Shown here in pieces: positions 1-64,000 of a stretch of 64,000 bases of DNA. Every line of letters starts with the position of its first letter. Within the stretch, counting starts at the first letter, position 1. The notes below the pieces were generated by a model. It was not told where the DNA came from, did not search any database, and saw nothing but the letters and a program-made list of their open reading frames with translations. The stretch is from Oscillospiraceae bacterium (lineage in GTDB: Bacteria > Bacillota > Clostridia > Oscillospirales > Ruminococcaceae), in contig JAGAJN010000031.1 in the NCBI GenBank assembly GCA_017828975.1, forward strand, positions 160,146 through 224,145, given 5' to 3'. Both the position numbers and the translations under genes were made by a program.

Positions 1-515
1 TACCCGTGGCGATAGCTGCTATCACGCTGGGACCTGTGGGCGGTGCAGTAGTCGGCGCAGTTTTCGGACTGACAAGCTTTCTGCAGTGCATCGGCGTCGG
101 CGGAACAAGCGGAATGGGCGTTATTCTTTTTGAAATAAGCCCCGTGCTGGCATTTGTCCAGAGATTTGTTCCGAGAGTGCTGGACGGCTTCCTGCTAGGC
201 TATATCTATTCGGGAACAAAGAAGCTTTTTAACCCCTATGCAGCCTGCTTTGTTACGGGATTTTTCTCGGCGTTTCTTAACACTGCGTTCTTTATGACGG
301 CTCTGGTTGCACTTTTTGGCAATACGGATTATGTCAGGGAACTAATGGACGGCAGAAACGTTATCGTATTTATCTGCGCATTTGTCGGAGTAAATGCTGT
401 TTGCGAAATGCTTTCATCGACTGTTATATCGGGTGCGGTGGGCACTGCACTTATTAAGGCGAAGCTTATCCCGACGGCTGATTTAAAGAAGGCATCGCCG
501 CAGGAAACAGCTTGA
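1..515 (+). CDS. ECF transporter S component, pantothenate type (5' partial)
   Basis: This is the C-terminal part of a substrate-binding (S) membrane subunit of an energy-coupling factor vitamin transporter. The reading frame is open to the window edge, so the true start lies upstream; the GTG at position 6 is probably internal. The visible 169 residues hold about five hydrophobic segments, including Gly-rich first helices (GPVGGAVVGAVFG) typical of the ECF S fold. The stop is 17 nt before the pantothenate kinase gene coaX, which has its own GGAGGA ribosome site. Co-location with coaX suggests that pantothenate is the substrate (PanT type); that is inference from context. The S fold is well supported, the substrate less so. 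Confidence 0.8.
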   Translation, partial: PVAIAAITLGPVGGAVVGAVFGLTSFLQCIGVGGTSGMGVILFEISPVLAFVQRFVPRVLDGFLLGYIYSGTKKLFNPYAACFVTGFFSAFLNTAFFMTALVALFGNTDYVRELMDGRNVIVFICAFVGVNAVCEMLSSTVISGAVGTALIKAKLIPTADLKKASPQETA

Positions 516-532
516 TTTCGGAGGAATAAAAA

Positions 533-1297
533 ATGGTTCTTGCTGTTGATATAGGAAATTCAAATATCGTGCTGGGCTGTTTTGAGGGGAGCGAGATAAA
601 GTTCGTTGAACGTCTTTCCACTAACCTCAACTCCACCGAGCTTGAATATACTGTACTTATCAAGACGATACTGGAGCTTAACAATATTGACGGGAATACC
701 TTTGAGGGGGGAATAATCTCCTCGGTCGTCCCGTCGGTTACGCATACTGTCAAGAAGGCGATGGAGCGGCTTACGGGACGGGACACAATCGTTGTCGAGC
801 CGGGACTGAAAACAGGTCTGAAGATAAGGCTTGACAATCCCGCACAGCTGGGAAGTGACAGAGTTGCGGACGCTGTTGCGGCGATAAACTTTTACCCTTG
901 TCCGTCCATTATAATTGATATGGGCACGGCTACGACAATTTCCGTTATCGGCGCAGACAAGAGCTTTCTCGGCGGAATGATAATCCCCGGGCTTCGGGTA
1001 TCGCTGGAGTCGCTGTCAATGCGTACCTCACAGCTGCCCAAAATCAGCCTTGAACCGCCCAAAAGAGTCATCGGCTCAAACACGGTCGATTGCATGAAAA
1101 GCGGCATTATCTACTACACTGCTTCCGGCATAGACGGTGCGGTCGACCGTCTTGAAGCGGAGCTTGGCGAGAAATGCACGGTAATTTCAACAGGCGGTCT
1201 GGCAAACACCATTATCCCTTTCTGCAAGCGTGATATTATCATCGACGATAAGCTGCTTTTAAAGGGGCTTATGGTCATTTACAATAAAAACAAATAA
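533..1297 (+). CDS. coaX: Type III pantothenate kinase
   Basis: CoaX phosphorylates pantothenate in the first committed step of coenzyme A synthesis, in the cytoplasm. The 254-residue protein has the family length and the ASKHA-type phosphate motif at the N-terminus (residues 3-12, LAVDIGNSNI). It also has the central DMGTATT motif near residue 125 and a Gly-rich STGGLA segment near residue 220. The start follows GGAGGAATAAAAA. It lies directly downstream of a probable pantothenate ECF S subunit, forming an uptake-and-kinase unit. coaD, for a later step of the same pathway, is at 53854 in this window. The identification is secure. Confidence 0.95.
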   Translation: MVLAVDIGNSNIVLGCFEGSEIKFVERLSTNLNSTELEYTVLIKTILELNNIDGNTFEGGIISSVVPSVTHTVKKAMERLTGRDTIVVEPGLKTGLKIRLDNPAQLGSDRVADAVAAINFYPCPSIIIDMGTATTISVIGADKSFLGGMIIPGLRVSLESLSMRTSQLPKISLEPPKRVIGSNTVDCMKSGIIYYTASGIDGAVDRLEAELGEKCTVISTGGLANTIIPFCKRDIIIDDKLLLKGLMVIYNKNK

Positions 1298-1311
1298 TAC
1301 AATACAAATAT

Positions 1312-1349
1312 AGCCGCTGCGGTTTAAATAATGACCGCAGCGGCTTTTT
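1312..1349. terminator. Bidirectional intrinsic terminator between coaX and pyrB
   Basis: A 12-bp stem (AGCCGCTGCGGT, 1312-1323, with its complement 1334-1345) encloses a 10-nt loop. A T-rich tail follows on the plus strand, and the A-rich flank on the other side gives a U tract for the minus strand. It separates the convergent genes coaX and pyrB and can serve both. Confidence 0.85.
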
Positions 1350-1364
1350 CTTTGCCAAAAGGTG

Positions 1365-2450
1365 TTACTTTGCAATTCTTTCATCGCAGAATTCGCAGAT
1401 ATATTCCTTTTCTGTTTCGATAAATGATTTCGGGAGATACTCCTCCTTGTGGGTGATACACTTGGGATTGGTGCAGGTAAGCTCATCGTGGATATGACCT
1501 TTAAGCATCTGCTGGGGAACGGGGTTTTCGCTTTCCTCTATCATGGTGAGGATAAGCGCCATTCTGACATACATTCCGTACTTAGCCTGCTCGAAGAACT
1601 TTGTTCTGGGGTCATGGTCGGTGTTTACGGGAATTTCGTCCAGACGGGGCAGGGGGTGAAGGACGATAAGGTCGGCCTTTGCCTTTGCCAGCTTGTCATT
1701 GTCAAGGCAGTAAACGTTTTTCAGACGCTCATATTCCTCCATGCTGGAAAAACGCTCCTGCTGAACTCTTGTCATATACAGTACATCAAGATTTCCGATA
1801 GCGTCATCAAGAGAGGGGATCTCCTCATAGGGACAGTTTCTGCTGTCAAGTATCTCCTTAACATAATTGGGCATTGCCAGCTCGTCTGTGGAGATGAAAA
1901 CAAACTTATTGTCGGGGTAACGGGACAGAGCCTTGCAAAGTGAATGAACCGTTCTGCCGTTTTTCAGATCGCCGCACAGACCGACGGTAAGTCCCGTAAG
2001 CCTGCCCTTCTCGCGGGAGAGGGTGAGCAGGTCTGTAAGTGTCTGAGTGGGGTGGAGATGTCCGCCGTCGCCTGCGTTGATAATGGGGCAGTCAGCGGTG
2101 AGAGATGCAGCCTTAGCAGAGCCTTCAAGGGGATTTCTCATAACCATGATATCCGCATAGGAGCTTACTATCTTAGTTGTGTCCTTGAGATTTTCGCCCT
2201 TTGCTACCGAGGACGTTTCGGGGTTGTCAAAGCCGATAAGTGTTCCGCCAAGACGGAGCATAGCGGTCTGGAAGGACATTTGTGTTCTGGTGGAAGGCTC
2301 ATAAAAAAGTGTTGCGAGAATTTTTCCGTCGCACTTTTTCGCATATTCCTTGGGATTATCCTTTATTGCCGAGCCGAGAGAGATGATCTTGTCCCACCAT
2401 TCTCTGGGACGGTCGTCAAGGTCGATAAGATTCTGAAAAGAAGAATTCAT
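1365..2450 (-). CDS. pyrB: Aspartate carbamoyltransferase with fused PyrI-type zinc domain
   Basis: The enzyme condenses carbamoyl phosphate and aspartate, the committed step of pyrimidine synthesis. The carbamoyl-phosphate motif STRT is at residues 53-56 and HPLPR at 265-269. The last 47 residues match the zinc-binding part of the regulatory subunit PyrI, with Cys at about 326, 331, 352 and 355 (CTNPKC and CEFC). The allosteric nucleotide domain of PyrI is absent, so this is a catalytic chain plus zinc module (361 aa). The ATG at 2450 was chosen because GGAGGA precedes it and the promoter lies at 2491-2519, so upstream in-frame ATGs cannot be used. No separate pyrI is visible nearby. Confidence 0.9.
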   Translation of the reverse strand: MNSSFQNLIDLDDRPREWWDKIISLGSAIKDNPKEYAKKCDGKILATLFYEPSTRTQMSFQTAMLRLGGTLIGFDNPETSSVAKGENLKDTTKIVSSYADIMVMRNPLEGSAKAASLTADCPIINAGDGGHLHPTQTLTDLLTLSREKGRLTGLTVGLCGDLKNGRTVHSLCKALSRYPDNKFVFISTDELAMPNYVKEILDSRNCPYEEIPSLDDAIGNLDVLYMTRVQQERFSSMEEYERLKNVYCLDNDKLAKAKADLIVLHPLPRLDEIPVNTDHDPRTKFFEQAKYGMYVRMALILTMIEESENPVPQQMLKGHIHDELTCTNPKCITHKEEYLPKSFIETEKEYICEFCDERIAK

Positions 2451-2490
2451 AGCTATTTCCTCCACATAGAATAAATTTGCACTAAGCTTT

Positions 2491-2519
2491 ATTCTATCAG
2501 ATTTTTCTTCTTTTTTCAA
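2491..2519 (-). promoter_or_regulatory. Promoter of pyrB
   Basis: On the minus strand the -35 is TTGAAA (2514-2519) and the -10 is TAGAAT (2491-2496), 17 nt apart. This is a good housekeeping-type promoter. It places the transcript start near 2484 and supports the pyrB start at 2450. Confidence 0.7.
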
Positions 2520-2559
2520 GAGGATATTATAATTTTTTTGTTAAAGAATCGCTGACGGT

Positions 2560-2763
2560 TCAGTTTTGCTTCGGCGGCACTATTTTTGTTTCCCTGCGCT
2601 CCTCGAATTCCGTGTACGGCTCTGTGCCGTCGGGAATGACGGGAGCTTCATTTTTTCCGGGGAATATTTTCAGTTCGCCTTTGCTGTGTACCTTAATGCT
2701 GTCGGGGACTTTGCTTTCTCTGACGGGACTGCCGCTGTAAAAGGGCTTGTCGGATTCAACCAT
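2560..2763 (-). CDS. Small hypothetical protein, 67 aa
   Basis: No family is recognised. The protein is hydrophilic, rich in Pro, Glu and Lys, without a signal peptide or membrane segment, and probably disordered. It is judged real because AAAGGAAG lies 8 nt before the ATG and the gap to pyrB has no other gene. It lies upstream of pyrB on the same strand but pyrB has its own promoter, so the two need not be one operon. Function is unknown. Confidence 0.55.
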   Translation of the reverse strand: MVESDKPFYSGSPVRESKVPDSIKVHSKGELKIFPGKNEAPVIPDGTEPYTEFEERRETKIVPPKQN

Positions 2764-2886
2764 ATGAATACTTCCTTTCTTTTTTACTATGTTTGTATTA
2801 TAGCTTACTTTGATGTTTATTTATTGTAAAAAACGGAATATATGCAAGTATTAATAATAAAGTTGCATTTCAGTTCCGATAATTAC

Positions 2887-2915
2887 AATATTTCTGCAAA
2901 TAGCGGTGATATAAT
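2887..2915 (+). promoter_or_regulatory. Promoter of the amino-acid/opine oxidation operon with candidate AraC-type site
   Basis: An extended -10 element (TG at 2907-2908, TATAAT at 2910-2915) has no good -35. In its place is AATATTTCT (2887-2895), whose reverse complement AGAAATATT is found at the same distance from the -10 of the downstream AraC-family gene (9391-9399). A weak -35 plus a shared motif suggests activation by that regulator. This is inference from sequence. Confidence 0.5.
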
Positions 2916-2990
2916 GAATGACATCAAAGGAAATAACGTCAAACAGAAGCGGCGTCGTTTCCCGCATGCAAGCTGAAAGGAAGTATTGTT

Positions 2991-4127
2991 ATGAGTTATC
3001 CAAGTGTTGATTTTCTTTATCTGAATGAGGAAGACATGATTGCAGCAGGCGTAAAGGATATGGCAGGCTGCATTGAAACAATGGAAGAAATGTTCAAGCT
3101 GATGAAGGTCGGCAATTACAGAATGGGCGGCGCAAACGGAAACTCTCACGGTTGTATGGTAATGTTCCCGCCCACATCGCCCTTCCCCGAAATGCCCGTT
3201 GACGGTCCCGACAGACGGTTTATGGCAATGCCTGCATATCTGGGCGGCAAGTTCGATATGGCGGGAATGAAATGGTACGGTTCCAACGTTGCCAACAAGG
3301 AAAAGGGTTTGCCCCGTTCGATACTGATGCTTACGCTGAATGACAAGGACACAGGCGCACCGCTTGCGTATATGTCCGCAAATATCCTTTCCGCATACAG
3401 AACGGGTGCAGTTCCCGGAGTCGGATACAAGCATCTGTCAAAGAAGGATTCAAAGGTGGTCGGAATCATCGGACCGGGCGTTATGAGCAAGACGGCTCTT
3501 GCGGCGATAATGGCAGTTCGTCCCGAGATTGAAACCATCAAGGTAAAGGGCAGAGGAAAGGCTTCTCTTGATGCGTTTATCGAACACGTCAAGACAGAAT
3601 ATCCAAGTGTTAAGAATGTTTACGCAGTTGATACCATTGAAGAAGCTGTACGGGATTCGGACATTGTATCCGCAAGCACATCGACGCCCACAGGCGACCC
3701 CGCCGAATATCCCTACATAAAGGAAGAATGGATAAAGCCCGGTGCTCTTATCAGCTCCACGGCGGCTCTCAGATTTGACGATGACTTTGTTATCAACAGA
3801 GCAAGAACAGTCACAGACAACATTATGCTTTACGAAGCATGGGAAGAAGAAATGAAGCCCAATGCTTACAACACAGTTCCTATTCCCGCAGTAAGAGTAA
3901 TGGACCTTATTGCAGAGGGAAAAATGAGCAAGGACAGGGTAGACGATCTTGGTGATATTCTTATGGGAACTATCCCCGTTCACCGTGATGAAAATGAGAT
4001 AATCATCTATTCCATCGGCGGTATGCCTGTTGAAGATGTGGCATGGGGTACGGTAGTTTACAGAAACGCCCTTGCAAAGGGCATCGGCACAAAGCTTAAT
4101 CTTTGGAAAACGCCGCAGATGATCTGA
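2991..4127 (+). CDS. Ornithine cyclodeaminase/mu-crystallin family enzyme
   Basis: This 378-residue protein has the ornithine cyclodeaminase (OCD) fold. A Rossmann motif GIIGPGVM lies at 158-165, the family SAYRTGA segment at 134-140 (R137), and a conserved Lys (MKWYGSN) at about 94. OCD-fold enzymes are NAD(P)-dependent and act on amino-acid imines: ornithine cyclodeaminase, ketimine reductases, alanine dehydrogenase and N-carboxyalkyl amino-acid dehydrogenases. It is first in an operon with four redox subunits, a PII protein and an amino-acid permease, so it probably handles the amino acid or imine made by that complex. Databases name some relatives 'tyramine oxidase subunit B', a label not supported here by sequence alone. 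The ribosome site is GAAAGGAAG. Confidence 0.85.
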   Translation: MSYPSVDFLYLNEEDMIAAGVKDMAGCIETMEEMFKLMKVGNYRMGGANGNSHGCMVMFPPTSPFPEMPVDGPDRRFMAMPAYLGGKFDMAGMKWYGSNVANKEKGLPRSILMLTLNDKDTGAPLAYMSANILSAYRTGAVPGVGYKHLSKKDSKVVGIIGPGVMSKTALAAIMAVRPEIETIKVKGRGKASLDAFIEHVKTEYPSVKNVYAVDTIEEAVRDSDIVSASTSTPTGDPAEYPYIKEEWIKPGALISSTAALRFDDDFVINRARTVTDNIMLYEAWEEEMKPNAYNTVPIPAVRVMDLIAEGKMSKDRVDDLGDILMGTIPVHRDENEIIIYSIGGMPVEDVAWGTVVYRNALAKGIGTKLNLWKTPQMI

Positions 4128-4151
4128 TATATTATTGGAGGGAGAAGTAAA

Positions 4152-4478
4152 ATGAGAATCGACGAACATCCAATACTGGGAACCTACGAAAAGGGAAGAA
4201 CGGTTTCCTTCACCTTTGACGGAAAAGAGCTTCAGGGCTGTGAGGGTGAGCCTATTGCCATCGCCCTGAAAAATGCGGGAGTAATGGTCCACCGCTACAC
4301 CAAAAAGGAGCACAAGCCCCGTGGAATATTCTGTGCTATCGGACGCTGCACAGACTGCGTAATGATAGTAAACGGTAAGCCTAATGTGCGTACCTGCATA
4401 ACACCCCTTGAAGAGGGCATGGAAGTCAGGACGCAGTATGGCGTCGGTGAAAAAGCGGAAGGGGGTGCTCAGCAATGA
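4152..4478 (+). CDS. Small [2Fe-2S] ferredoxin-like subunit (HcnA/OoxA-linked type)
   Basis: This 108-residue protein has the plant-type [2Fe-2S] pattern of the small subunits of hydrogen cyanide synthase and opine or D-amino-acid dehydrogenases. Cluster cysteines are C61, C66, C69 and C82 (FCAIGRCTDC then RTC). It probably passes electrons between the flavin subunits. A GGAGG site precedes the ATG. Its end overlaps the next gene by 4 nt, as expected for a translationally coupled complex. Confidence 0.88.
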   Translation: MRIDEHPILGTYEKGRTVSFTFDGKELQGCEGEPIAIALKNAGVMVHRYTKKEHKPRGIFCAIGRCTDCVMIVNGKPNVRTCITPLEEGMEVRTQYGVGEKAEGGAQQ

Positions 4479-6061
4479 AAAGATATGATATGATAATCGT
4501 GGGTGCAGGTCCCGCAGGCTTGTCCGCTGCTATCGAAGCTGCAAAAAGGGGAATGAAGGTCGTTGTTTATGACGAAAACGCAAAGCCCGGCGGACAGCTT
4601 TTCAAGCAGATACATAAGTTCTTCGGCTCTAAGGAGCACAAGGCTAAAATAAGGGGCTTTCACATCGGTGAGGAGCTGCTTGCAGAGGCAAATTCTCTTG
4701 GCGTTGAGGTGGTTCTGAATGCCATTGTTATCGGACTTTTCCCCGAAAAAGAGGTCACCGTAAAGATTGATGACCACGTTGAGCACGTCAAGGGAGATAC
4801 AATTCTTATTGCGACGGGTGCAAGCGAAAATATGGTAACATTCCCCGGCTGGACGCTGCCCGGAGTTATCGGAGCGGGTGCTGCTCAGACTATGATGAAT
4901 CTTCATGGAACTCTCCCCGGGAAAAAAGTGCTGATGCTCGGTTCGGGAAATGTCGGTCTGGTCGTAAGCTTTCAGCTTATGCAGGCGGGCTGTGAGGTAG
5001 TCGCTCTTGCAGACGCTGCACCAAGAGTCGGCGGTTACGGCGTTCATGCTGCAAAGGTCGCTCGCTGCGGTGTTCCGTTCTATCTGTCCCACACAATAGT
5101 AAAGGCTGACGGAGATGAGTATGTTACAGGCGTTACCATCGGTGAGGTAGACAAGAACTGGCAGGTCATTCCCGGTACGGAAAAGCATTTTGATGTTGAT
5201 ACTATCTGTCTGGCGGTAGGACTTTCGCCTATGTCAAAGCTTGCGGATATGGCGGGCTGTGCAATGGAGGATAATCCCGCAAAGGCAGGATTTGTTCCCA
5301 CGGTAGACAAGTACGGCGAAACTTCCATTCCCGGAATTTACGCTGCGGGAGATGTTTCGGGAATAGAAGAAGCGTCCAGCGCAATGATTGAAGGACGTAT
5401 TGCGGGAATTGCCGCTGCCGCAAAGCTTGGCTTCATTTCCGAGGAGGAATGTGAAGCCGAGGTGGAAAAGCAGGAGTCTGCACTTAACGGTCTGCGTCAG
5501 GGAATGTTCGCCCCGGGCATGAGAGGAAAGATGATAACCGAAACCGAGGAAGGCGTAGAGATCTCGCAAAATCTCCTGAAAAAGGGATTTGTTTCGGACG
5601 ATGAAATTGAGCGTTTTCCCGGAGTTACACATAACACAGGTGTTCACCCTGTTATCGAATGTACACAGAATATCCCCTGCAATCCTTGTCAGGACGCTTG
5701 CCCGAAGCACTGCATAAAAATAGGAAGCAACATTACAGCGCTGCCTGCCATTGACCCCGAACAGAAATGTACAGGCTGCGGAATGTGTGTAGCAAGCTGT
5801 TCGGGACAGGCAATATTCCTTGTAAATGAGGACTGCGGCGACGGCACAGCGGAGATAACGCTGCCTTACGAATTTCTCCCGCTCCCCGAAAAGGGTGCAA
5901 AGGGTACGGCGCTTAGCAGAAGCGGCGAGGCTGTCTGCGAGGCGGAAGTGGTAAATGTGAGAAGCGCAAAGGCGTTTGACCACACCCATCTGCTCACAAT
6001 GAAGGTGCCTAAGGAATACGCAATGAAGGCAAGATTTTTTAAGGAGGCAGTTAAGTCATGA
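4475..6061 (+). CDS. FAD/NAD(P)-binding oxidoreductase subunit with 4Fe-4S ferredoxin domain (HcnB/OoxA-like)
   Basis: This 528-residue subunit starts with an FAD Rossmann motif (IIVGAGPAGLSAAIEA, residues 6-21) and has a second dinucleotide motif (MLGSGNVGLV) near residue 153. The 'AAGD' FAD motif (IYAAGDVSG) is near residue 290. Unlike HcnB, it carries a ferredoxin-like region at about 393-445 with two cysteine groups (CNPCQDACPKHC and CTGCGMCVASC), consistent with two [4Fe-4S] clusters. In HcnB-type proteins a BFD [2Fe-2S] domain is fused at the C-terminus; here that domain is the separate next gene. It probably channels electrons from the DAO-type subunit to a cellular acceptor. It overlaps its neighbours by 4 nt on both sides. 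Confidence 0.88.
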   Translation: MKRYDMIIVGAGPAGLSAAIEAAKRGMKVVVYDENAKPGGQLFKQIHKFFGSKEHKAKIRGFHIGEELLAEANSLGVEVVLNAIVIGLFPEKEVTVKIDDHVEHVKGDTILIATGASENMVTFPGWTLPGVIGAGAAQTMMNLHGTLPGKKVLMLGSGNVGLVVSFQLMQAGCEVVALADAAPRVGGYGVHAAKVARCGVPFYLSHTIVKADGDEYVTGVTIGEVDKNWQVIPGTEKHFDVDTICLAVGLSPMSKLADMAGCAMEDNPAKAGFVPTVDKYGETSIPGIYAAGDVSGIEEASSAMIEGRIAGIAAAAKLGFISEEECEAEVEKQESALNGLRQGMFAPGMRGKMITETEEGVEISQNLLKKGFVSDDEIERFPGVTHNTGVHPVIECTQNIPCNPCQDACPKHCIKIGSNITALPAIDPEQKCTGCGMCVASCSGQAIFLVNEDCGDGTAEITLPYEFLPLPEKGAKGTALSRSGEAVCEAEVVNVRSAKAFDHTHLLTMKVPKEYAMKARFFKEAVKS

Positions 6062-6375
6062 ACGACAGAAGCAGAGATATAGGCGAATTTGTTCCCCAGC
6101 CCGATGATGATATGATCGTCTGCCGCTGTGAGGAAATTACAAAGGGCGAAATAAGACGTGCCGTTCACGACGGAATGTTCACCCTTACAGAAATAAGAAG
6201 ATACCTGCGTACAGGAATGGGACTTTGTCAGGGACAGACCTGCACAAAGCTTGTGAAGGCTATCGTGTCGAGAGAATTGGGCGTCAGACCGAATGAGCTT
6301 GAGCCTGCTACGGGACGTGCACCTATGCGCCCCATTGAAATGAAAATTCTTGCAAATGATAAGGAGGATGCGTAA
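6058..6375 (+). CDS. BFD-like [2Fe-2S] subunit
   Basis: This 105-residue protein matches the bacterioferritin-associated-ferredoxin-like domain: C22 and C24 (VCRCEEI) with C57 and C62 (GMGLCQGQTC). In HcnB, OoxA and NoxA this domain is the C-terminal part of the larger flavoprotein; here it stands alone. It overlaps the preceding flavoprotein by 4 nt and the next gene by 1 nt, so a fixed subunit ratio is likely. Its role is an electron-transfer subunit of the same complex. Confidence 0.88.
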   Translation: MNDRSRDIGEFVPQPDDDMIVCRCEEITKGEIRRAVHDGMFTLTEIRRYLRTGMGLCQGQTCTKLVKAIVSRELGVRPNELEPATGRAPMRPIEMKILANDKEDA

Positions 6376-7493
6376 TGAACTCTGATGTACTTATTATAGG
6401 AAGCGGCATCATTGGCTGCGCAGCCGCTTACAATCTGGCAAAAAAAGGCGTTAAGGTCACTGTTATCGAAGCAAGCTCAAATATCGGAAACGGCGGTTCT
6501 GTGAGAAACGGCGGCGGTGTCCGTCAGTCGGGACGTGACCCCAGAGAGCTGCCCCTTGTAATGTATGCTATCAAAAATATCTGGCCAAATCTTTCGGAAA
6601 TGCTGGATACAAATGTTGAATATCATCAGCAGGGAAATCTACGTCTTGGCAGCAGCGAAAGGCATAAGCAGATACTTGACGGTCTGACCGAACGTGCCGT
6701 TAAATGCGGGCTTGATGTGAGAATGATCGACGGAAAGGAAGCAAGGGAGATAAACCCCTATCTGTCCGATGCCGTTACCTGCGCAAGCTGGTGTCCAACG
6801 GACGGCCATGCTAATCCTCTTACCGCCACAATGGGCTATTACAAAATGGCTCGCCGCCTCGGTGCACACTTTATTTCCGATGAAAAGATTGTTGAGCTGA
6901 GAAAGCACAAGGGCGCTGTCAGACAGGCTGTTGCCGCTTCGGGAAATGTTTACGAAGCCGATAGGATAATCCTTGCGGCAGGCTTTGAAAGCAGAGTAAT
7001 CGCAAACACCGTTGGTGTTGATGTTCCCATGCAGCCCGTTCTTCTGGAAACGCTGGTAACGGAAGCGGTTTCGCCGATGTTCTGGCAGATGCTGGGTACT
7101 GCGGACGCTGATTTCTACGGTCATCAGACAGATCACGGCTCCTTTGTTTTCGGACTGAATTCGGGTCTTGAGCCTTACGCAAAGCCGGGAAAGCCCGTTT
7201 CGTCAAGCATTGCAGCTTCGGCGGCGTGCAGAGGTATCATGCACTATTTCCCGTCCCTTGAGGGCATTAAGGTGGTAAGAACATGGGCGGGCTGGATGGA
7301 TTCCTGTGCAGACCATGTTCCCGTAATAAGCAAGGTTGACGAATGCCCGGGACTAATCCTTGCCTGCGGTTTCACGGGACACGGCTTCGGAATTTCTCCC
7401 GCAGTCGGTCTGGTGCTTTCGCAGCTTGCTTGTGACGAGGAAACGGCAGTCGATCTGTCGGCGCTGAGATACGACAGATTTGCCGCAAAATAA
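6375..7493 (+). CDS. FAD-dependent amino-acid/opine dehydrogenase catalytic subunit (DAO family)
   Basis: This 372-residue protein has the D-amino-acid oxidase fold. An N-terminal FAD motif (DVLIIGSGIIGCAAAYNLA, residues 4-22) is followed by an RNGGGVRQSGRD loop near residue 48. A C-terminal CGFTGHGFGISPA segment is typical of glycine/sarcosine oxidases, HcnC and OoxB. This subunit should oxidise the C-N bond of an amino acid, N-alkyl amino acid or opine. The substrate cannot be read from sequence; candidates are opines, D-amino acids, proline analogues and sarcosine-like compounds. The Ti-plasmid octopine catabolic operon, which pairs ooxA/ooxB with an ocd gene, is the nearest known analogy. 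Confidence 0.87.
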   Translation: MNSDVLIIGSGIIGCAAAYNLAKKGVKVTVIEASSNIGNGGSVRNGGGVRQSGRDPRELPLVMYAIKNIWPNLSEMLDTNVEYHQQGNLRLGSSERHKQILDGLTERAVKCGLDVRMIDGKEAREINPYLSDAVTCASWCPTDGHANPLTATMGYYKMARRLGAHFISDEKIVELRKHKGAVRQAVAASGNVYEADRIILAAGFESRVIANTVGVDVPMQPVLLETLVTEAVSPMFWQMLGTADADFYGHQTDHGSFVFGLNSGLEPYAKPGKPVSSSIAASAACRGIMHYFPSLEGIKVVRTWAGWMDSCADHVPVISKVDECPGLILACGFTGHGFGISPAVGLVLSQLACDEETAVDLSALRYDRFAAK

Positions 7494-7509
7494 GGAAGGA
7501 GTTGTCCAT

Positions 7510-7872
7510 ATGAAATTATTAAGAGTTGAAATCATCACAAGTATGTCAAAGGTAGAGCCGTTAAAGGAGGCTCTCGGCAAATTTCACATCAGCGGAATGA
7601 CCGTCAGCCAGGTGCTTGGCTGCGGCGTTCAGTACGGTACTCCCGAATATGAAGCGGAGAGCAAAAGACGTGAGATAAGTCTTTTGCCAAAGGAGCTTGT
7701 TATGATGGTTGTCCCCGAGGACGAGCTTGACGCACTCCTTGAATTTGTAAAGAAGGAGCTTTATACGGGACATATCGGTGACGGAAAGATCTTCGTTTCC
7801 GAGATAGTAAACGCAATTCGTGTCCGCACAGGCGAGGAGGGCGTTGAAGCCGTAGTTGAAGGTGAATTGTAA
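7510..7872 (+). CDS. PII-family nitrogen regulatory protein
   Basis: PII proteins are trimeric sensors of ATP/ADP and 2-oxoglutarate that control transporters and enzymes. This 120-residue copy has the B-loop TGHIGDGK (86-93), the C-loop Arg pair in AIRVRTGE (R104, R106) and Gln in the T-loop base (Q41), so nucleotide binding is expected. The T-loop lacks a Tyr at the position uridylylated in GlnB. It sits between a redox operon and an APC permease, not beside amtB, so it probably controls the permease or the dehydrogenase. The ATG at 7510 follows AAGGAAGGAG; an in-frame ATG at 7480 lies inside the preceding gene and has no such site. Confidence 0.88.
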   Translation: MKLLRVEIITSMSKVEPLKEALGKFHISGMTVSQVLGCGVQYGTPEYEAESKRREISLLPKELVMMVVPEDELDALLEFVKKELYTGHIGDGKIFVSEIVNAIRVRTGEEGVEAVVEGEL

Positions 7873-7887
7873 AAGGCGGGATTCTGT

Positions 7888-9315
7888 ATGGATAAAAAAT
7901 TGGGACTTGCAAGTGCCGTAGCAACGGGCGTCGGTCTGATAATCGCAACCAGCTGCCTTCTGTCTATCGGACAGGGCGCGGCGGCACTTGGAAACACCTT
8001 TATAATCACGATGGTGGTTGCCTGTCTGTTCAACATTCTGACGGCACTTTCCATCTGCGAACTGAATGCGCTGATGCCGAATCTTTCGGGCGGTATGGCG
8101 CAGTACACTCTTGCAAGCTTCGGACCGTTCGTATCTATCGTTGTAAATGTCGGCGGGTATCTCACCTGTCAGACGATAATGGGCAGCTCCGAGGTCGCAA
8201 TGTTCGGAAACACTATGAGCAGCGTTTTTGAAAATGTCCCCATTTCGGGAACGGTCTATTCGATAATGCTGATAGCTATTTTGACGGTCTTAAATCTGTT
8301 CGGCGTTGATATGTTTGCAAAGATACAGAATATCGTTGCCTACGGACTTATCGGCTCTCTTACCATAATGGGCATTATGGGAACGATGAAAATCGGTACA
8401 GGTGAGATAGTTGAGCAGCCGGCTGTTCTGTCAAGCAATCCTGCCGATATGTTCTCGCTGCTGGGTCTTGCATTTTTCCTGTTTATCGGTGCGGAATTTG
8501 TCGTTCCCATTTCAACCCAGGTCAGAAATGCACGGAGAAATGTTCCTCTCGGAATGGTCATCAGCCTGATTGCAATTCTTGTGATGCAGATATTCGTGAC
8601 CATCGGCTTCTCACATTATACACCTTGGGAAGAGCTTGGAAGCAGCACTGTTCCCCATATCCTGTACGGCACAATGCTTTGCGGAAAGGTCGGCACGGTC
8701 TGGATGACTATCGTTTCTCTGCTGGCAGTTATCTCAACGGTAAACACAGCGATGTTCTCCATTTCCCAGATATGCTGCGGTATGGCAAAGATCAATCTTC
8801 TGCCTGCTGTTTTCTTAAAGAAGAACAAGAGAGGTACACCCTATGTGGGACTTCTCCTTGTATCCGCTGCAATGATCATCATCAACGCAACGGGACTTTC
8901 CACCAGCGACCAGCTGACATTCCTTATCCTGACGGGCTGTACCTTCTGGATATTCTCCTATATCATTCTCCATCTTGATGTAATGGTAATGAGAAAGAGA
9001 ATGCCCAAGGCACCCAGAACCTTCAAGCTTCCGCTGGGACCCGTTATCCCCATTATTGGAGTTATCGGAAACGCATTTATGATATGGAATATTGACCCGA
9101 ACACCGAGGTCAAGTTTAAGATCTACACCATCTTTGTTATCGTATTTGCTCTGCTTTCGATTTACGCCGTTATCTGGACAAAGCTGAAAATGAAGCGTCC
9201 TCTCTTCAAGCCCTATCCCGTAAAAGAGGTTATGGCAATGGAAAATGACCTTTATCTGGAGGCTCATAAGAGGGCAGCGGAAGCAGCTGTCAATGAGGCT
9301 GTAACTGTCGAATAA
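7888..9315 (+). CDS. APC-family amino acid permease
   Basis: This 475-residue integral membrane protein has about 12 hydrophobic segments and an N-terminal APC-superfamily first helix (GVGLIIATSCLLSIGQGAA, residues 12-30). The segment after it is rich in small residues, as in amino acid/polyamine antiporters. It is the last structural gene of the oxidation operon, 15 nt after the PII gene, with a weak ribosome site (AAGGCGGG), suggesting coupled translation. It should import or exchange the substrate of the dehydrogenase complex. Substrate identity is unknown. Confidence 0.88.
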   Translation: MDKKLGLASAVATGVGLIIATSCLLSIGQGAAALGNTFIITMVVACLFNILTALSICELNALMPNLSGGMAQYTLASFGPFVSIVVNVGGYLTCQTIMGSSEVAMFGNTMSSVFENVPISGTVYSIMLIAILTVLNLFGVDMFAKIQNIVAYGLIGSLTIMGIMGTMKIGTGEIVEQPAVLSSNPADMFSLLGLAFFLFIGAEFVVPISTQVRNARRNVPLGMVISLIAILVMQIFVTIGFSHYTPWEELGSSTVPHILYGTMLCGKVGTVWMTIVSLLAVISTVNTAMFSISQICCGMAKINLLPAVFLKKNKRGTPYVGLLLVSAAMIIINATGLSTSDQLTFLILTGCTFWIFSYIILHLDVMVMRKRMPKAPRTFKLPLGPVIPIIGVIGNAFMIWNIDPNTEVKFKIYTIFVIVFALLSIYAVIWTKLKMKRPLFKPYPVKEVMAMENDLYLEAHKRAAEAAVNEAVTVE

Positions 9316-9337
9316 TCCGCATATTTCTCTCCCAAAT

Positions 9338-9385
9338 AAATGAACTCTGTCGAGGGGCGGCCCCTTTAGGCAGAGTTCATTTTTA
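9338..9385 (+). terminator. Intrinsic terminator of the oxidation operon
   Basis: A perfect 12-bp stem (AAATGAACTCTG, 9338-9349, with its complement 9371-9382) contains an inner AGGGGC/GCCCCT hairpin and ends in T residues. It lies between the permease and the AraC gene, so the regulator is transcribed separately. Confidence 0.85.
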
Positions 9386-9390
9386 TATGT

Positions 9391-9418
9391 AGAAATATTC
9401 TTAGGCAGATGATATAAT
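9391..9418 (+). promoter_or_regulatory. Promoter of the AraC-family gene with the shared motif
   Basis: An extended -10 (TG then TATAAT at 9413-9418) lacks a clear -35. AGAAATATT (9391-9399) takes the -35 position. The same 9-mer in inverted orientation lies 14 nt before the -10 of the upstream operon (2887-2895), here 13 nt. This suggests that the regulator controls both units. Confidence 0.5.
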
Positions 9419-9449
9419 GAAAGAAATGAGAATGCCAAAGGAGAACATA

Positions 9450-10265
9450 ATGGAAGATCTAAAATATATTCCCGTAAGGCAGCCGTTTTTTGCTGCGCTG
9501 TCCGACAGCTACAAGAAATTTACCGTAAATAAATATGGGATAGTCCATTTTTTTCAGTTTACCACATCAGCCGAAAGAATGACGGCAGTTCCCGACGGCA
9601 GCGTTGATATGGTATTCTGCTGCGGGGACGAGCCTTTTGCCTTTGTGCACGGAACAGTCCTGAAAGCGGAGGAGATACCTTTTCTGCCGAACAGACTTTA
9701 CTTCGGCGTTCGGTTTATTCCGGGATATAACCCCATTCTCGGGGAAAATGCAATGGGCAGGCTCATCAATAACCGGATTGGATTTCGTGAGCTTATTTCC
9801 GATGAAAAAATGCTTCGGAATATTTTTTCCGAGGATAGCTTTGATAAGCAGATAAAGGCATTTACACGGTCATATATGAGCATTTTTGAGCGGATACGCC
9901 CGATGGACAAAAGCAATCTTATCGTCCGTCACTCAATCAATATGATTTTCAGCCGAACGGGAAATGTCACCGTCGAACAGCTTGCCGAGGAAACGGGCTA
10001 CACTCCCAGATACATAAATCAATGCTTTCGGCGGGAGATAGCTATGAGTCCCAAGAATTTTATAAAGATAATCAGATTTCAGTCGGCGCTGGATATGCTC
10101 CATGCCGAGGAAAGGAAGTCACTTTCTGAGATAGCGTCCGCTCTGGGCTATTTCGACCAGCCCCATTTTGTAAAAGAATTCAAGCAGTTTGCAGGCATAA
10201 CGCCGAAAAAATACGAGCAGTTTCTTGACAGCAGGCAATATTCATCAAAGATCGAGATCTGCTAG
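9450..10265 (+). CDS. AraC-family transcriptional regulator
   Basis: The 271-residue protein has a variable N-terminal domain of about 160 residues, probably for ligand sensing. Two AraC-type helix-turn-helix motifs follow in the last 100 residues; one contains TVEQLAEETGYTPRYINQ and the second SLSEIASALGYFDQPHFVKE. The start at 9450 was chosen because AAAGGAG precedes it; the upstream ATG at 9417 overlaps the -10 element and cannot be transcribed from that promoter. It is the likely regulator of the upstream oxidation operon, given the shared promoter motif. The ligand is unknown. Confidence 0.9.
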   Translation: MEDLKYIPVRQPFFAALSDSYKKFTVNKYGIVHFFQFTTSAERMTAVPDGSVDMVFCCGDEPFAFVHGTVLKAEEIPFLPNRLYFGVRFIPGYNPILGENAMGRLINNRIGFRELISDEKMLRNIFSEDSFDKQIKAFTRSYMSIFERIRPMDKSNLIVRHSINMIFSRTGNVTVEQLAEETGYTPRYINQCFRREIAMSPKNFIKIIRFQSALDMLHAEERKSLSEIASALGYFDQPHFVKEFKQFAGITPKKYEQFLDSRQYSSKIEIC

Positions 10266-10303
10266 GCTGCGGAAAAACTTAGCTTACTTGTTCGTACAAA
10301 ATA

Positions 10304-10340
10304 AAGTCACCGCTTTTCCGACAGGGGAGAGCGGTGACTT
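10304..10340. terminator. Terminator between the AraC gene and degV
   Basis: An 11-bp stem (AAGTCACCGCT, 10304-10314, with its complement 10330-10340). On the minus strand it is followed by a T-rich tail and terminates degV; on the plus strand the tail is weak but the AraC gene ends just upstream. Confidence 0.75.
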
Positions 10341-10359
10341 GTTCACATATGAGCAACGA

Positions 10360-11229
10360 TCACTTATGCGCCTTGATAACATATCCCACAATATTGGGAC
10401 CAACATTTGAAGCCACCGCAGCACCTATCTGGAAATAACCTTCGGGAGGATAGCCGAACTGCTTGGTGAGGACAGCTGCCATTTCGTCGGCACGTTCCTT
10501 GCTGCCGCCCTGAATGATAACATAGGGTGTCTGGGGGATAATTCTGTCTGCGGCAATTTCAGCCAGCTTCGGGATAACTGCCTTGTCGCCCCTGACCTTT
10601 GCTTCGGTCACGGAAACGGCGTCTGCAATTTTGATAACGGGACGAAGCCCCATCAGCTCGCCCACAAATGCGGCGGCGCAGCTTACACGTCCCGAACGCT
10701 TGACATATTTCAGCGTATAACAGCCGAAATGCACCTCGGCGCAGGAAAACCAATCCTCATAATATGCCAGAATATCAGCAACGGACGCACCCTTTGAAAC
10801 CTTGATAGCCGCTTGAATTACAGGATAGCCGTAAACTCCCGTGTAGTTCTTTGAGTCAACGATGTGAATACGGAATTTGTCCTTTGCTTCGGGATATTCC
10901 TCGTAGAAATTGTCCCTAGCCATATGTGCGGACGCATTTGTGTTTGAACCCTTAGATGCGATGGAAACGTAAATAAGGTCGGTGTAGCCCTCGTCCATGA
11001 CCTCCTTGTATGCTTCCTCGAAACGGGGTACGGTTACCTGTGCGGTTTTCGGAAGCTCCTCGGAGGCTTCTATCATCTCGTAAAACTGCTCGTTTGTCAG
11101 GTCGATACGCTCCATAAATCCTTTGTCGCCGAGGGTGATAGGGAAGCACATTATTTTGATGTCATGCTCCTTTTCCTGCTCGGGGGAAATGTCGCAGGCG
11201 GAGTCGGTCATAATTTTTATCTTTTCCAT
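10360..11229 (-). CDS. DegV-family fatty-acid-binding protein
   Basis: DegV proteins bind a fatty acid and, in Gram-positive bacteria, act as FakB subunits that present exogenous fatty acids to the kinase FakA. The 289-residue sequence begins with the family motif (IMTDSACDIS, residues 6-15). It also has a SIASKGSNTNA segment near 89 and a KYVKRSGRVS stretch near 173. It is preceded by AAAGGAT. It lies 16 nt after trmL on the same strand and is probably cotranscribed. fakA is not in the window, so the FakB role is inferred from the family. Confidence 0.88.
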   Translation of the reverse strand: MEKIKIMTDSACDISPEQEKEHDIKIMCFPITLGDKGFMERIDLTNEQFYEMIEASEELPKTAQVTVPRFEEAYKEVMDEGYTDLIYVSIASKGSNTNASAHMARDNFYEEYPEAKDKFRIHIVDSKNYTGVYGYPVIQAAIKVSKGASVADILAYYEDWFSCAEVHFGCYTLKYVKRSGRVSCAAAFVGELMGLRPVIKIADAVSVTEAKVRGDKAVIPKLAEIAADRIIPQTPYVIIQGGSKERADEMAAVLTKQFGYPPEGYFQIGAAVASNVGPNIVGYVIKAHK

Positions 11230-11245
11230 TGTAAAAATCCTTTCT

Positions 11246-11743
11246 TTACCAAACGTATTGTGTCAGCTTTCCTTCCGAAGCCAGGTCGGGATAATCCCAC
11301 TGACGAAGCACCTCATAAACGGCTATTGCCACCGAGTTTGACAGGTTAAGGCTTCTCAGCTCGGGACGCATGGGGATTCGCAGACAGCGTTCCTTATTGC
11401 GGTAGAGAAGCTGTTCGGGCAGACCTTTGTCCTCCCGTCCGAAAACAAGATAGGCGTTGTCGGGATAGTGAGCGTCCGAGTGAACGTTCTGCCCCTTTGT
11501 GGTGAAATAGAAGAATTCGCCGTCCTTGTTCTTATCGAAAAAATCATCAAGACCATCGTAATAGGTGATGTCCAGCTTGTCCCAATAATCAAGCCCTGCA
11601 CGTTTCAGCTGCTTGTCGGTGACTTCAAATCCCATAGGCTTGACAAGATGCAGCCTTGCGCCCGTAACTGCGCAGGTTCGGGAGATATTTCCCGTATTCT
11701 GCGGTATCTGCGGCTCTACTAAAACTATGTTCAAATTGCTCAT
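11246..11743 (-). CDS. trmL: tRNA (cytidine/uridine 34 2'-O)-methyltransferase
   Basis: TrmL methylates the ribose of the wobble base in certain leucine tRNAs. This 165-residue protein is a minimal SPOUT methyltransferase. It has an N-terminal PQIPQNTGNISRTC motif (residues 11-24), VFGREDKGLP near 101, and a C-terminal knot segment RSLNLSNSVAIAVYE. The start was placed at 11743 because GTGAGGTATCC precedes that ATG; the longer in-frame extension runs into the upstream kinase gene. It lies between the pyridoxal kinase and degV genes in one direction. Confidence 0.92.
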   Translation of the reverse strand: MSNLNIVLVEPQIPQNTGNISRTCAVTGARLHLVKPMGFEVTDKQLKRAGLDYWDKLDITYYDGLDDFFDKNKDGEFFYFTTKGQNVHSDAHYPDNAYLVFGREDKGLPEQLLYRNKERCLRIPMRPELRSLNLSNSVAIAVYEVLRQWDYPDLASEGKLTQYVW

Positions 11744-11753
11744 AGCGGATACC

Positions 11754-12620
11754 TCACAGCTTTTCGTATGCGCAGAGCGTCTGATAGGAGGACAGAAATC
11801 CCAGACACTGCTCCAGCATAACGCCCTCACGTTGGTCGGTACCGTAGCTGTATGTGGTCTTGATAAGCAGTTCAAGGAACGCCGTCGCCCTGTTCATGGC
11901 GATAGGCAGACTGTCCCCTTTAAGGACGGAGCCTGTCAGAACGGCTGCGAATATGTCACCCGTTCCCGAATACTGTGCGGGGACATGTACAAAGGGCACC
12001 TTCCAGAAGCTGCTTGTTTTCTTTTCAAAGCCGATATTACAGCATTTTCCGCCGACAGTCGCACTTGTTACCACAACTATCTCGGGACCAAGCTCCGCCA
12101 GTCTTGCCAGAATACTTTTTGCGGTTTGTGCGGACAGGTCGTCGGAGCAGAAGCTCATAGGCTCGCCCAGCAGCATGGACGCTTCCGTAGGGTTTGGCGT
12201 GATAATATCCGCAGCGGCAACCAGCTCGGACATTCGGCTGCACATTTCGGGGGTATAGGTCTTGTAAGGCTTTCCGCAGTCGCCCATTACGGGGTCAACG
12301 ACTTTAAGCGCATTGGGATAGCTTGACAGAAATTCAAGGCAGTGGTCTATCTGTTCCTTAGATGCGAGAAATCCGCTGTAAATGCAGTCAAAGCTGTAAT
12401 TCAGCCGTTTGTAATGCTCAAGTGCGGGGATAATATAATCGGACAGGTCACGCAGAGCCATATCTCCGAAGCCGCCTGTATGGGTGGACAGCACGGCGGT
12501 CGGCACGGGACAGACCTGTATTCCCATTACCGACATTGTGGGCAGGATAACTCCCAGAGAGCATCTCCCGACGCCCGACAGGTCATGTATTGCCGCAACC
12601 TTGGCAGTTTTTGTTATCAT
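11754..12620 (-). CDS. pdxK: Pyridoxal/pyridoxamine kinase
   Basis: This ribokinase-fold enzyme phosphorylates B6 vitamers to the 5'-phosphates. It has the N-terminal substrate motif HDLSGVGRCSLGVILP (about residues 12-27). The GTGD anion-hole motif with catalytic Asp lies in YSGTGDIFAAVLTGS near residue 217. The start is uncertain: ATG at 12653 has no ribosome site, whereas ATG at 12620 has a weak GGAATGA; the latter is given here (288 aa). The stop is 11 nt before the trmL start. A PNPOx-fold protein at 20149 is unlinked. Confidence 0.88.
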   Translation of the reverse strand: MITKTAKVAAIHDLSGVGRCSLGVILPTMSVMGIQVCPVPTAVLSTHTGGFGDMALRDLSDYIIPALEHYKRLNYSFDCIYSGFLASKEQIDHCLEFLSSYPNALKVVDPVMGDCGKPYKTYTPEMCSRMSELVAAADIITPNPTEASMLLGEPMSFCSDDLSAQTAKSILARLAELGPEIVVVTSATVGGKCCNIGFEKKTSSFWKVPFVHVPAQYSGTGDIFAAVLTGSVLKGDSLPIAMNRATAFLELLIKTTYSYGTDQREGVMLEQCLGFLSSYQTLCAYEKL

Positions 12621-12731
12621 AGTTTGATCATTCCAATCTGCATTGTCATTCAAAAATACAATACATTTTTATTATACAACATTTCAAAGCTTATTTCAAG
12701 TATGTTTGTGTAAGTTCCGTCAATTATCAAA

Positions 12732-12769
12732 AAATCGCCCCACCGTGTTTTCTTACGGCAGAGCGATTT
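12732..12769 (-). terminator. Terminator of the CAP-domain gene
   Basis: Outer stem AAATCGC/GCGATTT plus an inner CCGT/ACGG pairing, followed on the minus strand by a run of T residues. It lies just downstream of the CAP-domain gene. Confidence 0.75.
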
Positions 12770-12787
12770 GCTAAAGGCATTTCAAGC

Positions 12788-14011
12788 TTACATAATAAAC
12801 AGCTGCACCCAATAGTTACCGTATTTGCCTATGCCAATGTAACGGTAGCTGCTGTTGAGGATATTGGCTCGGTGTCCCGAAGAATTCATCCACATATTGA
12901 AAATGGAATTTGCGTCGGAGCTGCCCGCTGCGATGTTTTCTCCGCAGCCGTAATAGCTTATGCCATATTCATCGAGAACGGTGAAGCAATCTCTTCCGTC
13001 GGGACGGGTGTGGGAGAATTTGGTGGCTATTTCCTGTGCTCGTTTGTTTGCGGCGTCGCAAAGCTTGCTGTCAAGTGACAGGGAAGATGCGCCGTGTTCT
13101 GCTCTTGCCTGATTTACGAGAGCAAGCATATGTTCGGCGTAATTACCTGTGGAGGTTTCGGGCTTTTCGGTGTTGGTGTTATTTCCGGTATTGCTGCCGC
13201 CTGTGGATTCTCCTGTTTCGGGACCCCATGAGCCTGAGAACGAAACAACATATGCACCCATTGCGGGATCCCAATAAGCGACAACTTGATTGCTGCTGCC
13301 CGTGCTCTGAGAGGAATTCTGCGTTGACGGTTTGGAAACGGTTGAAGTCTGTGCTGTGTTCTGTTCGCCAACGGTTATCTTGATGTTTGCGGCAATGCTC
13401 TTGTCGTTCTTGCGGTAAACGGTAAGATAGGTAGTTCCCGCTTTCTTGCCCTTTATGGTGAACTTTATAGTGTTGCCGCTCCATTTTCCGGGAGTTACGG
13501 CGGCAATAGAGCTGTCGCCTACCTTGTAAGCAAGGCTGTGATTGCTTGATGTTATCTTTACAGACGACTGACCGCCCTTTTTAACGGAAACGCTGTATTT
13601 ATCGGACTTGATAAGCTTTGAGGTCGAACCGTAGCTTGTAGGAGCAGTATTTGCCTTTACGGTAACATTTACGGTGATGGTTTCCGATTTTCCGTTTTTG
13701 ATGTATACCTTGGAGGTACCTGCTTTTTTGCCTGTGATATAAAGCTTTACAGTAGTGTCGGAGGACCATTTTGTGTCCCATTTATAGGACAGGACATTGG
13801 CGTCGCTGACACTTGCGGTAAGGCTTCTGTCGCCTGTTGCGGTGATAAGAAGCGCACCCGATTTGCCCACGTTGATGGTTGCATTATAGGCACTGCAGGA
13901 CAGTGTTGAGCCTGCTGCTTCGGCGGTTGGCATAAGGAAAATGCAGATTATTGCTGCGAGGAAAACGGCAGTCATTTTTTTGATAACTGCGGCGGTTTTG
14001 CTGATAGACAT
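12788..14011 (-). CDS. Secreted CAP-domain protein with two Ig-like (BIG2-type) repeats
   Basis: This 407-residue protein has an N-terminal signal peptide (about residues 1-32; hydrophobic FLAAIICIFLMPTAEA). Two related Ig-like modules of about 80 residues follow. Each ends in a KKAGTS or KKAGTT beta-hairpin, typical of bacterial Ig-like surface repeats. After a Ser/Thr/Asn/Gln linker comes a CAP/SCP domain at about 290-407, with HTRPDGRDCF, GENIAAG and GHRANILN motifs. Bacterial CAP proteins are extracellular and of unclear biochemical role; some bind small hydrophobic or wall ligands. No sortase motif or anchor is visible, so it is probably released or wall-associated. The ATG at 14011 follows AAAGGGGTG; the longer frame has no ribosome site. 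Confidence 0.88.
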   Translation of the reverse strand: MSISKTAAVIKKMTAVFLAAIICIFLMPTAEAAGSTLSCSAYNATINVGKSGALLITATGDRSLTASVSDANVLSYKWDTKWSSDTTVKLYITGKKAGTSKVYIKNGKSETITVNVTVKANTAPTSYGSTSKLIKSDKYSVSVKKGGQSSVKITSSNHSLAYKVGDSSIAAVTPGKWSGNTIKFTIKGKKAGTTYLTVYRKNDKSIAANIKITVGEQNTAQTSTVSKPSTQNSSQSTGSSNQVVAYWDPAMGAYVVSFSGSWGPETGESTGGSNTGNNTNTEKPETSTGNYAEHMLALVNQARAEHGASSLSLDSKLCDAANKRAQEIATKFSHTRPDGRDCFTVLDEYGISYYGCGENIAAGSSDANSIFNMWMNSSGHRANILNSSYRYIGIGKYGNYWVQLFIM

Positions 14012-14083
14012 AAATAAACACCCCTTTATTATCTTGATTATACCACATTTTTTGATGTAAATCAAGGCTTTTACAGGATTTTG

Positions 14084-14112
14084 TTGATTTGCCGTATAAT
14101 ATGTGATATAAT
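14084..14112 (+). promoter_or_regulatory. Promoter of the DUF3783 gene
   Basis: TTGATT (14084-14089) and TATAAT (14107-14112) are 17 nt apart, 33 nt before the ATG at 14145. Confidence 0.65.
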
Positions 14113-14144
14113 GGATTCGTAAAATCAAAAACGGAGGGAATTAA

Positions 14145-14534
14145 ATGAAATCGAGAATAAGAAACGTGTATCCCGAAACGGCAGTGCTGCTGTTTTTTGA
14201 CGAGGACAGAACTGCGGCAGTATCAAAAACACTTGAAAATGCAGGACTGAGAGTGCTTGTCCCCGAGCGTTCGGAGTACGGAAAAACTGTGGGTTGTCTG
14301 ACAAAGCTGTCACCCGATGCGGAGGGGAAGGGCAGCACCGAATTTCCCGAAATTGGCGAGCTGATAATATTCTCGGGACTGTCCTCAAAACGTCTTGACA
14401 CGGCACTTGCGGCACTCAGGGAGGACAAGCTGTCCGTCCGTTTCAAGGCGGTGGTCACACAGTATAACGTGAAATTCACCGTTGCCGAGCTGCTTGCTCA
14501 TATGCTTGACGAGGAACGGAAAATTCAAAAATAA
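14145..14534 (+). CDS. DUF3783 domain protein
   Basis: This 129-residue cytoplasmic protein matches the DUF3783 pattern common in Clostridia. A central IIFSGLSSKRLDTALAAL segment (about 74-91) is followed by KAVVTQYN and a C-terminal ELLAHMLDEE helix. Function is unknown. It has a strong GGAGG ribosome site, its own promoter, and a terminator directly after the stop, so it is a single-gene unit convergent with argS. Confidence 0.8.
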   Translation: MKSRIRNVYPETAVLLFFDEDRTAAVSKTLENAGLRVLVPERSEYGKTVGCLTKLSPDAEGKGSTEFPEIGELIIFSGLSSKRLDTALAALREDKLSVRFKAVVTQYNVKFTVAELLAHMLDEERKIQK

Positions 14535-14539
14535 AACAA

Positions 14540-14578
14540 GGCTTCCAAAGTGAAATACTCATTGGAAGCCCATTTTTT
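14540..14578. terminator. Bidirectional terminator between DUF3783 and argS
   Basis: Perfect 9-bp stem GGCTTCCAA (14540-14548) and TTGGAAGCC (14562-14570), followed by CATTTTTT on the plus strand and a T-rich tail on the minus strand. The argS stop codon lies inside its tail. Confidence 0.85.
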
Positions 14579-16328
14579 ACATATTTTCCACCGTTTCGAT
14601 ACCCAAAACGTCAAGGTGCTTGACTATCATAGTTCTTGTCAGCTGTGCAAGAGCCAACCAACTTGCCTTTTTCTTTTCGTCGGGTTCATCCATAATGTGG
14701 TTTTCGTGATAGAAATGGGAGAAGGAAACAGCCAGCTGATAGGCGTTTTCGCAGATATAATTGGGTGCTTTTTCGGACATTGCGCTGCCCCAAACGTCGC
14801 CCGACATTATCAGCTTAAGCATAAGCTCACGCTCGGATTCGGTGTAAATGCCGTTTAGCTCTGCCTTGAAATCTCCCGCTTTTTTCATAATGGAGTTGAT
14901 TCGGGAAACGGTGTAGAGCAGGTAAATGCCCGTTTTTCCTTCGGCGGACATAAATTTGTCAAGGTCGAAGATATAGTCCTTGGAGCGGTGATTTATGAGG
15001 TCACCAAACTTGATGGCAGCCATTCCCAGCTTTCTTGCGTAGTCCTCACGGTCCTCCTCGGAAACGAAAGTGGAATTGGTAAGACGTTCAAGAGAAGCGT
15101 TCGTTACCGTTTCGATAAGGTCGGAAAGGCGCATAACTCCGCCGTCACGGGTCTTGTAGGGCTTGCCGTCAGCGCCGTTCATTGTGCCGAAGCCGAGAAA
15201 TTCCAGCTCGGTGCTTTCGGGGACAAGCTCCGCACGTCTTGCGCAGCGGAAAACCTGAGTAAAGTGCAGCTCCTGACGCTTGTCCACCACATACCATATC
15301 TTATCGGGAGAAAAGTCCTTGTTTCTCTGAATGATGGTTGCAAGGTCGGTTGTTGCGTAAATGCTTGAATTATCGGATTTTCTTACGATAACGGGGGGCA
15401 TGGGAGCCTTGTCGCTTTCCAGTTCAACATCGACAACAAGCGCACCGTCGCTCTCGTAGGAAAGCTTCTTGTCCTCGAGAATTTTCATCAGCTCGGGGAT
15501 ATATTTATCGGCGTCGCTTTCGCCGTACCAATAGTCGAAATCAACGCCCAGCTTTTCATAGTTGCCCTTTAGGTCGGCGATGGAAACACGCAGAATTTCC
15601 TTCCAGAGGGCAATATATCCCGGACGTCCGTTTTGCAGCTCAAAGGTCGCAGTGTGAGCCTTTGCCTTGAAATCCTCGTCGGTTTTACTCTTTTTGCTTG
15701 CGAAGGGATATACCTCGCAAAGCAGGTCGGGATTCAGCTCGGGAACGGTATCTGACGATGCATCGAAATCCTCGGAGAAGCATTTCCAGTCGGGATAACG
15801 CTCGTTCAGCTCTGCGATAACAAGACCTATCTGCAAGCCCCAGTCTCCCAGATGCACATCTCCGTAAACCGTATTTCCGCAGACACGGGCAAGACGTTTC
15901 AGAGCCTCGCCGATAATAGCGGAGCGCAGATGTCCGATATGCAGGGGCTTTGCAACGTTTGGTCCGCCGTAGTCGATAACTATCTTCTGAGGAGTTTCCG
16001 CCTGTGGGATCCCGCAGAATTTGTCCGACTCAATCTCCTTGACGATTTTCAGCATATAGTCATCGCTTAGAGTGAGGTTCAGAAAACCGGGCTTTACAAC
16101 GTCCACCTTGGAGAAAATATCCTCGGTTTTGAGGATAGCGGCAACGTCATCTGCGATCATAAAGGGAGCCTTTTTGTAAAGCTTTGCTCCCGAAAATGCG
16201 CCGTTGCACTGAAACTGGCAAAGGTCAAGACGGTCGGAGGGGGTAACAACGCCCAGCTTTTCGTCATATCCGCACTTGCCGAATGCCTCGGAAACAACAG
16301 CGGTCAGAGTTTTTGTAACAGACTGCAT
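14577..16328 (-). CDS. argS: Arginyl-tRNA synthetase
   Basis: ArgS charges tRNA-Arg. The 583-residue class I synthetase has the N-terminal tRNA-binding Add domain, the HIGH motif at 130-133 (KPLHIGHLRSAIIG), and a C-terminal DALR anticodon-binding domain ending in LDVLGIETVENM. As in many ArgS proteins, a canonical KMSKS loop is not obvious; the region KPYKTRDGGVMRLSDL takes its place. AAAGGATG precedes the ATG. Confidence 0.96.
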   Translation of the reverse strand: MQSVTKTLTAVVSEAFGKCGYDEKLGVVTPSDRLDLCQFQCNGAFSGAKLYKKAPFMIADDVAAILKTEDIFSKVDVVKPGFLNLTLSDDYMLKIVKEIESDKFCGIPQAETPQKIVIDYGGPNVAKPLHIGHLRSAIIGEALKRLARVCGNTVYGDVHLGDWGLQIGLVIAELNERYPDWKCFSEDFDASSDTVPELNPDLLCEVYPFASKKSKTDEDFKAKAHTATFELQNGRPGYIALWKEILRVSIADLKGNYEKLGVDFDYWYGESDADKYIPELMKILEDKKLSYESDGALVVDVELESDKAPMPPVIVRKSDNSSIYATTDLATIIQRNKDFSPDKIWYVVDKRQELHFTQVFRCARRAELVPESTELEFLGFGTMNGADGKPYKTRDGGVMRLSDLIETVTNASLERLTNSTFVSEEDREDYARKLGMAAIKFGDLINHRSKDYIFDLDKFMSAEGKTGIYLLYTVSRINSIMKKAGDFKAELNGIYTESERELMLKLIMSGDVWGSAMSEKAPNYICENAYQLAVSFSHFYHENHIMDEPDEKKKASWLALAQLTRTMIVKHLDVLGIETVENM

Positions 16329-16408
16329 TTATATCATCCTTTTCATACCCATAATAATGATATTTTATCATATTCTGCGGAATAAGTCAATGTTTTCCGC
16401 AAGATTTC

Positions 16409-16438
16409 TTGACAAATCACAGACTGATGTTATATAAT
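16409..16438 (+). promoter_or_regulatory. Promoter of the ABC-F gene
   Basis: TTGACA (16409-16414) and TATAAT (16433-16438), 18 nt apart, 34 nt before the ATG at 16473. Both hexamers match consensus. Confidence 0.8.
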
Positions 16439-16472
16439 AAAGTAGTATATTAATGCTAAAGGAACGAAATTT

Positions 16473-18446
16473 ATGATACTTTCAATCGAAAATATAAGCA
16501 AAATGTTCGGCGGAAATACGGTACTGAATAACGTTGCAATGACCATAGAGGACAGCGACCGCATAGGTCTTGTGGGAATAAACGGCTGCGGAAAATCCAC
16601 CCTTCTGAAAATTATCGTGGGCGATGAGGAACCGGAAACTCAGCCCAACCCCAATGAGGCGAGAATTTCCAAATGCAGCGGACTTTCCGTGGGCTTCCTG
16701 CGGCAGAATGCAGGGCTTGACCGTTCAAATTCCATTATTGAGGAGATGCGTTCGGTTTTCGCAAAGCTTTATGAGGTGCAGGACAGAATGCGTCAGCTTG
16801 AAACGGAAATGTCCGCCGAAAATGCCCATAAGGACGAAAAGCATTTCGAGGAGCTTTCGGGGGAATATGCGAAGCTTTCCGCATATTTTGAGTCCAACGA
16901 GGGCTATCTTATTGACGTGAACATCAACAAGGTGTTAAACGGTATGGGCTTTCCCCGTGAAACCTATGACCAGATAATCAGCACACTCAGCGGCGGTGAA
17001 AAGACACGTCTTGCGCTGGCAAAGCTGCTTCTGGAAAATCCCAAGCTGCTTATCCTTGACGAGCCGACAAACCATCTTGATTTTCAGACGGTCATGTGGC
17101 TGGAGGATTATCTTTCCGAGTATAAGGGTGCTTTGTTTATCGTATCTCACGACAGATATTTTCTGGACAAGCTGTGTACGTCCATCTGCGAGATAGAGCG
17201 GGGACGGCTTACGAGGTATAAGGGAAATTATTCGGCGTTTACCGTACAGAAGGAAGCAAATGTTGTCCGTCAGATGAAGGAATATGAGGCTCAGCAGGCG
17301 GAGATAGCAAAGCTTCAGGATTTTGTGGACAGAAATCTTGTCCGTGCCACCACGTCCAATATGGCGAAAAGCCGTATCAAAATGATAGAACGCATTGAGG
17401 AAAATCTCATTGAAAAGCCCATAACCTACGAAAAACAGGCGAAAATTCGGTTTGAATATGACATAGTGCCGCCTATCGACCTGCTGACTGTGAAAAATAT
17501 TGACGTGACCGTTGGCACAGGTTCGGACAGGAAAACTCTTGCGGATAATCTGTCCTTTGAGGTGAAAAGGGGAGATAAGCTTGCAATTATCGGTGCAAAC
17601 GGCATAGGAAAATCCTCCCTGTTAAAGGTGATACGTAAGGATATTCCCCACGCACACGGTACTGTGGAATGGACGAAAAACGTTAAAATTTCCTACTTCG
17701 ATCAGGAAAATTCTCAGCTGCACCCACAGAAAACCGTCATTGACGAAATTCACGACAGATGGCGGACAATGACCGAATTGCAGATACGTTCGCTTCTCGG
17801 CTGTGTGAGAATGACGGGAGAGAATGTGTTCAAGCAGGTAGGCGTTATCAGCGGCGGCGAGAGGGCTAAGCTTTGCTTTGCCATAATGATGCTGGAGCGG
17901 GGAAATGTGCTTATCCTTGACGAGCCTACAAACCATCTTGACCTTGCCACAAAGGAAGTTCTTGAGGAGGCTCTGGACGCATTCGACGGAACGATAATTT
18001 TCGTGTCCCACGACCGTTATTTACTCAACAAAATTGCCACGGGAATTCTGGAAATAACCGAAAACGGTGCGGAATATTTCAAGGGAGATTTCGATAATTA
18101 CATTTCCATTAAGCAGGAGCGTCAGGCGGCTCAGCAGAAAGCCGAGGACGCTGCCAAGGAGGAAAAGCAGCGTCAGGCGGCTGCGGAAAAGGGCGTGAAG
18201 GCGTACCGCACCAAGGAGCAGCGTGCCAGAGATGCGGAAAAGCGTCGCCGCATTAAGGAGCTTGAAGCCGAAATTGAGCGTATGGAGGGGGAAATGTCCG
18301 CTTTGCAGGAGGAAATGGCATCTCCCGAGGTTTGCGCCGATTATCAGCTGATGAATGAGAAATGTGCGGAATTTGAGCGGCTGAAAAATCTGTCCGCCGA
18401 ATATTCCGATGAATGGATAATGCTTTGTGAGGAGCTGGATTTATGA
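16473..18446 (+). CDS. ABC-F family ribosome-associated ATPase
   Basis: ABC-F proteins have two ATPase domains and no membrane part; they act on the ribosome E-site to relieve stalling or protect from antibiotics. This 657-residue copy has Walker A motifs GINGCGKST (about 35-43) and GANGIGKSS (about 374-382). The two signatures are LSGGEKTRL and ISGGERAKL, each followed by LILDEPTNHLD, and the linker between domains is Arg/Lys-rich. The C-terminus (about 545-657) is a charged coiled coil, as in YdiF/Uup types. Whether it is a housekeeping or resistance form cannot be told. It overlaps the next gene by 4 nt. Confidence 0.92.
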   Translation: MILSIENISKMFGGNTVLNNVAMTIEDSDRIGLVGINGCGKSTLLKIIVGDEEPETQPNPNEARISKCSGLSVGFLRQNAGLDRSNSIIEEMRSVFAKLYEVQDRMRQLETEMSAENAHKDEKHFEELSGEYAKLSAYFESNEGYLIDVNINKVLNGMGFPRETYDQIISTLSGGEKTRLALAKLLLENPKLLILDEPTNHLDFQTVMWLEDYLSEYKGALFIVSHDRYFLDKLCTSICEIERGRLTRYKGNYSAFTVQKEANVVRQMKEYEAQQAEIAKLQDFVDRNLVRATTSNMAKSRIKMIERIEENLIEKPITYEKQAKIRFEYDIVPPIDLLTVKNIDVTVGTGSDRKTLADNLSFEVKRGDKLAIIGANGIGKSSLLKVIRKDIPHAHGTVEWTKNVKISYFDQENSQLHPQKTVIDEIHDRWRTMTELQIRSLLGCVRMTGENVFKQVGVISGGERAKLCFAIMMLERGNVLILDEPTNHLDLATKEVLEEALDAFDGTIIFVSHDRYLLNKIATGILEITENGAEYFKGDFDNYISIKQERQAAQQKAEDAAKEEKQRQAAAEKGVKAYRTKEQRARDAEKRRRIKELEAEIERMEGEMSALQEEMASPEVCADYQLMNEKCAEFERLKNLSAEYSDEWIMLCEELDL

Positions 18447-19207
18447 TGAAGATAGATTTAACGGGGAAAAGGGCTATTGTCACCGGCGGCAGCGGCGGAC
18501 TTGGACGAACAATAGTCAGGACGCTTGCCGAGTGCGGTGCGGACGTTGCGGTGCATTACAATTCCGACAAGAAAAGTGCGGATATTCTGGTTGATGAGCT
18601 CAGAAATATGGGCAGAAAATGCGAGGCTTTTCAGGCGGATATTACCGATGAAGGCAGCGTTTACAAAATGCGGGACGATATTCAGGAAAGCTTCGGAATG
18701 CCCGATATTGTCATTGTAAATGCGGTCATTCAGTACGACAGAAAGCCGCTTCTGGAGCAGGACATCAAGGCGTATTACAGTCAGTTTGAAAGCTGCGTAA
18801 TGCAGATGGTGTATATGTCAAAGGCGTTTGTGCCGCACCTTATCAATCAGAATTACGGGCGAATGGTGGTTATGAACACCGAATGTTCCATTGCCGCCGA
18901 GCCGACATTTTCCGCTTATGTTGCCGCAAAAAGGGGTCTGGACGGAATTGTGCGTGTGCTTGCAAAGGAAGTTGGTCCCCACAATATTACCGTAAATCAG
19001 ATAGCCCCGGGCTGGACCATTACCGACAAGGAGCGTGAATGGGGCGTGAATCCCGCTCCCGAATACTGCGAAAGCGTCCCTCTCCGTCACCGTGGGACGG
19101 ACACCGATATTGCGAATATGGCGGCGTTTCTTTCCTCCGATTTAGCGGCGTTTACAACGGGTGCATTCATTCCCGTGGCGGGCGGTCGGGTCATGCCGTC
19201 AATATAA
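18443..19207 (+). CDS. SDR-family oxidoreductase
   Basis: This 254-residue short-chain dehydrogenase has a Rossmann motif TGGSGGLG (14-21) and YxxxK (Y159, K163 in SAYVAAKRG). At the usual catalytic Ser position, 13 residues before the Tyr, there is Thr (T146 of NTECS), with S149 nearby. The NNAG motif is changed to VNAV. It may still be active, since Thr can replace Ser in some SDRs, but this is unusual. The substrate is unknown. It overlaps the ABC-F gene by 4 nt and is followed 12 nt later by a SUKH-like gene. Confidence 0.85.
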   Translation: MMKIDLTGKRAIVTGGSGGLGRTIVRTLAECGADVAVHYNSDKKSADILVDELRNMGRKCEAFQADITDEGSVYKMRDDIQESFGMPDIVIVNAVIQYDRKPLLEQDIKAYYSQFESCVMQMVYMSKAFVPHLINQNYGRMVVMNTECSIAAEPTFSAYVAAKRGLDGIVRVLAKEVGPHNITVNQIAPGWTITDKEREWGVNPAPEYCESVPLRHRGTDTDIANMAAFLSSDLAAFTTGAFIPVAGGRVMPSI

Positions 19208-19219
19208 GGAGCTGACATT

Positions 19220-19705
19220 ATGGAAGCATTTGAAAAATTCATAAAAGCTGCGGAAAAATGCGGCTGGATAATCGAAAAGGGAAACGGCGAATTACATCTG
19301 CCGTCGCAGTATAAAAATATCCCCGAGGATTACAAGCGTATCATTAGGGAATATGCAAGGATTTCCAATTTCGAGGAGAACTGCTGGTTTATTCTCAATG
19401 AAGATCTGACCCAGTCCGACCCCGACATTTTTGCCTGGGACACATTCCAGAAAATGTCCTTAGAAGCCTGCGGGGACGAGGAGGAAAGAGCAGAGATTTC
19501 CGCTTGGTGGGACGATCATTTTCCTATTGCATTTTGCGTGGGCGGGGATTACTGCTACTATGCTATCGAGCTTTCCACGGGACGCATTGTGGAGGGTTGG
19601 GAGCCAGAGTTTGAAGAGGTAAATGTTTGTGCGGAAAATCTCGAAGAATTTTTTGCAAAAATCGTTGATGATGGGAATATTCTTTTAGGTGATCTGTTTA
19701 TTTGA
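19220..19705 (+). CDS. SMI1/KNR4 (SUKH)-like protein
   Basis: This 161-residue acidic protein has a SUKH-like layout: an N-terminal helical part with a PEDY motif (about 35), a central FPIAFCVGGDYCYYAIEL strand pair (about 100-117), and a final ENLEEFFAKI helix. SUKH proteins often act as immunity proteins against contact-dependent toxins, but many are standalone and of unknown role. No toxin gene is adjacent, so immunity is only a possibility. The start has AAGGAG 8 nt upstream. It may be cotranscribed with the small membrane protein that follows. Confidence 0.7.
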   Translation: MEAFEKFIKAAEKCGWIIEKGNGELHLPSQYKNIPEDYKRIIREYARISNFEENCWFILNEDLTQSDPDIFAWDTFQKMSLEACGDEEERAEISAWWDDHFPIAFCVGGDYCYYAIELSTGRIVEGWEPEFEEVNVCAENLEEFFAKIVDDGNILLGDLFI

Positions 19706-19718
19706 TGGGGGACATATG

Positions 19719-20111
19719 ATGGACGAAAAAGACGTTAATGAAAGGCTGCGGGAGCTTCGGCGTGAGGATATGATCGTGAAGGTCGTCAGTATTGTGATAT
19801 TCCTTATTCTTGCGGTGCTTTCGGCGGTCATAATGACAATCGGAGCCATCGCCCGTGCACCTATGAGCATCTGGGGTTCGCCGTATTATATTTCGGTAGA
19901 AAATATTTTTATTGGAAATGTGCTGGCTATTGTGGGAAATGCGCTGCCTGTATTAAATTTGCTGCTGAGTAAGGTTTTGTATTCAATGCATGGAGTTTCC
20001 GAGCGAAAAATTTGTATAGCGACTCTTGTGCTGATACTTCTTCTGTTTGCGTACAATGTTATTGACCTTATCAACGTTATTCCTACATATTCAACTGCCA
20101 CATGGCAATAA
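19719..20111 (+). CDS. Small membrane protein, 130 aa, unknown
   Basis: No family is recognised. After a charged N-terminus (MDEKDVNERLRELRRED) come three hydrophobic stretches: about 20-45, 60-85 and 95-112. The protein is probably inserted in the inner membrane. The start is placed at the second ATG of an ATGATG pair because GGGGGA lies 6 nt before it. It follows the SUKH-like gene by 13 nt and is closed by a strong terminator, so the two probably share a transcript. Confidence 0.65.
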   Translation: MDEKDVNERLRELRREDMIVKVVSIVIFLILAVLSAVIMTIGAIARAPMSIWGSPYYISVENIFIGNVLAIVGNALPVLNLLLSKVLYSMHGVSERKICIATLVLILLLFAYNVIDLINVIPTYSTATWQ

Positions 20112-20115
20112 CAAA

Positions 20116-20150
20116 ACCGCCGTATGAACGAACATACGGCGGTGTTTTTT
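20116..20150 (+). terminator. Terminator after the small membrane protein gene
   Basis: Perfect 11-bp stem ACCGCCGTATG (20116-20126) and its complement (20133-20143), 6-nt loop, then GTTTTTT. Confidence 0.9.
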
Positions 20151-20577
20151 ATGTAAAATCTATCTCAAATCGTCTGCCGTGGGACATCAGAATTCCATCG
20201 GTCAGCTTTATTTTGAGAATACAGGTGTTGGGGTCGTCCTCATTGACATGACCGTTGCTGTACCATTCCGAAAAGGCGGCACGCAGCTTTTGCATGATGG
20301 GGGCGTTCATTGCATCGGATACTGCTCCGATATTTTCGCCCTTGCCGTGAGCGGTGAACCATTCGCCGCATATTGCAACGGTGGGGTTTTCCGCAATATG
20401 CTGCATTTTGTTGGACAGGGCATAGGTCACGCAGTAGAAACAGCCGTCCTCATAGTACGCATTGACCGAACGGACATAGGGAACGCCGCCGCTGACGGTC
20501 GCAACCGCTATCAGCGAATCCTTGCCGAAGCGTTCGTCCATTATCTGCTTTGTTTCGGAAGTAAGTTTTTCGCTCAT
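20149..20577 (-). CDS. Pyridoxamine 5'-phosphate oxidase-fold protein
   Basis: This 142-residue protein has the split-barrel flavin-binding fold of the PNPOx-like family: LIAVATVSGGVPYVRSVNAY (about 22-41) and ENPTVAICGEWFTAHGKGENIG (about 62-83; beta-strand and flavin-contact region). Members bind FMN, F420 or heme, and the substrate is not predictable from sequence. AAGGAGATG precedes the start. It is a single gene between two terminators. Confidence 0.85.
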   Translation of the reverse strand: MSEKLTSETKQIMDERFGKDSLIAVATVSGGVPYVRSVNAYYEDGCFYCVTYALSNKMQHIAENPTVAICGEWFTAHGKGENIGAVSDAMNAPIMQKLRAAFSEWYSNGHVNEDDPNTCILKIKLTDGILMSHGRRFEIDFT

Positions 20578-20599
20578 ATTGTCATCTCCTTAAAAGAAC

Positions 20600-20632
20600 A
20601 CCGCAGATTTCAGTGAATGTGAGATCTGCGGT
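20600..20632 (-). terminator. Terminator of the nfn operon
   Basis: 9-bp stem ACCGCAGAT (20600-20608) with its complement (20624-20632). On the minus strand it is followed by GTTCTTTT, just downstream of the nfnB stop. Confidence 0.75.
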
Positions 20633-20654
20633 GAAATGTTTTATGGAAAAAATA

Positions 20655-22046
20655 TCAGTTCTTAGACTTGATGTACTCGTCGATAGCCTTTGCAGCGTCC
20701 TTGCCTGCGCCCATAGCGAGGATAACGGTAGCTGCGCCCGTTACAGCGTCGCCGCCTGCGAATACGCCCTCTCTGGAGGTCGCACCTGTTGCTTCATCGG
20801 CAACGATACAGCCGTGACGGTTGGTGTCAAGTCCCTCGGTGGTGGACTTGATAAGGGGATTGGGAGAAGTACCGATGGACATTATCATGCAGTCAACATC
20901 AATAACGAACTCGGAATCGGGCTTAACAACGGGACGGCGTCTGCCGGAATCATCGGGTTCGCCAAGCTCCATTTCAACGCACTTGATGCCCTTAACAAAG
21001 CCGTTTTCATCTCCGAGAACTTCAACGGGATTGGTGAGAGTCTTGAAGATAACGCCCTCTTCCTCTGCATGCTCGATCTCTTCCTTACGGGCAGGAAGCT
21101 CCTCCATACCTCTTCTGTAAACGATGTATACCTTTTCCGCACCAAGACGGAGAGCACTTCTTGCAGCATCCATAGCAACGTTACCGCCGCCTACTACTGC
21201 AACGTTTGTATTCTTCTTGATAGGAGTATCGGAGCCTTCCCTGTAAGCCTTCATCAGGTTTACACGGGTGAGGAACTCGTTAGCGGAGTAAACGCCCTTA
21301 AGGGACTCGCCGGGGATACCCATAAATCTGGGCAGACCTGCGCCCGAGCCGATAAATACAGCCTCAAAGCCTTCCTCAAACAGCTCGTCAACGGTTTCTA
21401 CCTTTCCGATTACCATGTTAGTTTCAATCTCAACGCCCATTGCCTTCAGGCTGTCAACTTCCTTCTGAACGATAGCCTTAGGCAGTCTGAACTCGGGGAT
21501 ACCGTATACGAGAACGCCGCCTGCAAGATGAAGAGCCTCGAAAACAGTTACCTTGTAGCCCATCTTAGCCAGGTCGCCTGCACAGGTAAGACCTGCGGGG
21601 CCTGCGCCTACAACTGCGACCCTGTGTCCGTTGGAAGTGGGGACCTCGGGAGAAGCGTTTACATTTGCATTGTGCCAGTCGGAAACAAATCTTTCCAGTC
21701 TGCCGATAGCGACAGGCTCGCCCTTGATTCCTCTTACGCACTTGGACTCGCACTGTGTTTCCTGAGGGCAAACACGTCCGCAGACAGCGGGGAGAGAGCT
21801 GGACTTCGCGATTATCTGATATGCGCCCTCGAAATCCGACTCCTTTACCTTTGAGATAAATTCGGGAATGTCGATAGCAACGGGACAGCCGCCTACGCAA
21901 GGCTTGTTCTTGCAGTTAAGGCATCTGTTTGCTTCGTCAACTGCCTGCTCGGGTGTATAGCCGAGAGTAACTTCCTTGAAGTTTTTATTGCGGACATCGG
22001 GTGCCTGAGAGGGCATTTCATTCTTTTTAAGTGACATATTAGCCAT
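20655..22046 (-). CDS. nfnB: NADPH-binding large subunit of the bifurcating transhydrogenase (GltA-like)
   Basis: NfnB (NfnL) with NfnA catalyses NADH-dependent reduced ferredoxin:NADP+ oxidoreduction, a reversible electron-bifurcating reaction central to Clostridia. This 463-residue protein resembles the glutamate synthase small subunit. It has an N-terminal [4Fe-4S] region (CLNCKNKPCVGGCP and CGRVCPQETQCESKC), an FAD motif VAVVGAGPAGLTCAGDL (about 144-160), a second VAVVGGGNVAMDAARSA motif, and a C-terminal GGDAVTGAATVI FAD segment. It follows nfnA by 24 nt. The pairing with nfnA, and the absence of a gltB large subunit nearby, favours Nfn over glutamate synthase. Confidence 0.9.
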   Translation of the reverse strand: MANMSLKKNEMPSQAPDVRNKNFKEVTLGYTPEQAVDEANRCLNCKNKPCVGGCPVAIDIPEFISKVKESDFEGAYQIIAKSSSLPAVCGRVCPQETQCESKCVRGIKGEPVAIGRLERFVSDWHNANVNASPEVPTSNGHRVAVVGAGPAGLTCAGDLAKMGYKVTVFEALHLAGGVLVYGIPEFRLPKAIVQKEVDSLKAMGVEIETNMVIGKVETVDELFEEGFEAVFIGSGAGLPRFMGIPGESLKGVYSANEFLTRVNLMKAYREGSDTPIKKNTNVAVVGGGNVAMDAARSALRLGAEKVYIVYRRGMEELPARKEEIEHAEEEGVIFKTLTNPVEVLGDENGFVKGIKCVEMELGEPDDSGRRRPVVKPDSEFVIDVDCMIMSIGTSPNPLIKSTTEGLDTNRHGCIVADEATGATSREGVFAGGDAVTGAATVILAMGAGKDAAKAIDEYIKSKN

Positions 22047-22070
22047 TTTCTGATCTTCCTTTACAGTAAA

Positions 22071-22907
22071 TTATGCGTTCTTGAACAGATTGCAGGTTTC
22101 CTCGTGACGCTGACGTTCAAAGGGCTTGTACATAGTGGAACGAGCCATAGCTTCGTCAAAGTCAACAAGATGTCCGTCAAAATCGGGGCCGTCAACACAG
22201 GCAAACTTTGTTTCGCCGCCAACGGTAAGACGGCAGCCGCCGCACATTCCCGTGCCGTCGATCATAATGGGGTTCATAGAAACAACGGTCTTTACGCCGT
22301 ACTCCTTAGTGAGGGCGCATACGAATTTCATCATGATAAGGGGACCGATAGCGATGACCTCGTCATACTGATTTCCCGCTTCGATAAGCTCCTTCAAAGC
22401 GTTGGTAACAAGACCCTTTTCGCCGTAGGAACCGTCGTCGGTCATCATCTTGAGAATGTCGCTGGAAGCCTTGAATTCGTCCTCAAGGATAACGAGATCC
22501 TTGTTTCTGAATCCGACGATAGAATGTACCTCACAGCCCAAAGAATGGAGCTTCTTTGCGATAGGATATGCAATAGCACAGCCAACGCCGCCGCCCACAA
22601 CAGCGACCTTTTTCAGTCCGTCAACGTGAGAGGGAACGCCCAGAGGACCAACAAAGTCCTGAATGAACTCGCCCTCGTTCTTGTGGTTCAGCTTTTCGGT
22701 GGTTGCACCTACTATCTGGAAGATGATGGTGACAGTGCCCTTTTCACGGTCAAAATCCGCAACGGTCAGGGGAATTCTTTCACCGTTTTCATCTACCCTG
22801 AGAATGATAAACTGCCCCGGCTCTGCTTTCTTAGCAACCTTGGGAGCTTCGATCTCCATCAAAGTAACAGTGGGATTAAGCTCTTTTTTTCTTACAATCT
22901 TATACAT
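22071..22907 (-). CDS. nfnA: NADH-binding small subunit of the bifurcating transhydrogenase
   Basis: This 278-residue protein belongs to the PyrK/sulfide-dehydrogenase-type FAD/NAD(P)-binding family with a C-terminal [2Fe-2S] cluster. Cluster ligands lie in GTGMCGGCRLTVGGETKFACVDGP near 220-243. An FAD motif EPGQFIILRVDENGERIPLT precedes the NAD motif VAVVGGGVGCAIAYPIAK. With nfnB it forms the heterodimeric NfnAB complex. The order nfnA-nfnB matches known Clostridia operons. The ribosome site is AAAGGAC, 7 nt before ATG. Confidence 0.9.
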   Translation of the reverse strand: MYKIVRKKELNPTVTLMEIEAPKVAKKAEPGQFIILRVDENGERIPLTVADFDREKGTVTIIFQIVGATTEKLNHKNEGEFIQDFVGPLGVPSHVDGLKKVAVVGGGVGCAIAYPIAKKLHSLGCEVHSIVGFRNKDLVILEDEFKASSDILKMMTDDGSYGEKGLVTNALKELIEAGNQYDEVIAIGPLIMMKFVCALTKEYGVKTVVSMNPIMIDGTGMCGGCRLTVGGETKFACVDGPDFDGHLVDFDEAMARSTMYKPFERQRHEETCNLFKNA

Positions 22908-23040
22908 ATTTTCAGTCCTTTACTTAATATCCGCAAAAGATCAGCGGAAGGATTACACCGAAAATTACAGCCAAAAAACTCCAACCATAAAGAAAATCTT
23001 TGTTTAAAACGTCGAATTTTCAGTTACTATAATTTTACCA

Positions 23041-23069
23041 TTTACAAACGGTTTTGTGTAATGTATAAT
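23041..23069 (+). promoter_or_regulatory. Promoter of the LysR-family gene
   Basis: TTTACA (23041-23046) and TATAAT (23064-23069) are 17 nt apart. The resulting leader of about 60 nt contains ATATTC/GGAATA partial dyads that could be operator sites. Confidence 0.6.
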
Positions 23070-23134
23070 TTATATATGGGATATTCTTTTTGGGAATAGC
23101 ATCGCTATACTATTATATAAGGTCGTGAGATAGA

Positions 23135-24016
23135 ATGAACATTTCACATATCAAATATATTGCGGAAATTGAGAAAACGGGTTCGATCACCAAGGCGGCA
23201 GCCAATCTGTTTATGGGACAGCCAAATCTCAGCAAGGCAGTCCGTGAGCTGGAAAACGAGCTGGGGATAAAGATCTTCCGACGAACCACCAAGGGCGTTG
23301 AGCCAACGTCGGAAGGGCGGGAGTTCATAGAAAAGGCAAAGTCGGTGCTGGCGCAGTTCTGCGAGCTGGAGGGGGCTTACAGGTCTGCGGAAACGGCAGC
23401 TAAGCGTCTGTCTGTGTCGGGGGTTTACAGCGGATATATTTCCAAGGCTATCGGGAGATTTGCGGTTTATGCGTCGGACTGCAGCTGCGAATTTTCAGAA
23501 GCCGACCTGCACAGCACGCTGAAAAACGTGTCGGAGGGATATGCCGACATCGGTATCGTCCGATTTGCCGCCGATGAGAATGACGCAGACAGCTATCCGA
23601 GGGAGATAGACGAGCTGGGATTGTCCCGGGAATTGGTGGGAATTTTCCGTCCCTGTGTTATGCTGAGCGGCGAAAATGCTCTTGCACATTCGGAAACCGT
23701 TTCAATAGCCTCCCTCTGCGGCTGTACGGAGATAGCTTCACCGTCATGGAACGGCGGGACGCAGTCGGGGATAGATTTCAGCCGACCGACAATTTCCGTG
23801 CCGGGCGGTCAGGCGGTTTCGCTCTTGCGTACTGTGAAAAACGGATTTTTTGTTACAGCTCCCGTTGGGGACAGCCTGCTTGAAGGCAGCGGTCTGATAT
23901 GCCGTCCTATGGCAGATTCCCGGAGCAGCTTCTGTGATATGATAGTTTACCGTAGGGGACGGGAATTGTCCGCCGAGCAGAGGTCATTTTGCGATATTCT
24001 GAAAACAAAATGCTGA
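23135..24016 (+). CDS. LysR-family transcriptional regulator
   Basis: This 293-residue protein has an N-terminal winged helix-turn-helix (residues 1-60; GSITKAAANLFMGQPNLSKA at about 17-36) and a C-terminal periplasmic-binding-like effector domain. It is divergent from the nfnA-nfnB operon with a 227-nt shared intergenic region, the usual position for a LysR protein that controls its divergent neighbour. Regulation of nfnAB is a plausible inference; the effector is unknown. Confidence 0.9.
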   Translation: MNISHIKYIAEIEKTGSITKAAANLFMGQPNLSKAVRELENELGIKIFRRTTKGVEPTSEGREFIEKAKSVLAQFCELEGAYRSAETAAKRLSVSGVYSGYISKAIGRFAVYASDCSCEFSEADLHSTLKNVSEGYADIGIVRFAADENDADSYPREIDELGLSRELVGIFRPCVMLSGENALAHSETVSIASLCGCTEIASPSWNGGTQSGIDFSRPTISVPGGQAVSLLRTVKNGFFVTAPVGDSLLEGSGLICRPMADSRSSFCDMIVYRRGRELSAEQRSFCDILKTKC

Positions 24017-24072
24017 TGAAAAACTGTCTGCCCTGTATTGGGCAGATTTTATTAAATAATGAGTAAATACTA

Positions 24073-24101
24073 TTGACATTTATCGCAATATATGGTAAAC
24101 T
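24073..24101 (+). promoter_or_regulatory. Upstream promoter P1 of the export operon
   Basis: TTGACA (24073-24078), 17-nt spacer, TAAACT (24096-24101). The -10 is bracketed by an inverted repeat with CGCAA (24084-24088) and TTGCG (24106-24110), the geometry of an operator that would block RNA polymerase. Confidence 0.55.
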
Positions 24102-24316
24102 ATACTTGCGTTATGGTGAGAATTAATATTGTATAAGAAAATATTGAAGCAAATCTTTATGTTTTTCTTAGACTTTTTAAAGGATTTTCTTAGGATAAGT
24201 CCCTATAATGATTATCATAATGAATATTCTGCATAAAAAAAGACAATTGTCATAATATCTGTATTATGTCACATAGTACAGTTAAAACAGATGGCAAATA
24301 TTATGCAAAATGCTGA

Positions 24317-24345
24317 TTGACAAAAGATATTATAGATGATATAAT
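24317..24345 (+). promoter_or_regulatory. Consensus promoter P2 of the export operon
   Basis: Perfect TTGACA (24317-24322) and TATAAT (24340-24345) with a 17-nt spacer, 52 nt before the ATG at 24398. This is a strong housekeeping promoter, and it excludes the GTG/ATG frame extension that starts at 24317. Confidence 0.85.
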
Positions 24346-24397
24346 ATGGACGATTTCAAAAACACAAAAATCCAGACTATATAAAGGAGTAATTCAT

Positions 24398-26143
24398 ATG
24401 AAAAAGAAAAAGGCTTTAACTGCGGTTTCGATTTTCTCGGCAGCTGTGCTGCTTGCGGGCTGCTCAGGCGGGGAAAAGTCGGTTTATGTTGATGTTACGG
24501 AACTTTCCAAGGACACTTTGAGGTCCTCCATAGCCACATCGGGACTGGTTGAGAGCAAGAATACATCTAAGGTATATTCCGCCTCCGAGCTGAAAATAGA
24601 AACTGTCAATGTTGAAGTTGGCGACACCGTTAAAAAGGGTGACATTCTTGCGTCGCTCAACACCGAATCCGTCAACGAACAGATCCTCCAGCTTCAGGAC
24701 GAAATAGACAGAAACGGCGTTTCTGCGGGATATTCCATTACCGAAGCAGAAGAAGCCTATTCCAAAGCATTAAAGGAATACAACGACGGCGAAAACCGTG
24801 AGATCATCAACGCCAAGAACAATCTTGACAGCGCAAAGGAAGCTCTGGCAAAGGCACAGGAAAAATATGACGATGCGCTGAATATCAAGAACAGCGACAA
24901 GGATTCCCAGCTGCGTTCGGCTGAATCTGCGCTGGAGACCGCTAAGCTGGATCTGGAATATGCGGAGAAAAATCTGGCAGATGCAAAGGCAAATCTCGAA
25001 ACCCCCGACCTCTCCTCTCTGGAAATGCTGGACGAGGCTGTCAAGGCAGCGGAGAAGGTTTACGACAATGCTGTAAAGGTCAACAGATACGGTTATGAGG
25101 AAATTGACGGCGACAGTCAGGTGGATACTGCCATTTCCATTACGGAAGCAAAGAAAAAGCTTGACGAGGCACAGAAAAAGTATGATGATGCCAAGGAAAA
25201 GCTTATTAAGACGCTTGAGGACGCTGTTTCTCTTGCGGAAAAGAATGTTACCCTTTGCAAAAAGAGCGTGAAGAATGCGGAAAACAGCGTTTCCGACGTA
25301 AAGAGCGGAAATGAGCTGCAGCTTTCCGAATATGAGGACGCTGTAACGGCTGCAAAGAAAAATCTTGAAATTGCGGAAAATACTTATAATTACACGGTAA
25401 AGAGCGTTGAAAATCAGCTGGAAACTCTGCGTATCAATGCGGAAAAGGCAAGAGTGCTTTCGGGCAACAGCGGCTATGAGTTCCGTATGGACCAGCTGAA
25501 AAAGAAGCTGGACGAGGCTCTTGTCGAAGCCCCCGCAGACGGCGTTGTTACGGCGGTGTATGCGGTCGAAGGCTCCTATGCGAACGGTTTGCTGTTCGTC
25601 ATCGAGGATATGAACAAGCTGAAGGTCACCTCTGCCGTAAAGGAATTTGACATTATCGGCATCGAGGAGGGGCAGGACGTTATCATCAAGTCGGGCGCAC
25701 TGGGCAGCGACATTGAGTATGACGGTGTTGTTACAAAGGTTTCTCCCGTGACTCAGAAGGGTCCCGACGGTTCGACTGTTGAAAACGGCAGCTACGGCGT
25801 TGAGGTTTCCGTTTCCGATGAGGATACACAGCTGCTTATCGGTATGAGCGCAAAGCTGTCCATTATCACCGAGGAGAGGGAGGACGTTTTCTCCGTAAGG
25901 TATGATATGCTTGCCGAGGACGAGGACGGAAACGACATCATTTACGCTGCCGAGAAAAACGGCGAGGAATACACAGTCAAGACTATTCCCGTAACGCTGG
26001 GAATGGAAACCGACTCTATGGTTGAGATCTCAGGCGAAGGTCTTACCGAGGGTATGCTTATCATCGAAAATACAAACAAGGTTTCCGACGGTATGACCGT
26101 TAAGCTCAGAGGTCAGGACAGCGGTTCCGAAAGCGAGGGCTGA
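24398..26143 (+). CDS. MacA/HlyD-type efflux adaptor lipoprotein
   Basis: This 581-residue protein is the extracellular adaptor of a MacB-type ABC system. A lipoprotein signal ends in LLAGC (Cys22), so it is anchored to the outer face of the membrane. A split biotinyl-lipoyl domain (EVGDTVKKGDILASLNTE, about 66-83, with its partner near 375) flanks a very long alpha-helical hairpin of about 260 residues rich in Ala, Lys and Glu. The beta-barrel and C-terminal domains follow. In Gram-positive bacteria such adaptors form a conduit through the wall for peptides or antibiotics. AAAGGAG precedes the ATG, 5 nt before the ATP-binding gene. Confidence 0.9.
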   Translation: MKKKKALTAVSIFSAAVLLAGCSGGEKSVYVDVTELSKDTLRSSIATSGLVESKNTSKVYSASELKIETVNVEVGDTVKKGDILASLNTESVNEQILQLQDEIDRNGVSAGYSITEAEEAYSKALKEYNDGENREIINAKNNLDSAKEALAKAQEKYDDALNIKNSDKDSQLRSAESALETAKLDLEYAEKNLADAKANLETPDLSSLEMLDEAVKAAEKVYDNAVKVNRYGYEEIDGDSQVDTAISITEAKKKLDEAQKKYDDAKEKLIKTLEDAVSLAEKNVTLCKKSVKNAENSVSDVKSGNELQLSEYEDAVTAAKKNLEIAENTYNYTVKSVENQLETLRINAEKARVLSGNSGYEFRMDQLKKKLDEALVEAPADGVVTAVYAVEGSYANGLLFVIEDMNKLKVTSAVKEFDIIGIEEGQDVIIKSGALGSDIEYDGVVTKVSPVTQKGPDGSTVENGSYGVEVSVSDEDTQLLIGMSAKLSIITEEREDVFSVRYDMLAEDEDGNDIIYAAEKNGEEYTVKTIPVTLGMETDSMVEISGEGLTEGMLIIENTNKVSDGMTVKLRGQDSGSESEG

Positions 26144-26148
26144 TAAAG

Positions 26149-26958
26149 TTGGACGAAATCAAGAATAAACCCGCAGCAGGTCAGCCGATACGCCGTCCCG
26201 TCATTGATATGAGAGGGATCTTCAAGGCGTTTTACATCGGTACGCCCAATCAGCTGGAGATACTCCACGGAATAAGCCTTGCGGTTTTCGAGGGTGAGTT
26301 TATTTCCGTCGTGGGAGCGTCCGGTTCGGGTAAATCCACGCTGATGAATATTATCGGCGTTCTCGACAGACCGTCGGCGGGTGAATATTATCTGGACGGC
26401 GTTGACATATCAAAGATCGCCGACAAGGAGCTTTCGGGAATCAGAAACAAGAAGATAGGCTTTGTTTTCCAGAATTTCAATCTTATTTCCCGTACAAATG
26501 CCCTGAAAAATGTTGAACTGCCTATGCTTTACGGCGGAATGCCCAAGAAGCAGCGTGACGAACGGGCAAAGCAGCTTCTGAAAATGGTGGAGATGGAGGA
26601 CAGAACAAATCATCTTCCCAACGAGCTTTCGGGCGGTCAGAAGCAGAGAATAGCTATCGCAAGGGCAATGGCGAATGACCCGTCGATTATCCTTGCCGAC
26701 GAGCCTACGGGTGCGCTGGACAGCTACACGGGACGACTTGTTATGGACATTTTCCACAAGCTTAACAAGGAGCAGGGGAAAACCATCGTGCTTATCACCC
26801 ACAACAATGAGCTTGCGGAGGAAACAGACAGGATACTTACCATGAAGGACGGAAATATCATTTCCCAGAAAATAAATCCCAAGCGTACAATGGACGATAT
26901 TTACCGTATGACGGGCAGAGATCCCGCAGATATGAAAAAGGGCGGTGAAGGAAAGTGA
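26149..26958 (+). CDS. MacB-type ABC transporter ATP-binding protein
   Basis: This 269-residue ATPase has Walker A GASGSGKST (about 63-71), Q-loop VFQNFNLIS, signature LSGGQKQRIAIARA (about 161) and Walker B IILADEPTGALD, all diagnostic of the MacB/LolD subfamily. The start appears to be TTG at 26149, 5 nt after the adaptor stop, with GAGGG overlapping the end of the adaptor gene; the ATG at about 26208 would cut off the first strand. It energises the mechanotransmission permease that follows and overlaps it by 4 nt. Confidence 0.9.
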   Translation: MDEIKNKPAAGQPIRRPVIDMRGIFKAFYIGTPNQLEILHGISLAVFEGEFISVVGASGSGKSTLMNIIGVLDRPSAGEYYLDGVDISKIADKELSGIRNKKIGFVFQNFNLISRTNALKNVELPMLYGGMPKKQRDERAKQLLKMVEMEDRTNHLPNELSGGQKQRIAIARAMANDPSIILADEPTGALDSYTGRLVMDIFHKLNKEQGKTIVLITHNNELAEETDRILTMKDGNIISQKINPKRTMDDIYRMTGRDPADMKKGGEGK

Positions 26959-28220
26959 ATCTTTGGGAAAACATAGCGTTGGCGTTTGCCAGCCTGAAAG
27001 CAAACAAAATGAGGGCTTTCCTCACAATGCTGGGGATCATCATCGGTATCAGCTCCGTTATTACCATTACCACTCTCGGCGGAATTATGGAAAAGAGCGT
27101 TACCGATACCTACGATGCGCTGGGTACGACTCTTGTTCAGATAGGTCTTCACACCAAACCGGACGCCGACAGGGATTATTTTGAATTCAGTGATTTTATA
27201 AGCTCCGAGATGATCGAGGAGTTTGAAAAGAAGTTTGAGGGCAGGGTAACGAGCGTTTCTATGTCTGACAGTGTGGGAAGCGGCACTGTCAGAGTAAACA
27301 GAGAAAATCTGTCTGTTGATATAGCCGGTGTCAGTCCCGGGTCTATCAACGGAAGTATGACCGAGCTTGTCAAAGGACGCTATGTCACTGAAAAGGATAT
27401 GAAGGCATACCGTCAGGTCTGCATAATTTCCGAAAAACAGGCGGCTAAGCTTTACGGCGATGAAAATCCTATCGGAAAGATATTTACATTCACATACAAT
27501 AATCTCTCATATGATTTCACGGTCGTAGGCGTGTATAAGTCCTCAATGTCAAAGCTTATGAGCGCAATGGTAGATATGACAGGTCAGGACTGGGACACTA
27601 CTATCTATATTCCCGTAACTACTGCACAGCTTATGATGTACTACGGAGATATGACCAGCGTAGGATATTTCTACTATTTCACCTTTATGGGTAACGCAGA
27701 TGAATCCGTTTCCGAGCTGGCGGCGGACGCTGTTGAGTTCTTCAACACCCGTTATTACCGCGACAATGATGCCGTTGAGGTAATGAGCTATACTGCCGAG
27801 CAGGAGCTTTCCATGTTCTCAAATATGATAGGCATCGTTTCCATGGTCATCACCATTATTGCGGGAATTTCCCTGCTGGTAGGCGGTATCGGAGTTATGA
27901 ACATTATGCTGGTTTCCGTTACTGAGCGTACCCGTGAGATCGGTGTCAGAAAGGCGCTTGGTGCCACAAACGGTTCTATCAGAATGCAGTTTATCACCGA
28001 GTCTATGATAATCTGTCTTATCGGCGGTATTATCGGAATTTTGCTTGGTCTGCTTTTGGGAAATATCGTGGGTATGGTAATAGGTATCACCGCTCCCGCA
28101 TCGGTGGGTGCTATCGTCATTGCGGTCACATTCTCAATGGCGATCGGCGTTTTCTTCGGATATTATCCCGCAAACAAGGCGGCAAAGTACGACCCGATCG
28201 AGGCACTCAGATACGAGTAA
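26955..28220 (+). CDS. MacB-type ABC transporter permease
   Basis: This 421-residue permease has the MacB topology: one N-terminal membrane helix (MLGIIIGISSVITITTLG, about 26-43), a large extracytoplasmic domain of about 240 residues, then three helices in the FtsX domain with the LVGGIGVMNIMLVSVTERTR signature (about 309). With the adaptor and ATPase it should export a peptide or antibiotic. The start is GTG with GAAGGAAA. No bacteriocin precursor is visible nearby, so it may instead be a resistance or stress pump. Confidence 0.9.
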   Translation: MNLWENIALAFASLKANKMRAFLTMLGIIIGISSVITITTLGGIMEKSVTDTYDALGTTLVQIGLHTKPDADRDYFEFSDFISSEMIEEFEKKFEGRVTSVSMSDSVGSGTVRVNRENLSVDIAGVSPGSINGSMTELVKGRYVTEKDMKAYRQVCIISEKQAAKLYGDENPIGKIFTFTYNNLSYDFTVVGVYKSSMSKLMSAMVDMTGQDWDTTIYIPVTTAQLMMYYGDMTSVGYFYYFTFMGNADESVSELAADAVEFFNTRYYRDNDAVEVMSYTAEQELSMFSNMIGIVSMVITIIAGISLLVGGIGVMNIMLVSVTERTREIGVRKALGATNGSIRMQFITESMIICLIGGIIGILLGLLLGNIVGMVIGITAPASVGAIVIAVTFSMAIGVFFGYYPANKAAKYDPIEALRYE

Positions 28221-28224
28221 TTAT

Positions 28225-28264
28225 GTCCCGTCAAGGCTTTTCGGAGCTTTGGCGGGACTTTTTT
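28225..28264 (+). terminator. Terminator of the export operon
   Basis: Stem GTCCCGTCAA (28225-28234) with TTGGCGGGAC (28249-28258), one wobble pair, followed by TTTTTT. Confidence 0.85.
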
Positions 28265-28370
28265 GCAGAAATTTTCCAAAATTCAGAAAATATCCATATA
28301 TAAGACCTGATAATGTGCTAAAATAATATAGTCGGTATTTCGGCGTAAAATTTAGAAATGGGTGAAAGCA

Positions 28371-29909
28371 ATGGATTTTTTCAAAAATGCAGATGTTGAC
28401 GTACTTGTCACGTTTGCGGTCTATCTTCTTATGATGATAGGCATAGGCTTGTATTTTACAAAGCGTTCAAAGAAAATGAGCGAGTATTTCCTTGCGGGCA
28501 GACAGCTCAACAGCTGGGTAACGGCTATGTCCGCTCAGGCTTCGGATATGAGCGGCTGGCTGCTTATGGGACTTCCCGGTGCCGCATATGCAAGCGGTAT
28601 GGGCAACTACTGGATAGCCATCGGTCTTGCCATAGGAACGCTGCTCAACTGGGTGTTCGTGGCAAAAAGGCTCAGGCGGTTCACCGAGGTCGCGGGGGAT
28701 TCCATCACTATCCCGCAGTATTTCCAGAACCGTTTCAAGACGGACAGCCCCGTGGTAAGAGTTGTTTGTGCGGCGGTAATTTTCGTGTTCTTCTTAGTGT
28801 ACACGACTTCGGCGTTCGTTTCGGGCGGAAAGCTGTTCCAGATAGTTTTCAACATTGACTCGACTAATGAAACTTATGTTAAGGCGGCTGTTATAATTTC
28901 GGCGGTCATCATCATTTCCTACACATTCCTCGGCGGATTCTATGCTGTTGCGTGGACGGACTTTATTCAGGGTATGCTGATGATAATGGCAATCGTTGCG
29001 CTGCCTATCGCTCTGGTAAATTCCATCAGCAATTTCTCTCCCGAGATGATTACCGCTACTCAGAAGATCGCTGCTGAGGGTGCATCGACAGCAGGCTATG
29101 CTTCCATGTTTGAGGGACGAAGCGCAAACGCTATTATCAGCGACCTTGCTTGGGCACTGGGCTACTTTGGTATGCCTCATATCCTCGTAAGATTTATGGC
29201 TATCAAGGACAGCAAGATGGTGAAGAAATCGGGAATCATCGCTGTTGTATGGGTAATCATTTCCCTGACAGCTGCCGTTCTTATCGGTATTCTCGGTCGT
29301 GTTTATCTGGACAGCATCGGCGTTACTCTTTCTGCGGGTGAGCAGGAGCTTATCTTTATCAAGGTCGTTAAGGATCTGTTCCCCGGCGTGCTGGCGGGTA
29401 TTTTCCTGTCGGCGGTGCTGGCTTCCATTATGAGTACGGCGGATTCTCAGCTGCTGGTTACCGCTTCGGCTGTTGCAAATGACTTCTATTCGGTCGTTAT
29501 TAACAAGAAGGCTACCGACAAGCAGCTTATGTGGGTCAGCAGAATTGCGGTTATCGTCATTTCCGTAATTGCTTGTATTCTTGCTCTGAACCCCAATGAT
29601 TCCATTATGGGCATCGTTTCCAACGCCTGGGCGGGCTTCGGTGCGGCGTTCGGTCCCGCAATTCTGTTCTCCCTGTACTGGAAGAGAGTTACTCTTAAGG
29701 GTACTGTTTCGGGAATTATCGCAGGCGGCGGAATGGTTCTGCTCTGGTCGAATATTCTCCATCTGGACGGAGTTCTTTACTCCATCGTCCCCGGATTTGC
29801 GCTTTCCTGCATAGTTACAGTCGTTGTTTCTCTCATAGACAAAGCCCCCGATACCGAGGTTCAGGAGCTTTTTGATGAGGCTGTTTCCGATGATACCGTT
29901 AAGGAATAA
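28371..29909 (+). CDS. putP: Sodium/proline symporter
   Basis: This 512-residue member of the sodium/solute symporter family has about 13 membrane segments. The family motifs are present: YFLAGRQLNSWVTAMSAQAS near the first helices, GGFYAVAWTDFIQGMLM in the middle, and LASIMSTADSQLLVTASAVA, which holds the Na+ site, in the second half. It is closest in pattern to PutP. ATG at 28371 follows GGGTGA; an in-frame GTG at 28362 overlaps that site. It is a single-gene unit, bounded by terminators on both sides. Confidence 0.92.
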   Translation: MDFFKNADVDVLVTFAVYLLMMIGIGLYFTKRSKKMSEYFLAGRQLNSWVTAMSAQASDMSGWLLMGLPGAAYASGMGNYWIAIGLAIGTLLNWVFVAKRLRRFTEVAGDSITIPQYFQNRFKTDSPVVRVVCAAVIFVFFLVYTTSAFVSGGKLFQIVFNIDSTNETYVKAAVIISAVIIISYTFLGGFYAVAWTDFIQGMLMIMAIVALPIALVNSISNFSPEMITATQKIAAEGASTAGYASMFEGRSANAIISDLAWALGYFGMPHILVRFMAIKDSKMVKKSGIIAVVWVIISLTAAVLIGILGRVYLDSIGVTLSAGEQELIFIKVVKDLFPGVLAGIFLSAVLASIMSTADSQLLVTASAVANDFYSVVINKKATDKQLMWVSRIAVIVISVIACILALNPNDSIMGIVSNAWAGFGAAFGPAILFSLYWKRVTLKGTVSGIIAGGGMVLLWSNILHLDGVLYSIVPGFALSCIVTVVVSLIDKAPDTEVQELFDEAVSDDTVKE

Positions 29910-29923
29910 TTTTTAAAATGATT

Positions 29924-29964
29924 TCCCCCGATTTGCGGAAAAATACGCAAGTCGGGGGATTTTT
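29924..29964. terminator. Bidirectional terminator between putP and the phzF-like gene
   Basis: 14-nt arms TCCCCCGATTTGCG (29924-29937) and CGCAAGTCGGGGGA (29946-29959) with a wobble, then TTTTT. The minus-strand stop codon of the convergent gene abuts it. Confidence 0.88.
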
Positions 29965-30737
29965 CATATAAAAATTTCGCCTGACAGATAGAGAGCCGCC
30001 TTTCCCGAAAGCTTAACGCAGCCGGGGCATAACTCGCAGTAAAGAGTGCCGCTTCTTTTGGAAAGCTGCCTGGCGGTCATTTCCGACTTACCAAGCTTTT
30101 CGCTCCATAGGGGGACAAGTGTGATGTGAGATGAGCCTGTTACGGGGTCCTCAAGCTTTAATTCGGGGCAGAAAAATCTCGATACAAAGTCGCAGTCGTT
30201 TCCCTTTGAGGTGATGACAATACCGAGCCATTTGTCAAGCTTTTTCAGTTTGTCATAGTCGGGGATATAGCCTTCAACGTCGGCTTGACTGTCCGTTAAA
30301 ATGTACAGGTCACGTTCGGAGTATACCTCCTTCGGGACAAAGCCCAAGGCTTCGGAGATCTCGTCGGTAACTGGAATTTTCTTGGGAATTCTGACAGGGA
30401 GGGACATTTCCAAGGCTTCTCCCTTCCTTTTAACGGTAATTGCGCCGCTCATGGTGTCGAATGTGACGGTGTTTACGGTCGGTTCAAGATAGGTCATAAC
30501 GATAAATGCGGAGGCAAGGGTGGCGTGTCCGCACAGGTCGATCTCAAAGGTGGGGGTAAACCATCTCAGGGAATAGGCTTCGCCCGTTTTGCGGAGAAAG
30601 GCGGTTTCCGAAAGATTGTTTTCAAAGGCTATCTTCTGCATGGTTTCATCGGGGATAATGTCCTCCAAAACGCATATTCCTGCGGGATTTCCCTTGAAAA
30701 TCTCGTCGGTAAATGCGTCTGCAACGTAATATTTCAC
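29964..30737 (-). CDS. PhzF-family isomerase/epimerase
   Basis: This 257-residue protein has the two-lobed diaminopimelate-epimerase-like fold of PhzF. The N-terminal lobe has GNPAGICVLE (about 16-25) and the catalytic-region motif NNLSETAFL with Glu near residue 45. IDLCGHATLASAFIV lies near 67, and DPVTGSSH in the C-terminal lobe binds the substrate carboxylate. PhzF homologues of this kind are widespread and mostly of unknown substrate. The start is GTG at 30737 with TTGGAG 10 nt upstream. Confidence 0.88.
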   Translation of the reverse strand: MKYYVADAFTDEIFKGNPAGICVLEDIIPDETMQKIAFENNLSETAFLRKTGEAYSLRWFTPTFEIDLCGHATLASAFIVMTYLEPTVNTVTFDTMSGAITVKRKGEALEMSLPVRIPKKIPVTDEISEALGFVPKEVYSERDLYILTDSQADVEGYIPDYDKLKKLDKWLGIVITSKGNDCDFVSRFFCPELKLEDPVTGSSHITLVPLWSEKLGKSEMTARQLSKRSGTLYCELCPGCVKLSGKAALYLSGEIFI

Positions 30738-30866
30738 GGTTTATCAACTCCAATCATTTGAATAATTGTATCACATAATCGGACTTTTTTCAATATTTTT
30801 ATCGGTAAAAAGGTTTGTTGATTTTATACAACCGTATACATTATACGAGAGAAATTTCATAAACTA

Positions 30867-30895
30867 TTGACAATATCAAACCGATATGGTATACT
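30867..30895 (+). promoter_or_regulatory. Promoter of the mrp/nbp35-like gene
   Basis: TTGACA (30867-30872) and TATACT (30890-30895), 17-nt spacer. A short AGCCG-aaaaa-CGGCT hairpin (30903-30917) begins the transcript just before the ribosome site. Confidence 0.8.
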
Positions 30896-30938
30896 ATATT
30901 TATAGCCGAAAAACGGCTGAATGAAAGGAAATAAAAAT

Positions 30939-31766
30939 ATGAGCGAGTGTACACACGATTGCGGCAGCTGCTCCTCAAACTGCTCCGAAAGAACGGAAAA
31001 GCAGAGCTTTATCGAGCAGCCCCACGCAAAGAGCAAAATTAAAAAGGTCATCGGCGTTATCAGCGGCAAGGGCGGCGTAGGAAAGTCCCTTGTTACGGGT
31101 ATGATGTCCGTTCTTATGTCAAGAGAGGGCAAGAAAACGGCGATAATGGACGCCGATATAACAGGCCCTTCTATCCCGAAAATGTTCGGTTTGAACGAGC
31201 GGGCAATTTCCGTTGAGGACGGTATACTGCCTGTAAAAACTGCGGGTGGAATCGGCGTTATGTCCATCAATCTCCTGCTGGAAAATCCCACCGATCCCGT
31301 TATCTGGAGAGGTCCCGTTATTGCGGGAGTTGTCAAGCAGTTCTGGACGGACGTTATCTGGGATGAGGTTGATTATATGTTCGTTGATATGCCTCCGGGA
31401 ACGGGCGATGTACCGCTGACGGTGTTCCAGTCTATCCCGCTGGACGGCGTTATTATCGTTACTTCTCCGCAGGATCTGGTTTCTATGGTGGTCGCAAAGG
31501 CTGTCACTATGGCGAGAGTTATGGAGATACCTATCCTCGGATTTGTGGAGAATATGAGCTATGTGGAATGTCCCGACTGCGGTAAGAAAATTATGATCTA
31601 CGGCGAAAGCCATATCGAGGAAACGGCAAAGGAGTACGGCGTTCCGCTGCTGGGCAGGATTCCCGTGGCTCCCGAGATCACAGCGGCTTGTGACAGCGGT
31701 ACAATCGAGGGCTTTAACGGAAATTGGCTTGAAAAAGCTGTTGAAGCTGTCAAATCTTTGAGTTGA
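30939..31766 (+). CDS. Mrp/NBP35-family iron-sulfur carrier ATPase
   Basis: These deviant-P-loop ATPases carry and transfer [4Fe-4S] clusters to apoproteins. The 275-residue protein has the P-loop VISGKGGVGKS (about 40-50), switch motifs MDADITGPSIP and VDMPPGTGD, and the C-terminal bridging cluster motif ECPDCGK (CxxC). It also has an N-terminal four-Cys cluster (C4, C8, C11, C15), as in eukaryotic Nbp35 and some anaerobe ApbC proteins. The start is ATG 30939 after AAAGGAA; the upstream ATG at 30921 lies inside that site. It is a single gene with its own promoter. Confidence 0.92.
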   Translation: MSECTHDCGSCSSNCSERTEKQSFIEQPHAKSKIKKVIGVISGKGGVGKSLVTGMMSVLMSREGKKTAIMDADITGPSIPKMFGLNERAISVEDGILPVKTAGGIGVMSINLLLENPTDPVIWRGPVIAGVVKQFWTDVIWDEVDYMFVDMPPGTGDVPLTVFQSIPLDGVIIVTSPQDLVSMVVAKAVTMARVMEIPILGFVENMSYVECPDCGKKIMIYGESHIEETAKEYGVPLLGRIPVAPEITAACDSGTIEGFNGNWLEKAVEAVKSLS

Positions 31767-31832
31767 TTTTTGTTTATTTTGTCAAATATTAGCTCGCAGA
31801 AAATTTTATTAATGCTAAATGAATAAAATGGG

Positions 31833-31861
31833 TTGACTTTATTGTTTATCTATGATATACT
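31833..31861 (+). promoter_or_regulatory. Promoter of the SHOCT-protein gene
   Basis: TTGACT (31833-31838), 17-nt spacer, TATACT (31856-31861). The start of transcription near 31868 leaves a leader of about 119 nt, unusually long for this window. Confidence 0.75.
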
Positions 31862-31883
31862 TATTGTAGATGAAAAAATATTA

Positions 31884-31951
31884 CCTTCAGTTCACAATAT
31901 CTCTAAGCGGGATATTGTGTCCTGAGGGTTTAAACCGTCCTTCTTTGAGGG
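31884..31951 (+). promoter_or_regulatory. Structured 5' leader with competing hairpins
   Basis: A composite stem pairs CCTTCAG (31884-31890) with CTGAGGG (31922-31928) and CACAATATC (31893-31901) with GATATTGTG (31911-31919). A second copy of CCTTC (31939-31943) can pair with GAGGG (31947-31951), directly followed by CATTTTAAT. The repeated CCTTC and GAGGG segments can exchange partners, as in switching leaders. No known riboswitch is recognised. Confidence 0.4.
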
Positions 31952-31986
31952 CATTTTAATATTATTGCGGAAAGTAGTGTTGAAAA

Positions 31987-33342
31987 ATGAGTAATCAGGC
32001 AAATATGTACAACGAAGAAAAGCTTGCGTACTATGAATCTCTTTACAGACCATCAGTGCTTGCCAAGCCGCAGGAGATCAACCTGACAATTACTTCGGCT
32101 CATATTTACGGTCAGGGCTTTGTCTGCGAGCAGAAGGGCACTCAGGAAACCGACCCCGAGTATTGCAGATTCAATTGTTCACTTGATCAGATTACGAAAA
32201 TCTATGTAAATGAAAACAAGAAGGCCAGCCCCCTTTATATCCAGCTTGAGGATACGTCCAAGGGTTATATGAACAGAAAACGTATCATTCTCCCTTGTCT
32301 TGATGCTATTGATAACGTTATCAAGAAGATCTATGACGTTAAGGCTGAATATGACGAGCTTGTTGAGAAGCGTGCCAAGAAGGAAGAGGAGCTTCGCAGA
32401 AAGCGTATCGAGGAGAAGCTTGCTGCTGAGGCGGCTCAGATAAATTCCTCCGCTGCACCTGCTGAATCGGTCCCCGCAGCAGAGCCCGCACAGGCTGCGC
32501 CCGCACCTTCGCCGGCAGAACCGACAGCTCCCGCTCCCGCAGCAGAGCCTGTTCAGGAAGCTCCCGCAGTCAACGATACATATGCCGATGAGATCTACGC
32601 AAGATTTATCGGCAGCACCGAACGTCCTGTTGCAGAGCTTCAGAAGAGCGACAACGGCGGCGCATACATCTATGCGGGCGAGGACAACAGCCTGAACTTC
32701 CTTGTTATCGACGGGGATGGGAAGAAGTATGCTCACGGTGTCATCGCTTATGACGACATCAATTATTACGAAAAATGTCAGACCTTGGGCTATGAGGCTC
32801 ATGCTCTGTCCAGCTCCTTCGGCGGTACCTTCCTTATCCGCTCACGTTCGATAATCTCCGACGTTATCAAGGGCGCAATGTTCGGTCCTATGGGTATCAC
32901 TCCCGCAGGTGACGGCGACAATACCATCGAAAAATATCCCAGCGAGATACAGGTGGACGCTTACAGATATACTGTTGCAGAGGATAATGTTGTGCTGAGA
33001 TTTATGTCCCAGCAGCATAAGAGATACATTGAGCTGGAGCTTTCTCCCGAATCTTACAGCTTCTTCCAGACCTATTTCCCCGAAAAGAAGTATGGCCTTA
33101 TTATGGAAGGTGAGCGTCAGAATGCTGCTGAACAGGCATTTGCCGAGATAATGGAATCTGCTCAGGCTGAGGCTGCTCCAAAGGTTTCCGAAATGGCAGG
33201 TGCTCAGGAGGTTCTTCCCGATATGACATTGGAGGAATTCGAGGTCGCTGTAAAGAAGCTTAAGAGCATGAGGGACAATGACCTTATCTCCGCAAAGGAG
33301 TTCAAGACCGAGAAGGAAAAGCTTCTTTCCATGCTTTATTGA
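31987..33342 (+). CDS. SHOCT-domain protein of unknown function
   Basis: This 451-residue cytoplasmic protein has no signal peptide. Residues about 15-125 form a conserved-looking beta-rich region. A charged coiled coil at about 125-155 (KRAKKEEELRRKRIEEKLAA) is followed by a Pro-Ala-Glu repeat linker at about 155-197. A second globular region spans about 200-375, and the end (about 410-451) is a SHOCT module (MTLEEFEVAVKKLKSMRDND). SHOCT domains are short oligomerisation modules at protein ends. Codon use is biased toward frequent codons, suggesting good expression. The ribosome site is weak (GGAAAG) and the leader is structured. Confidence 0.75.
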   Translation: MSNQANMYNEEKLAYYESLYRPSVLAKPQEINLTITSAHIYGQGFVCEQKGTQETDPEYCRFNCSLDQITKIYVNENKKASPLYIQLEDTSKGYMNRKRIILPCLDAIDNVIKKIYDVKAEYDELVEKRAKKEEELRRKRIEEKLAAEAAQINSSAAPAESVPAAEPAQAAPAPSPAEPTAPAPAAEPVQEAPAVNDTYADEIYARFIGSTERPVAELQKSDNGGAYIYAGEDNSLNFLVIDGDGKKYAHGVIAYDDINYYEKCQTLGYEAHALSSSFGGTFLIRSRSIISDVIKGAMFGPMGITPAGDGDNTIEKYPSEIQVDAYRYTVAEDNVVLRFMSQQHKRYIELELSPESYSFFQTYFPEKKYGLIMEGERQNAAEQAFAEIMESAQAEAAPKVSEMAGAQEVLPDMTLEEFEVAVKKLKSMRDNDLISAKEFKTEKEKLLSMLY

Positions 33343-33375
33343 TAATAGCCGATGCCGAATGGCGTTGGTACTGTG

Positions 33376-33411
33376 GTATTCCGTGCGGTATTGCTGTGCG
33401 GAATACTTTTT
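33376..33411 (+). terminator. Intrinsic terminator or attenuator between the SHOCT gene and the next gene
   Basis: 8-bp stem GTATTCCG (33376-33383) and CGGAATAC (33399-33406), then TTTTT. It ends only 16 nt before the next ATG, leaving no room for a promoter after it. It must therefore act as a partial terminator, or the next gene has its promoter inside the hairpin region. Confidence 0.7.
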
Positions 33412-33426
33412 GAAAGGGTGGTAATA

Positions 33427-34047
33427 ATGATAAGCGGAGTTGATAATTCTCGCAGTATCGGTACTTTTTATCCGAAAATCGGAAAATCTTCAACAAAGTT
33501 TGTTATTTCTCCATCAACGGACAGAATTGAGGAGATCTCCGAAAATGGCGGCAAAACGGAGGAATATCCCGTGGCAGAGCCCAGCTACTCGCTAAATAGT
33601 GAGCAGCTCAAACAACTGTCCGAGAAATACGACCTTGAAAATATGCCTATGGGTTCGGAGCAGGAAAAAGCCTTTATGAATGAGCTTGTTTCCATGAACG
33701 TCATCAGCGAAACGGACGCAAGGCTTTTCAACTTCAACTGCGGCGGAACAGTGGATTCGGTTTCATCTGGGACATCTGTTATTGCATTTGACGAGGATAA
33801 TCCCGATGCACTTCCTATGCCTCTTTGGGAGGATAAGTGCAATAATTCGGATAATATTGTTAAGCGGCTGATGGACATAATAGCCACACAGGAAAATATC
33901 GGCGGATATTACGAGAAGCAATGTGCTGACGAGAAAAACGCCGTGTCCTCGGACTTTGCGGGACTGAATGTAAGCAAGGAATTTCTGAAAGGTAAGGAAA
34001 ATATTCTTTCGGTGCTGCTCACTCTCACAAGCTGCACCGCTGAATGA
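33427..34047 (+). CDS. Hypothetical protein, 206 aa
   Basis: No family is recognised. The protein is acidic and Ser/Asn-rich, without a signal peptide or membrane segment. It contains a helical segment (LNSEQLKQLSEKYDLENMPM, about 55-74) that recalls the helical calcium-free 'rod-like' proteins of Gram-positive bacteria, but nothing firm. The ATG at 33427 follows AAAGGGTGG; the upstream frame extension covers the terminator hairpin and is not used. It lies 13 nt before the antiporter gene. Confidence 0.7.
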   Translation: MISGVDNSRSIGTFYPKIGKSSTKFVISPSTDRIEEISENGGKTEEYPVAEPSYSLNSEQLKQLSEKYDLENMPMGSEQEKAFMNELVSMNVISETDARLFNFNCGGTVDSVSSGTSVIAFDEDNPDALPMPLWEDKCNNSDNIVKRLMDIIATQENIGGYYEKQCADEKNAVSSDFAGLNVSKEFLKGKENILSVLLTLTSCTAE

Positions 34048-34060
34048 TTTGGAGCAAAAA

Positions 34061-35023
34061 ATGATAATTATACAAATTTTACTGTTGGCTGCGGGGCTTG
34101 TCCTGCTGGTCAAAGGTGCAGATTTTTTTGTTGACGGAAGCTCGTCGATCGCCGTGAAGCTGAAGGTGCCGTCGCTGATAATCGGTCTGACCATTGTTGC
34201 GTTCGGTACAAGTGCGCCGGAAGCAGCTGTCAGCATTATTGCAGGTGTCAATGGGCAGAACGACATTGCAATGGGAAATGTCATCGGTTCAAACCTGTTC
34301 AATCTTTTGGCGGTCATCGGTATCTGCGCCGCTATTCGTCCCATAAATATCGAAAAGTCGATAATTGCCAGGGAATATCCATTCTCAATGCTGGCGGTGT
34401 TTGCGCTGATAGTGCTTTCGGGAGATCTTTATCTCGGTGAGGGCAAAGCAAATGTGCTGTCACGCTCGGATGGTATTGTCCTGCTGATGTTCTTCGGCGT
34501 GTTCCTCTATTCGGTACTGTCAACGGCGCTGGATTCCATAAAAAATTCCCCGCCCGAGGAAAATGTTCAGCCGAAATACACAATAGGCAAAGCGGTTATC
34601 TTCTCGATTCTCGGGCTTGCGGGAATAATCGGCGGCGGTCAGCTGGTGGTAAATTCCGCAACCGAGATAGCATACGCTTTCGGTATCAGCGAGGCGTTGG
34701 TTGCCCTGACGATAGTTGCGGTGGGAACGTCCCTGCCCGAACTGGTGACAAGCGTTGTTGCGGCGAAAAAGGGCGAAAGCGATATGGCTGTCGGCAACGT
34801 TGTCGGTTCCAACATCTTCAACGTGTTCTTTGTGCTGGCTTCATCGTCGGCTATCCACCCGCTTAATATCAGCATGGAAAACATCATTGACCTGATTATC
34901 CTGATTTTTGTTATGCTGTTGGTTTACATTTTCTGTATTACGCAGCGGAAGGTTTCCAGAGTTGAGGGTATCATTCTTGCGTCACTTTATGCTGCGTATA
35001 TGGTCTACATTGTTATGAGATAA
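34061..35023 (+). CDS. Calcium/sodium antiporter (CaCA family, YrbG-like)
   Basis: This 320-residue membrane protein has about ten helices in two inverted repeats, each with the alpha-repeat signature of the CaCA family (GTSAPE near 50 and GTSLPE near 224). Downstream motifs GNVIGSNLFNLL and GNVVGSNIFNVF complete the ion sites. It exchanges Ca2+ for Na+ or H+ across the membrane. ATG at 34061 follows TTTGGAGC; a TTG at 34049 is less likely. Confidence 0.92.
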   Translation: MIIIQILLLAAGLVLLVKGADFFVDGSSSIAVKLKVPSLIIGLTIVAFGTSAPEAAVSIIAGVNGQNDIAMGNVIGSNLFNLLAVIGICAAIRPINIEKSIIAREYPFSMLAVFALIVLSGDLYLGEGKANVLSRSDGIVLLMFFGVFLYSVLSTALDSIKNSPPEENVQPKYTIGKAVIFSILGLAGIIGGGQLVVNSATEIAYAFGISEALVALTIVAVGTSLPELVTSVVAAKKGESDMAVGNVVGSNIFNVFFVLASSSAIHPLNISMENIIDLIILIFVMLLVYIFCITQRKVSRVEGIILASLYAAYMVYIVMR

Positions 35024-35033
35024 ATTTGTCAAA

Positions 35034-35066
35034 AAACCGCCGACAGATCATTCATCGGCGGTTTTT
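35034..35066. terminator. Bidirectional terminator between the antiporter gene and DUF6774
   Basis: 10-bp stem AAACCGCCGA (35034-35043) and TCGGCGGTTT (35055-35064), with T tail on both strands. The stop codon of the convergent small gene lies in it. Confidence 0.88.
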
Positions 35067-35230
35067 GCGCATTGCTCCTGTTTTGCCCGAAAAACGGAAA
35101 TTGATTCAAGCGTGTCGCCCAGCTGCGTGAAAAGTACTCCTAGGACACCTATTTCCTCGGCGGAACGATTTTGGGCAATGGCGGCGGCAAGGGCGGTTAT
35201 CCCCGCAGCGACGGATTCTCCGCATATCAT
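35048..35230 (-). CDS. DUF6774-like small protein, 60 aa
   Basis: This short helical protein resembles the DUF6774 family of Clostridia: an N-terminal hydrophobic helix (AAGITALAAAIAQ) then EEIGVLGVLFTQLGDTLESI, with Cys residues near both ends. Function is unknown. A good site GAGGTGA lies 7 nt before the ATG. Confidence 0.7.
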   Translation of the reverse strand: MICGESVAAGITALAAAIAQNRSAEEIGVLGVLFTQLGDTLESISVFRAKQEQCAKTADE

Positions 35231-35328
35231 AGTCGGTCACCTCATTACATTTTATGCAGCTTGACAGGATTTGACAGAGAGCGATTTAACGATTTTATGT
35301 ACAAAGGATTAATATCTTCAAATAGTAC

Positions 35329-35357
35329 TTGACAGCAGGAAAATTTGGGTTTATAAT
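35329..35357 (+). promoter_or_regulatory. Consensus promoter of the aro leader and operon
   Basis: Perfect TTGACA (35329-35334) and TATAAT (35352-35357) with a 17-nt spacer. Transcription should start near 35364, giving a leader of about 223 nt before aroF that contains the Phe-rich leader ORF. Confidence 0.85.
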
Positions 35358-35389
35358 GTAAAAGTAAAAATTATTGGGAGAAATTCGCT

Positions 35390-35497
35390 ATGATGAACCT
35401 TTTTGCTGCGGCTAATTTTATATTTTTTGCCGGTCTGGGCTTTTATAGCTTCGGACGATTTTCTCATGCAAAAAATAAGAATTGCTGCAACAGGTAG
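35390..35497 (+). CDS. Phe-rich leader peptide of the aro operon, 35 aa (putative)
   Basis: A short ORF with its own ribosome site (GGGAG, 9 nt before ATG) and a perfect promoter 33 nt upstream. It encodes 35 residues, of which seven are Phe (positions 5, 10, 12, 13, 18, 21, 24) and one Tyr (19). It ends 38 nt before a terminator hairpin and 90 nt before aroF. Its last three codons before the final Arg (TGC TGC AAC) form one arm of an antiterminator. The composition and position fit a ribosome-stalling leader peptide that senses charged tRNA-Phe. A small membrane peptide is the alternative reading, since residues 4-22 are hydrophobic. Confidence 0.65.
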   Translation: MMNLFAAANFIFFAGLGFYSFGRFSHAKNKNCCNR

Positions 35498-35570
35498 TAT
35501 TTTAGGCGTATGCCCGATAAATATTGTATCTTAACTGCGGCTATTTGTGTAGTTCGCAGCTTTTTTATTT
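35433..35570 (+). promoter_or_regulatory. Attenuator of the aro operon: pause hairpin, antiterminator, terminator
   Basis: Three pairings are visible. A pause-type hairpin at 35433-35456 (GTCTGGGCT with AGCTTCGGAC) covers the Phe/Tyr codons. An antiterminator pairs GCTGCAAC (35484-35491) with GTTcGCAGC (35552-35560). A terminator CTGCG (35535-35539)/CGCAG (35555-35559) is followed by TTTTTTATTTT. The antiterminator and terminator share 35555-35559 and exclude each other. A ribosome reaching the leader stop would cover the 5' antiterminator arm; one stalled at Phe24 would not. Confidence 0.6.
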
Positions 35571-35586
35571 TAGGAGGAATTTTCAG

Positions 35587-36600
35587 ATGATCATTATTTT
35601 AAAGCAGAATGCTGCACAGGAAAGCATTGACAGACTTCGCTCTGTCCTCGATAAGCATGACGTCAAGATCAACGAGATCACAGGTGCCCACAAGAACATT
35701 ATGGGTCTGGTCGGCGACACATCTCACATCGACATTGAGTCCCTCATGGCTCAGGACTGCGTTGAAAATGTTCAGCGTGTACAGGAGCCTTACAAGAACG
35801 CCAACAGAAAGTTCCACCCCGAGGACACCGTTATCGACTGCGGAAACGTGAAGATCGGAAATGGTTCGCTCCAGATAATTGCGGGCCCCTGTTCTGTTGA
35901 GTCCGAGGAGCAGATAATCACCACTGCCGTTGCCGTTAAGGAGGCAGGTGCAACTATGCTCAGAGGCGGCGCATTCAAGCCCAGAACATCTCCCTACTCC
36001 TTCCAGGGACTCCGTGAAAAGGGCATTGAGCTGCTTATTAAGGCAAGAAGCATCACGGGTCTGCCCATCGTTACCGAGATAATGAGTGCTGCGGACATCG
36101 ACCTTTTCGCCGATATTGATGTTATCCAGGTAGGCGCAAGAAATATGCAGAATTTTGAGCTTCTGAAGGCTCTCGGACGTGTGAACAAGCCTGTTCTTCT
36201 GAAGAGAGGTCTTGCAAACACCATTGAGGAGCTGCTTATGTCCGCCGAGTACATAATGTCCGAGGGAAATCAGCAGGTCATTCTTTGCGAAAGAGGTATC
36301 AGGACCTTTGAAACAATGACAAGAAATACCTTCGATGTTTCCGCTATCCCCCTTATTAAGCAGAAATCCCATCTGCCCGTATGCGCAGACCCCTCTCACG
36401 CAGGCGGTCTGACATCTCTTATCGAACCCCTTTCTCTGGCAGCTATCGTTGCGGGCGCAGATGCTCTTGAGATCGAAGTTCACAACGACCCCAGAAGCGC
36501 ACTGTCCGACGGCGGTCAGCAGCTGACTCCCGCACGCTTTGCGGAGGTTATGGAGAAGATCAAGGCTGCCGCAGGTTTTATGGGACGTTCCATTGTCTGA
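35587..36600 (+). CDS. aroF: 3-deoxy-7-phosphoheptulonate synthase (DAHP synthase)
   Basis: DAHP synthase joins phosphoenolpyruvate and erythrose 4-phosphate, the first step of the shikimate pathway. The 337-residue protein is the type I-beta form with a ferredoxin-like N-terminal regulatory domain (about 1-70), which in Thermotoga DAHP synthase mediates Tyr/Phe feedback. The catalytic barrel has IIAGPCSVES (about 97-106), GGAFKPRTSPYSFQG (about 125-139) and DPSHAGG near 274. The ATG at 35587 has AGGAGG 9 nt upstream. It is first in the aroF-B-A-C operon. Confidence 0.95.
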   Translation: MIIILKQNAAQESIDRLRSVLDKHDVKINEITGAHKNIMGLVGDTSHIDIESLMAQDCVENVQRVQEPYKNANRKFHPEDTVIDCGNVKIGNGSLQIIAGPCSVESEEQIITTAVAVKEAGATMLRGGAFKPRTSPYSFQGLREKGIELLIKARSITGLPIVTEIMSAADIDLFADIDVIQVGARNMQNFELLKALGRVNKPVLLKRGLANTIEELLMSAEYIMSEGNQQVILCERGIRTFETMTRNTFDVSAIPLIKQKSHLPVCADPSHAGGLTSLIEPLSLAAIVAGADALEIEVHNDPRSALSDGGQQLTPARFAEVMEKIKAAAGFMGRSIV

Positions 36601-36620
36601 TTTGAATAGGAGATAAGATC

Positions 36621-37679
36621 ATGCAGACTATCAGAGTGAATGCTTCTCAGAGCTATGATGTTGTTATCGGACATAATCTGCTGGACAGCTGCGGCGAGAG
36701 GATAACGCAGGTCAGCAAGGCTGCAAAGGCGGCGATAGTTTCCGATGACACGGTTTACGGCTTATACGGCGAGCGGGTTGAAAAGTCCCTGAAAGCTGCG
36801 GGATTTGAGGTCGTAAGCTTCACATTCCCTCACGGCGAGGCTTCAAAGAGCATTGCTGTTCTTTCGGAAATTTTCGATTTTCTTGCGGAAAATCATATTA
36901 CCCGTTCGGACGTGATAGTTGCCCTGGGCGGCGGCGTTACGGGAGATATGGCGGGATTTGCGTCTGCATCATATCTCCGGGGAATAGATTTTGTTCAGAT
37001 ACCCACAACTCTGCTGGCACAGGTGGATTCCTCGGTCGGCGGAAAAACTGCTGTTGACATCAAGGCAGGGAAAAATCTCGTCGGCGCATTCAAGCAGCCT
37101 AAGCTTGTTATCTGCGATATTGACGCTCTTTCCACACTTCCCGAGGAATTTTTCATTGACGGAATGGGCGAGGTAGTCAAGTACGGAATGATCAAATCCG
37201 CAGGACTTTTTGACAAGCTGTCCCGTCACAATTTGGGAAATATCGGTGAGATACTTGAAGATGTCATTGCCGAATGTGTTTCCATTAAGCGTGACGTGGT
37301 GGAGAACGACGAGTTCGACACGGGGGAGAGAATGCTTCTCAACTTCGGTCACACGCTGGCACATTCCATTGAGCAGTATTACAATTACACGGGAATTTCC
37401 CACGGCAAGGCGGTTTCTGTGGGAATGATGATGATGACTCGTCTTGCGGAGGATAACGGACTTTGCCGCAAAGGTCTTACGGACGAGCTGACAGCCTGTC
37501 TTGACCGATACAAGCTGAATATTTCCGTTGAACCAAAGCCCTATGAGCTGGGCGAAGCCGCACTCAACGACAAGAAGAGAATGGGCGGCTCCATAAACAT
37601 AATTATCTGCGAGGACGCGGGAAAGTCGTTTATCAAGAAAATGCCCGTTCCCGAGTTTTTAGAGATGCTGAAAGGATGA
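36621..37679 (+). CDS. aroB: 3-dehydroquinate synthase
   Basis: AroB cyclises DAHP to 3-dehydroquinate with NAD+ and a divalent metal. The 352-residue sequence has the dinucleotide and carbaphosphonate region GGGVTGDMAGFAS (about 97-109), the PTTLLAQVDSSVGGKT motif (about 130-145), and metal ligands Glu and His in GEVVKYGMI and NFGHTLAHSIE. AATAGGAGATAAG precedes the start. It is the second gene of the aro operon. Confidence 0.96.
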   Translation: MQTIRVNASQSYDVVIGHNLLDSCGERITQVSKAAKAAIVSDDTVYGLYGERVEKSLKAAGFEVVSFTFPHGEASKSIAVLSEIFDFLAENHITRSDVIVALGGGVTGDMAGFASASYLRGIDFVQIPTTLLAQVDSSVGGKTAVDIKAGKNLVGAFKQPKLVICDIDALSTLPEEFFIDGMGEVVKYGMIKSAGLFDKLSRHNLGNIGEILEDVIAECVSIKRDVVENDEFDTGERMLLNFGHTLAHSIEQYYNYTGISHGKAVSVGMMMMTRLAEDNGLCRKGLTDELTACLDRYKLNISVEPKPYELGEAALNDKKRMGGSINIIICEDAGKSFIKKMPVPEFLEMLKG

Positions 37680-37683
37680 TGAT

Positions 37684-38928
37684 ATGAACGTTACCGTTTA
37701 TCCCGGCAAGCTTTCGGGAAGCGTGGATATCCCGTCCTCGAAAAGCTTCTCTCACCGCTGTTTGATAGCTGCCGCACTTTCCGACGGAGTGTCGGTTGTG
37801 TCCAATGTTACAAATTCCGTGGACATTGCGGCGACTGTTTCCGCTATGACGGCAATGGGCGCTGAAATTTCCGTAAACGGCAGCGAGTACACGGTCAAGG
37901 GGATAGCGTCCCCGAAAGAGTCCGCTGTAATTGACTGCTGCGAAAGCGGTTCGACACTGCGTTTTCTTATTCCCGTAGCGTCTGCTTTGGGAATTTCCGC
38001 TGAATTTCGGGGAAGGGGAAAGCTGCCCGAAAGACCTATCACCCCATATATCAGGGAAATGAGCAAAAAGGGCGTTGCTTTTGATTATGAGAACACTATG
38101 CCCTTTTCCGTCAGCGGAAAGCTGTGCCCCGGTGAATATCTCCTTGAGGGGGACATTTCTTCCCAGTTTATTACGGGACTGCTGTTTGCGCTGCCACTTT
38201 GTGCGGGAGATTCCGTCATAAAGCTGACCTCCCGTCTGGAATCAAAGCCTTATGCGGATATGACGGTTTCCGTTCTTAGGGATTTCGGAATTTCCGTGAG
38301 AGAAGCAAATATTGACGGACAGCTTTGCTATCTTATAAGAGGAAATCAGCGTTATAAGGCGAAAAACTGCGCCGTTGAGGGAGATTTTTCGCAGGCGGCA
38401 TTCTTTTTTACTGCAAATGCGCTGGGTTCATCGGTCGATGTAAAAAATCTTAATAAAAATTCTGTACAGGGTGACAAGAAAATCCTTGAAATTTTAGATG
38501 AAATAGGTTATAATAAGAATAGCGGCGTTCTGGGCAGTTTTACTGCGGACGCCACAGATATTCCCGACTTGGTGCCGATACTTACGGTGCTTGCTTCTTT
38601 TACGTCTGAAAAGTCGGAAATTGTCGGCGCAAAGCGGCTTAAAATCAAGGAAAGTGACCGTCTGACGGCTATTGCAAATGCGCTGAATGCTATCGGCGGC
38701 AATGTCAGAGCTTTTGAGGACAGGTTGGAGATAATTCCCGTTAAAGGCTTCAAGGGCGGTACTGTTGACGGCTGCAACGATCACAGAATAGTAATGTCCG
38801 CAGCAATTGCGGCTCTCAGGGCTGATGCTCCCGTTACAATTCTGGGCGCAGAGGCGGTGAACAAATCCTACCCCACCTTCTTTGATGATTTTGCACGTCT
38901 TGGCGGAAAAATTGAAATCACAGGATAA
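37684..38928 (+). CDS. aroA: 3-phosphoshikimate 1-carboxyvinyltransferase (EPSP synthase)
   Basis: AroA transfers enolpyruvyl from PEP to shikimate 3-phosphate. The 414-residue protein has the two inverse domains of the family. Key motifs are PSSKSFSHRCLIAAAL (about 18-33, PEP/S3P binding), CCESGSTLRFLIP (about 85-97, the usual GNSGT replaced by ESGST) and LKIKESDRL near 320. The start has AAAGGATG 6 nt upstream and is 4 nt after the aroB stop. Confidence 0.95.
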   Translation: MNVTVYPGKLSGSVDIPSSKSFSHRCLIAAALSDGVSVVSNVTNSVDIAATVSAMTAMGAEISVNGSEYTVKGIASPKESAVIDCCESGSTLRFLIPVASALGISAEFRGRGKLPERPITPYIREMSKKGVAFDYENTMPFSVSGKLCPGEYLLEGDISSQFITGLLFALPLCAGDSVIKLTSRLESKPYADMTVSVLRDFGISVREANIDGQLCYLIRGNQRYKAKNCAVEGDFSQAAFFFTANALGSSVDVKNLNKNSVQGDKKILEILDEIGYNKNSGVLGSFTADATDIPDLVPILTVLASFTSEKSEIVGAKRLKIKESDRLTAIANALNAIGGNVRAFEDRLEIIPVKGFKGGTVDGCNDHRIVMSAAIAALRADAPVTILGAEAVNKSYPTFFDDFARLGGKIEITG

Positions 38929-38951
38929 TTATTAGAAAGGGCTGAAGCTTC

Positions 38952-40043
38952 TTGTCATCTTTCTGGAACCACAACATTACAATATCTATATTCGGAGAAT
39001 CACACGGGCCTGCCATTGGTGCAGTTATCGACAATCTTCCTCCCGGGGAAGCCATTGATATGGAGGAGCTTCTTTCATTCATGGAAAGAAGAGCGCCCAA
39101 AAAGGACAAAACCTCCACACAGCGCAGAGAAAGCGATATGCCGAACATTATGTCGGGCGTTTACAACGGCAGGACCACAGGCACTCCGCTTGCTGTTTTC
39201 ATCAACAACACAGACCAGCATTCTCAGGACTACGGAAACGTGGCAAAGCTTGCCCGTCCCGGTCACGCAGACTACACAGGTGCGCTTCGTTACAAGGGCT
39301 TCAATGACGTAAGAGGCGGCGGACATTTCTCCGGACGTCTGACTGCTCCGCTGGTTTTTGCGGGTGCTATCTGCGGTCAGATACTTGAAAGACGGGGCAT
39401 TTACACCGCAACTCATATCAAGCAGATTCACAAGATAAAGGACGCTTCCTTTGACCCCACAAATATCACCAGAGAACAGGCTATCGCTCTCAGGCACAAG
39501 AAATTCCCCGTTATCAACGATAAAAAGGGTGAGGCGATGGTTGCCGACATTGAAGCGGCAAGAACCTCGCTGGACAGTCTGGGCGGTATTATCGAATGTG
39601 CTGTTATCAACGTTCCCGCAGGCGTCGGCTCGCCTATGTTCGAGGGCCTGGAAAACAGCATTTCACGGCTTGTTTTCGGAATTCCCGCTGTTAAGGGAAT
39701 CGAGTTCGGTGCGGGCTTCAATGTGGTAAATCTCACGGGAAGTCAGAATAATGACGAGTTCTATGTGAACGAGCAGGGACATGTTCTCACGAAAACAAAC
39801 AATCACGGCGGCATTCTGGGCGGTATTTCCTCGGGAATGCCTATCGTGTTCCGCACAGCCTTCAAGCCCACTCCGTCAATTGCCAGGGAGCAGAACACTA
39901 TTGACTACTCTACCATGACAAACGACGTTATCACCGTCAAGGGCAGACACGACCCCTGCGTTGTGCCCAGAGCAGTTCCCTGCGTTGAGGCGGCTGCGAA
40001 CATTGCAATTCTTTCCCATATGCTGGATTATCCTAATTTCTGA
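38952..40043 (+). CDS. aroC: Chorismate synthase
   Basis: AroC makes chorismate from EPSP using reduced FMN. The 363-residue protein begins with the family signature (GESHGPAIGAVIDNLPPG, about 15-32). It also has RRESDMPNIMSGVYNGRTTG and the RGGGHFSGRLTA motif (about 121-132). A C-terminal GGISSGMPIVFRTAFKPTPS segment is present. The start appears to be TTG at 38952 with AAAGGG about 10 nt upstream; no ATG is available in frame before the first signature. Confidence 0.95.
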   Translation: MSSFWNHNITISIFGESHGPAIGAVIDNLPPGEAIDMEELLSFMERRAPKKDKTSTQRRESDMPNIMSGVYNGRTTGTPLAVFINNTDQHSQDYGNVAKLARPGHADYTGALRYKGFNDVRGGGHFSGRLTAPLVFAGAICGQILERRGIYTATHIKQIHKIKDASFDPTNITREQAIALRHKKFPVINDKKGEAMVADIEAARTSLDSLGGIIECAVINVPAGVGSPMFEGLENSISRLVFGIPAVKGIEFGAGFNVVNLTGSQNNDEFYVNEQGHVLTKTNNHGGILGGISSGMPIVFRTAFKPTPSIAREQNTIDYSTMTNDVITVKGRHDPCVVPRAVPCVEAAANIAILSHMLDYPNF

Positions 40044-40072
40044 TAGAGTTTACAACGGTCCGGGAGGGTAAA

Positions 40073-40627
40073 ATGGACGGAGATATTTCACATATTGAAG
40101 TGAATTCGCTTCATTCGGTCAAGGTCTTGCTTTGCTATCTGCTAAACAAGCTCAATGTCCCCATAACACATGACGAGCTTGTGGAGATCATTATGGAAAG
40201 CGAGATCATCAACTATTTCTATTTTTCCGACGCTATTGCCGTCCTTGAAGAAACAGGTGCGGTCATTGTCAGCGAAAAGGACGGTAAGCAGGTCTATACC
40301 CTCGGTGAAAAGGGCAAAATGAGTGCCGAGTTTTTCTCCGATAATGTCCCGGGGATATTCAGAAAGCGTCTTATGACGGCTGCGCTGCGGCATATGTCAT
40401 TGAAGCGCAGGAATGCCATCGTTGACAACACTATCACCGACGCTCCCAACGGCTGCTATCTCAACACCGTCATAAAGGACAGCGGTTTTGATCTGCTGAA
40501 AATGAGCATATACGCTCCCGACCGTGAGCAGGCGGAGTTTATGAAGGACAAGATCTTTGCCGACCCTGTTGAATTCTATCGCAGGGTAATAGATTTTGTC
40601 CTAGACAATAAGGAAGAAGAACCGTAA
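40073..40627 (+). CDS. DUF4364 family protein
   Basis: This 184-residue protein matches DUF4364, a Clostridia family with a winged-helix-like N-terminal half (LLCYLLNKLNVPITHDELVEII near residues 22-43) and a C-terminal alpha/beta half. The family may be DNA-binding, but no role is established. It lies 29 nt after aroC with a GGGAGGG site and before the operon terminator, so it is the last gene of the aro transcript. Confidence 0.82.
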   Translation: MDGDISHIEVNSLHSVKVLLCYLLNKLNVPITHDELVEIIMESEIINYFYFSDAIAVLEETGAVIVSEKDGKQVYTLGEKGKMSAEFFSDNVPGIFRKRLMTAALRHMSLKRRNAIVDNTITDAPNGCYLNTVIKDSGFDLLKMSIYAPDREQAEFMKDKIFADPVEFYRRVIDFVLDNKEEEP

Positions 40628-40632
40628 AAATA

Positions 40633-40670
40633 ACCGCCGTTTCCGAATTTTTCTCGGAAACGGCGGTTTT
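40633..40670. terminator. Bidirectional terminator of the aro operon and the EAL operon
   Basis: Perfect 14-bp stem ACCGCCGTTTCCGA (40633-40646) with its complement (40654-40667), 7-nt loop, T-rich tails on both strands. It separates DUF4364 from the convergent EAL gene. Confidence 0.92.
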
Positions 40671-40689
40671 GCATTGTCGAAAAAGCCGG

Positions 40690-41895
40690 TCAGCATTTCT
40701 TTAAGTCAACACAGGCAACGATTATTTCGCCTGTTTTACTATAAAATTTCGATGAAATGGTCTTGCAGGACATACCCGTTGCAGCAGAAATGTACCAACC
40801 GGAAATGAACGGGTCCTCTATCTGCTCGCTGACGGCATAGAAGTAATTCTTTATGTCGTGATTATCTCCGGGGACGGCGGGGGAGAAGCCGCTCATTATC
40901 TCCTGGTCGGGGTGCATAACTGTCTGCGTTATCTGGACGCCGTTTTTGTCAATAAGGAAGGCAGCCTCCAGCTCGTCATGCTCAGCCATATACTCCTCCA
41001 GCTCATGGTCATAGTTGGTGCCGTCGGAGCAGCTAAGGCGGTTTACCAGATCGTAGATGATACGCTTATAGGTTTCCACCTGCATTGTGACAACGGTGGG
41101 GTTCTTTTTTATGCTGATGTTGAGCTTCTGTGCCGCCGCTTCAAGGCGAATTCTTGTGTCGTTGGAGAAAAGTGTGTTGAACTTGTCGGGGCGGGAGAAG
41201 TAGAAGCCCTGGAAATAGTCAACTCCCATAAGCATACAGGTGATCACTTCGTCCACCGTTTCAACGCCCTCGGCAACGGTCATTGCGCCGCACTGTCTTG
41301 CGGTGTTGATTATAGACTTGAAAACCTCCTGATTATAATTGTTGGCTTCTATGCCCGTGACGATCATTTTGTCTATCTTGATAATATCGGGGTTTACCAG
41401 GCGGATACGGTTTAAGGTGTCAAAGCCCGTACCTACGTTATCAAGGGCTATCAGAAAGCCTCGGCTGCGGTAAAAATCCACAAATTTCATCAGATTGAAA
41501 TTGTCCTTTACCAAGGATTCGTTCAGCTCGATAACGATATTTCGGCTGGAAAGCCTGTTTTCCTCGGCGGTGCGCAGTATCTCGCCCGTGCCCGAAATTA
41601 CTTCGTTCAGGACTGAGGTCTCAAAGTTTATGAAAAGCATCGCCTCGCTGCTCTGGCTGCTGAAGGCTTTCATTGCTTTTTCACGGCAGAGTCTGTCAAG
41701 CTTGAGGACTGCACCGTTTTCTCTGGCGTATGTAAACATAAAGTAGGGGGACACTATCTCGCCGTCGTAGACACCTCGGCTGAGAGCCTCCATTCCTATG
41801 ACTTTTTTTGTGTTAAGGCTGAATATGGGCTGGAAGTCAACGTAGATGTCACCGTTTTCGATCACCGAAGCGACCATATCATTTGTAATATTCAT
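40690..41895 (-). CDS. EAL-domain protein with YkuI-type C-terminal domain
   Basis: The 401-residue protein has an EAL domain (about 12-245) and a PAS-like YkuI_C domain (about 250-401), as in Bacillus YkuI. EAL domains hydrolyse or bind cyclic di-GMP. Most active-site residues are present: E36 in MEALSR, N90, E123, K173 in KIDK and E209 in AEGVET. The conserved Asp pair is D152-N153 (LDNVGTG instead of LDDFGTG), so one metal ligand is altered and the protein may bind rather than cleave c-di-GMP. No signal or membrane segment is seen. It is the third gene of a minus-strand unit with the membrane protein and kinase-like genes. Confidence 0.9.
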   Translation of the reverse strand: MNITNDMVASVIENGDIYVDFQPIFSLNTKKVIGMEALSRGVYDGEIVSPYFMFTYARENGAVLKLDRLCREKAMKAFSSQSSEAMLFINFETSVLNEVISGTGEILRTAEENRLSSRNIVIELNESLVKDNFNLMKFVDFYRSRGFLIALDNVGTGFDTLNRIRLVNPDIIKIDKMIVTGIEANNYNQEVFKSIINTARQCGAMTVAEGVETVDEVITCMLMGVDYFQGFYFSRPDKFNTLFSNDTRIRLEAAAQKLNISIKKNPTVVTMQVETYKRIIYDLVNRLSCSDGTNYDHELEEYMAEHDELEAAFLIDKNGVQITQTVMHPDQEIMSGFSPAVPGDNHDIKNYFYAVSEQIEDPFISGWYISAATGMSCKTISSKFYSKTGEIIVACVDLKKC

Positions 41896-41912
41896 AGGGG
41901 CAAAACTCCTAG

Positions 41913-42269
41913 CTATGGATTATGGGATTTTTTGATTTTATCATTCAGAGCGTTATAAAGTGAGTAAAGCTTCTGCACGTTATTTTCTAAGAAATAGTAG
42001 TGAGATATGTAGGGGATAAGCAGAGCCAGCAGCAGCAGGGAAAGCAGAAAAAACGCAGGTATTTTAAGCGCTGCCGCTGCTGTCATTGCAATAAACAGCA
42101 GCAGCGCAAACAGCACGGTCACGATAAGATGTATAAGCCGTTCATGCTGCATAAAGCCTATCTGCAGCGGCATTTCGTCGAATATCCTTTCCATCTCCTC
42201 ACGGCTGAGGGAATTGTCCGCAAGAGCCTTTTCGATGAAGGCTATATAATCCGAAAGGTACTTTTTCAT
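41913..42269 (-). CDS. Small membrane protein, 118 aa, unknown
   Basis: No family is recognised. A charged N-terminal third (KALADNSLSREEMERIFDEM) is followed by two adjacent membrane helices at about 46-68 and 70-90. The cytoplasmic tail is Lys/Asn-rich. The gene begins 8 nt after the end of the upstream kinase-like gene, without a clear ribosome site, suggesting coupled translation. It lies 17 nt before the EAL gene, so it could be a membrane partner of that protein; this is inference. Confidence 0.65.
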   Translation of the reverse strand: MKKYLSDYIAFIEKALADNSLSREEMERIFDEMPLQIGFMQHERLIHLIVTVLFALLLFIAMTAAAALKIPAFFLLSLLLLALLIPYISHYYFLENNVQKLYSLYNALNDKIKKSHNP

Positions 42270-42277
42270 AGGACGTA

Positions 42278-42880
42278 TCAGCAGCCGCAGCTTTCACGAA
42301 GCTCGACCAGCTTTGCTATCATTTCCGCACATTCTTCGTAAGGAATATAGCTGCTGTCAATAGTCATATGATAGTTGTCAACTGCGCCCCACTTGCGGCA
42401 GGCGTAGAAGTTGTAGTATGCAGCACGCTGCTTATCCTTGCGCAGAATGTATTCTTCTGCCTTTTTTGCGGGAATGTTGTAGACCTTTATAGCTCTGTCC
42501 AGCCTTGCGTCCATTGATGCGTGGATGAATACGTTTACCACATTTTTCTTGTCCTTCAAGGCGTAGTCGGCACATCTTCCGACGATAACGCAGGGACCCT
42601 GATTTGCGATGCGTCTGATAGCTTCAAACTGCGCAAGAAACAGCTGATGATTGAAGGGGAGAGTATCCTGCGAATAGGTGGTGGAAAGCATATAAAGCAG
42701 GCTGTTTACGGGCTTTTCATCATTTTCGATAAAGAACTCCTCGGCAATTCCGCTGTGCTCCGAGGCTGCCTTTAAAAGCTCATTGTCATAGAAAGGAATA
42801 TCGTACTTTTCCGCAAGGAGCCTTCCGATCTCGCGTCCTCCGCTTCCATACTGACGGCCGATAGTAATAACAGATTTCAT
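42278..42880 (-). CDS. Cytidylate kinase-like family protein
   Basis: This 200-residue P-loop protein has the N-terminal motif ITIGRQYGSGGREIGRLLAE (about 5-24) of the cytidylate-kinase-like family (CMP-kinase-like, AAK6), common in Firmicutes. It also has GRCADYAL and a lid region RKDKQRAAYYNFYACRKWG. The natural substrate of the family is not established; it is distinct from the housekeeping Cmk. ATG at 42880 is preceded by AAAGGATTG about 12 nt away; the longer frame to 42943 has no ribosome site. Confidence 0.85.
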   Translation of the reverse strand: MKSVITIGRQYGSGGREIGRLLAEKYDIPFYDNELLKAASEHSGIAEEFFIENDEKPVNSLLYMLSTTYSQDTLPFNHQLFLAQFEAIRRIANQGPCVIVGRCADYALKDKKNVVNVFIHASMDARLDRAIKVYNIPAKKAEEYILRKDKQRAAYYNFYACRKWGAVDNYHMTIDSSYIPYEECAEMIAKLVELRESCGC

Positions 42881-43009
42881 AGGTGTGATCAATCCTTTCC
42901 GAATATCGGATATACCGATATGTTTATATTTATATAATATCACAAATCAGAGAAAAAATCAAGAGATAAATTTATTAAAATTCAATAAATATAAATTTGT
43001 GCATAACTC

Positions 43010-43038
43010 TTGCATTTTGGGCAGGATTGTGGGATAAT
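43010..43038 (+). promoter_or_regulatory. Promoter of the DUF368 gene
   Basis: TTGCAT (43010-43015), 17-nt spacer, GATAAT (43033-43038). The transcript would start near 43045, immediately before a 103-nt hairpin. Both hexamers differ from consensus, so this is a candidate. Confidence 0.5.
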
Positions 43039-43050
43039 ATTACTGTATGA

Positions 43051-43153
43051 ATACTAAACACTCATTAATCACGGGAATCTCTCGGCATAAAAACCCATAA
43101 ACGCAAGCTTTTTACGCCGATTTCTTCTACGTGATTTAGATGGTGTTTAGTAT
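43051..43153 (+). ncRNA. 103-nt interrupted hairpin in the DUF368 leader
   Basis: A nested inverted repeat. ATACTAAACAC (43051-43061) pairs with GTGTTTAGTAT (43143-43153). AATCACG (43067-43073) pairs with CGTGATT (43130-43136). TCGGC then TAAAAA (43082-43092) pair with TTTTTA and GCCGA (43111-43121), with one mismatch. The apical loop is about 15 nt, and internal loops on both arms separate the stems. It ends 26 nt before the gene start. It may be a structured leader RNA or a small TA-flanked inverted-repeat element. Confidence 0.6.
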
Positions 43154-43179
43154 AAACAATAAGGCTATCGGAGGAAAAG

Positions 43180-44079
43180 ATGAACATCAAGGAATTTGTT
43201 ATCAACACTTTAAAGGGTACCGCCATAGGCATTGCAAACGCTGTCCCCGGTGTCAGCGGAGGAACGCTTGCAGTCGTTCTCAAGCTCTATGACAAGCTTA
43301 TGGACGCCATCGACCTGAATATAAAGAAGATCAAGGAGAATTTCGGCTTTCTGGTTTCCGTTGTGCTGGGAATGGGCATCGGTATCATACTTACGGCAAA
43401 GGTGCTTACCGTGCTGTTTGAACGCTACAATCAGCCAACGCAGTTTTTCTTCATCGGAATAGTGCTTGGAAGTTTGCCGATGATCTACAAGGAAAGCGTT
43501 AAGGAGTCAAAGCTCAAAGGCGTGAATGTTATCCCGTTTATCTGCGGTGCTGCGGCGATGGTAGGCTTTACGCTGCTGACCTCCGGTACGCCTATTGCGG
43601 GCGGTTCGGACACGCTGACGGTCGGGTATGCAATTTACCTCGCTGTTGTGGGATTTGCGGCAATGGTCGCTATGATACTCCCCGGGCTCAGCGGCTCAAT
43701 GGTACTGAAGGTTTTCGGTGCATATGATACGATAATAGCGTCGATAGACACTATAACCTCTTCCGGCATAAGCATGAGCGAGCGCATTACAGCCTGTCTG
43801 CCGCTGATACCTGCGGGAATTGGCATTGTTGTGGGCGTTTTTGCGGCGGCGAAGATAATTTCCATTCTGCTGAAAAAATTCCGTCAGGGAACATACTGCG
43901 TTATTGCGGGACTGATGGTCGGCTCTGTGTATGCAATTTACTCTTACGCATTTACCGAGGGAGAAAGCTTTGCTCTGAACGGAAGGGGAATTGCTTCCAT
44001 AATCACACTTATTATCGGTGTTGCACTTCCTTTTCTTACCGAACTTCCCGGTCGTCTTTCCAAAAAATCTGAGGAATAA
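43180..44079 (+). CDS. DUF368 polyprenyl-phosphate transporter (PopT-like)
   Basis: This 299-residue membrane protein belongs to DUF368, recently described as a recycling transporter (PopT) for undecaprenyl phosphate, the lipid carrier of wall synthesis. Two inverted signatures are visible: GIANAVPGVSGGTLAV (about 17-32) and MILPGLSGSMVLKVFG (about 166-181). About eight hydrophobic segments are present. GGAGGAAAAG precedes the ATG. It is a single gene with a strong terminator after it and an unusual structured leader before it. Confidence 0.88.
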   Translation: MNIKEFVINTLKGTAIGIANAVPGVSGGTLAVVLKLYDKLMDAIDLNIKKIKENFGFLVSVVLGMGIGIILTAKVLTVLFERYNQPTQFFFIGIVLGSLPMIYKESVKESKLKGVNVIPFICGAAAMVGFTLLTSGTPIAGGSDTLTVGYAIYLAVVGFAAMVAMILPGLSGSMVLKVFGAYDTIIASIDTITSSGISMSERITACLPLIPAGIGIVVGVFAAAKIISILLKKFRQGTYCVIAGLMVGSVYAIYSYAFTEGESFALNGRGIASIITLIIGVALPFLTELPGRLSKKSEE

Positions 44080-44085
44080 AAATAT

Positions 44086-44127
44086 CAGCGTCACAGTTCT
44101 TTTTGAGCACTGTGACGCTGTTTTTTT
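44086..44127. terminator. Bidirectional terminator between DUF368 and DUF3788
   Basis: Perfect 12-bp stem CAGCGTCACAGT (44086-44097) with its complement (44109-44120), then TTTTTTT; the minus-strand side also has a T-rich tail. Confidence 0.9.
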
Positions 44128-44521
44128 ATTTTCTGTTCGGTCTTCTTTTGATTTTCAGCATATTCATAATATCCGAAATTTTCAGCCGTTCGTCTATGGG
44201 AATCCAAAGCCATTTTCCGTCGTGATACGTTGTGGTTTCGTCATAGATAGCTTGTATGGACTCGGAAACGGAACTTCTTATTTCTTCAAACTTTTCTCTT
44301 TCCGTTTTGCCGTATGTGATAAGCAGATTTGCGGTATCTTTTTTGGCATAAAAGGTGCAAAGTGTTTTTCCCCCTCTGCGATACTTATACTCTATCTCCC
44401 AGCTGCCGAAGCCTTTATTCCATGTTCTGTCAACGTCATATAATCTGTCCGTTTCGGCGGTCAGGGCATACCACATTTTCAGAGTATCATCGGGCAAAAG
44501 CTCCTTTAATTTTTCTTCCAT
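44126..44521 (-). CDS. DUF3788 domain protein
   Basis: This 131-residue cytoplasmic protein matches DUF3788: EYKYRRGGKTLCTFY (about 44-58), ITYGKTEREKFEEIR and the C-terminal YHDGKWLWIPI stretch, ending in a basic KIKRRPNRK. The family is of unknown role and often annotated near heavy-metal or stress genes. It starts 11 nt after the response-regulator stop with AAGGAGG, so it belongs to that operon. Confidence 0.82.
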   Translation of the reverse strand: MEEKLKELLPDDTLKMWYALTAETDRLYDVDRTWNKGFGSWEIEYKYRRGGKTLCTFYAKKDTANLLITYGKTEREKFEEIRSSVSESIQAIYDETTTYHDGKWLWIPIDERLKISDIMNMLKIKRRPNRK

Positions 44522-44532
44522 AAATGTCCTCC

Positions 44533-46074
44533 TTACTCGTCATTTTCCTCACTTTCGCTGTCCGATTCGGAGCCGCCTTTTCCGCAGCTTTTTTTGTAGC
44601 TCAGCGGACTGACGCCTACATATTTTTTGAACTTATTGTGGAAATAGTTGATATTGGTATATCCGACCATTTCCGCAACCTTGTAGACCTTGTATTCCTC
44701 CATGGAAAGAAGCCGCTTAGCCTCGGTAATTCGTATTTTATCGAGATAGTTGTTGAAGTTTTCTCCTGTATATTGGTGGAATACCTTTCCGAGATATGCG
44801 CTGTTGTAGCCAAAAATTCCCGCCAGCATTTCCAGACGAAGCTCCTGATTATAGTTTGCCTGAATGTACCGAACGACACGTTCCATGGTGCTCTTGGTGG
44901 TCTTTCCGAAATGCACGTTGGAAATCTCGGTAAAGGTCTGCTGCATCAGCTCGATAATGTCGAAAAGTCCGCCGCAGCTGCCGATCTTATCTCTGAGCAG
45001 GTCACAGTTAAAGATCTGCTCGGTTTTCTTTTCGCCGATATTTTTTATCATCTTTGTGTTGATGTCCATAACAAGCGTAATGCACGCAACCTTGCAGCGT
45101 TCTGCGGAATATCCGCATTTTCTGAGAGAATTGCAGAAGTCGTCCATACATTTTTTCAGCTTTGCGGTGTCATTTATTTCGATGAAAGCATAGATCGTAT
45201 CGGCATAGCTGTCAAGGTCTGCTTCCTCACGGGTATCGGTACGCATTTCGGGTGTCAGCAGCTCGCAGTCGGAGTAGAGGAAGCGGTCACGCATAAGCGC
45301 TTCGGCTGAGAGATAGGAATTCCTTATCTGCGACGGATCGGCTGTTCTTTCGCCCATAGTGATGAATACATCGCCGCCGTGAAGCTGCTTGAACCGTCTG
45401 AGAATATCTGCCGCTTCACCGTCCGGCTTATTGCGGAAAATAACTGCGATAGATGTCAGCAGGTGGGCGGAAACAATGTCGCAGTCCTCCGTATTTCCGA
45501 GGAAATCCTTTATCTCGTTGACGATATTTCGCTGTCCGCTTGAATAGTCGGGGTGGACGGCTTCGATAAGAGCTATATCAAATGAAGTGCAGCCGCTCAG
45601 AATATTTTCGCCGTTTGACTCGCCCATAAGAATACTGCGCAGCTTCTGCTCTCTGAGATACTCACCGCTTTCATTTTCGCGGATAGTGCGTTCCTTGTCC
45701 GCAAGTATTTTGTCCCTGACGGTTTTCAGGTTTTCCGTAAGCTCGTCCTCGTCAATGGGCTTTAGGATAAATCCCTCAACGCCCAGGGAGATAGCTTCCT
45801 TTGCATAGGTGAAGTCGGAGTAGCCCGAAACTATCATAAAACGGCAGTCAGCACCCTGATTTTTTGCTGCCTCAATAAGCTGTATTCCTGTCATTCCGGG
45901 CATTCTAACATCTGCAAGGACAAGGTCGGGCTTTAGCTCGAAAATCTTTTTCAGACCGTCCTCACCGTTTTCGCCCTCGCCGCAGACCTCAAAGCCCAGC
46001 TCGTCCCAGGGGATTATCATTTTTATGCCTGCCCTGATATTGGGCTCGTCGTCAACTAAAAGCACTTTAAGCAT
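44533..46074 (-). CDS. YesN-type response regulator with AraC DNA-binding domain
   Basis: The 513-residue regulator has an N-terminal receiver domain with acceptor D55 (VLADVRMPG) and acidic pocket D8-D9. A middle domain of about 250 residues follows. Two AraC-type helix-turn-helix motifs lie at the C-terminus (about 395-500; LRLEMLAGIFGYNSAYLGKV and VYKVAEMVGYTNINYFHNKF). It overlaps the histidine kinase gene by 8 nt and should be phosphorylated by it. Such YesM/YesN pairs in Ruminococcus-like bacteria usually sense carbohydrates and drive nearby transporters, but none lies beside this pair. Confidence 0.92.
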   Translation of the reverse strand: MLKVLLVDDEPNIRAGIKMIIPWDELGFEVCGEGENGEDGLKKIFELKPDLVLADVRMPGMTGIQLIEAAKNQGADCRFMIVSGYSDFTYAKEAISLGVEGFILKPIDEDELTENLKTVRDKILADKERTIRENESGEYLREQKLRSILMGESNGENILSGCTSFDIALIEAVHPDYSSGQRNIVNEIKDFLGNTEDCDIVSAHLLTSIAVIFRNKPDGEAADILRRFKQLHGGDVFITMGERTADPSQIRNSYLSAEALMRDRFLYSDCELLTPEMRTDTREEADLDSYADTIYAFIEINDTAKLKKCMDDFCNSLRKCGYSAERCKVACITLVMDINTKMIKNIGEKKTEQIFNCDLLRDKIGSCGGLFDIIELMQQTFTEISNVHFGKTTKSTMERVVRYIQANYNQELRLEMLAGIFGYNSAYLGKVFHQYTGENFNNYLDKIRITEAKRLLSMEEYKVYKVAEMVGYTNINYFHNKFKKYVGVSPLSYKKSCGKGGSESDSESEENDE

Positions 46075-47866
46075 TCAGAGTGTCCTCCTTGTCTGTTGAT
46101 GTTTTGCGTTCGCTGTATGCGGGGAGGGTGATAGTGACCTTGGTGCCCTTGCCCTCCACGCTGGATATGTTCAGTCCGTATTCGGAGCCGTGTGCCATTT
46201 TTATTCTGGAATTAACATTGGTAAGACCGATGCTCTTTCCCGAAGATGTGTCATTGTCAATAAGCTTCTGCTCAATTTCCGCCAGACGCTCGGGCGACAT
46301 TCCGCAGCCGTTGTCTATAACTGTAATGACAACATCGCTGCCCTTACGTGTTATCTTAATGTCGATCCTTCCGTCAACAGTGCTGCTCTCGACACCATGA
46401 ACAAATGCGTTTTCAACAACTGGCTGGATTATCAGCGGGAGAATAAGATAATCCTTTTCCACCTCGCAGATAATATTATAGGTTATCCTGTCGCCGAAAC
46501 GAGCCTTCTGGAGTTCAAGGTAATTTTCCGTAAATTCCAGCTCGGAGCCGAGGGTAACTGTTGTATCCTTGACTTCAAGGCAGCGGCGGAGAATTTTTCC
46601 CAGCTTCTTGACCAGAACGGCGGTTTCCTTGTCGCCGCTGCAAAACGCCTTCATGCGGATAGTTTCAAGGGAATTGTACAGAAAATGCGGATTTATCTGA
46701 CTGGCAAGCGCCTTGAATTCAGCCTCGGTCTGGGACAGCTTCAATTGCTCTGCCTGCAGCTTTGCGTTATATGCCTCCTTGATAAGTATCTGCATGCTGC
46801 TGACCATTCGGCGGAGGTCCTCGTTAAGCTCCGTGATCTCGTCATTTCCTTCGATCTCGCAGCTCATGGAAAAATCGCCCGTAGCAACGCTGTGCATCTG
46901 ATGCTTCAGCTGGTCGATACGGTTTGAGAACATACTTGTAAAGAGTATGATTATCAGAAATGACAGGAAAAAGCAGAGCATCATATACCACATATAGAGG
47001 TTATAGGCGGAGCTTGTCTGTGCATTGATCGTGTTTGCGGGGGTTATGAGGAAGATCTGGAAGATGTTTTTTGTGTTATCATACTCAAAGGTTTCGAGGA
47101 CATTATAGGTGTCGCCCCTGTCAAAGGCAATGTCGGTCAGCGTCCTGAGATTTGGTTCAAGCAGGTCATGGTCGGGTGCGCCGATAACGCTGCCTATCTT
47201 GAAATTTTCGATATTGCTGTAAAAAACCTTGCCCCTTTCGGTGGAGAACACAACATCGTCCGTTTCATTTGCCATCAGGTTGTCTATCCAATCGGGATTT
47301 ATGGTAATGTCCAGCACGCCTACGCATTTATCCTCGGAAAAAATAGCCTTTATGAGATGAAGATAAACATTGCTGTCGGTCTTGTCCTGAAAAACGGTGA
47401 CCTTGGTAACGCCCTTGTTGGCAATGGCTTCGTTATACCACTTGCTTTCACGAATGGAGATGGTCGTGCGGTAAAACTCGTCATTATAGAGGGGCAGGGG
47501 ACGTTCAACGTATATCCGCATTTTTTTGACCTGATTATACGCATTTATATAGTTGCCGAAAAATGAGTTGGAGAAGTAAAAATCCTTACATTCCTCGGCG
47601 GTGTCGTATCCGCCCGAGAGGAATTCGCATATATCCTCATTAACATATATCTGCTGTGCAATGCCGTCCACCGTGGCTATCATATCGCTAAGACGTGTTT
47701 TAAGACGGTCGGCGTTGTTGAAGGAGGTGTTGATGATACTTTCCTCCAGAATGTTGACCATATTCAGGATATTGAAAATTCCCGCAAGGAAGATGGGAAC
47801 GATAACAACAATGTAGATGAACATCATCTTGCTTCTGATCTTGAAATTATGTATAAATTTAAACAA
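46067..47866 (-). CDS. YesM-type sensor histidine kinase
   Basis: This 599-residue kinase has an N-terminal membrane helix (MFIYIVVIVPIFLAGIF), an extracellular sensor of about 240 residues (Cache-like) and a second helix near 295. A HAMP segment follows, then the His_kinase motif ASQINPHFLYNSLE with phosphoacceptor His near 400. The HATPase domain has N-box QPVVENAFVHG and G-box DNGCGMS. The start is uncertain: TTG at 47866 has GGAAGGA about 10 nt upstream and is used here; an in-frame GTG at 47899 has no ribosome site. It is the first gene of the operon. Confidence 0.9.
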   Translation of the reverse strand: MFKFIHNFKIRSKMMFIYIVVIVPIFLAGIFNILNMVNILEESIINTSFNNADRLKTRLSDMIATVDGIAQQIYVNEDICEFLSGGYDTAEECKDFYFSNSFFGNYINAYNQVKKMRIYVERPLPLYNDEFYRTTISIRESKWYNEAIANKGVTKVTVFQDKTDSNVYLHLIKAIFSEDKCVGVLDITINPDWIDNLMANETDDVVFSTERGKVFYSNIENFKIGSVIGAPDHDLLEPNLRTLTDIAFDRGDTYNVLETFEYDNTKNIFQIFLITPANTINAQTSSAYNLYMWYMMLCFFLSFLIIILFTSMFSNRIDQLKHQMHSVATGDFSMSCEIEGNDEITELNEDLRRMVSSMQILIKEAYNAKLQAEQLKLSQTEAEFKALASQINPHFLYNSLETIRMKAFCSGDKETAVLVKKLGKILRRCLEVKDTTVTLGSELEFTENYLELQKARFGDRITYNIICEVEKDYLILPLIIQPVVENAFVHGVESSTVDGRIDIKITRKGSDVVITVIDNGCGMSPERLAEIEQKLIDNDTSSGKSIGLTNVNSRIKMAHGSEYGLNISSVEGKGTKVTITLPAYSERKTSTDKEDTLNA

Positions 47867-48020
47867 GCTTGCACCGTCCTTCCTATCGGGATAGGTCACT
47901 CAGTCAACAGAAAATTAGAAATTCAGTCAAATTATCGGTTCTTTAATATTCTTTACAATATTATAGCACGTTCAAAACCGATATTTGTGAAATTTTCATT
48001 AAAAATCACAGATAATTGCA

Positions 48021-48058
48021 ATAAAAATAGGGCTGCCGCTTTAACTAAGTGACAACCC
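48021..48058 (-). terminator. Terminator of the DHHW gene
   Basis: On the minus strand, GGGTTGTC and GGCAGCCC form an 8-bp stem with two wobbles, followed by TATTTTTATT. Confidence 0.7.
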
Positions 48059-48066
48059 TTTTGTTT

Positions 48067-49641
48067 TTATTGTGCTGCCGCAGCTGTTTTGGGAGGAGCG
48101 GCTGTTTCCTGAGGCAGGACGGAGGTTTCTGCGGTTTCCGATGCGGCAGTTGTTTCTGCGGAAATGCCGCCTCCCGCTGTGCCGAATGGCGAATACAGAA
48201 GATTTTCTATGCCGCTGATAAGCGATGAGGTGTTTGCGGCAAATGCGTTGTTTAAAAACAGCACATCTGTTGCCCCTATCTGCTTGATGTAATCAACTGC
48301 ATTTTTCTCGAAAAATCTTATGTCGATAACGTAAATTTCCTCGAAATCCGAAACAAGGAAGGGTACGAATGCGTTTCCGTAGGACTCCTTGAAAACGACT
48401 ATTTTTCTGCCGTTTTTGTTCTCGGTGACGATCTTTGTGTGGATAGCGTCTGCGCCCAGGAACATTCCATAGCAGTTTTCGCCCTCAACATATTCGTGGA
48501 ACAGAACGCCGTTGTACTTGAATGCCAGCGTTTTATAGTCGTAATAGGAGGTCGTCCAGTTGACGGGCGGGATATAGTAGGTGAATGTGTCGGGGTTATT
48601 TTTCAGGTCGATAAGGTTTGAATATCCGTAAAGTGAGCCTACAAAGCCTTCCTTGGTCTTTGCTTCATACTCGGAGATGGGCAGGGGAGTGTTTCCGAGT
48701 GCTTCGGAAAATGCAGTGTATGCGTAATATGCGCCCAGCGGTGTCCAATGGTGGTCGGTTCGGAAGTAGACGTATTCGTTGCTGTGTTCCTGAAGCTTTG
48801 AGTATGCGTCAACGTGGATAACGTCCTCGGAAAGGTGGGAGTATATCTTCTCGATATTGTCCTTTTCCGATGCGGAATATTTTCTCAGCTTATCGGGCAG
48901 ATAGAACTCAACGGAGGTGGGGACTATCATATTGTAGACATTCACATCATCGCCCAGTGCTTCTTTATATGCGTTGATGGTTTCAGCGTAGCGAATGCCC
49001 TGTTTCTCACTTCCACCGAAAAGCATGATTCCTGCGGGCTTGTTATCAAGTGTTATCTGGACGATGCCGTTATGGGAAAACTCGGAAAGATTCTGCTCTT
49101 CCTCGGGTTCGGTCTCCGTTTCGGAAACGGTGGTTTCGGGGGGAGCGGTCTCAACGGGAGAAGCTGGGGAGGTTTCGTCGGGCTCTTCGGTGCTTTCGGT
49201 AACTATCGGCTTTTGTGTTTCGGTGACCTGCTCCTCTGTTTCCAGAACATTTCCGTCGTCGTCCGCAACGACTGCCACATCGCCGTGGAAAATGTAGGTG
49301 TCATCGCTCTTGATACCCTGAGCTTTTTTCAGATATGCACCCAGCTCGTGAATGTCGTCACGGTAGGGAACGGTGTCGTTGAAATATTCCGAAAGCTCTG
49401 CGGTATATTCGCCCGAAAAATAGCGTTCCCAGCTGAATTTCGGGAAATCTGCAAGCTTTCTGTTTTCAAGCTCCGAATGGGTGGGACGTTTCAGGAAAAC
49501 AAGGCAGAGAGTGCCGAAAAATATTGTACTCAGCAGCACTATGATATTTATTCTGTCGGCAAGCGATTTTTGCTTTTTCAGTTTTCTTTTCTTACGCATT
49601 TCCTCGGCGGAATAGCGGTTTCTCTTGTTTTTTCTTTTCAT
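48067..49641 (-). CDS. DHHW-family (AlgX/AlgJ-like) exopolysaccharide acetylation protein
   Basis: This 524-residue protein has a very basic N-terminus (RKKRKLKKQKS), one membrane helix at about 32-50, and an extracellular SGNH-like domain. Its DHH motif (FRTDHHWTPLGAYYAY, about 295) and a later VFKESYGNA segment with candidate catalytic Ser are typical of AlgX/AlgJ-like proteins that acetylate surface polysaccharides. Pro/Thr/Glu-rich stretches at about 125-170 and at the end look like wall-spanning linkers. It follows the MBOAT gene by 46 nt on the same strand, its usual partner. Confidence 0.88.
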   Translation of the reverse strand: MKRKNKRNRYSAEEMRKKRKLKKQKSLADRINIIVLLSTIFFGTLCLVFLKRPTHSELENRKLADFPKFSWERYFSGEYTAELSEYFNDTVPYRDDIHELGAYLKKAQGIKSDDTYIFHGDVAVVADDDGNVLETEEQVTETQKPIVTESTEEPDETSPASPVETAPPETTVSETETEPEEEQNLSEFSHNGIVQITLDNKPAGIMLFGGSEKQGIRYAETINAYKEALGDDVNVYNMIVPTSVEFYLPDKLRKYSASEKDNIEKIYSHLSEDVIHVDAYSKLQEHSNEYVYFRTDHHWTPLGAYYAYTAFSEALGNTPLPISEYEAKTKEGFVGSLYGYSNLIDLKNNPDTFTYYIPPVNWTTSYYDYKTLAFKYNGVLFHEYVEGENCYGMFLGADAIHTKIVTENKNGRKIVVFKESYGNAFVPFLVSDFEEIYVIDIRFFEKNAVDYIKQIGATDVLFLNNAFAANTSSLISGIENLLYSPFGTAGGGISAETTAASETAETSVLPQETAAPPKTAAAAQ

Positions 49642-49687
49642 AGATTATTATCCTTTCTGATTTTTAAACGGTTATCTTGCCGAAAAA

Positions 49688-51103
49688 TCAGAAGTTAAAA
49701 TACAGGAATGGATTGCTTGTGCCGGAAGCCAGCATAACAGCCGAGCAACCGAGTATCGCTATCAGCAGGATAGTCTGCACCGATTTGAACAAGGCGACAG
49801 CAGCACCCGACTTTTCCTCCGCTGCCAGCGCCTTTTCCCTGATGAATCTGAACAGGGGGAAGCAGAGGATAACAGCTGCGGCGATAAGGAAAATGTTTGC
49901 GGTAAGATCTGCCTTGGACAGTTCATCGGTGAGGGGAATGTCACCGAATCCGAACATTGCCGAAACGCATTTGCCGAATTTCGTAAGGTCTGTGAAGTAG
50001 AAAAGTCCCCAGCCGATAACGGTCACGAAGAACATATAAATGTGGGAAATAAACTTCGGCAGCTTTTCCAGCAGCTTGCCGTAGCAGAATTTTTCGAGAA
50101 TTACCAGAACGCCGAAGTAGCAGCCCCAGAGGATAAAATTCCAGCTTGCTCCGTGCCATAAACCTGTCAGAAACCACACAACAGCGAGGTTTAACAGCTG
50201 ATGCTTCCTGTTGCCGCCCATGGGTATGTAGAGGTAATCACGGAAGAAGCTGCCGAGGGAAATGTGCCATCTACGCCAAAATTCCGTTGCCGAGCGGGAA
50301 ACGTAGGGGTAATTGAAGTTTTCGGGGAAGTGGAAGCCGCACATAAGTCCCAGACCGATAGCCATATCGGAATATCCCGAAAAGTCGTAGTATATCTGAA
50401 GTGTAAACATTATCAGACCAAACCATGCGGCTGCGGTGGAGTTCGGCGTGATGTCAAAGATAAGGTACTTGTCTGCCAGCTCGCCCACGGCATTTGCGAT
50501 AAGCACTTTCTTTCCCAGACCGTAGATAAACCGCACCAGACCGGTGTTGAAGTCGGAAAGCGTCAAGCTTCTGCGGTCGATCTCCTTGGCAACGTCGCTG
50601 TATCGCACGATAGGACCTGCCACCAGCTGGAAGAACATTGAAACGTACATCAGGAAGCTGATGAAGTTTTTCTGCGGCTTTACGTTGTCACGGTAAACGT
50701 CGATGGTGTAGGAGATCGTCTGGAATGTGTAGAATGAAATGCCGATGGGAAGTCTGAAATTCGGTACATCAAAGTTCGTCTTGAACAGCAGATTGATATT
50801 TTCCACGATAAATCCGCTGTATTTGAAGGCGGCAAGCACTCCGAGATTTATGACAAGTGAGCTTATAACGCCCAGAACGGCTATCTTACGTCCTCGGAAT
50901 TTGCCGATAAACAAGCCGTTGCAGTAGTCAACAAGTGCGCTGCCTATGAGCAGAAGCACCCATACGGGTTCGCCCCAGGCATAGAAAAACAGGGAAAAAA
51001 TCGCCAGAACGAGGTTTTTCAGCGTTTTTTTCGTTGCCGCAAAATAGCATATCAGAAAAAGCGGCAGAAATATGAATATGAATATAAGATCTGCGAAAAT
51101 CAA
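49688..51103 (-). CDS. MBOAT-family O-acyltransferase (AlgI/PatA-like)
   Basis: This 471-residue membrane protein has about 11 helices and the MBOAT motifs: RLPIGISFYTFQTISYTIDV (about 117-136), YDFSGYSDMAIGLGLM, YPYVSRSATEFWRRWHISL and the invariant His in WFLTGLWHGASWNFILWG. It should move acetyl groups across the membrane to the DHHW partner for O-acetylation of a surface polymer. The start is TTG at 51103 with AAGGAG 10 nt upstream. The acceptor polymer is unknown; no glycosyltransferase cluster is adjacent. Confidence 0.92.
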   Translation of the reverse strand: MIFADLIFIFIFLPLFLICYFAATKKTLKNLVLAIFSLFFYAWGEPVWVLLLIGSALVDYCNGLFIGKFRGRKIAVLGVISSLVINLGVLAAFKYSGFIVENINLLFKTNFDVPNFRLPIGISFYTFQTISYTIDVYRDNVKPQKNFISFLMYVSMFFQLVAGPIVRYSDVAKEIDRRSLTLSDFNTGLVRFIYGLGKKVLIANAVGELADKYLIFDITPNSTAAAWFGLIMFTLQIYYDFSGYSDMAIGLGLMCGFHFPENFNYPYVSRSATEFWRRWHISLGSFFRDYLYIPMGGNRKHQLLNLAVVWFLTGLWHGASWNFILWGCYFGVLVILEKFCYGKLLEKLPKFISHIYMFFVTVIGWGLFYFTDLTKFGKCVSAMFGFGDIPLTDELSKADLTANIFLIAAAVILCFPLFRFIREKALAAEEKSGAAVALFKSVQTILLIAILGCSAVMLASGTSNPFLYFNF

Positions 51104-51317
51104 TGTATTTTAACTCCTTTTATGAATGAAACGGTTATAATAAAAGCGGGCAGATAGAGCGTTAAGCTGTCTGTCGGATATAAGAAAAGATACCCCGCCG
51201 AAAAATAGTGCGCTGTCGGCACATATAAATATTTTACCACATAGATTTACATTTTGCAATAGAAATCACACATTTTTCACAGGAAAAAATTTCACAAAAT
51301 ATTGTTCCCCGAAACGC

Positions 51318-51345
51318 TTGATATGTGCAGATTTTATGCTATAAT
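51318..51345 (+). promoter_or_regulatory. Promoter of uvrC
   Basis: TTGATA (51318-51323), 16-nt spacer, TATAAT (51340-51345). It lies 38 nt before the TTG start. The rest of the 279-nt gap toward the MBOAT gene shows no other feature. Confidence 0.7.
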
Positions 51346-51382
51346 TATTGTAGTATGATTTTTGCTTCGGGAGTGTGATAAA

Positions 51383-53212
51383 TTGAACGAGCGTTTGCCA
51401 TATCTCAGGGAAAAAACAGGTAAGCTTACCACGAAGCCGGGCGTTTACCGTATGCGGGACAAAACGGGTAATATTATATATGTAGGCAAGGCGAAAAATC
51501 TTAAAAACAGGGTGACCAGCTATTTCAGGGAAAATCCCGACCACACGCCCAAGGTGGCAAAAATGGTTTCGCACGTTTACGATTATGATTTTATCGTTAC
51601 GGATACGGAATATGAGGCGTTGGTGCTGGAATGTTCAATGATAAAGCAGTTTTCGCCCAAGTATAATATCCTTTTGAAGGACGACAAGGGCTATCACTAT
51701 ATAAGAATTTCCGATGACACATATCCGAGAATAACGGCGGAAAAGCAGAAAAGCGGCGGGGGAAAATATCTGGGACCGTACACGGGCGGATTTGTTACCA
51801 CACAGACCGTCAACGAGGTCAACAAGGTGTTTATGCTGCCTGTCTGCCGAAGAAAATTCCCGCAGGATTTCGGAAAATACCGTCCCTGCCTTAATCATCA
51901 CATCGGGCAGTGCATGGGCGTTTGTATGGGCAAAATCTCCGAAAATGAGTATGCGGAGATAATCAAGGACGCTGAGGATTACATCAGAAGCGGCAGCCGC
52001 AGCAGCGTTGAAAAGATGACAGAGCAGATGAACAAGGCTGCGGAGGAACTGGATTTTGAGCTTGCGGCAAAGCTCCGTGACCGCATAAGAGCCGTTTCAA
52101 AAGCAGCAGATACGCAGAAAATTATGGACAGCTCTCTGCCCGATACGGACGTTATCGCCTTTGCGCAGAACGGTGCGGACGCCTGTGTTTCCGTGCTGAC
52201 CTATCGTGGGGGACGGCTTTTTGACCGTTATCAGTATTTCCTCGGGGACAGCGACAGCGAGGAGGAAATGTGTGCGGATTTCATTTTGCAGTATTACAGC
52301 GGTGAGCGTGAAATTCCCAGAATGATCTTAGTTGAAAATGTGTTGACGGACAGCGAGCTTATCCATTCCATACTCAGGGAACGGTGCGGTCATGCGGTGG
52401 AGCTTGCAACGCCTCAGAGGGGACGGCTTTCCCGTCTGACGGCGCTTGCAAAGTCCAATTCCGAGGAGTTTTTATCGGTAAAGGTTGGCAGGACGGGCAA
52501 GGAGATAGCTGCGCTTGAAGAGCTGGCAAAGCTTCTCGGTCTGGGAAAAACTCCGCTTTACATCGAGTCCTACGATATTTCAAACCTTGCTTCAACGTCC
52601 ATGGTTGCGGGAATGATAGTTTTTGAAAACGGCAGACCGCAGAAAAAGGCGTACAAGCGGTTTTCCATCAAGGAAAATGTAATTCAGAACGATGTGGGAT
52701 GTATGCAGGAGGTTTTGCGGCGCAGATTTGACCATTATCTTGATGAAAACGAGCAGGACGAGGGCTTTGCACGTCTGCCCGACCTTATTCTTCTGGACGG
52801 CGGTCAGGGACAGATAAATGCAGTTGAGCCGCTTCTTCGGGAGATGGGGATAAATGTCCCCGTTTTCGGTATGGTCAAGGACAGTCGGCATCGGACTAGG
52901 GCGGTCACATCGTCGGGAGGGGAAATTTCCGTTCCGCCGAACAGTCCTGCGTTTATGCTTGTCACACGAATTCAGGACGAGGTGCACAGATTTGCCATAA
53001 CCTACCAGCGAAGCAGGCACAGCAAGAATACTTTTGCTATGGAAATCACGAAAATCAAGGGTATCGGCGAGAAAAAAGCCCAGAAGCTGTACCTCAAATT
53101 CAAGACAAAGGATGCTCTGCGGGCGGCATCTCCCGAAGAAATTGCCCAAACTGCGGGAATTAATGCCGAGCTTGCCCGTCAGGTTTATGAATTTATACAA
53201 AATCAGCTGTAA
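51383..53212 (+). CDS. uvrC: UvrABC excinuclease subunit C
   Basis: UvrC makes the dual incisions in nucleotide excision repair. The roughly 609-residue protein has a GIY-YIG nuclease domain (GVYRMRDKTGNIIYVGKA, about 18-35), a Cys-rich segment (CRRKFPQDFGKYRPCLNHHIGQC), and a UVR motif near 215. The RNase-H-like second nuclease follows (DLILLDGGQGQINA), then a C-terminal HhH pair. The start is taken as TTG at 51383 because CGGGAG precedes it by 9 nt; the TTG at 51362 has no site. Confidence 0.95.
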   Translation: MNERLPYLREKTGKLTTKPGVYRMRDKTGNIIYVGKAKNLKNRVTSYFRENPDHTPKVAKMVSHVYDYDFIVTDTEYEALVLECSMIKQFSPKYNILLKDDKGYHYIRISDDTYPRITAEKQKSGGGKYLGPYTGGFVTTQTVNEVNKVFMLPVCRRKFPQDFGKYRPCLNHHIGQCMGVCMGKISENEYAEIIKDAEDYIRSGSRSSVEKMTEQMNKAAEELDFELAAKLRDRIRAVSKAADTQKIMDSSLPDTDVIAFAQNGADACVSVLTYRGGRLFDRYQYFLGDSDSEEEMCADFILQYYSGEREIPRMILVENVLTDSELIHSILRERCGHAVELATPQRGRLSRLTALAKSNSEEFLSVKVGRTGKEIAALEELAKLLGLGKTPLYIESYDISNLASTSMVAGMIVFENGRPQKKAYKRFSIKENVIQNDVGCMQEVLRRRFDHYLDENEQDEGFARLPDLILLDGGQGQINAVEPLLREMGINVPVFGMVKDSRHRTRAVTSSGGEISVPPNSPAFMLVTRIQDEVHRFAITYQRSRHSKNTFAMEITKIKGIGEKKAQKLYLKFKTKDALRAASPEEIAQTAGINAELARQVYEFIQNQL

Positions 53213-53216
53213 AGTG

Positions 53217-53245
53217 TAGACAAATCGGTTTGTTTGGGTTATAAT
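53217..53245 (+). promoter_or_regulatory. Promoter of rsmD
   Basis: TAGACA (53217-53222), 17-nt spacer, TATAAT (53240-53245), directly after the uvrC stop. Confidence 0.65.
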
Positions 53246-53302
53246 ATATATGTATCTCATTTTTGGGGATAAAAAATGCCCTTTGGCAGTTAGGATTTTA
53301 GA

Positions 53303-53854
53303 ATGCGAGTTATTACTGGTTCTGCAAGAGGCAGAAAGTTAAAAACATTGGAGGGTATGGACGTTCGCCCCACCACCGACAAGGTGAAGGAGGCCATATT
53401 CTCTGTTATACAGTTCGATGTGCCGGGTGCGGCGGTGCTGGATCTGTTTTCGGGATCCGGTCAGCTGGGCATCGAGGCACTCAGCAGAGGGGCGGAAAGC
53501 TGTTGCTTTGTTGACAAGAGCCGCAGTTCTATCGACGTCACTTCGGAAAATGTCAGAAGTACGGGCTTTGAGGATAAGGCGTTTATCTTCAACAGCGATA
53601 GTGTGCAGTTTGCAAAAACGACCACACGGAGCTTTTCAATTGCACTCCTTGACCCGCCTTACGGAAAGGGGCTTATCGTTCCCGCTCTGGAAGGGCTGGA
53701 AAGTAAGATAAAGGCTGGCGGAAAGGTCATTTGCGAGCATGAGGAGAAGCTTATTCTCCCCGAAAAGATCGGTAGGCTTGAAAAGGCAAGGCATTATAAA
53801 TACGGTAAGGTCGAGGTTACGCTGTATATCGTCCCCGACGAGGAGGCGGTTTGA
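53303..53854 (+). CDS. rsmD: 16S rRNA (guanine966-N2)-methyltransferase
   Basis: RsmD methylates G966 of 16S rRNA. The 183-residue protein has the N-terminal RVITGSARGRKL (2-13) and RPTTDKVKEAIFS family motifs. The SAM-binding VLDLFSGSGQLGIEALSRGA segment (about 45-64) and the catalytic DPPYGKG (about 117-123) are also present. It overlaps coaD by 1 nt; the rsmD-coaD order is common in Firmicutes. Confidence 0.94.
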   Translation: MRVITGSARGRKLKTLEGMDVRPTTDKVKEAIFSVIQFDVPGAAVLDLFSGSGQLGIEALSRGAESCCFVDKSRSSIDVTSENVRSTGFEDKAFIFNSDSVQFAKTTTRSFSIALLDPPYGKGLIVPALEGLESKIKAGGKVICEHEEKLILPEKIGRLEKARHYKYGKVEVTLYIVPDEEAV

Positions 53855-54336
53855 TGAAGCTGGCTGTTTATCCCGGAAGCTTCGATCCCGTTACCAACGG
53901 GCATAAGGATATTATCGCAAGGGCTTCAAGGCTTTTTGATGAGGTCATTGTTCTTGTTTCGGTAAATGCAATCAAGCACCCAAGCTTCACTACGGAGGAG
54001 CGTGTGGCTATGCTGAGGGCGGTAACGACGGAGTTCCCGAATGTTACCGTTGACACAGATGACGGACTGCTTGTGGATTATGTAAAAAAAGTCGGCGCTG
54101 CGGCAATTGTCAAGGGACTTCGTGCCGTGTCCGACTTTGAATATGAGTTTCAGATGGCTCTAGCTAACAGAAAGCTGTATGACGGAGCGGAGACTGTGTT
54201 CCTGACGACTACGACCGAGAATATGTATCTCAGTTCAAGTGTTGTAAAGCAGATTGCAAGCTTCGGGGGAGATATAAGCCATTTTGTCCCCGAAAATATC
54301 CTTGAGGATATACGGAAAAGACTTGTTAAAAGATAA
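53854..54336 (+). CDS. coaD: Phosphopantetheine adenylyltransferase
   Basis: CoaD adenylylates 4'-phosphopantetheine to dephospho-CoA. The 160-residue protein has the nucleotidyltransferase motif GSFDPVTNGHKDII (about 8-21), the KGLRAVSDFEYEFQMALAN segment (about 87-105) and the C-terminal TEN-YLSSSVVKQIA loop. The ATG at 53854, 8 nt after AGGAGG, was preferred to the TTG at 53851. With coaX at the start of the window it supplies two steps of coenzyme A synthesis. Confidence 0.95.
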   Translation: MKLAVYPGSFDPVTNGHKDIIARASRLFDEVIVLVSVNAIKHPSFTTEERVAMLRAVTTEFPNVTVDTDDGLLVDYVKKVGAAAIVKGLRAVSDFEYEFQMALANRKLYDGAETVFLTTTTENMYLSSSVVKQIASFGGDISHFVPENILEDIRKRLVKR

Positions 54337-54353
54337 GAAAGGAAGATTTTGTC

Positions 54354-54809
54354 ATGACAATAGATGAAAATATCGAAATGCTCGATGATATTATAGAACA
54401 CGCCCAGAGTGTTCCGTTCTCGGTGAAAAAGGGTATTGTGGATATTGACCAGGTTAGGGATTGTCTGAATGCTATCAGAATGTCCATTCCTCAGGAGGTA
54501 AAGCAGGCAAAGCTTATCGTTCAGGACAGAAAGTCCATCATTGCCGAGGCGAAAAAGGAAGAGGAGAGAATTATCCGTCAGGCGGAGGAGAGGGCTAAGC
54601 AGATCATCTCAAACAACGAGATAACTATTCAGGCAAAGCAGAGAGCCGCTGAGATAATCACTCAGGCTCAGGGAAAGTCCAAGGAGATCCGAAACGCCAC
54701 CAATGAGTACATCGAAAATGTTCTCAACCAGGCGGAGCAGGTTCTTGCGGCTAATCTTACCGACCTGAAAAAGACTAGGCAGGCGGTTAAGCAGGTTAAT
54801 AAGCAGTGA
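54354..54809 (+). CDS. Coiled-coil protein resembling V-ATPase subunit H/E stalks
   Basis: This 151-residue protein is almost entirely helical and charged, with a long coiled coil at about 50-150 (RIIRQAEERAKQIISNNEIT). Clostridia annotators often call such proteins 'ATPase' or 'vacuolar H-ATPase subunit'; no V-ATPase genes are near, so the name is probably only structural. Its neighbours rsmD-coaD and a usual nearby rpmF/ylbN-like region suggest a conserved housekeeping locus. AAAGGAAGA precedes the ATG. Confidence 0.75.
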   Translation: MTIDENIEMLDDIIEHAQSVPFSVKKGIVDIDQVRDCLNAIRMSIPQEVKQAKLIVQDRKSIIAEAKKEEERIIRQAEERAKQIISNNEITIQAKQRAAEIITQAQGKSKEIRNATNEYIENVLNQAEQVLAANLTDLKKTRQAVKQVNKQ

Positions 54810-54823
54810 TAGGGGTATGAAAA

Positions 54824-54866
54824 ACCGGCGGAGTCCTCGCTTTTGGGGAGTCCGCCGGTGGTTTTT
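54824..54866. terminator. Bidirectional terminator at the edge of the accessory region
   Basis: 9-bp stem ACCGGCGGA (54824-54832) with TCCGCCGGT (54851-54859), T tails on both strands. It separates the housekeeping uvrC-coaD group from the AT-rich genes that follow. Confidence 0.88.
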
Positions 54867-54872
54867 ATTGAG

Positions 54873-55664
54873 TCAATTTTGAAAATATTCGGGGTAGAGT
54901 TTCAGCATTTCTTCAAATTCTTTGTAAGTCATTTCTTCGTATCCATCTTCTTTTGCAGCATCCACAATAGACACAAGATCATTAGAGAATGGTTCTAAAT
55001 TAATGCTTGTTAATGAAGAATAACCGTCAAATCCATTTATTATAATGCCTTTTCCTGCATAAATAACCGTTAGTTCTTCATCGGTTTCTTTTGAACGTAT
55101 TACTTCGTAATAATAATCATTTCCATTGTAATCTGTATGCCCGCTGTTCTTAACTTTAAAATTGGTAATGACATCTCCCATAGTTTCAAGCAGAGCTAAT
55201 TTTTCCCTTTTTCTGTAATATTTATCTAATAAACCGACGGAATAGAATTTTTTGTAAGTAGAGAAGTAATAGACTGTGCTTTCCGGTGATTGAAGGAGCA
55301 TTATATCGTCATACATAGTCAGCGTTTTAGTACCCGATACAAAGGTTGCGCAATTTATTACCGACACAAAGCAACTATATCCGTCACTGCTGATTATTTC
55401 TGTGAGAACGTCGTACAGCTGACTTTTCTTTATTGAACTGTCAACTGATGGCGAAAGCATAGAAATTGACAAGCTGCGTAATTCCTCGTTGGTTCCTAAA
55501 TATGTGAGGTCGGCTACTTCCTCAGCTTTTTGACTTATTACTGATTCTGCGGCACTGCCAATGTTTTCAGCAATTGTGGCTGCTTGTTCGGAGGAACAAG
55601 CGTTAAATAGCGTAGCTGCGGATATCAGAACTGCACATAGCATATGTTTTTTATGATTTTTCAT
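54873..55664 (-). CDS. Putative lipoprotein, 263 aa
   Basis: The N-terminus is a lipoprotein signal with lipobox LFNAC (Cys23), followed by an Ala/Ser/Glu-rich tether. The rest is a mixed alpha/beta domain rich in Tyr and Ser, with no recognised family. Base composition is visibly lower in GC than the surrounding housekeeping genes. It lies 57 nt after the 623-aa membrane protein gene on the same strand, so the two are probably cotranscribed and may work together at the cell surface. Function is unknown. Confidence 0.75.
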   Translation of the reverse strand: MKNHKKHMLCAVLISAATLFNACSSEQAATIAENIGSAAESVISQKAEEVADLTYLGTNEELRSLSISMLSPSVDSSIKKSQLYDVLTEIISSDGYSCFVSVINCATFVSGTKTLTMYDDIMLLQSPESTVYYFSTYKKFYSVGLLDKYYRKREKLALLETMGDVITNFKVKNSGHTDYNGNDYYYEVIRSKETDEELTVIYAGKGIIINGFDGYSSLTSINLEPFSNDLVSIVDAAKEDGYEEMTYKEFEEMLKLYPEYFQN

Positions 55665-55721
55665 TTTGATTTTGCTTCTCCTTATACTCCTAAAAGGGCT
55701 TGTTAGTTTGGATTAGTGTTT

Positions 55722-57593
55722 CTATTGATTGTTACTGCTGTTTTTATTGTTTTCGCTTATCTCTTGTGACTTTTCTTCTTGTAGTTCAAAAGATAAACCG
55801 TTGGACGTTTGGCTTGATCCCTTGCCTTTTCCAGATTTATTTGTGCTGCGTGTTTTTATTAAAAATTTTATTAATTCAAAAATTGCCGAAACAAATGAAA
55901 AAGCAATACCAAAATCCAAAACTAACAGGATTGGTAAAAATAATACCTTCCATATTAATCTAGCAAACCAAACTTTCTTTGTAAATATAAAGCATATAAC
56001 TCCCAATATAATGCATGCTACTATGCCAATAGGCGTGTTTTGAATTCCTTCATACTTTTCCGTATACTTTTTACACTTGTCAGTAAATTCCTTATCAGCA
56101 ATATCTTCATATTTAGCAGTAATATCATCAAGAACAGATTTGATTGTGTTATAGCTGTCTTTTGAATAGTCATCAAATGGCAAATTATTGCAATGAGTTT
56201 TAAAATATTCATTATACTCGGCTAATTTCGCTTCAGCTTCTTTTCTTTCAATAGCTTTCTTTTGCTCGTTCTCGTATAATTCCTTAATTTGATTGATAAA
56301 AATATCCTTTGTTGGAATATTGAGAGATGAAATCTTGGCAATGCAAGCATTTACGCTTTCTATATCTTTTGGATCAGCTTTTTGAACTAACGTAGAAGCA
56401 TAAACCATGTTGTTTCTTACGTTAGTTGCTTCTTCAAGTGTTGCGTATCGTACACCGGCTATTGTTCTATAATCATCCATGGCTTTGCCTAAAGAAAGGT
56501 TATCCAATGATTCGATTTTCATTGTGTAAATACTTTCATAGATTTCATCATCTTCATCCAGGTGAAGTCTCTTTAAAACTTGAGTCATTTCTAACAATAG
56601 CTGTTCACTGGACTTGCCTAGTTTATTAATTTTGTTACACTCTTTTACGTACGTAGAACATAGTATTGATTTAAAATCCTCATAACACCCGAAGTACTTT
56701 GCAGCACCGGATACATATCCTCCTTTATTACCGTAATTATTACCATAATCTATAAAGAATTGAGCATAAAAAGCATAGTCATAAGGATTTATGGAAAACA
56801 TTTGCTTGTACATTTGAAGCCTCTCTGCCCCATCAGGCTTTTCATGTAGCATTTTTTCAAATAGTTCTTTACTTGGACCGGCAGAGGGTATGTTACCTCC
56901 TACGACTGCTTTATATATGATTCTGGGCATACATTGAATAATGCTGATCATACAGCTGGTAAACACATCAACAACAAATTGATCTTGAATCAATCCTCTT
57001 TCGGAACTAATCCTATTCATCTCCGATGAAATGTTTCCTACAAAATTAAAAGCTGAATAAGCAGCTCCATATGCTGCATTCAAAGTTCCTGCTAGGGCTG
57101 CTCCTTTGATAGCACCTTCTATGCCATAGCCACCGCCAATAAAACGTCCTCGGCAATTCTTCTTTATCTCTCGAACTAATACTTCAGCACTATGATTTCG
57201 GCATATTTGCAAATAATGCTCGGCAATTTTGATGTATAAAGTACATATATACTGATAACTTTTTGTTTTAGCAATTAATTTGTTTATTGTTGAGGGATTA
57301 GCATCAGGGTAATCTGTTTTTTCAAATAGATATTTGGCTGTGTCATTGACTGCGTCATTGATAAGTCTATCGAAAATTGTCCAGAAACCGTCTGAAAAAT
57401 CCGGAGCATTTGAGAAATTGCGGTGGATTATCGGATATGTTTTGCATATATTTCTGGAATATTTATCAAAATAGCTCTCGAATTGTTCATAGAATAGAAT
57501 ATTCTTGTCAACTGTAAATTTTAGAGAACACATAGTAACGTTGATATCTTCTAATTCTTTATAGGCTTTTAGTTCATCGAAACTTGTGGACAT
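55722..57593 (-). CDS. Large membrane protein of unknown function with glycine-zipper segment, 623 aa
   Basis: No family is recognised. The N-terminal 145 residues are helical and rich in Tyr and Asn. A glycine-zipper-like stretch follows (about 155-190; GIEGAIKGAALAGTLNAAYG), as seen in membrane-inserting or pore-forming proteins. A long helical repeat-like middle (about 200-500) precedes two or three membrane helices at about 518-576, and the tail is Ser/Asn/Lys-rich and disordered. A clear AAAGGAG site precedes the ATG. Low GC and lack of relatives nearby suggest horizontal acquisition. Confidence 0.7.
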   Translation of the reverse strand: MSTSFDELKAYKELEDINVTMCSLKFTVDKNILFYEQFESYFDKYSRNICKTYPIIHRNFSNAPDFSDGFWTIFDRLINDAVNDTAKYLFEKTDYPDANPSTINKLIAKTKSYQYICTLYIKIAEHYLQICRNHSAEVLVREIKKNCRGRFIGGGYGIEGAIKGAALAGTLNAAYGAAYSAFNFVGNISSEMNRISSERGLIQDQFVVDVFTSCMISIIQCMPRIIYKAVVGGNIPSAGPSKELFEKMLHEKPDGAERLQMYKQMFSINPYDYAFYAQFFIDYGNNYGNKGGYVSGAAKYFGCYEDFKSILCSTYVKECNKINKLGKSSEQLLLEMTQVLKRLHLDEDDEIYESIYTMKIESLDNLSLGKAMDDYRTIAGVRYATLEEATNVRNNMVYASTLVQKADPKDIESVNACIAKISSLNIPTKDIFINQIKELYENEQKKAIERKEAEAKLAEYNEYFKTHCNNLPFDDYSKDSYNTIKSVLDDITAKYEDIADKEFTDKCKKYTEKYEGIQNTPIGIVACIILGVICFIFTKKVWFARLIWKVLFLPILLVLDFGIAFSFVSAIFELIKFLIKTRSTNKSGKGKGSSQTSNGLSFELQEEKSQEISENNKNSSNNQ

Positions 57594-57683
57594 AGCCGGA
57601 CTCCTTTATACATAAATTCTGTATGACGTTAATGCTTGATATTCCCCACAAAATATGTTATAATAAAAGTTAAAACTTTAAGC

Positions 57684-57697
57684 GAGTTACATAACTC
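57684..57697. promoter_or_regulatory. Palindromic candidate operator upstream of the XRE gene
   Basis: GAGTTA-CA-TAACTC is a 6-bp perfect inverted repeat with a 2-nt spacer. It lies in the shared control region between the divergent XRE gene and 623-aa protein gene, a position suited to the XRE regulator. Confidence 0.35.
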
Positions 57698-57820
57698 ATT
57701 ACAATATAATTATATCAATATTTGTATAAAATGTCAAGCGAAAATTCGATAAATTATGATAATATCTCTCAAAATAATGAGATTTCGACAAATCCCACAA
57801 AAGAAAGGCAGGAGATTTGT

Positions 57821-58156
57821 ATGTTTTATGACAGACTCAAAGCACTCTGCAAAGCAAAGGGCACGACAATATCTGCAATGCTTAGCGACCTCAACCTCAG
57901 CACGGGCAGTACCGGAAACTGGAAGCGGGGAAAGCTCCCCGGCGGCGAGATACTTATCAAGATCGCCGATTATCTCGGCACGTCGGTGGACTATCTGATA
58001 ACAGGCGAGTTCCGTGCCGACCTGACCACCGATTGTCAGCGGCTGGTAAATCTTTACAAAAGCGTCCCCGAGTTCGCCCGCTACAAGGTGCTGTGCGATT
58101 TTGAAAAGAACGTTGCAGAGGAGATAGCCCGTGTCAAGGCTCTTGAGGAACAGTGA
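57821..58156 (+). CDS. XRE-family helix-turn-helix regulator
   Basis: This 111-residue protein has an N-terminal Cro/CI-type helix-turn-helix at about 2-62: MFYDRLKALCKAKGTTISAM, then STGSTGNWKRGKLPGG, then ADYLGTSVDYLITGE. The C-terminal 45 residues are helical, perhaps for dimer formation. The ATG at 57821 follows GCAGGAGA; the upstream frame that begins with TTG at 57722 has no site. It stands divergent from the 623-aa membrane gene and convergent with a hidden 39-aa membrane peptide gene, and may control one or both. Confidence 0.85.
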   Translation: MFYDRLKALCKAKGTTISAMLSDLNLSTGSTGNWKRGKLPGGEILIKIADYLGTSVDYLITGEFRADLTTDCQRLVNLYKSVPEFARYKVLCDFEKNVAEEIARVKALEEQ

Positions 58157-58253
58157 GCTGCTTGTCGTTCCGCCTTTTTTCAATGAAACACACCCCGCTT
58201 ACGCCCAGTAGAAACGACACAAGAACCGTTATCACCGCTAAAAATACTTTCAT
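58134..58253 (-). CDS. Hidden single-helix membrane peptide, 39 aa
   Basis: A short ORF with promoter TTGCCA-17-TAGAAT (58323-58351), a leader of about 63 nt and AAAGG about 10 nt before the ATG. The peptide is one hydrophobic helix (residues 2-22; VFLAVITVLVSFLLGVSGV) with a basic tail (EKRRNDKQL). Size and layout resemble type I toxin or holin-like peptides and small membrane regulators. Its 3' end overlaps the last 23 nt of the XRE gene on the opposite strand. Confidence 0.6.
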   Translation of the reverse strand: MKVFLAVITVLVSFLLGVSGVCFIEKRRNDKQLTVPQEP

Positions 58254-58322
58254 AATAACACCGCCTTTAAATTTATGCCATCGGCTTGTCCTGCATTTTG
58301 ACGGCATATTTTTCCTATGCTC

Positions 58323-58351
58323 ATTCTAGCACTGTATGGCATATATGGCAA
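58323..58351 (-). promoter_or_regulatory. Promoter of the 39-aa peptide gene with repeated TGCCAT
   Basis: Minus-strand -35 TTGCCA (58346-58351), 17-nt spacer, extended -10 TGcTAGAAT (core 58323-58328). TGCCATA occurs twice in and beside the -35, and TGCCAT again near 58274, possible operator repeats for the neighbouring XRE protein. Confidence 0.6.
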
Positions 58352-58397
58352 GGTTTTTGAATTCGGGATTTTTCGATATTTTTGGAATTGAAAAATC

Positions 58398-58426
58398 TTG
58401 ACATTGGACGTAATATGTGTTAAATT
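58398..58426 (+). promoter_or_regulatory. Promoter of a candidate small RNA
   Basis: TTGACA (58398-58403), 17-nt spacer, TAAATT (58421-58426). No ORF with a ribosome site follows before the terminator at 58536. Confidence 0.5.
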
Positions 58427-58432
58427 AAAAAA

Positions 58433-58583
58433 TCATCTTGTTTTCTGACAAGAGGCATATATAATCGAAACTACTCATTAATATGAGCAAAAAATTCTAA
58501 TATATTTATAATTATGAGTATTATCCCGACAAATGAGCGGCTGCCTCCGCAGATATTTCTGCAAAGTCAGCCGCTTTATTTTA
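58433..58583 (+). ncRNA. Candidate small RNA of about 150 nt
   Basis: It is bounded by the promoter at 58398-58426 and an intrinsic terminator whose outer stem is AGCGGCTG (58536-58543)/CAGCCGCT (58568-58575), with an inner GCAGA/TCTGC hairpin and TTTATTTT tail. Inside are two smaller hairpins, CTTGT/ACAAG (58437-58452) and CTCAT/ATGAG (58474-58487). The body is AT-rich and has no start codon with a ribosome site. It is a prediction from signals only; the hairpin could instead close the minus-strand Cys-rich gene. Confidence 0.4.
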
Positions 58584-58635
58584 TCCGTCTGTAAACCGCC
58601 GACGGACGGGCAGGCTATCGCTTATCGGGAAAAAA

Positions 58636-58785
58636 TCAGCACCCGCAGCCACAGTCGTTGTTGTTGCAGCCGCATCCACAGCCGTTGTTGCCCCAGCTGC
58701 CGTTGCCGCAGTAGCAGAACAGGATAATGAGGATGATGATCCAACAGCAGTTACCTCCGCCAAATCCAAATCCGCAATTGTTCAT
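58636..58785 (-). CDS. Hidden Cys/Gly-rich membrane peptide, 49 aa
   Basis: This short ORF has a strong AAGGAG site 9 nt before the ATG. Of 49 residues, 11 are Cys (4, 13, 14, 24, 26, 36, 38, 40, 45, 47, 49) and many are Gly or Asn. A hydrophobic core (WIIILIILFCYC, about 15-26) spans the membrane, and the tail is a CGCGC-type repeat. The layout recalls small Gly/Cys-rich spore or surface peptides of Firmicutes (YjcZ-like in architecture), but no family is claimed. A promoter candidate lies at 58855-58883. Confidence 0.65.
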   Translation of the reverse strand: MNNCGFGFGGGNCCWIIILIILFCYCGNGSWGNNGCGCGCNNNDCGCGC

Positions 58786-58854
58786 ATACGAACGCTCCTT
58801 TTATAATGTATTTGAAACCCCTCGGACAGTGTTTCCGTCGATGTTTCATACTGC

Positions 58855-58883
58855 ATTATATGGCGGCGGCGGAAAAGTGTTAC
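58855..58883 (-). promoter_or_regulatory. Candidate promoter of the Cys-rich peptide gene
   Basis: Minus-strand GTAACA (58878-58883), 17-nt spacer, TATAAT (58855-58860), giving a leader of about 60 nt. Confidence 0.5.
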
Positions 58884-58928
58884 TGCTTTTTGAAATTGCG
58901 GATAAACAAGTTCGGTGTCGATATGATG

Positions 58929-59387
58929 TCAGTTCGTTATTGCAAGCTCTTTTTTCATACTGTCAAATGTTGTGATAAGCTTTTCTCCCATTACATATAT
59001 CTCGTTTCTCCATGGATGACCGAATAACCCCATACTCCAGTCCAAAGAAACAAAGAAGTAAAAATCTCCGTTTGGATAATAGCTTGGGAAACAGACATTG
59101 CAGTCCCTAGCTTTGTCATAATAGCAATGCTCCAAGGGTATATTTTCCTGTGGAGCAAAAACAAAGCAGTCATGCTGCCAATCTAAAGCGTACATTTCCG
59201 TTGGATTTACGCTTTGAAAAATACTGTTGACAAGCTTTTCCTGTTCATCGGACCAAATTGTATTTAAATGATATTTCTTATTTGCTAATGGTAAATTCAG
59301 CCAATTCTTACTTAATGGGTCGAAACAATAATTTTCGTTTATTTTGTCCCAAATAGAATTGTACTCATTTTCGTTAATTACTCTCAT
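58929..59387 (-). CDS. DUF2716 family protein
   Basis: This 152-residue protein matches DUF2716: an N-terminal MRVINENEYNSIWDKI helix, the YALDWQHDCFVFAP motif (about 71-84), SYYPNGDFYFFVSLDWSMG (about 105-123) and HPWRNEIYVMGEKL near the end. The family is of unknown function and often sits among accessory genes. The start at 59387 follows AGAGGGA; an ATG at 59411 lacks a site. Confidence 0.8.
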   Translation of the reverse strand: MRVINENEYNSIWDKINENYCFDPLSKNWLNLPLANKKYHLNTIWSDEQEKLVNSIFQSVNPTEMYALDWQHDCFVFAPQENIPLEHCYYDKARDCNVCFPSYYPNGDFYFFVSLDWSMGLFGHPWRNEIYVMGEKLITTFDSMKKELAITN

Positions 59388-59636
59388 ATACGATCCCTCT
59401 TTATTGTCCAAATTTTCCTTTATTTTATCATATTAATCTCGATGTTGTCAATAAAAAACATTCCGCAAATGAGATATAGGGGAGATTGTCACTTGTTTTG
59501 TAAGCTTATAGATATTTTTTGATAATCATACGTTCTGACAAATAATGCGGATTTTTTGTGCAATAATAATCCCATATCGGCAGCCATAAACAGGAAAAAT
59601 CAGTTTTCGGACTGTCGGATAAAAGGAGCGATTAAA

Positions 59637-61991
59637 ATGTATTCAAACGAAAGGCTAACCAAGAAGGCAAACCTTATCCTGAACAAGGCGTTCCTGCAGT
59701 CGGGCAGGCTGGGACACACGTATGTGGGCAGTGAGCATCTGTTGCTTGCCATGCTTGAAGAACAGGGGACGGCGGCTTACGGCGTTCTGCGTTCCTGCGG
59801 CATAAAGTCCGACAAGATCAGGAAAAGGATAATAGATATTATCGGTGCGGGGGACATTACTGCGCCCGATGAAACGGATTTTACGCCCATTATGAGGAGC
59901 ATTATTGATGGTGCGATAAAGCTGGCGGTCACGGCGGGGGCACGGCTGGCAGGGACGGAGCATCTGCTGATGGCGGCGGCGTCCAAGGAAAACTGTTCAC
60001 TGGCGGTGGTCATCAGCGAAACGGGGGGCAGTCTTGCAAAAATCCGTGACGCCTGCCGTGGGATTGACACTTCGGGAACTCGCATTTACGAGCCAATCTC
60101 CAAGTCAATGGCACTGTCAAAATACACCACCGACCTGACTATGCTTGCTTCGGAAAATCAGTGTGACCCTGTGTTCTGCCGTGACAGGGAGATCGAACAG
60201 GTTCTGCAGATACTGACTCGTCGTACTAAGAACAATCCCTGTCTGACGGGAGAGGCGGGTGTTGGAAAAACAGCCGTCGCAGAGGGCATTGCAGAGATGA
60301 TAGCAAGCGGAAAGGCTCCCGTTGCTCTTCGGGATAAGCGTATTCTGTCCCTAGATCTGACGGCTATGCTTTCCGGTGCGAAATACAGGGGAGATTTCGA
60401 GGAAAGGATACGCCAATGTATCGAGGAAGTGACGGAAAACGGCAACATTATCCTGTTTATTGATGAACTGCATACCATTGTGGGAGCGGGGGCGGCTGAG
60501 GGCGCAATTGACGCTGCCAATATTCTGAAACCCGCCCTTGCCAGGGGAACTGTTCAGATAATCGGTGCGACTACTCTTGACGAATACCGCAGATATATCG
60601 AAAAGGACAGCGCCCTGGAACGGCGTTTTCAGCAGGTGATGATAGATGAACCGTCCGAGGAAGAGGCGGTCGGAATTCTGGGCGGTCTGCGGGAACGCTA
60701 CGAGGAATTTCACGGCGTCAAGATAACCGATGAAGCGGTGGAGGCGGCTGTTACAATGTCAAAGCGGTATATAAACGACCGTTTTCTGCCCGATAAGGCG
60801 ATCGACCTTATTGACGAGGCGGCTTCAAGGGCACGTCTTAAAGCAGGAGAGAAGCCCGAAACTATCAAGGAACTGTCCGATGAACTCAATCGGCTGGTCG
60901 GCAAAAAAACTGCGAAATATCCCAAATCTGACCTGCCCAGCTGGTATTCCGACAGCGAGCGGAAAATTATCCCCATTACAGCGGAGAATATCGCCGAGAT
61001 AGTCTGCCAGCGGACGGGAATTCCCGTGGGACGGCTTACCTGCGGCGAAAGCGAGCGTCTGGCGGCTCTCGAAACGGAGCTGAAAAACAGGGTAGTGGGG
61101 CAGGACGAGGCGGCATCTGCGGTGGCTGCGGCTATCCGAAGAAGCCGTGTGGGACTGCGTGACCCTCGCCGTCCCATAGGTTCATTTGTCTTTGCGGGAC
61201 CTACGGGTGTGGGAAAAACCGAGCTTTCCAAGGCATTGGCGGCGGCGCTTTTTGACAGCGAGGAGTCGCTTATTCGGCTTGATATGTCGGAATATATGGA
61301 GAAGCACAGCGTTTCAAAGCTTATCGGTTCGCCGCCGGGCTATATAGGCTTTGAGGACGGGGGACAGCTTACGGAAAAAATCCGCAGAAATCCTTATTCG
61401 GTGGTGCTTTTTGACGAAATTGAAAAGGCACACCCCGATATTTTCAATCTGCTGCTGCAAATTCTCGATGACGGAATTCTTACGGACAGTCATGGACGGA
61501 CGGTCAGCTTCCGCAGTTCAATAATCGTTATGACGTCCAATATCGGTGCGGATAAGCTGAAACGGCGTTCGTCCATCGGCTTTGGCGGAGCAGAGGGTGA
61601 AGAGGACGAGAAGCCCGTGCTTGATGAGCTGAAGCTGCATTTTCGCCCCGAATTTCTCGGAAGAATTGATGAGATAGTTGTTTTTCACTCTTTGGGCGCT
61701 GCGGAGATGAAACGAATTGCCGAAAAGCTGTTAGACGAGCTGAAAAACAGGGCTGCCGCATTGGAGATCGCTTTGGAATTCACTCCCGAATCGGTGGCGG
61801 CATTGTCCGACTGCGAAGGTGCGTCGGACGGCGCGCGCAGGCTGAGGAAGAGCATTGCGGGTTCGGTGGAAAATCTGCTGTCCTCGGGCATAATCGGCGG
61901 GACTATCCGCAAGGGGGATAAGGCAGTGCTTTGTCTGGAAGAGGGCAAATTCATTTTTAAAACGGAGCAGCTTCTTAATAGCAAATCCTAA
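59637..61991 (+). CDS. clpC: ClpC-like AAA+ unfoldase with shortened middle domain
   Basis: The 784-residue protein has the two-repeat Clp N domain (about 1-145), a first AAA+ domain (Walker A GEAGVGKTAV, Walker B ILFIDELHTIVGAG) and a second one (GPTGVGKTELSK; VVLFDEIEKAHPD). An IGF loop (RSSIGFGG) suggests docking to ClpP. Between the AAA+ domains only about 44 residues separate the RARL helix from ITAENIAEIV, versus about 70 in Bacillus ClpC. The UVR-type middle domain that binds MecA-like adaptors is thus missing or reduced. AAAAGGAGCG precedes the ATG. No CtsR site was recognised upstream. Confidence 0.88.
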   Translation: MYSNERLTKKANLILNKAFLQSGRLGHTYVGSEHLLLAMLEEQGTAAYGVLRSCGIKSDKIRKRIIDIIGAGDITAPDETDFTPIMRSIIDGAIKLAVTAGARLAGTEHLLMAAASKENCSLAVVISETGGSLAKIRDACRGIDTSGTRIYEPISKSMALSKYTTDLTMLASENQCDPVFCRDREIEQVLQILTRRTKNNPCLTGEAGVGKTAVAEGIAEMIASGKAPVALRDKRILSLDLTAMLSGAKYRGDFEERIRQCIEEVTENGNIILFIDELHTIVGAGAAEGAIDAANILKPALARGTVQIIGATTLDEYRRYIEKDSALERRFQQVMIDEPSEEEAVGILGGLRERYEEFHGVKITDEAVEAAVTMSKRYINDRFLPDKAIDLIDEAASRARLKAGEKPETIKELSDELNRLVGKKTAKYPKSDLPSWYSDSERKIIPITAENIAEIVCQRTGIPVGRLTCGESERLAALETELKNRVVGQDEAASAVAAAIRRSRVGLRDPRRPIGSFVFAGPTGVGKTELSKALAAALFDSEESLIRLDMSEYMEKHSVSKLIGSPPGYIGFEDGGQLTEKIRRNPYSVVLFDEIEKAHPDIFNLLLQILDDGILTDSHGRTVSFRSSIIVMTSNIGADKLKRRSSIGFGGAEGEEDEKPVLDELKLHFRPEFLGRIDEIVVFHSLGAAEMKRIAEKLLDELKNRAAALEIALEFTPESVAALSDCEGASDGARRLRKSIAGSVENLLSSGIIGGTIRKGDKAVLCLEEGKFIFKTEQLLNSKS

Positions 61992-62058
61992 TCAGTAATG
62001 ATTATTATTATTTATATTTAATTCACCATTTGTTGATGAATGTCAATTGCCTCTATGT

Positions 62059-62092
62059 TATAATAATGTTGTAAATTACATTATTCACAGAA
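62059..62092 (+). promoter_or_regulatory. Control region of the reverse rubrerythrin gene
   Basis: TATAAT (62059-62064) lies within TTATAATAATGTTGTAA, whose left half matches a PerR-box half-site, followed by the dyad TGTAA-A-TTACA. PerR controls this family in Clostridium. The -35 and the operator assignment are tentative. Confidence 0.35.
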
Positions 62093-62149
62093 ATCATGCC
62101 GAATTCTTATGTGGGTTTGGCATAAATGTAAATTTTGGAGGTAATTGAT

Positions 62150-62698
62150 ATGAAGAAATTTGTATGCTCAGTATGCGGTTATGTGTTCGAGGGCGATGCT
62201 GCTCCCGAGAAATGTCCTCAGTGCAAGGCTCCTGCAAGCAAGTTCAACGAGGTATCTTCCGAGGGCGGTCTGGCTTGGGCTGACCAGCACGTTGTAGGCG
62301 TTGCAAAGGACGTTGATCCCGAAATTCTCCAGGGTCTGAGAGAAAACTTCAACGGCGAATGCTCCGAGGTTGGTATGTATCTTGCAATGGCAAGAGTTGC
62401 TTTCAGAGAGGGCTATCCCGAGGTTGGCATGTACTACGAGAAGGCTGCATACGAGGAGGCTGAGCACGCTGCTAAGTTCGCTGAGCTGCTGGGCGAGGTC
62501 GTTACTTCTTCCACAAAGAAGAACCTTGAGCTGAGAGTTATGGCTGAGAACGGTGCCTGCGAGGGCAAGAAGAAGCTGGCTACAATGGCTAAGCAGCAGA
62601 ATCTTGACGCTATCCACGATACAGTTCACGAGATGGCTAAGGACGAAGCTCGTCACGGCTGTGCATTTGAAGGTCTGCTCAAGAGATACTTTGGTTAA
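62150..62698 (+). CDS. Reverse rubrerythrin (rubredoxin domain first)
   Basis: This 182-residue protein has an N-terminal rubredoxin-like FeCys4 domain ([21 protein letters not shown]; Cys near 6, 9, 22 and 25). A ferritin-like di-iron four-helix domain follows, with Glu/His ligands in [26 protein letters not shown] and [12 protein letters not shown]. Reverse rubrerythrins reduce H2O2 and O2 with NADH through partner proteins, protecting anaerobes. Codon use is very biased, indicating high expression, and the GGAGG site is strong. Confidence 0.95.
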
Positions 62699-62722
62699 TT
62701 TTTCCTAAAATGAGGATTTCGG

Positions 62723-62765
62723 CTGTGCTTTCGGGAGATTTTTCTTTCGGAAGCACAGTTTTTTA
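62723..62765 (+). terminator. Terminator of the reverse rubrerythrin gene
   Basis: CTGTGCTT (62723-62730) pairs with AAGCACAG (62751-62758), followed by TTTTTTATTT. Confidence 0.88.
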
Positions 62766-62868
62766 TTTGATTTGCAATTGATTTTTGCGGGGGAGTATGG
62801 TATAATGCATTCAAGGTTATATTGGATGTAATTGGTTGATAAATCGGAATTTACAGAGGGGAATAATA

Positions 62869-63318
62869 TTGCTGAAAAAGTATAGATTTGGTTTTGATAT
62901 TTCAGGCTTAGTAATTTTTTTGATTGTAATGATTCCAAATTTCGTTTGGTTCTCTGTTACTGCACCAAACGATATCTTGAGAAACGAGTCGGTAACTGCT
63001 ATCGTTGATATGATAGGCTCAATTTTTCAAGTATTATTTATTGCTTCTCTTTGCATTTTGATAAATAAAGAAAGAAACAAACTACACTTTTCTTCATTGA
63101 TTATTTTTTCAATTATTTGTATTGCTATATATTTTATTGGGTGGGTTTTATACTATAATGGCATAACTAATTCACTTGTGATATTATCTTTGACATTTCC
63201 GCCTTGTCTTGCATTTATCCTTTTTGCGTTGGATAGAAAAAACATTATAGCAGTTGTTTTTGCCACCTGTTTTACTATTTGTCATTTGATATATGGGATA
63301 GTAAATTTTATATTGTAA
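62869..63318 (+). CDS. Hypothetical membrane protein, 149 aa
   Basis: No family is recognised. Five hydrophobic segments at about 10-30, 47-66, 72-95, 98-118 and 122-147 make nearly the whole protein membrane-embedded. The sequence is AT-rich and uses rare codons relative to its neighbours, suggesting recent acquisition. The start is TTG at 62869 with GAGGGG 8 nt upstream; an in-frame TTG at 62836 has no site. Confidence 0.65.
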   Translation: MLKKYRFGFDISGLVIFLIVMIPNFVWFSVTAPNDILRNESVTAIVDMIGSIFQVLFIASLCILINKERNKLHFSSLIIFSIICIAIYFIGWVLYYNGITNSLVILSLTFPPCLAFILFALDRKNIIAVVFATCFTICHLIYGIVNFIL

Positions 63319-63576
63319 ATTTCGATTTGCAGGGCTTATATCACAGCACTTCTAACAGGTGCTGTAATTTTTGCTCCGGACTTTCCGAAAGTTATTTCTC
63401 TGTTTTTTACCGCTTCGATCAATTTTCAAGCAGCTTTTCATATATTCGGAACCGGTTTCCACTCTTTTCATGTAGTATACTGTTCTGCTTTAAAAAAATT
63501 TTTTGATGAAAAACCTCGTAAAATGGCGGTTTGCGGGCTTTTTTCAAAAAAAGAGAAAATTTTTTTGAAAAAACAC
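63319..63576. other. Gene-free stretch before the tRNA
   Basis: No supported gene or RNA is seen. The region is AT-rich with poly-A and poly-T runs near 63490-63570, and its ORFs lack ribosome sites and code-like composition. Confidence 0.5.
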
Positions 63577-63605
63577 TTGACAAATGGATTTAAATGTGGT
63601 AAGAT
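63577..63605 (+). promoter_or_regulatory. Promoter of the tRNA-Pro gene
   Basis: TTGACA (63577-63582), 17-nt spacer, TAAGAT (63600-63605), about 40 nt before the mature tRNA. Confidence 0.7.
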
Positions 63606-63645
63606 ATAATAGTCGTCAGGAACGACAAACAAAAATACCAAATGT

Positions 63646-63722
63646 CGGGGTGTGGCGCAGATTGGTAGCGCGCTACCTTGGGGTGGTAGAGGCCGTGGGT
63701 TCAAGTCCCGTCACTCCGACCA
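63646..63722 (+). tRNA. tRNA-Pro (GGG)
   Basis: A complete cloverleaf can be drawn. The acceptor CGGGGTG pairs with CACTCCG, the D-arm is GCGC/GCGC, and the anticodon stem is CTACC/GGTAG with loop TTGGGGT (anticodon GGG). The T-stem GTGGG/CCCGT has two wobbles and loop TTCAAGT, and ACCA is encoded at the 3' end. GGG reads the CCC and CCT proline codons. Confidence 0.93.
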
Positions 63723-63727
63723 GATGA

Positions 63728-63775
63728 AATAACCTCTCAAATGGCTTTAATGTGTCATTGGAGAGGTTATTCTTA
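63728..63775 (+). terminator. Terminator after the tRNA
   Basis: AATAACCTCTC (63728-63738) and GAGAGGTTATT (63761-63771) form an 11-bp stem with a 22-nt loop, followed by a weak T tail. Confidence 0.65.
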
Positions 63776-63933
63776 TATCCGTCTGTTTTTTGAAAGTACA
63801 GTATTGAAAGATAAAGCCTTCAATATCACGGAAGAACGGCTGATGACTATCGAACCAAACGTAACCGTCAAACCCCACCCCGCCTTGAATGAATCATCGT
63901 CCAAATGCTAAAATAACCTTAAGCATCTAACCA

Positions 63934-63983
63934 ACTCCAATGGAGTAAATGAGACACTAAAAAGATCTAATGGAGTAAATTAG
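63934..63983 (+). repeat. Short direct repeats and a dyad before the last gene
   Basis: AATGGAGTAAATnAG occurs at 63940-63953 and 63970-63983, 30 nt apart. The first copy is preceded by ACTCC so that ACTCCA-A-TGGAGT forms a dyad. The repeats end 12 nt before the final start codon and may be operator sites or the mark of a small duplication. Confidence 0.45.
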
Positions 63984-63995
63984 CAGGAGGGCAAT

Positions 63996-64000
63996 ATGGA
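63996..64000 (+). CDS. Start of a further gene (3' truncated)
   Basis: ATG at 63996 follows GGAGGG by 5 nt, so a gene probably begins here and continues beyond the window. Only the first codon is visible and nothing can be said of its product. Confidence 0.35.

Follow-up and report, generated by a model that had tools for sequence, protein, structure and literature searches.

A predicted Phe/Tyr leader-peptide attenuator ahead of the shikimate operon in Ruminococcaceae and other Clostridia

In an Oscillospiraceae genome, the shikimate operon aroF-aroB-aroA-aroC lies behind a short Phe-rich ORF and a terminator hairpin. From this ORF and its control codons, the terminator, a set of alternative RNA pairings and the recurrence of the arrangement in relatives we infer, with high confidence, a ribosome-mediated transcription attenuator predicted to sense charged tRNA-Phe (and tRNA-Tyr) and to control entry into the shikimate pathway. 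All features are located in the window, i.e. the whole 64,000-nucleotide stretch of DNA that was analysed (Table 1). The locus combines a short ORF, equipped with a ribosome-binding site and with control codons for end products of the pathway, with an intrinsic terminator that separates the leader from the first gene, a pairing of segments 2 and 3 that is exclusive with the terminator pairing 3:4, and a 1:2 pairing that would act as protector when no ribosome loads.

Table 1. Positions of the leader, terminator and operon features in the window
Feature	Position	Strand	Remarks
Sigma-70 type promoter, TTGACA-17-TATAAT	35329..35357	+	12/12 consensus positions; TTGACA 35329-35334, TATAAT 35352-35357
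GGGAG, Shine-Dalgarno-like site of leader ORF	35376..35380	+	
Leader peptide ORF, 35 codons	35390..35497	+	7 Phe, 1 Tyr
Segment 1, first Phe block	35399..35430	+	28 bp with 35468-35497 in the ribosome-free fold
P1, intra-ORF hairpin	35433..35456	+	Codons Phe18 and Tyr19 at the loop
Segment 2, predicted antiterminator 5′ arm	35479..35489	+	Core GCUGCA 35484-35489
Segments 3 and 4, terminator hairpin	35535..35559	+	5′ arm pairs with segment 2
Terminator T-run, six T	35561..35566	+	
AGGAGG, Shine-Dalgarno of aroF	35572..35577	+	
aroF, DAHP synthase, ferredoxin-like N-terminal domain	35587..36600	+	Start codon ATG at 35587; NF006421, PF00793, PF18152
aroB, 3-dehydroquinate synthase	36621..37679	+	PF01761, PF24621
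aroA, EPSP synthase	37684..38928	+	PF00275
aroC, chorismate synthase	38952..40043	+	PF01264
DUF4364 gene	40073..40627	+	PF14277; possibly the last operon member, from its position

A preliminary description of this DNA had listed the promoter, the ORF with its aromatic codons, the hairpin with its T run, and AGGAGG followed by aroF, and each of these was found as described. The promoter is the best among five promoter-like sites listed. The leader peptide reads MMNLFAAANFIFFAGLGFYSFGRFSHAKNKNCCNR and ends at a stop codon. Its Phe codons stand at positions 5, 10, 12, 13, 18, 21 and 24 and its Tyr codon at 19, and all seven Phe and the Tyr are retained in the same-genus copy L002. The nearest named record, an uncultured Ruminococcus (L031), has an aroF that is 99% identical. 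Folding of the terminator hairpin yields −10.3 kcal/mol. A simple terminator scan of the window did not have this hairpin among its listed sites, and the automated hairpin finder chose a different one; 35535-35559 was entered by hand for the duplex comparison below. Folded as a whole, the stretch 35480-35573 is no more stable than its shuffles (z −0.84). We judge the leader of the window to be more than a chance ORF because of the comparison with its relatives. Two elements were absent from the preliminary description, namely P1 and the long pairing of segment 1 with 35468-35497.

The leader ORF recurs upstream of aroF. We sampled 330 nt upstream of aroF homologues at 110 loci and at 60 further places in genomes of the family; the resulting 170 upstreams were reduced to 156 by dropping 14 that were identical, short or N-containing. 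An ORF starting with ATG, 15 to 60 codons long and carrying at least six Phe, Tyr or Trp residues within 14 codons (level 6) was present in 112 of the 156 upstreams; one reverse complement among the 156 and 3.7% of the dinucleotide shuffles passed the same test. At level 8 the respective figures were 69/156, 0/156 and 0.14%. A hairpin of −10 kcal/mol or lower with a T-run was found between leader end and aroF in 90 of 112 stretches versus 7 of 224 shuffles, and mostly started 15 to 50 nt past the leader stop. Conserved Phe codons and covarying stems, which the preliminary description had suggested looking for in related genomes, are both in place, the former within the aromatic-rich ORFs of these 112/156 upstreams and the latter among 18 aligned leaders (see below). 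In other Clostridia, the ORF occurred at 50 of 67 places (35/67 at level 8) drawn from 41 additional families, 32 of which had a qualifying ORF at level 6 and 23 at level 8; this set, unlike the 156 upstreams, carries no shuffle control and consists of the loci L181-L209 less two from the own family (27 of 29) and 40 hand-picked places, about one to two per family. Within it, L224, trimmed to 160 nt, was scored as a miss, and some level-6 ORFs (e.g. L222, L229 and L248) are unlike the rest. Some of the 44 upstreams out of 156 that failed the ORF test have another gene directly before aroF. A search farther upstream at 14 failing loci uncovered a clear leader at three (L003, L004 and L005) and none in the available DNA of the remaining 11.

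The Phe attenuation proposed in the preliminary description is supported, with one correction concerning the amino acids. The composition of 103 leaders is 18.0% Phe, 9.1% Tyr and 0.9% Trp; as the leaders were selected on their content of Phe, Tyr and Trp, the total is biased, whereas the split among the three residues is not. At least three Phe together with at least one Tyr occur in 93 of the 103, Tyr is missing from two, equals or outnumbers Phe in 27, and Trp is present in 32. The leader of the window has a ratio of 7 Phe to 1 Tyr. The best reading of these sequences is that the leader family would respond to Phe and usually Tyr. In many leaders the aromatic block is followed by GFFCC or GYFCC (e.g. 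L060, L061, L064 and L124).

A gene-blind search points to a close association with the operon. Twenty leaders hand-picked for resemblance supplied an 89-nt stretch for a covariance model, which was run against 148 genomes of the family, with stricter filters applied above 40 genomes. The model matched 23 of the 148, once in each, with 22 matches before aroF and one before aroB; eight of the matched genomes had contributed sequences to the model and the other 15 had not. The gene behind the match was read by eye from translations at L256, L265, L267 and L271 and assigned by place at the other 19. Many leaders of a different style go undetected by the model. In the source genome, the available DNA upstream of pheA and tyrA reached at most three and five aromatic residues per 14 codons, below level 6, the true start of pheA being uncertain.

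The alternative pairings were assessed by comparing duplex energies of four segment pairs in cis and in trans, i.e. with segments from other genomes. From 112 leaders, 101 remained after removal of 11 without a hairpin according to the finder, 88 passed the filters and 78 were nonredundant. At these 78 loci the leader end paired better with the terminator 5′ arm of its own genome (2:3, mean z −1.08, p 3.9e-12) and the leader start better with its own leader end (1:2, mean z −0.94, p 1.3e-9), p-values that are optimistic because the loci are related by descent and the number of independent cases is overstated. No cis signal was seen in the same 78 relatives for the leader end with the terminator 3′ arm (2:4, mean z −0.09, p 0.58) or for the control pair of leader start and terminator 5′ arm (1:3, z −0.14, p 0.31). 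Since the null pairs reuse the same segments, shared G+C within a genome alone cannot explain the positive results. This pattern supports the classical order 1:2, 2:3, 3:4 as the predicted architecture of the family. In the window, the predicted 2:3 pairing joins the core of segment 2 to UGCGGC (35536-35541), and the 5′-arm stretches able to pair with segment 2 are 35536-35541 and 35543-35546. The 2:3 duplex energy of the window alone is unexceptional (z −0.17), so that support for it comes from the family and from the folds described next. The preliminary description had drawn the antiterminator as 35484-35491 with 35552-35560, that is with the 3′ arm of the terminator. The core of this pairing does appear in a late fold of the window RNA; the partner supported by the 78 relatives is the 5′ arm.

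According to the mechanism that we propose, the first ribosome would reach the leader stop when Phe and Tyr are plentiful and mask segment 2, whereupon the terminator 3:4 would form ahead of aroF. When charged tRNA-Phe or tRNA-Tyr is scarce, the ribosome would stall within the Phe/Tyr block, at the latest at Phe24, and leave segment 2 free to pair with the emerging 5′ arm of the terminator. Formation of this antiterminator would allow RNA polymerase to continue into aroF-aroB-aroA-aroC. If no ribosome is loaded, segment 1 would pair with segment 2 and the terminator would form. P1 might make the polymerase pause so that the first ribosome can catch up.

Folds of the window RNA in these states were computed at equilibrium with assumed ribosome footprints, and the differences among them are small. 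With a ribosome at the leader stop the terminator forms, and without a ribosome the long 1:2 helix is accompanied by the terminator. With the ribosome at Phe24, 35484-35489 pairs with 35536-35541 while the RNA grows to 35558. For RNA ending at 35561-35564 the terminator is the lowest fold in spite of the stalled ribosome, and from 35567 onwards the lowest fold is again one without the terminator and contains 35484-35488 paired with 35556-35560. Among the 78 relatives, the mean terminator probability was 0.854 with a stalled ribosome, 0.958 with the ribosome at the stop and 0.937 with a stalled ribosome and a shuffled spacer. Compared with the shuffled spacer, the stalled probability was lower by more than 0.1 in 12 of 78 relatives and higher in none (p 0.005). 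The equilibrium effect is thus weak, and the terminator is favoured in most relatives even with a stalled ribosome, so that a switch between the two folds would have to work kinetically.

P1 is a hairpin of 9 bp that presents aromatic codons at its loop. In an alignment of 18 leaders hand-picked for resemblance, with the structure drawn from one of them, 91.7% of the cells are paired and double changes occur at six of the nine pairs. The covariation score of 0.466 compares with 0.301 after shuffling (0/500) and with at most 0.183 when the structure is slid along the alignment, a control that favours the native position because the structure was taken from one aligned sequence. RNAalifold, unaided, predicts P1 and the terminator from the 18 leaders, both with covariation. 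Pair counting is limited to P1 because MAFFT left the 2:3 arms unaligned. When synonymous codons were reordered without altering the peptide or the codon set, the native order gave the better fold for 75 of the 78 leader ORFs (mean z −2.23, p 4e-14; z −2.15 for the ORF of the window), compared with 50 of 88 for 36-codon windows of aroF (mean z −0.33, p 0.008). Because P1 covaries and the codon order favours folding, the ORF appears, on sequence grounds, to be under selection for both its codons and its RNA shape.

These observations also bear on what the peptide itself might do. Instead of hungry codons, the nascent peptide could cause the stall by arresting the ribosome from within the exit tunnel, possibly with Phe or Tyr bound as a ligand, and the recurrence of some non-aromatic residues, e.g. 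in GFFCC, would suit such a peptide. We regard this as very improbable, as peptide sequence and length are highly variable and the recurring residues are explicable by RNA pairing, at least in P1. Even less credit is given to a functional small membrane protein encoded by the ORF, with a terminator that merely separates it from aroF. The leader peptide is indeed hydrophobic and Phe-rich, and peptide styles such as FTYFF..SFFFGF.FFWR and SLGFYFSAGFFCC recur among relatives. However, sequence and length vary widely with Phe and Tyr interchanging, and neither Pfam nor NCBIfam holds a family for the window leader and three others (one chance-level NCBIfam match, E 0.41). Covariation in P1, the codon order that favours RNA folding at a fixed peptide in 75/78 leaders, and the cis pairing of the leader end with the terminator likewise speak against such a protein. 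The least probable alternative is a riboswitch or T-box governing the terminator with an incidental ORF, for although the source genome has T-boxes and the leader RNA is structured, Rfam yields neither a match at gathering score nor a T-box among relaxed matches at the site, and a Phe/Tyr-rich ORF is present again in 32 of the 41 additional families.

In detail, at gathering score Rfam 15 had no match at the site and only a tRNA elsewhere; the relaxed score gave six matches at the site, all far below the gathering score. The T-box model RF00230 had no match there, and its nine matches in the source genome, four of them over the cut-off, lie elsewhere (eight are the loci L171-L178). Of the genes behind these eight loci, two could be recognized by eye, serS (L177) and a metA-like gene (L174).

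A short leader bearing control codons, segments 1 to 4 and a terminator are features that the clostridial leader shares with the enterobacterial pheA and trp attenuators. Unlike these, it precedes the first gene of the common pathway, mixes two aromatic codons and contains an extra conserved hairpin wholly within the ORF. T-boxes are commonly assumed to be the usual amino-acid sensors of Firmicutes. In the same phylum, the T-box riboswitch (RF00230) regulates genes in response to tRNA charging; it binds the tRNA directly and has no leader ORF. It also occurs in the source genome and has no match at the aroF leader. The preliminary description called a leader-peptide attenuator notable in Firmicutes, which mostly use T-boxes or TRAP; leader-peptide attenuators of Firmicutes are, however, already in print (PMC9413887, PMC8632094). 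Closest by description is uORFC-13-1 upstream of Acholeplasma aroF, a short uORF with Phe codon(s), a possible promoter, a ribosome-binding site and an intrinsic terminator, features that the leader of the window has as well; its authors proposed attenuation (PMC8632094). It has 24 representatives, only from Acholeplasma and environmental sequences, with one or more Phe within a run of U; the clostridial set is larger and differs in its mixed Phe/Tyr blocks and its traced 1:2, 2:3, 3:4 order. His leaders proposed in Firmicutes including Eubacteriales (17 species, three groups) resemble ours in the proposed leader-peptide attenuation and differ in having His codons before his operons (PMC9413887), and hisZ and lysQ attenuators are likewise in print (PMC4833913). 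A 2008 T-box survey mentions that tyrosine biosynthesis in the B. cereus group is under T-box control; its text contains neither aroF nor DAHP (PMC2494555). Searches of the open PMC library turned up no paper on a Phe/Tyr leader ahead of aroF in Clostridia. With the Acholeplasma, His and hisZ/lysQ leaders in print, the clostridial leader belongs to an already known type of attenuator, widespread and new here; the hairpin inside its ORF and its mixture of Phe and Tyr codons may set it apart.

If this reading is correct, ribosome stalling would set the supply of aromatic amino acids in many Clostridia. We consider it possible, at slightly less than an even chance, that one old, fast-evolving type of Phe+Tyr attenuator governs entry into the shikimate pathway across much of Clostridia, with control codons displayed in the loop of a hairpin inside the ORF and a layout selected at the RNA level; throughout the class it would then stand in place of T-boxes at this step. 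The many diverged leaders offer material for studying the evolution of codons and RNA structure under two simultaneous constraints. Such short leader ORFs are easily overlooked.

Several loci depart from the common arrangement. At L003-L005, a gene of about 340 to 390 codons, LRR-like by eye, sits between the Phe/Tyr leader and aroF, and the leader would also control this gene as it lies between the two. A gene directly upstream of aroF was likewise seen at L006, L009-L012 and L032-L034, with no leader in the available flank; a Phe-rich ORF at L009 was rejected as a leader, for it precedes the promoter-like site. At L267 (genome G084), a leader of the same type with a terminator precedes the gene read by eye as aroB. 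In the ribosome-free fold of the window, a helix of 35371-35378 with 35513-35520 partly pairs the Shine-Dalgarno site of the leader itself, which, in this model, could add a further control of leader translation. Finally, four records labelled Lentisphaerae/Oligosphaeraceae (L062, L068, L070 and L093) carry an aroF 62-66% identical to that of the window, accompanied by an ORF rich in Phe and Tyr and by a terminator-like hairpin, which may reflect transfer of the leader-aroF unit or mis-binning.
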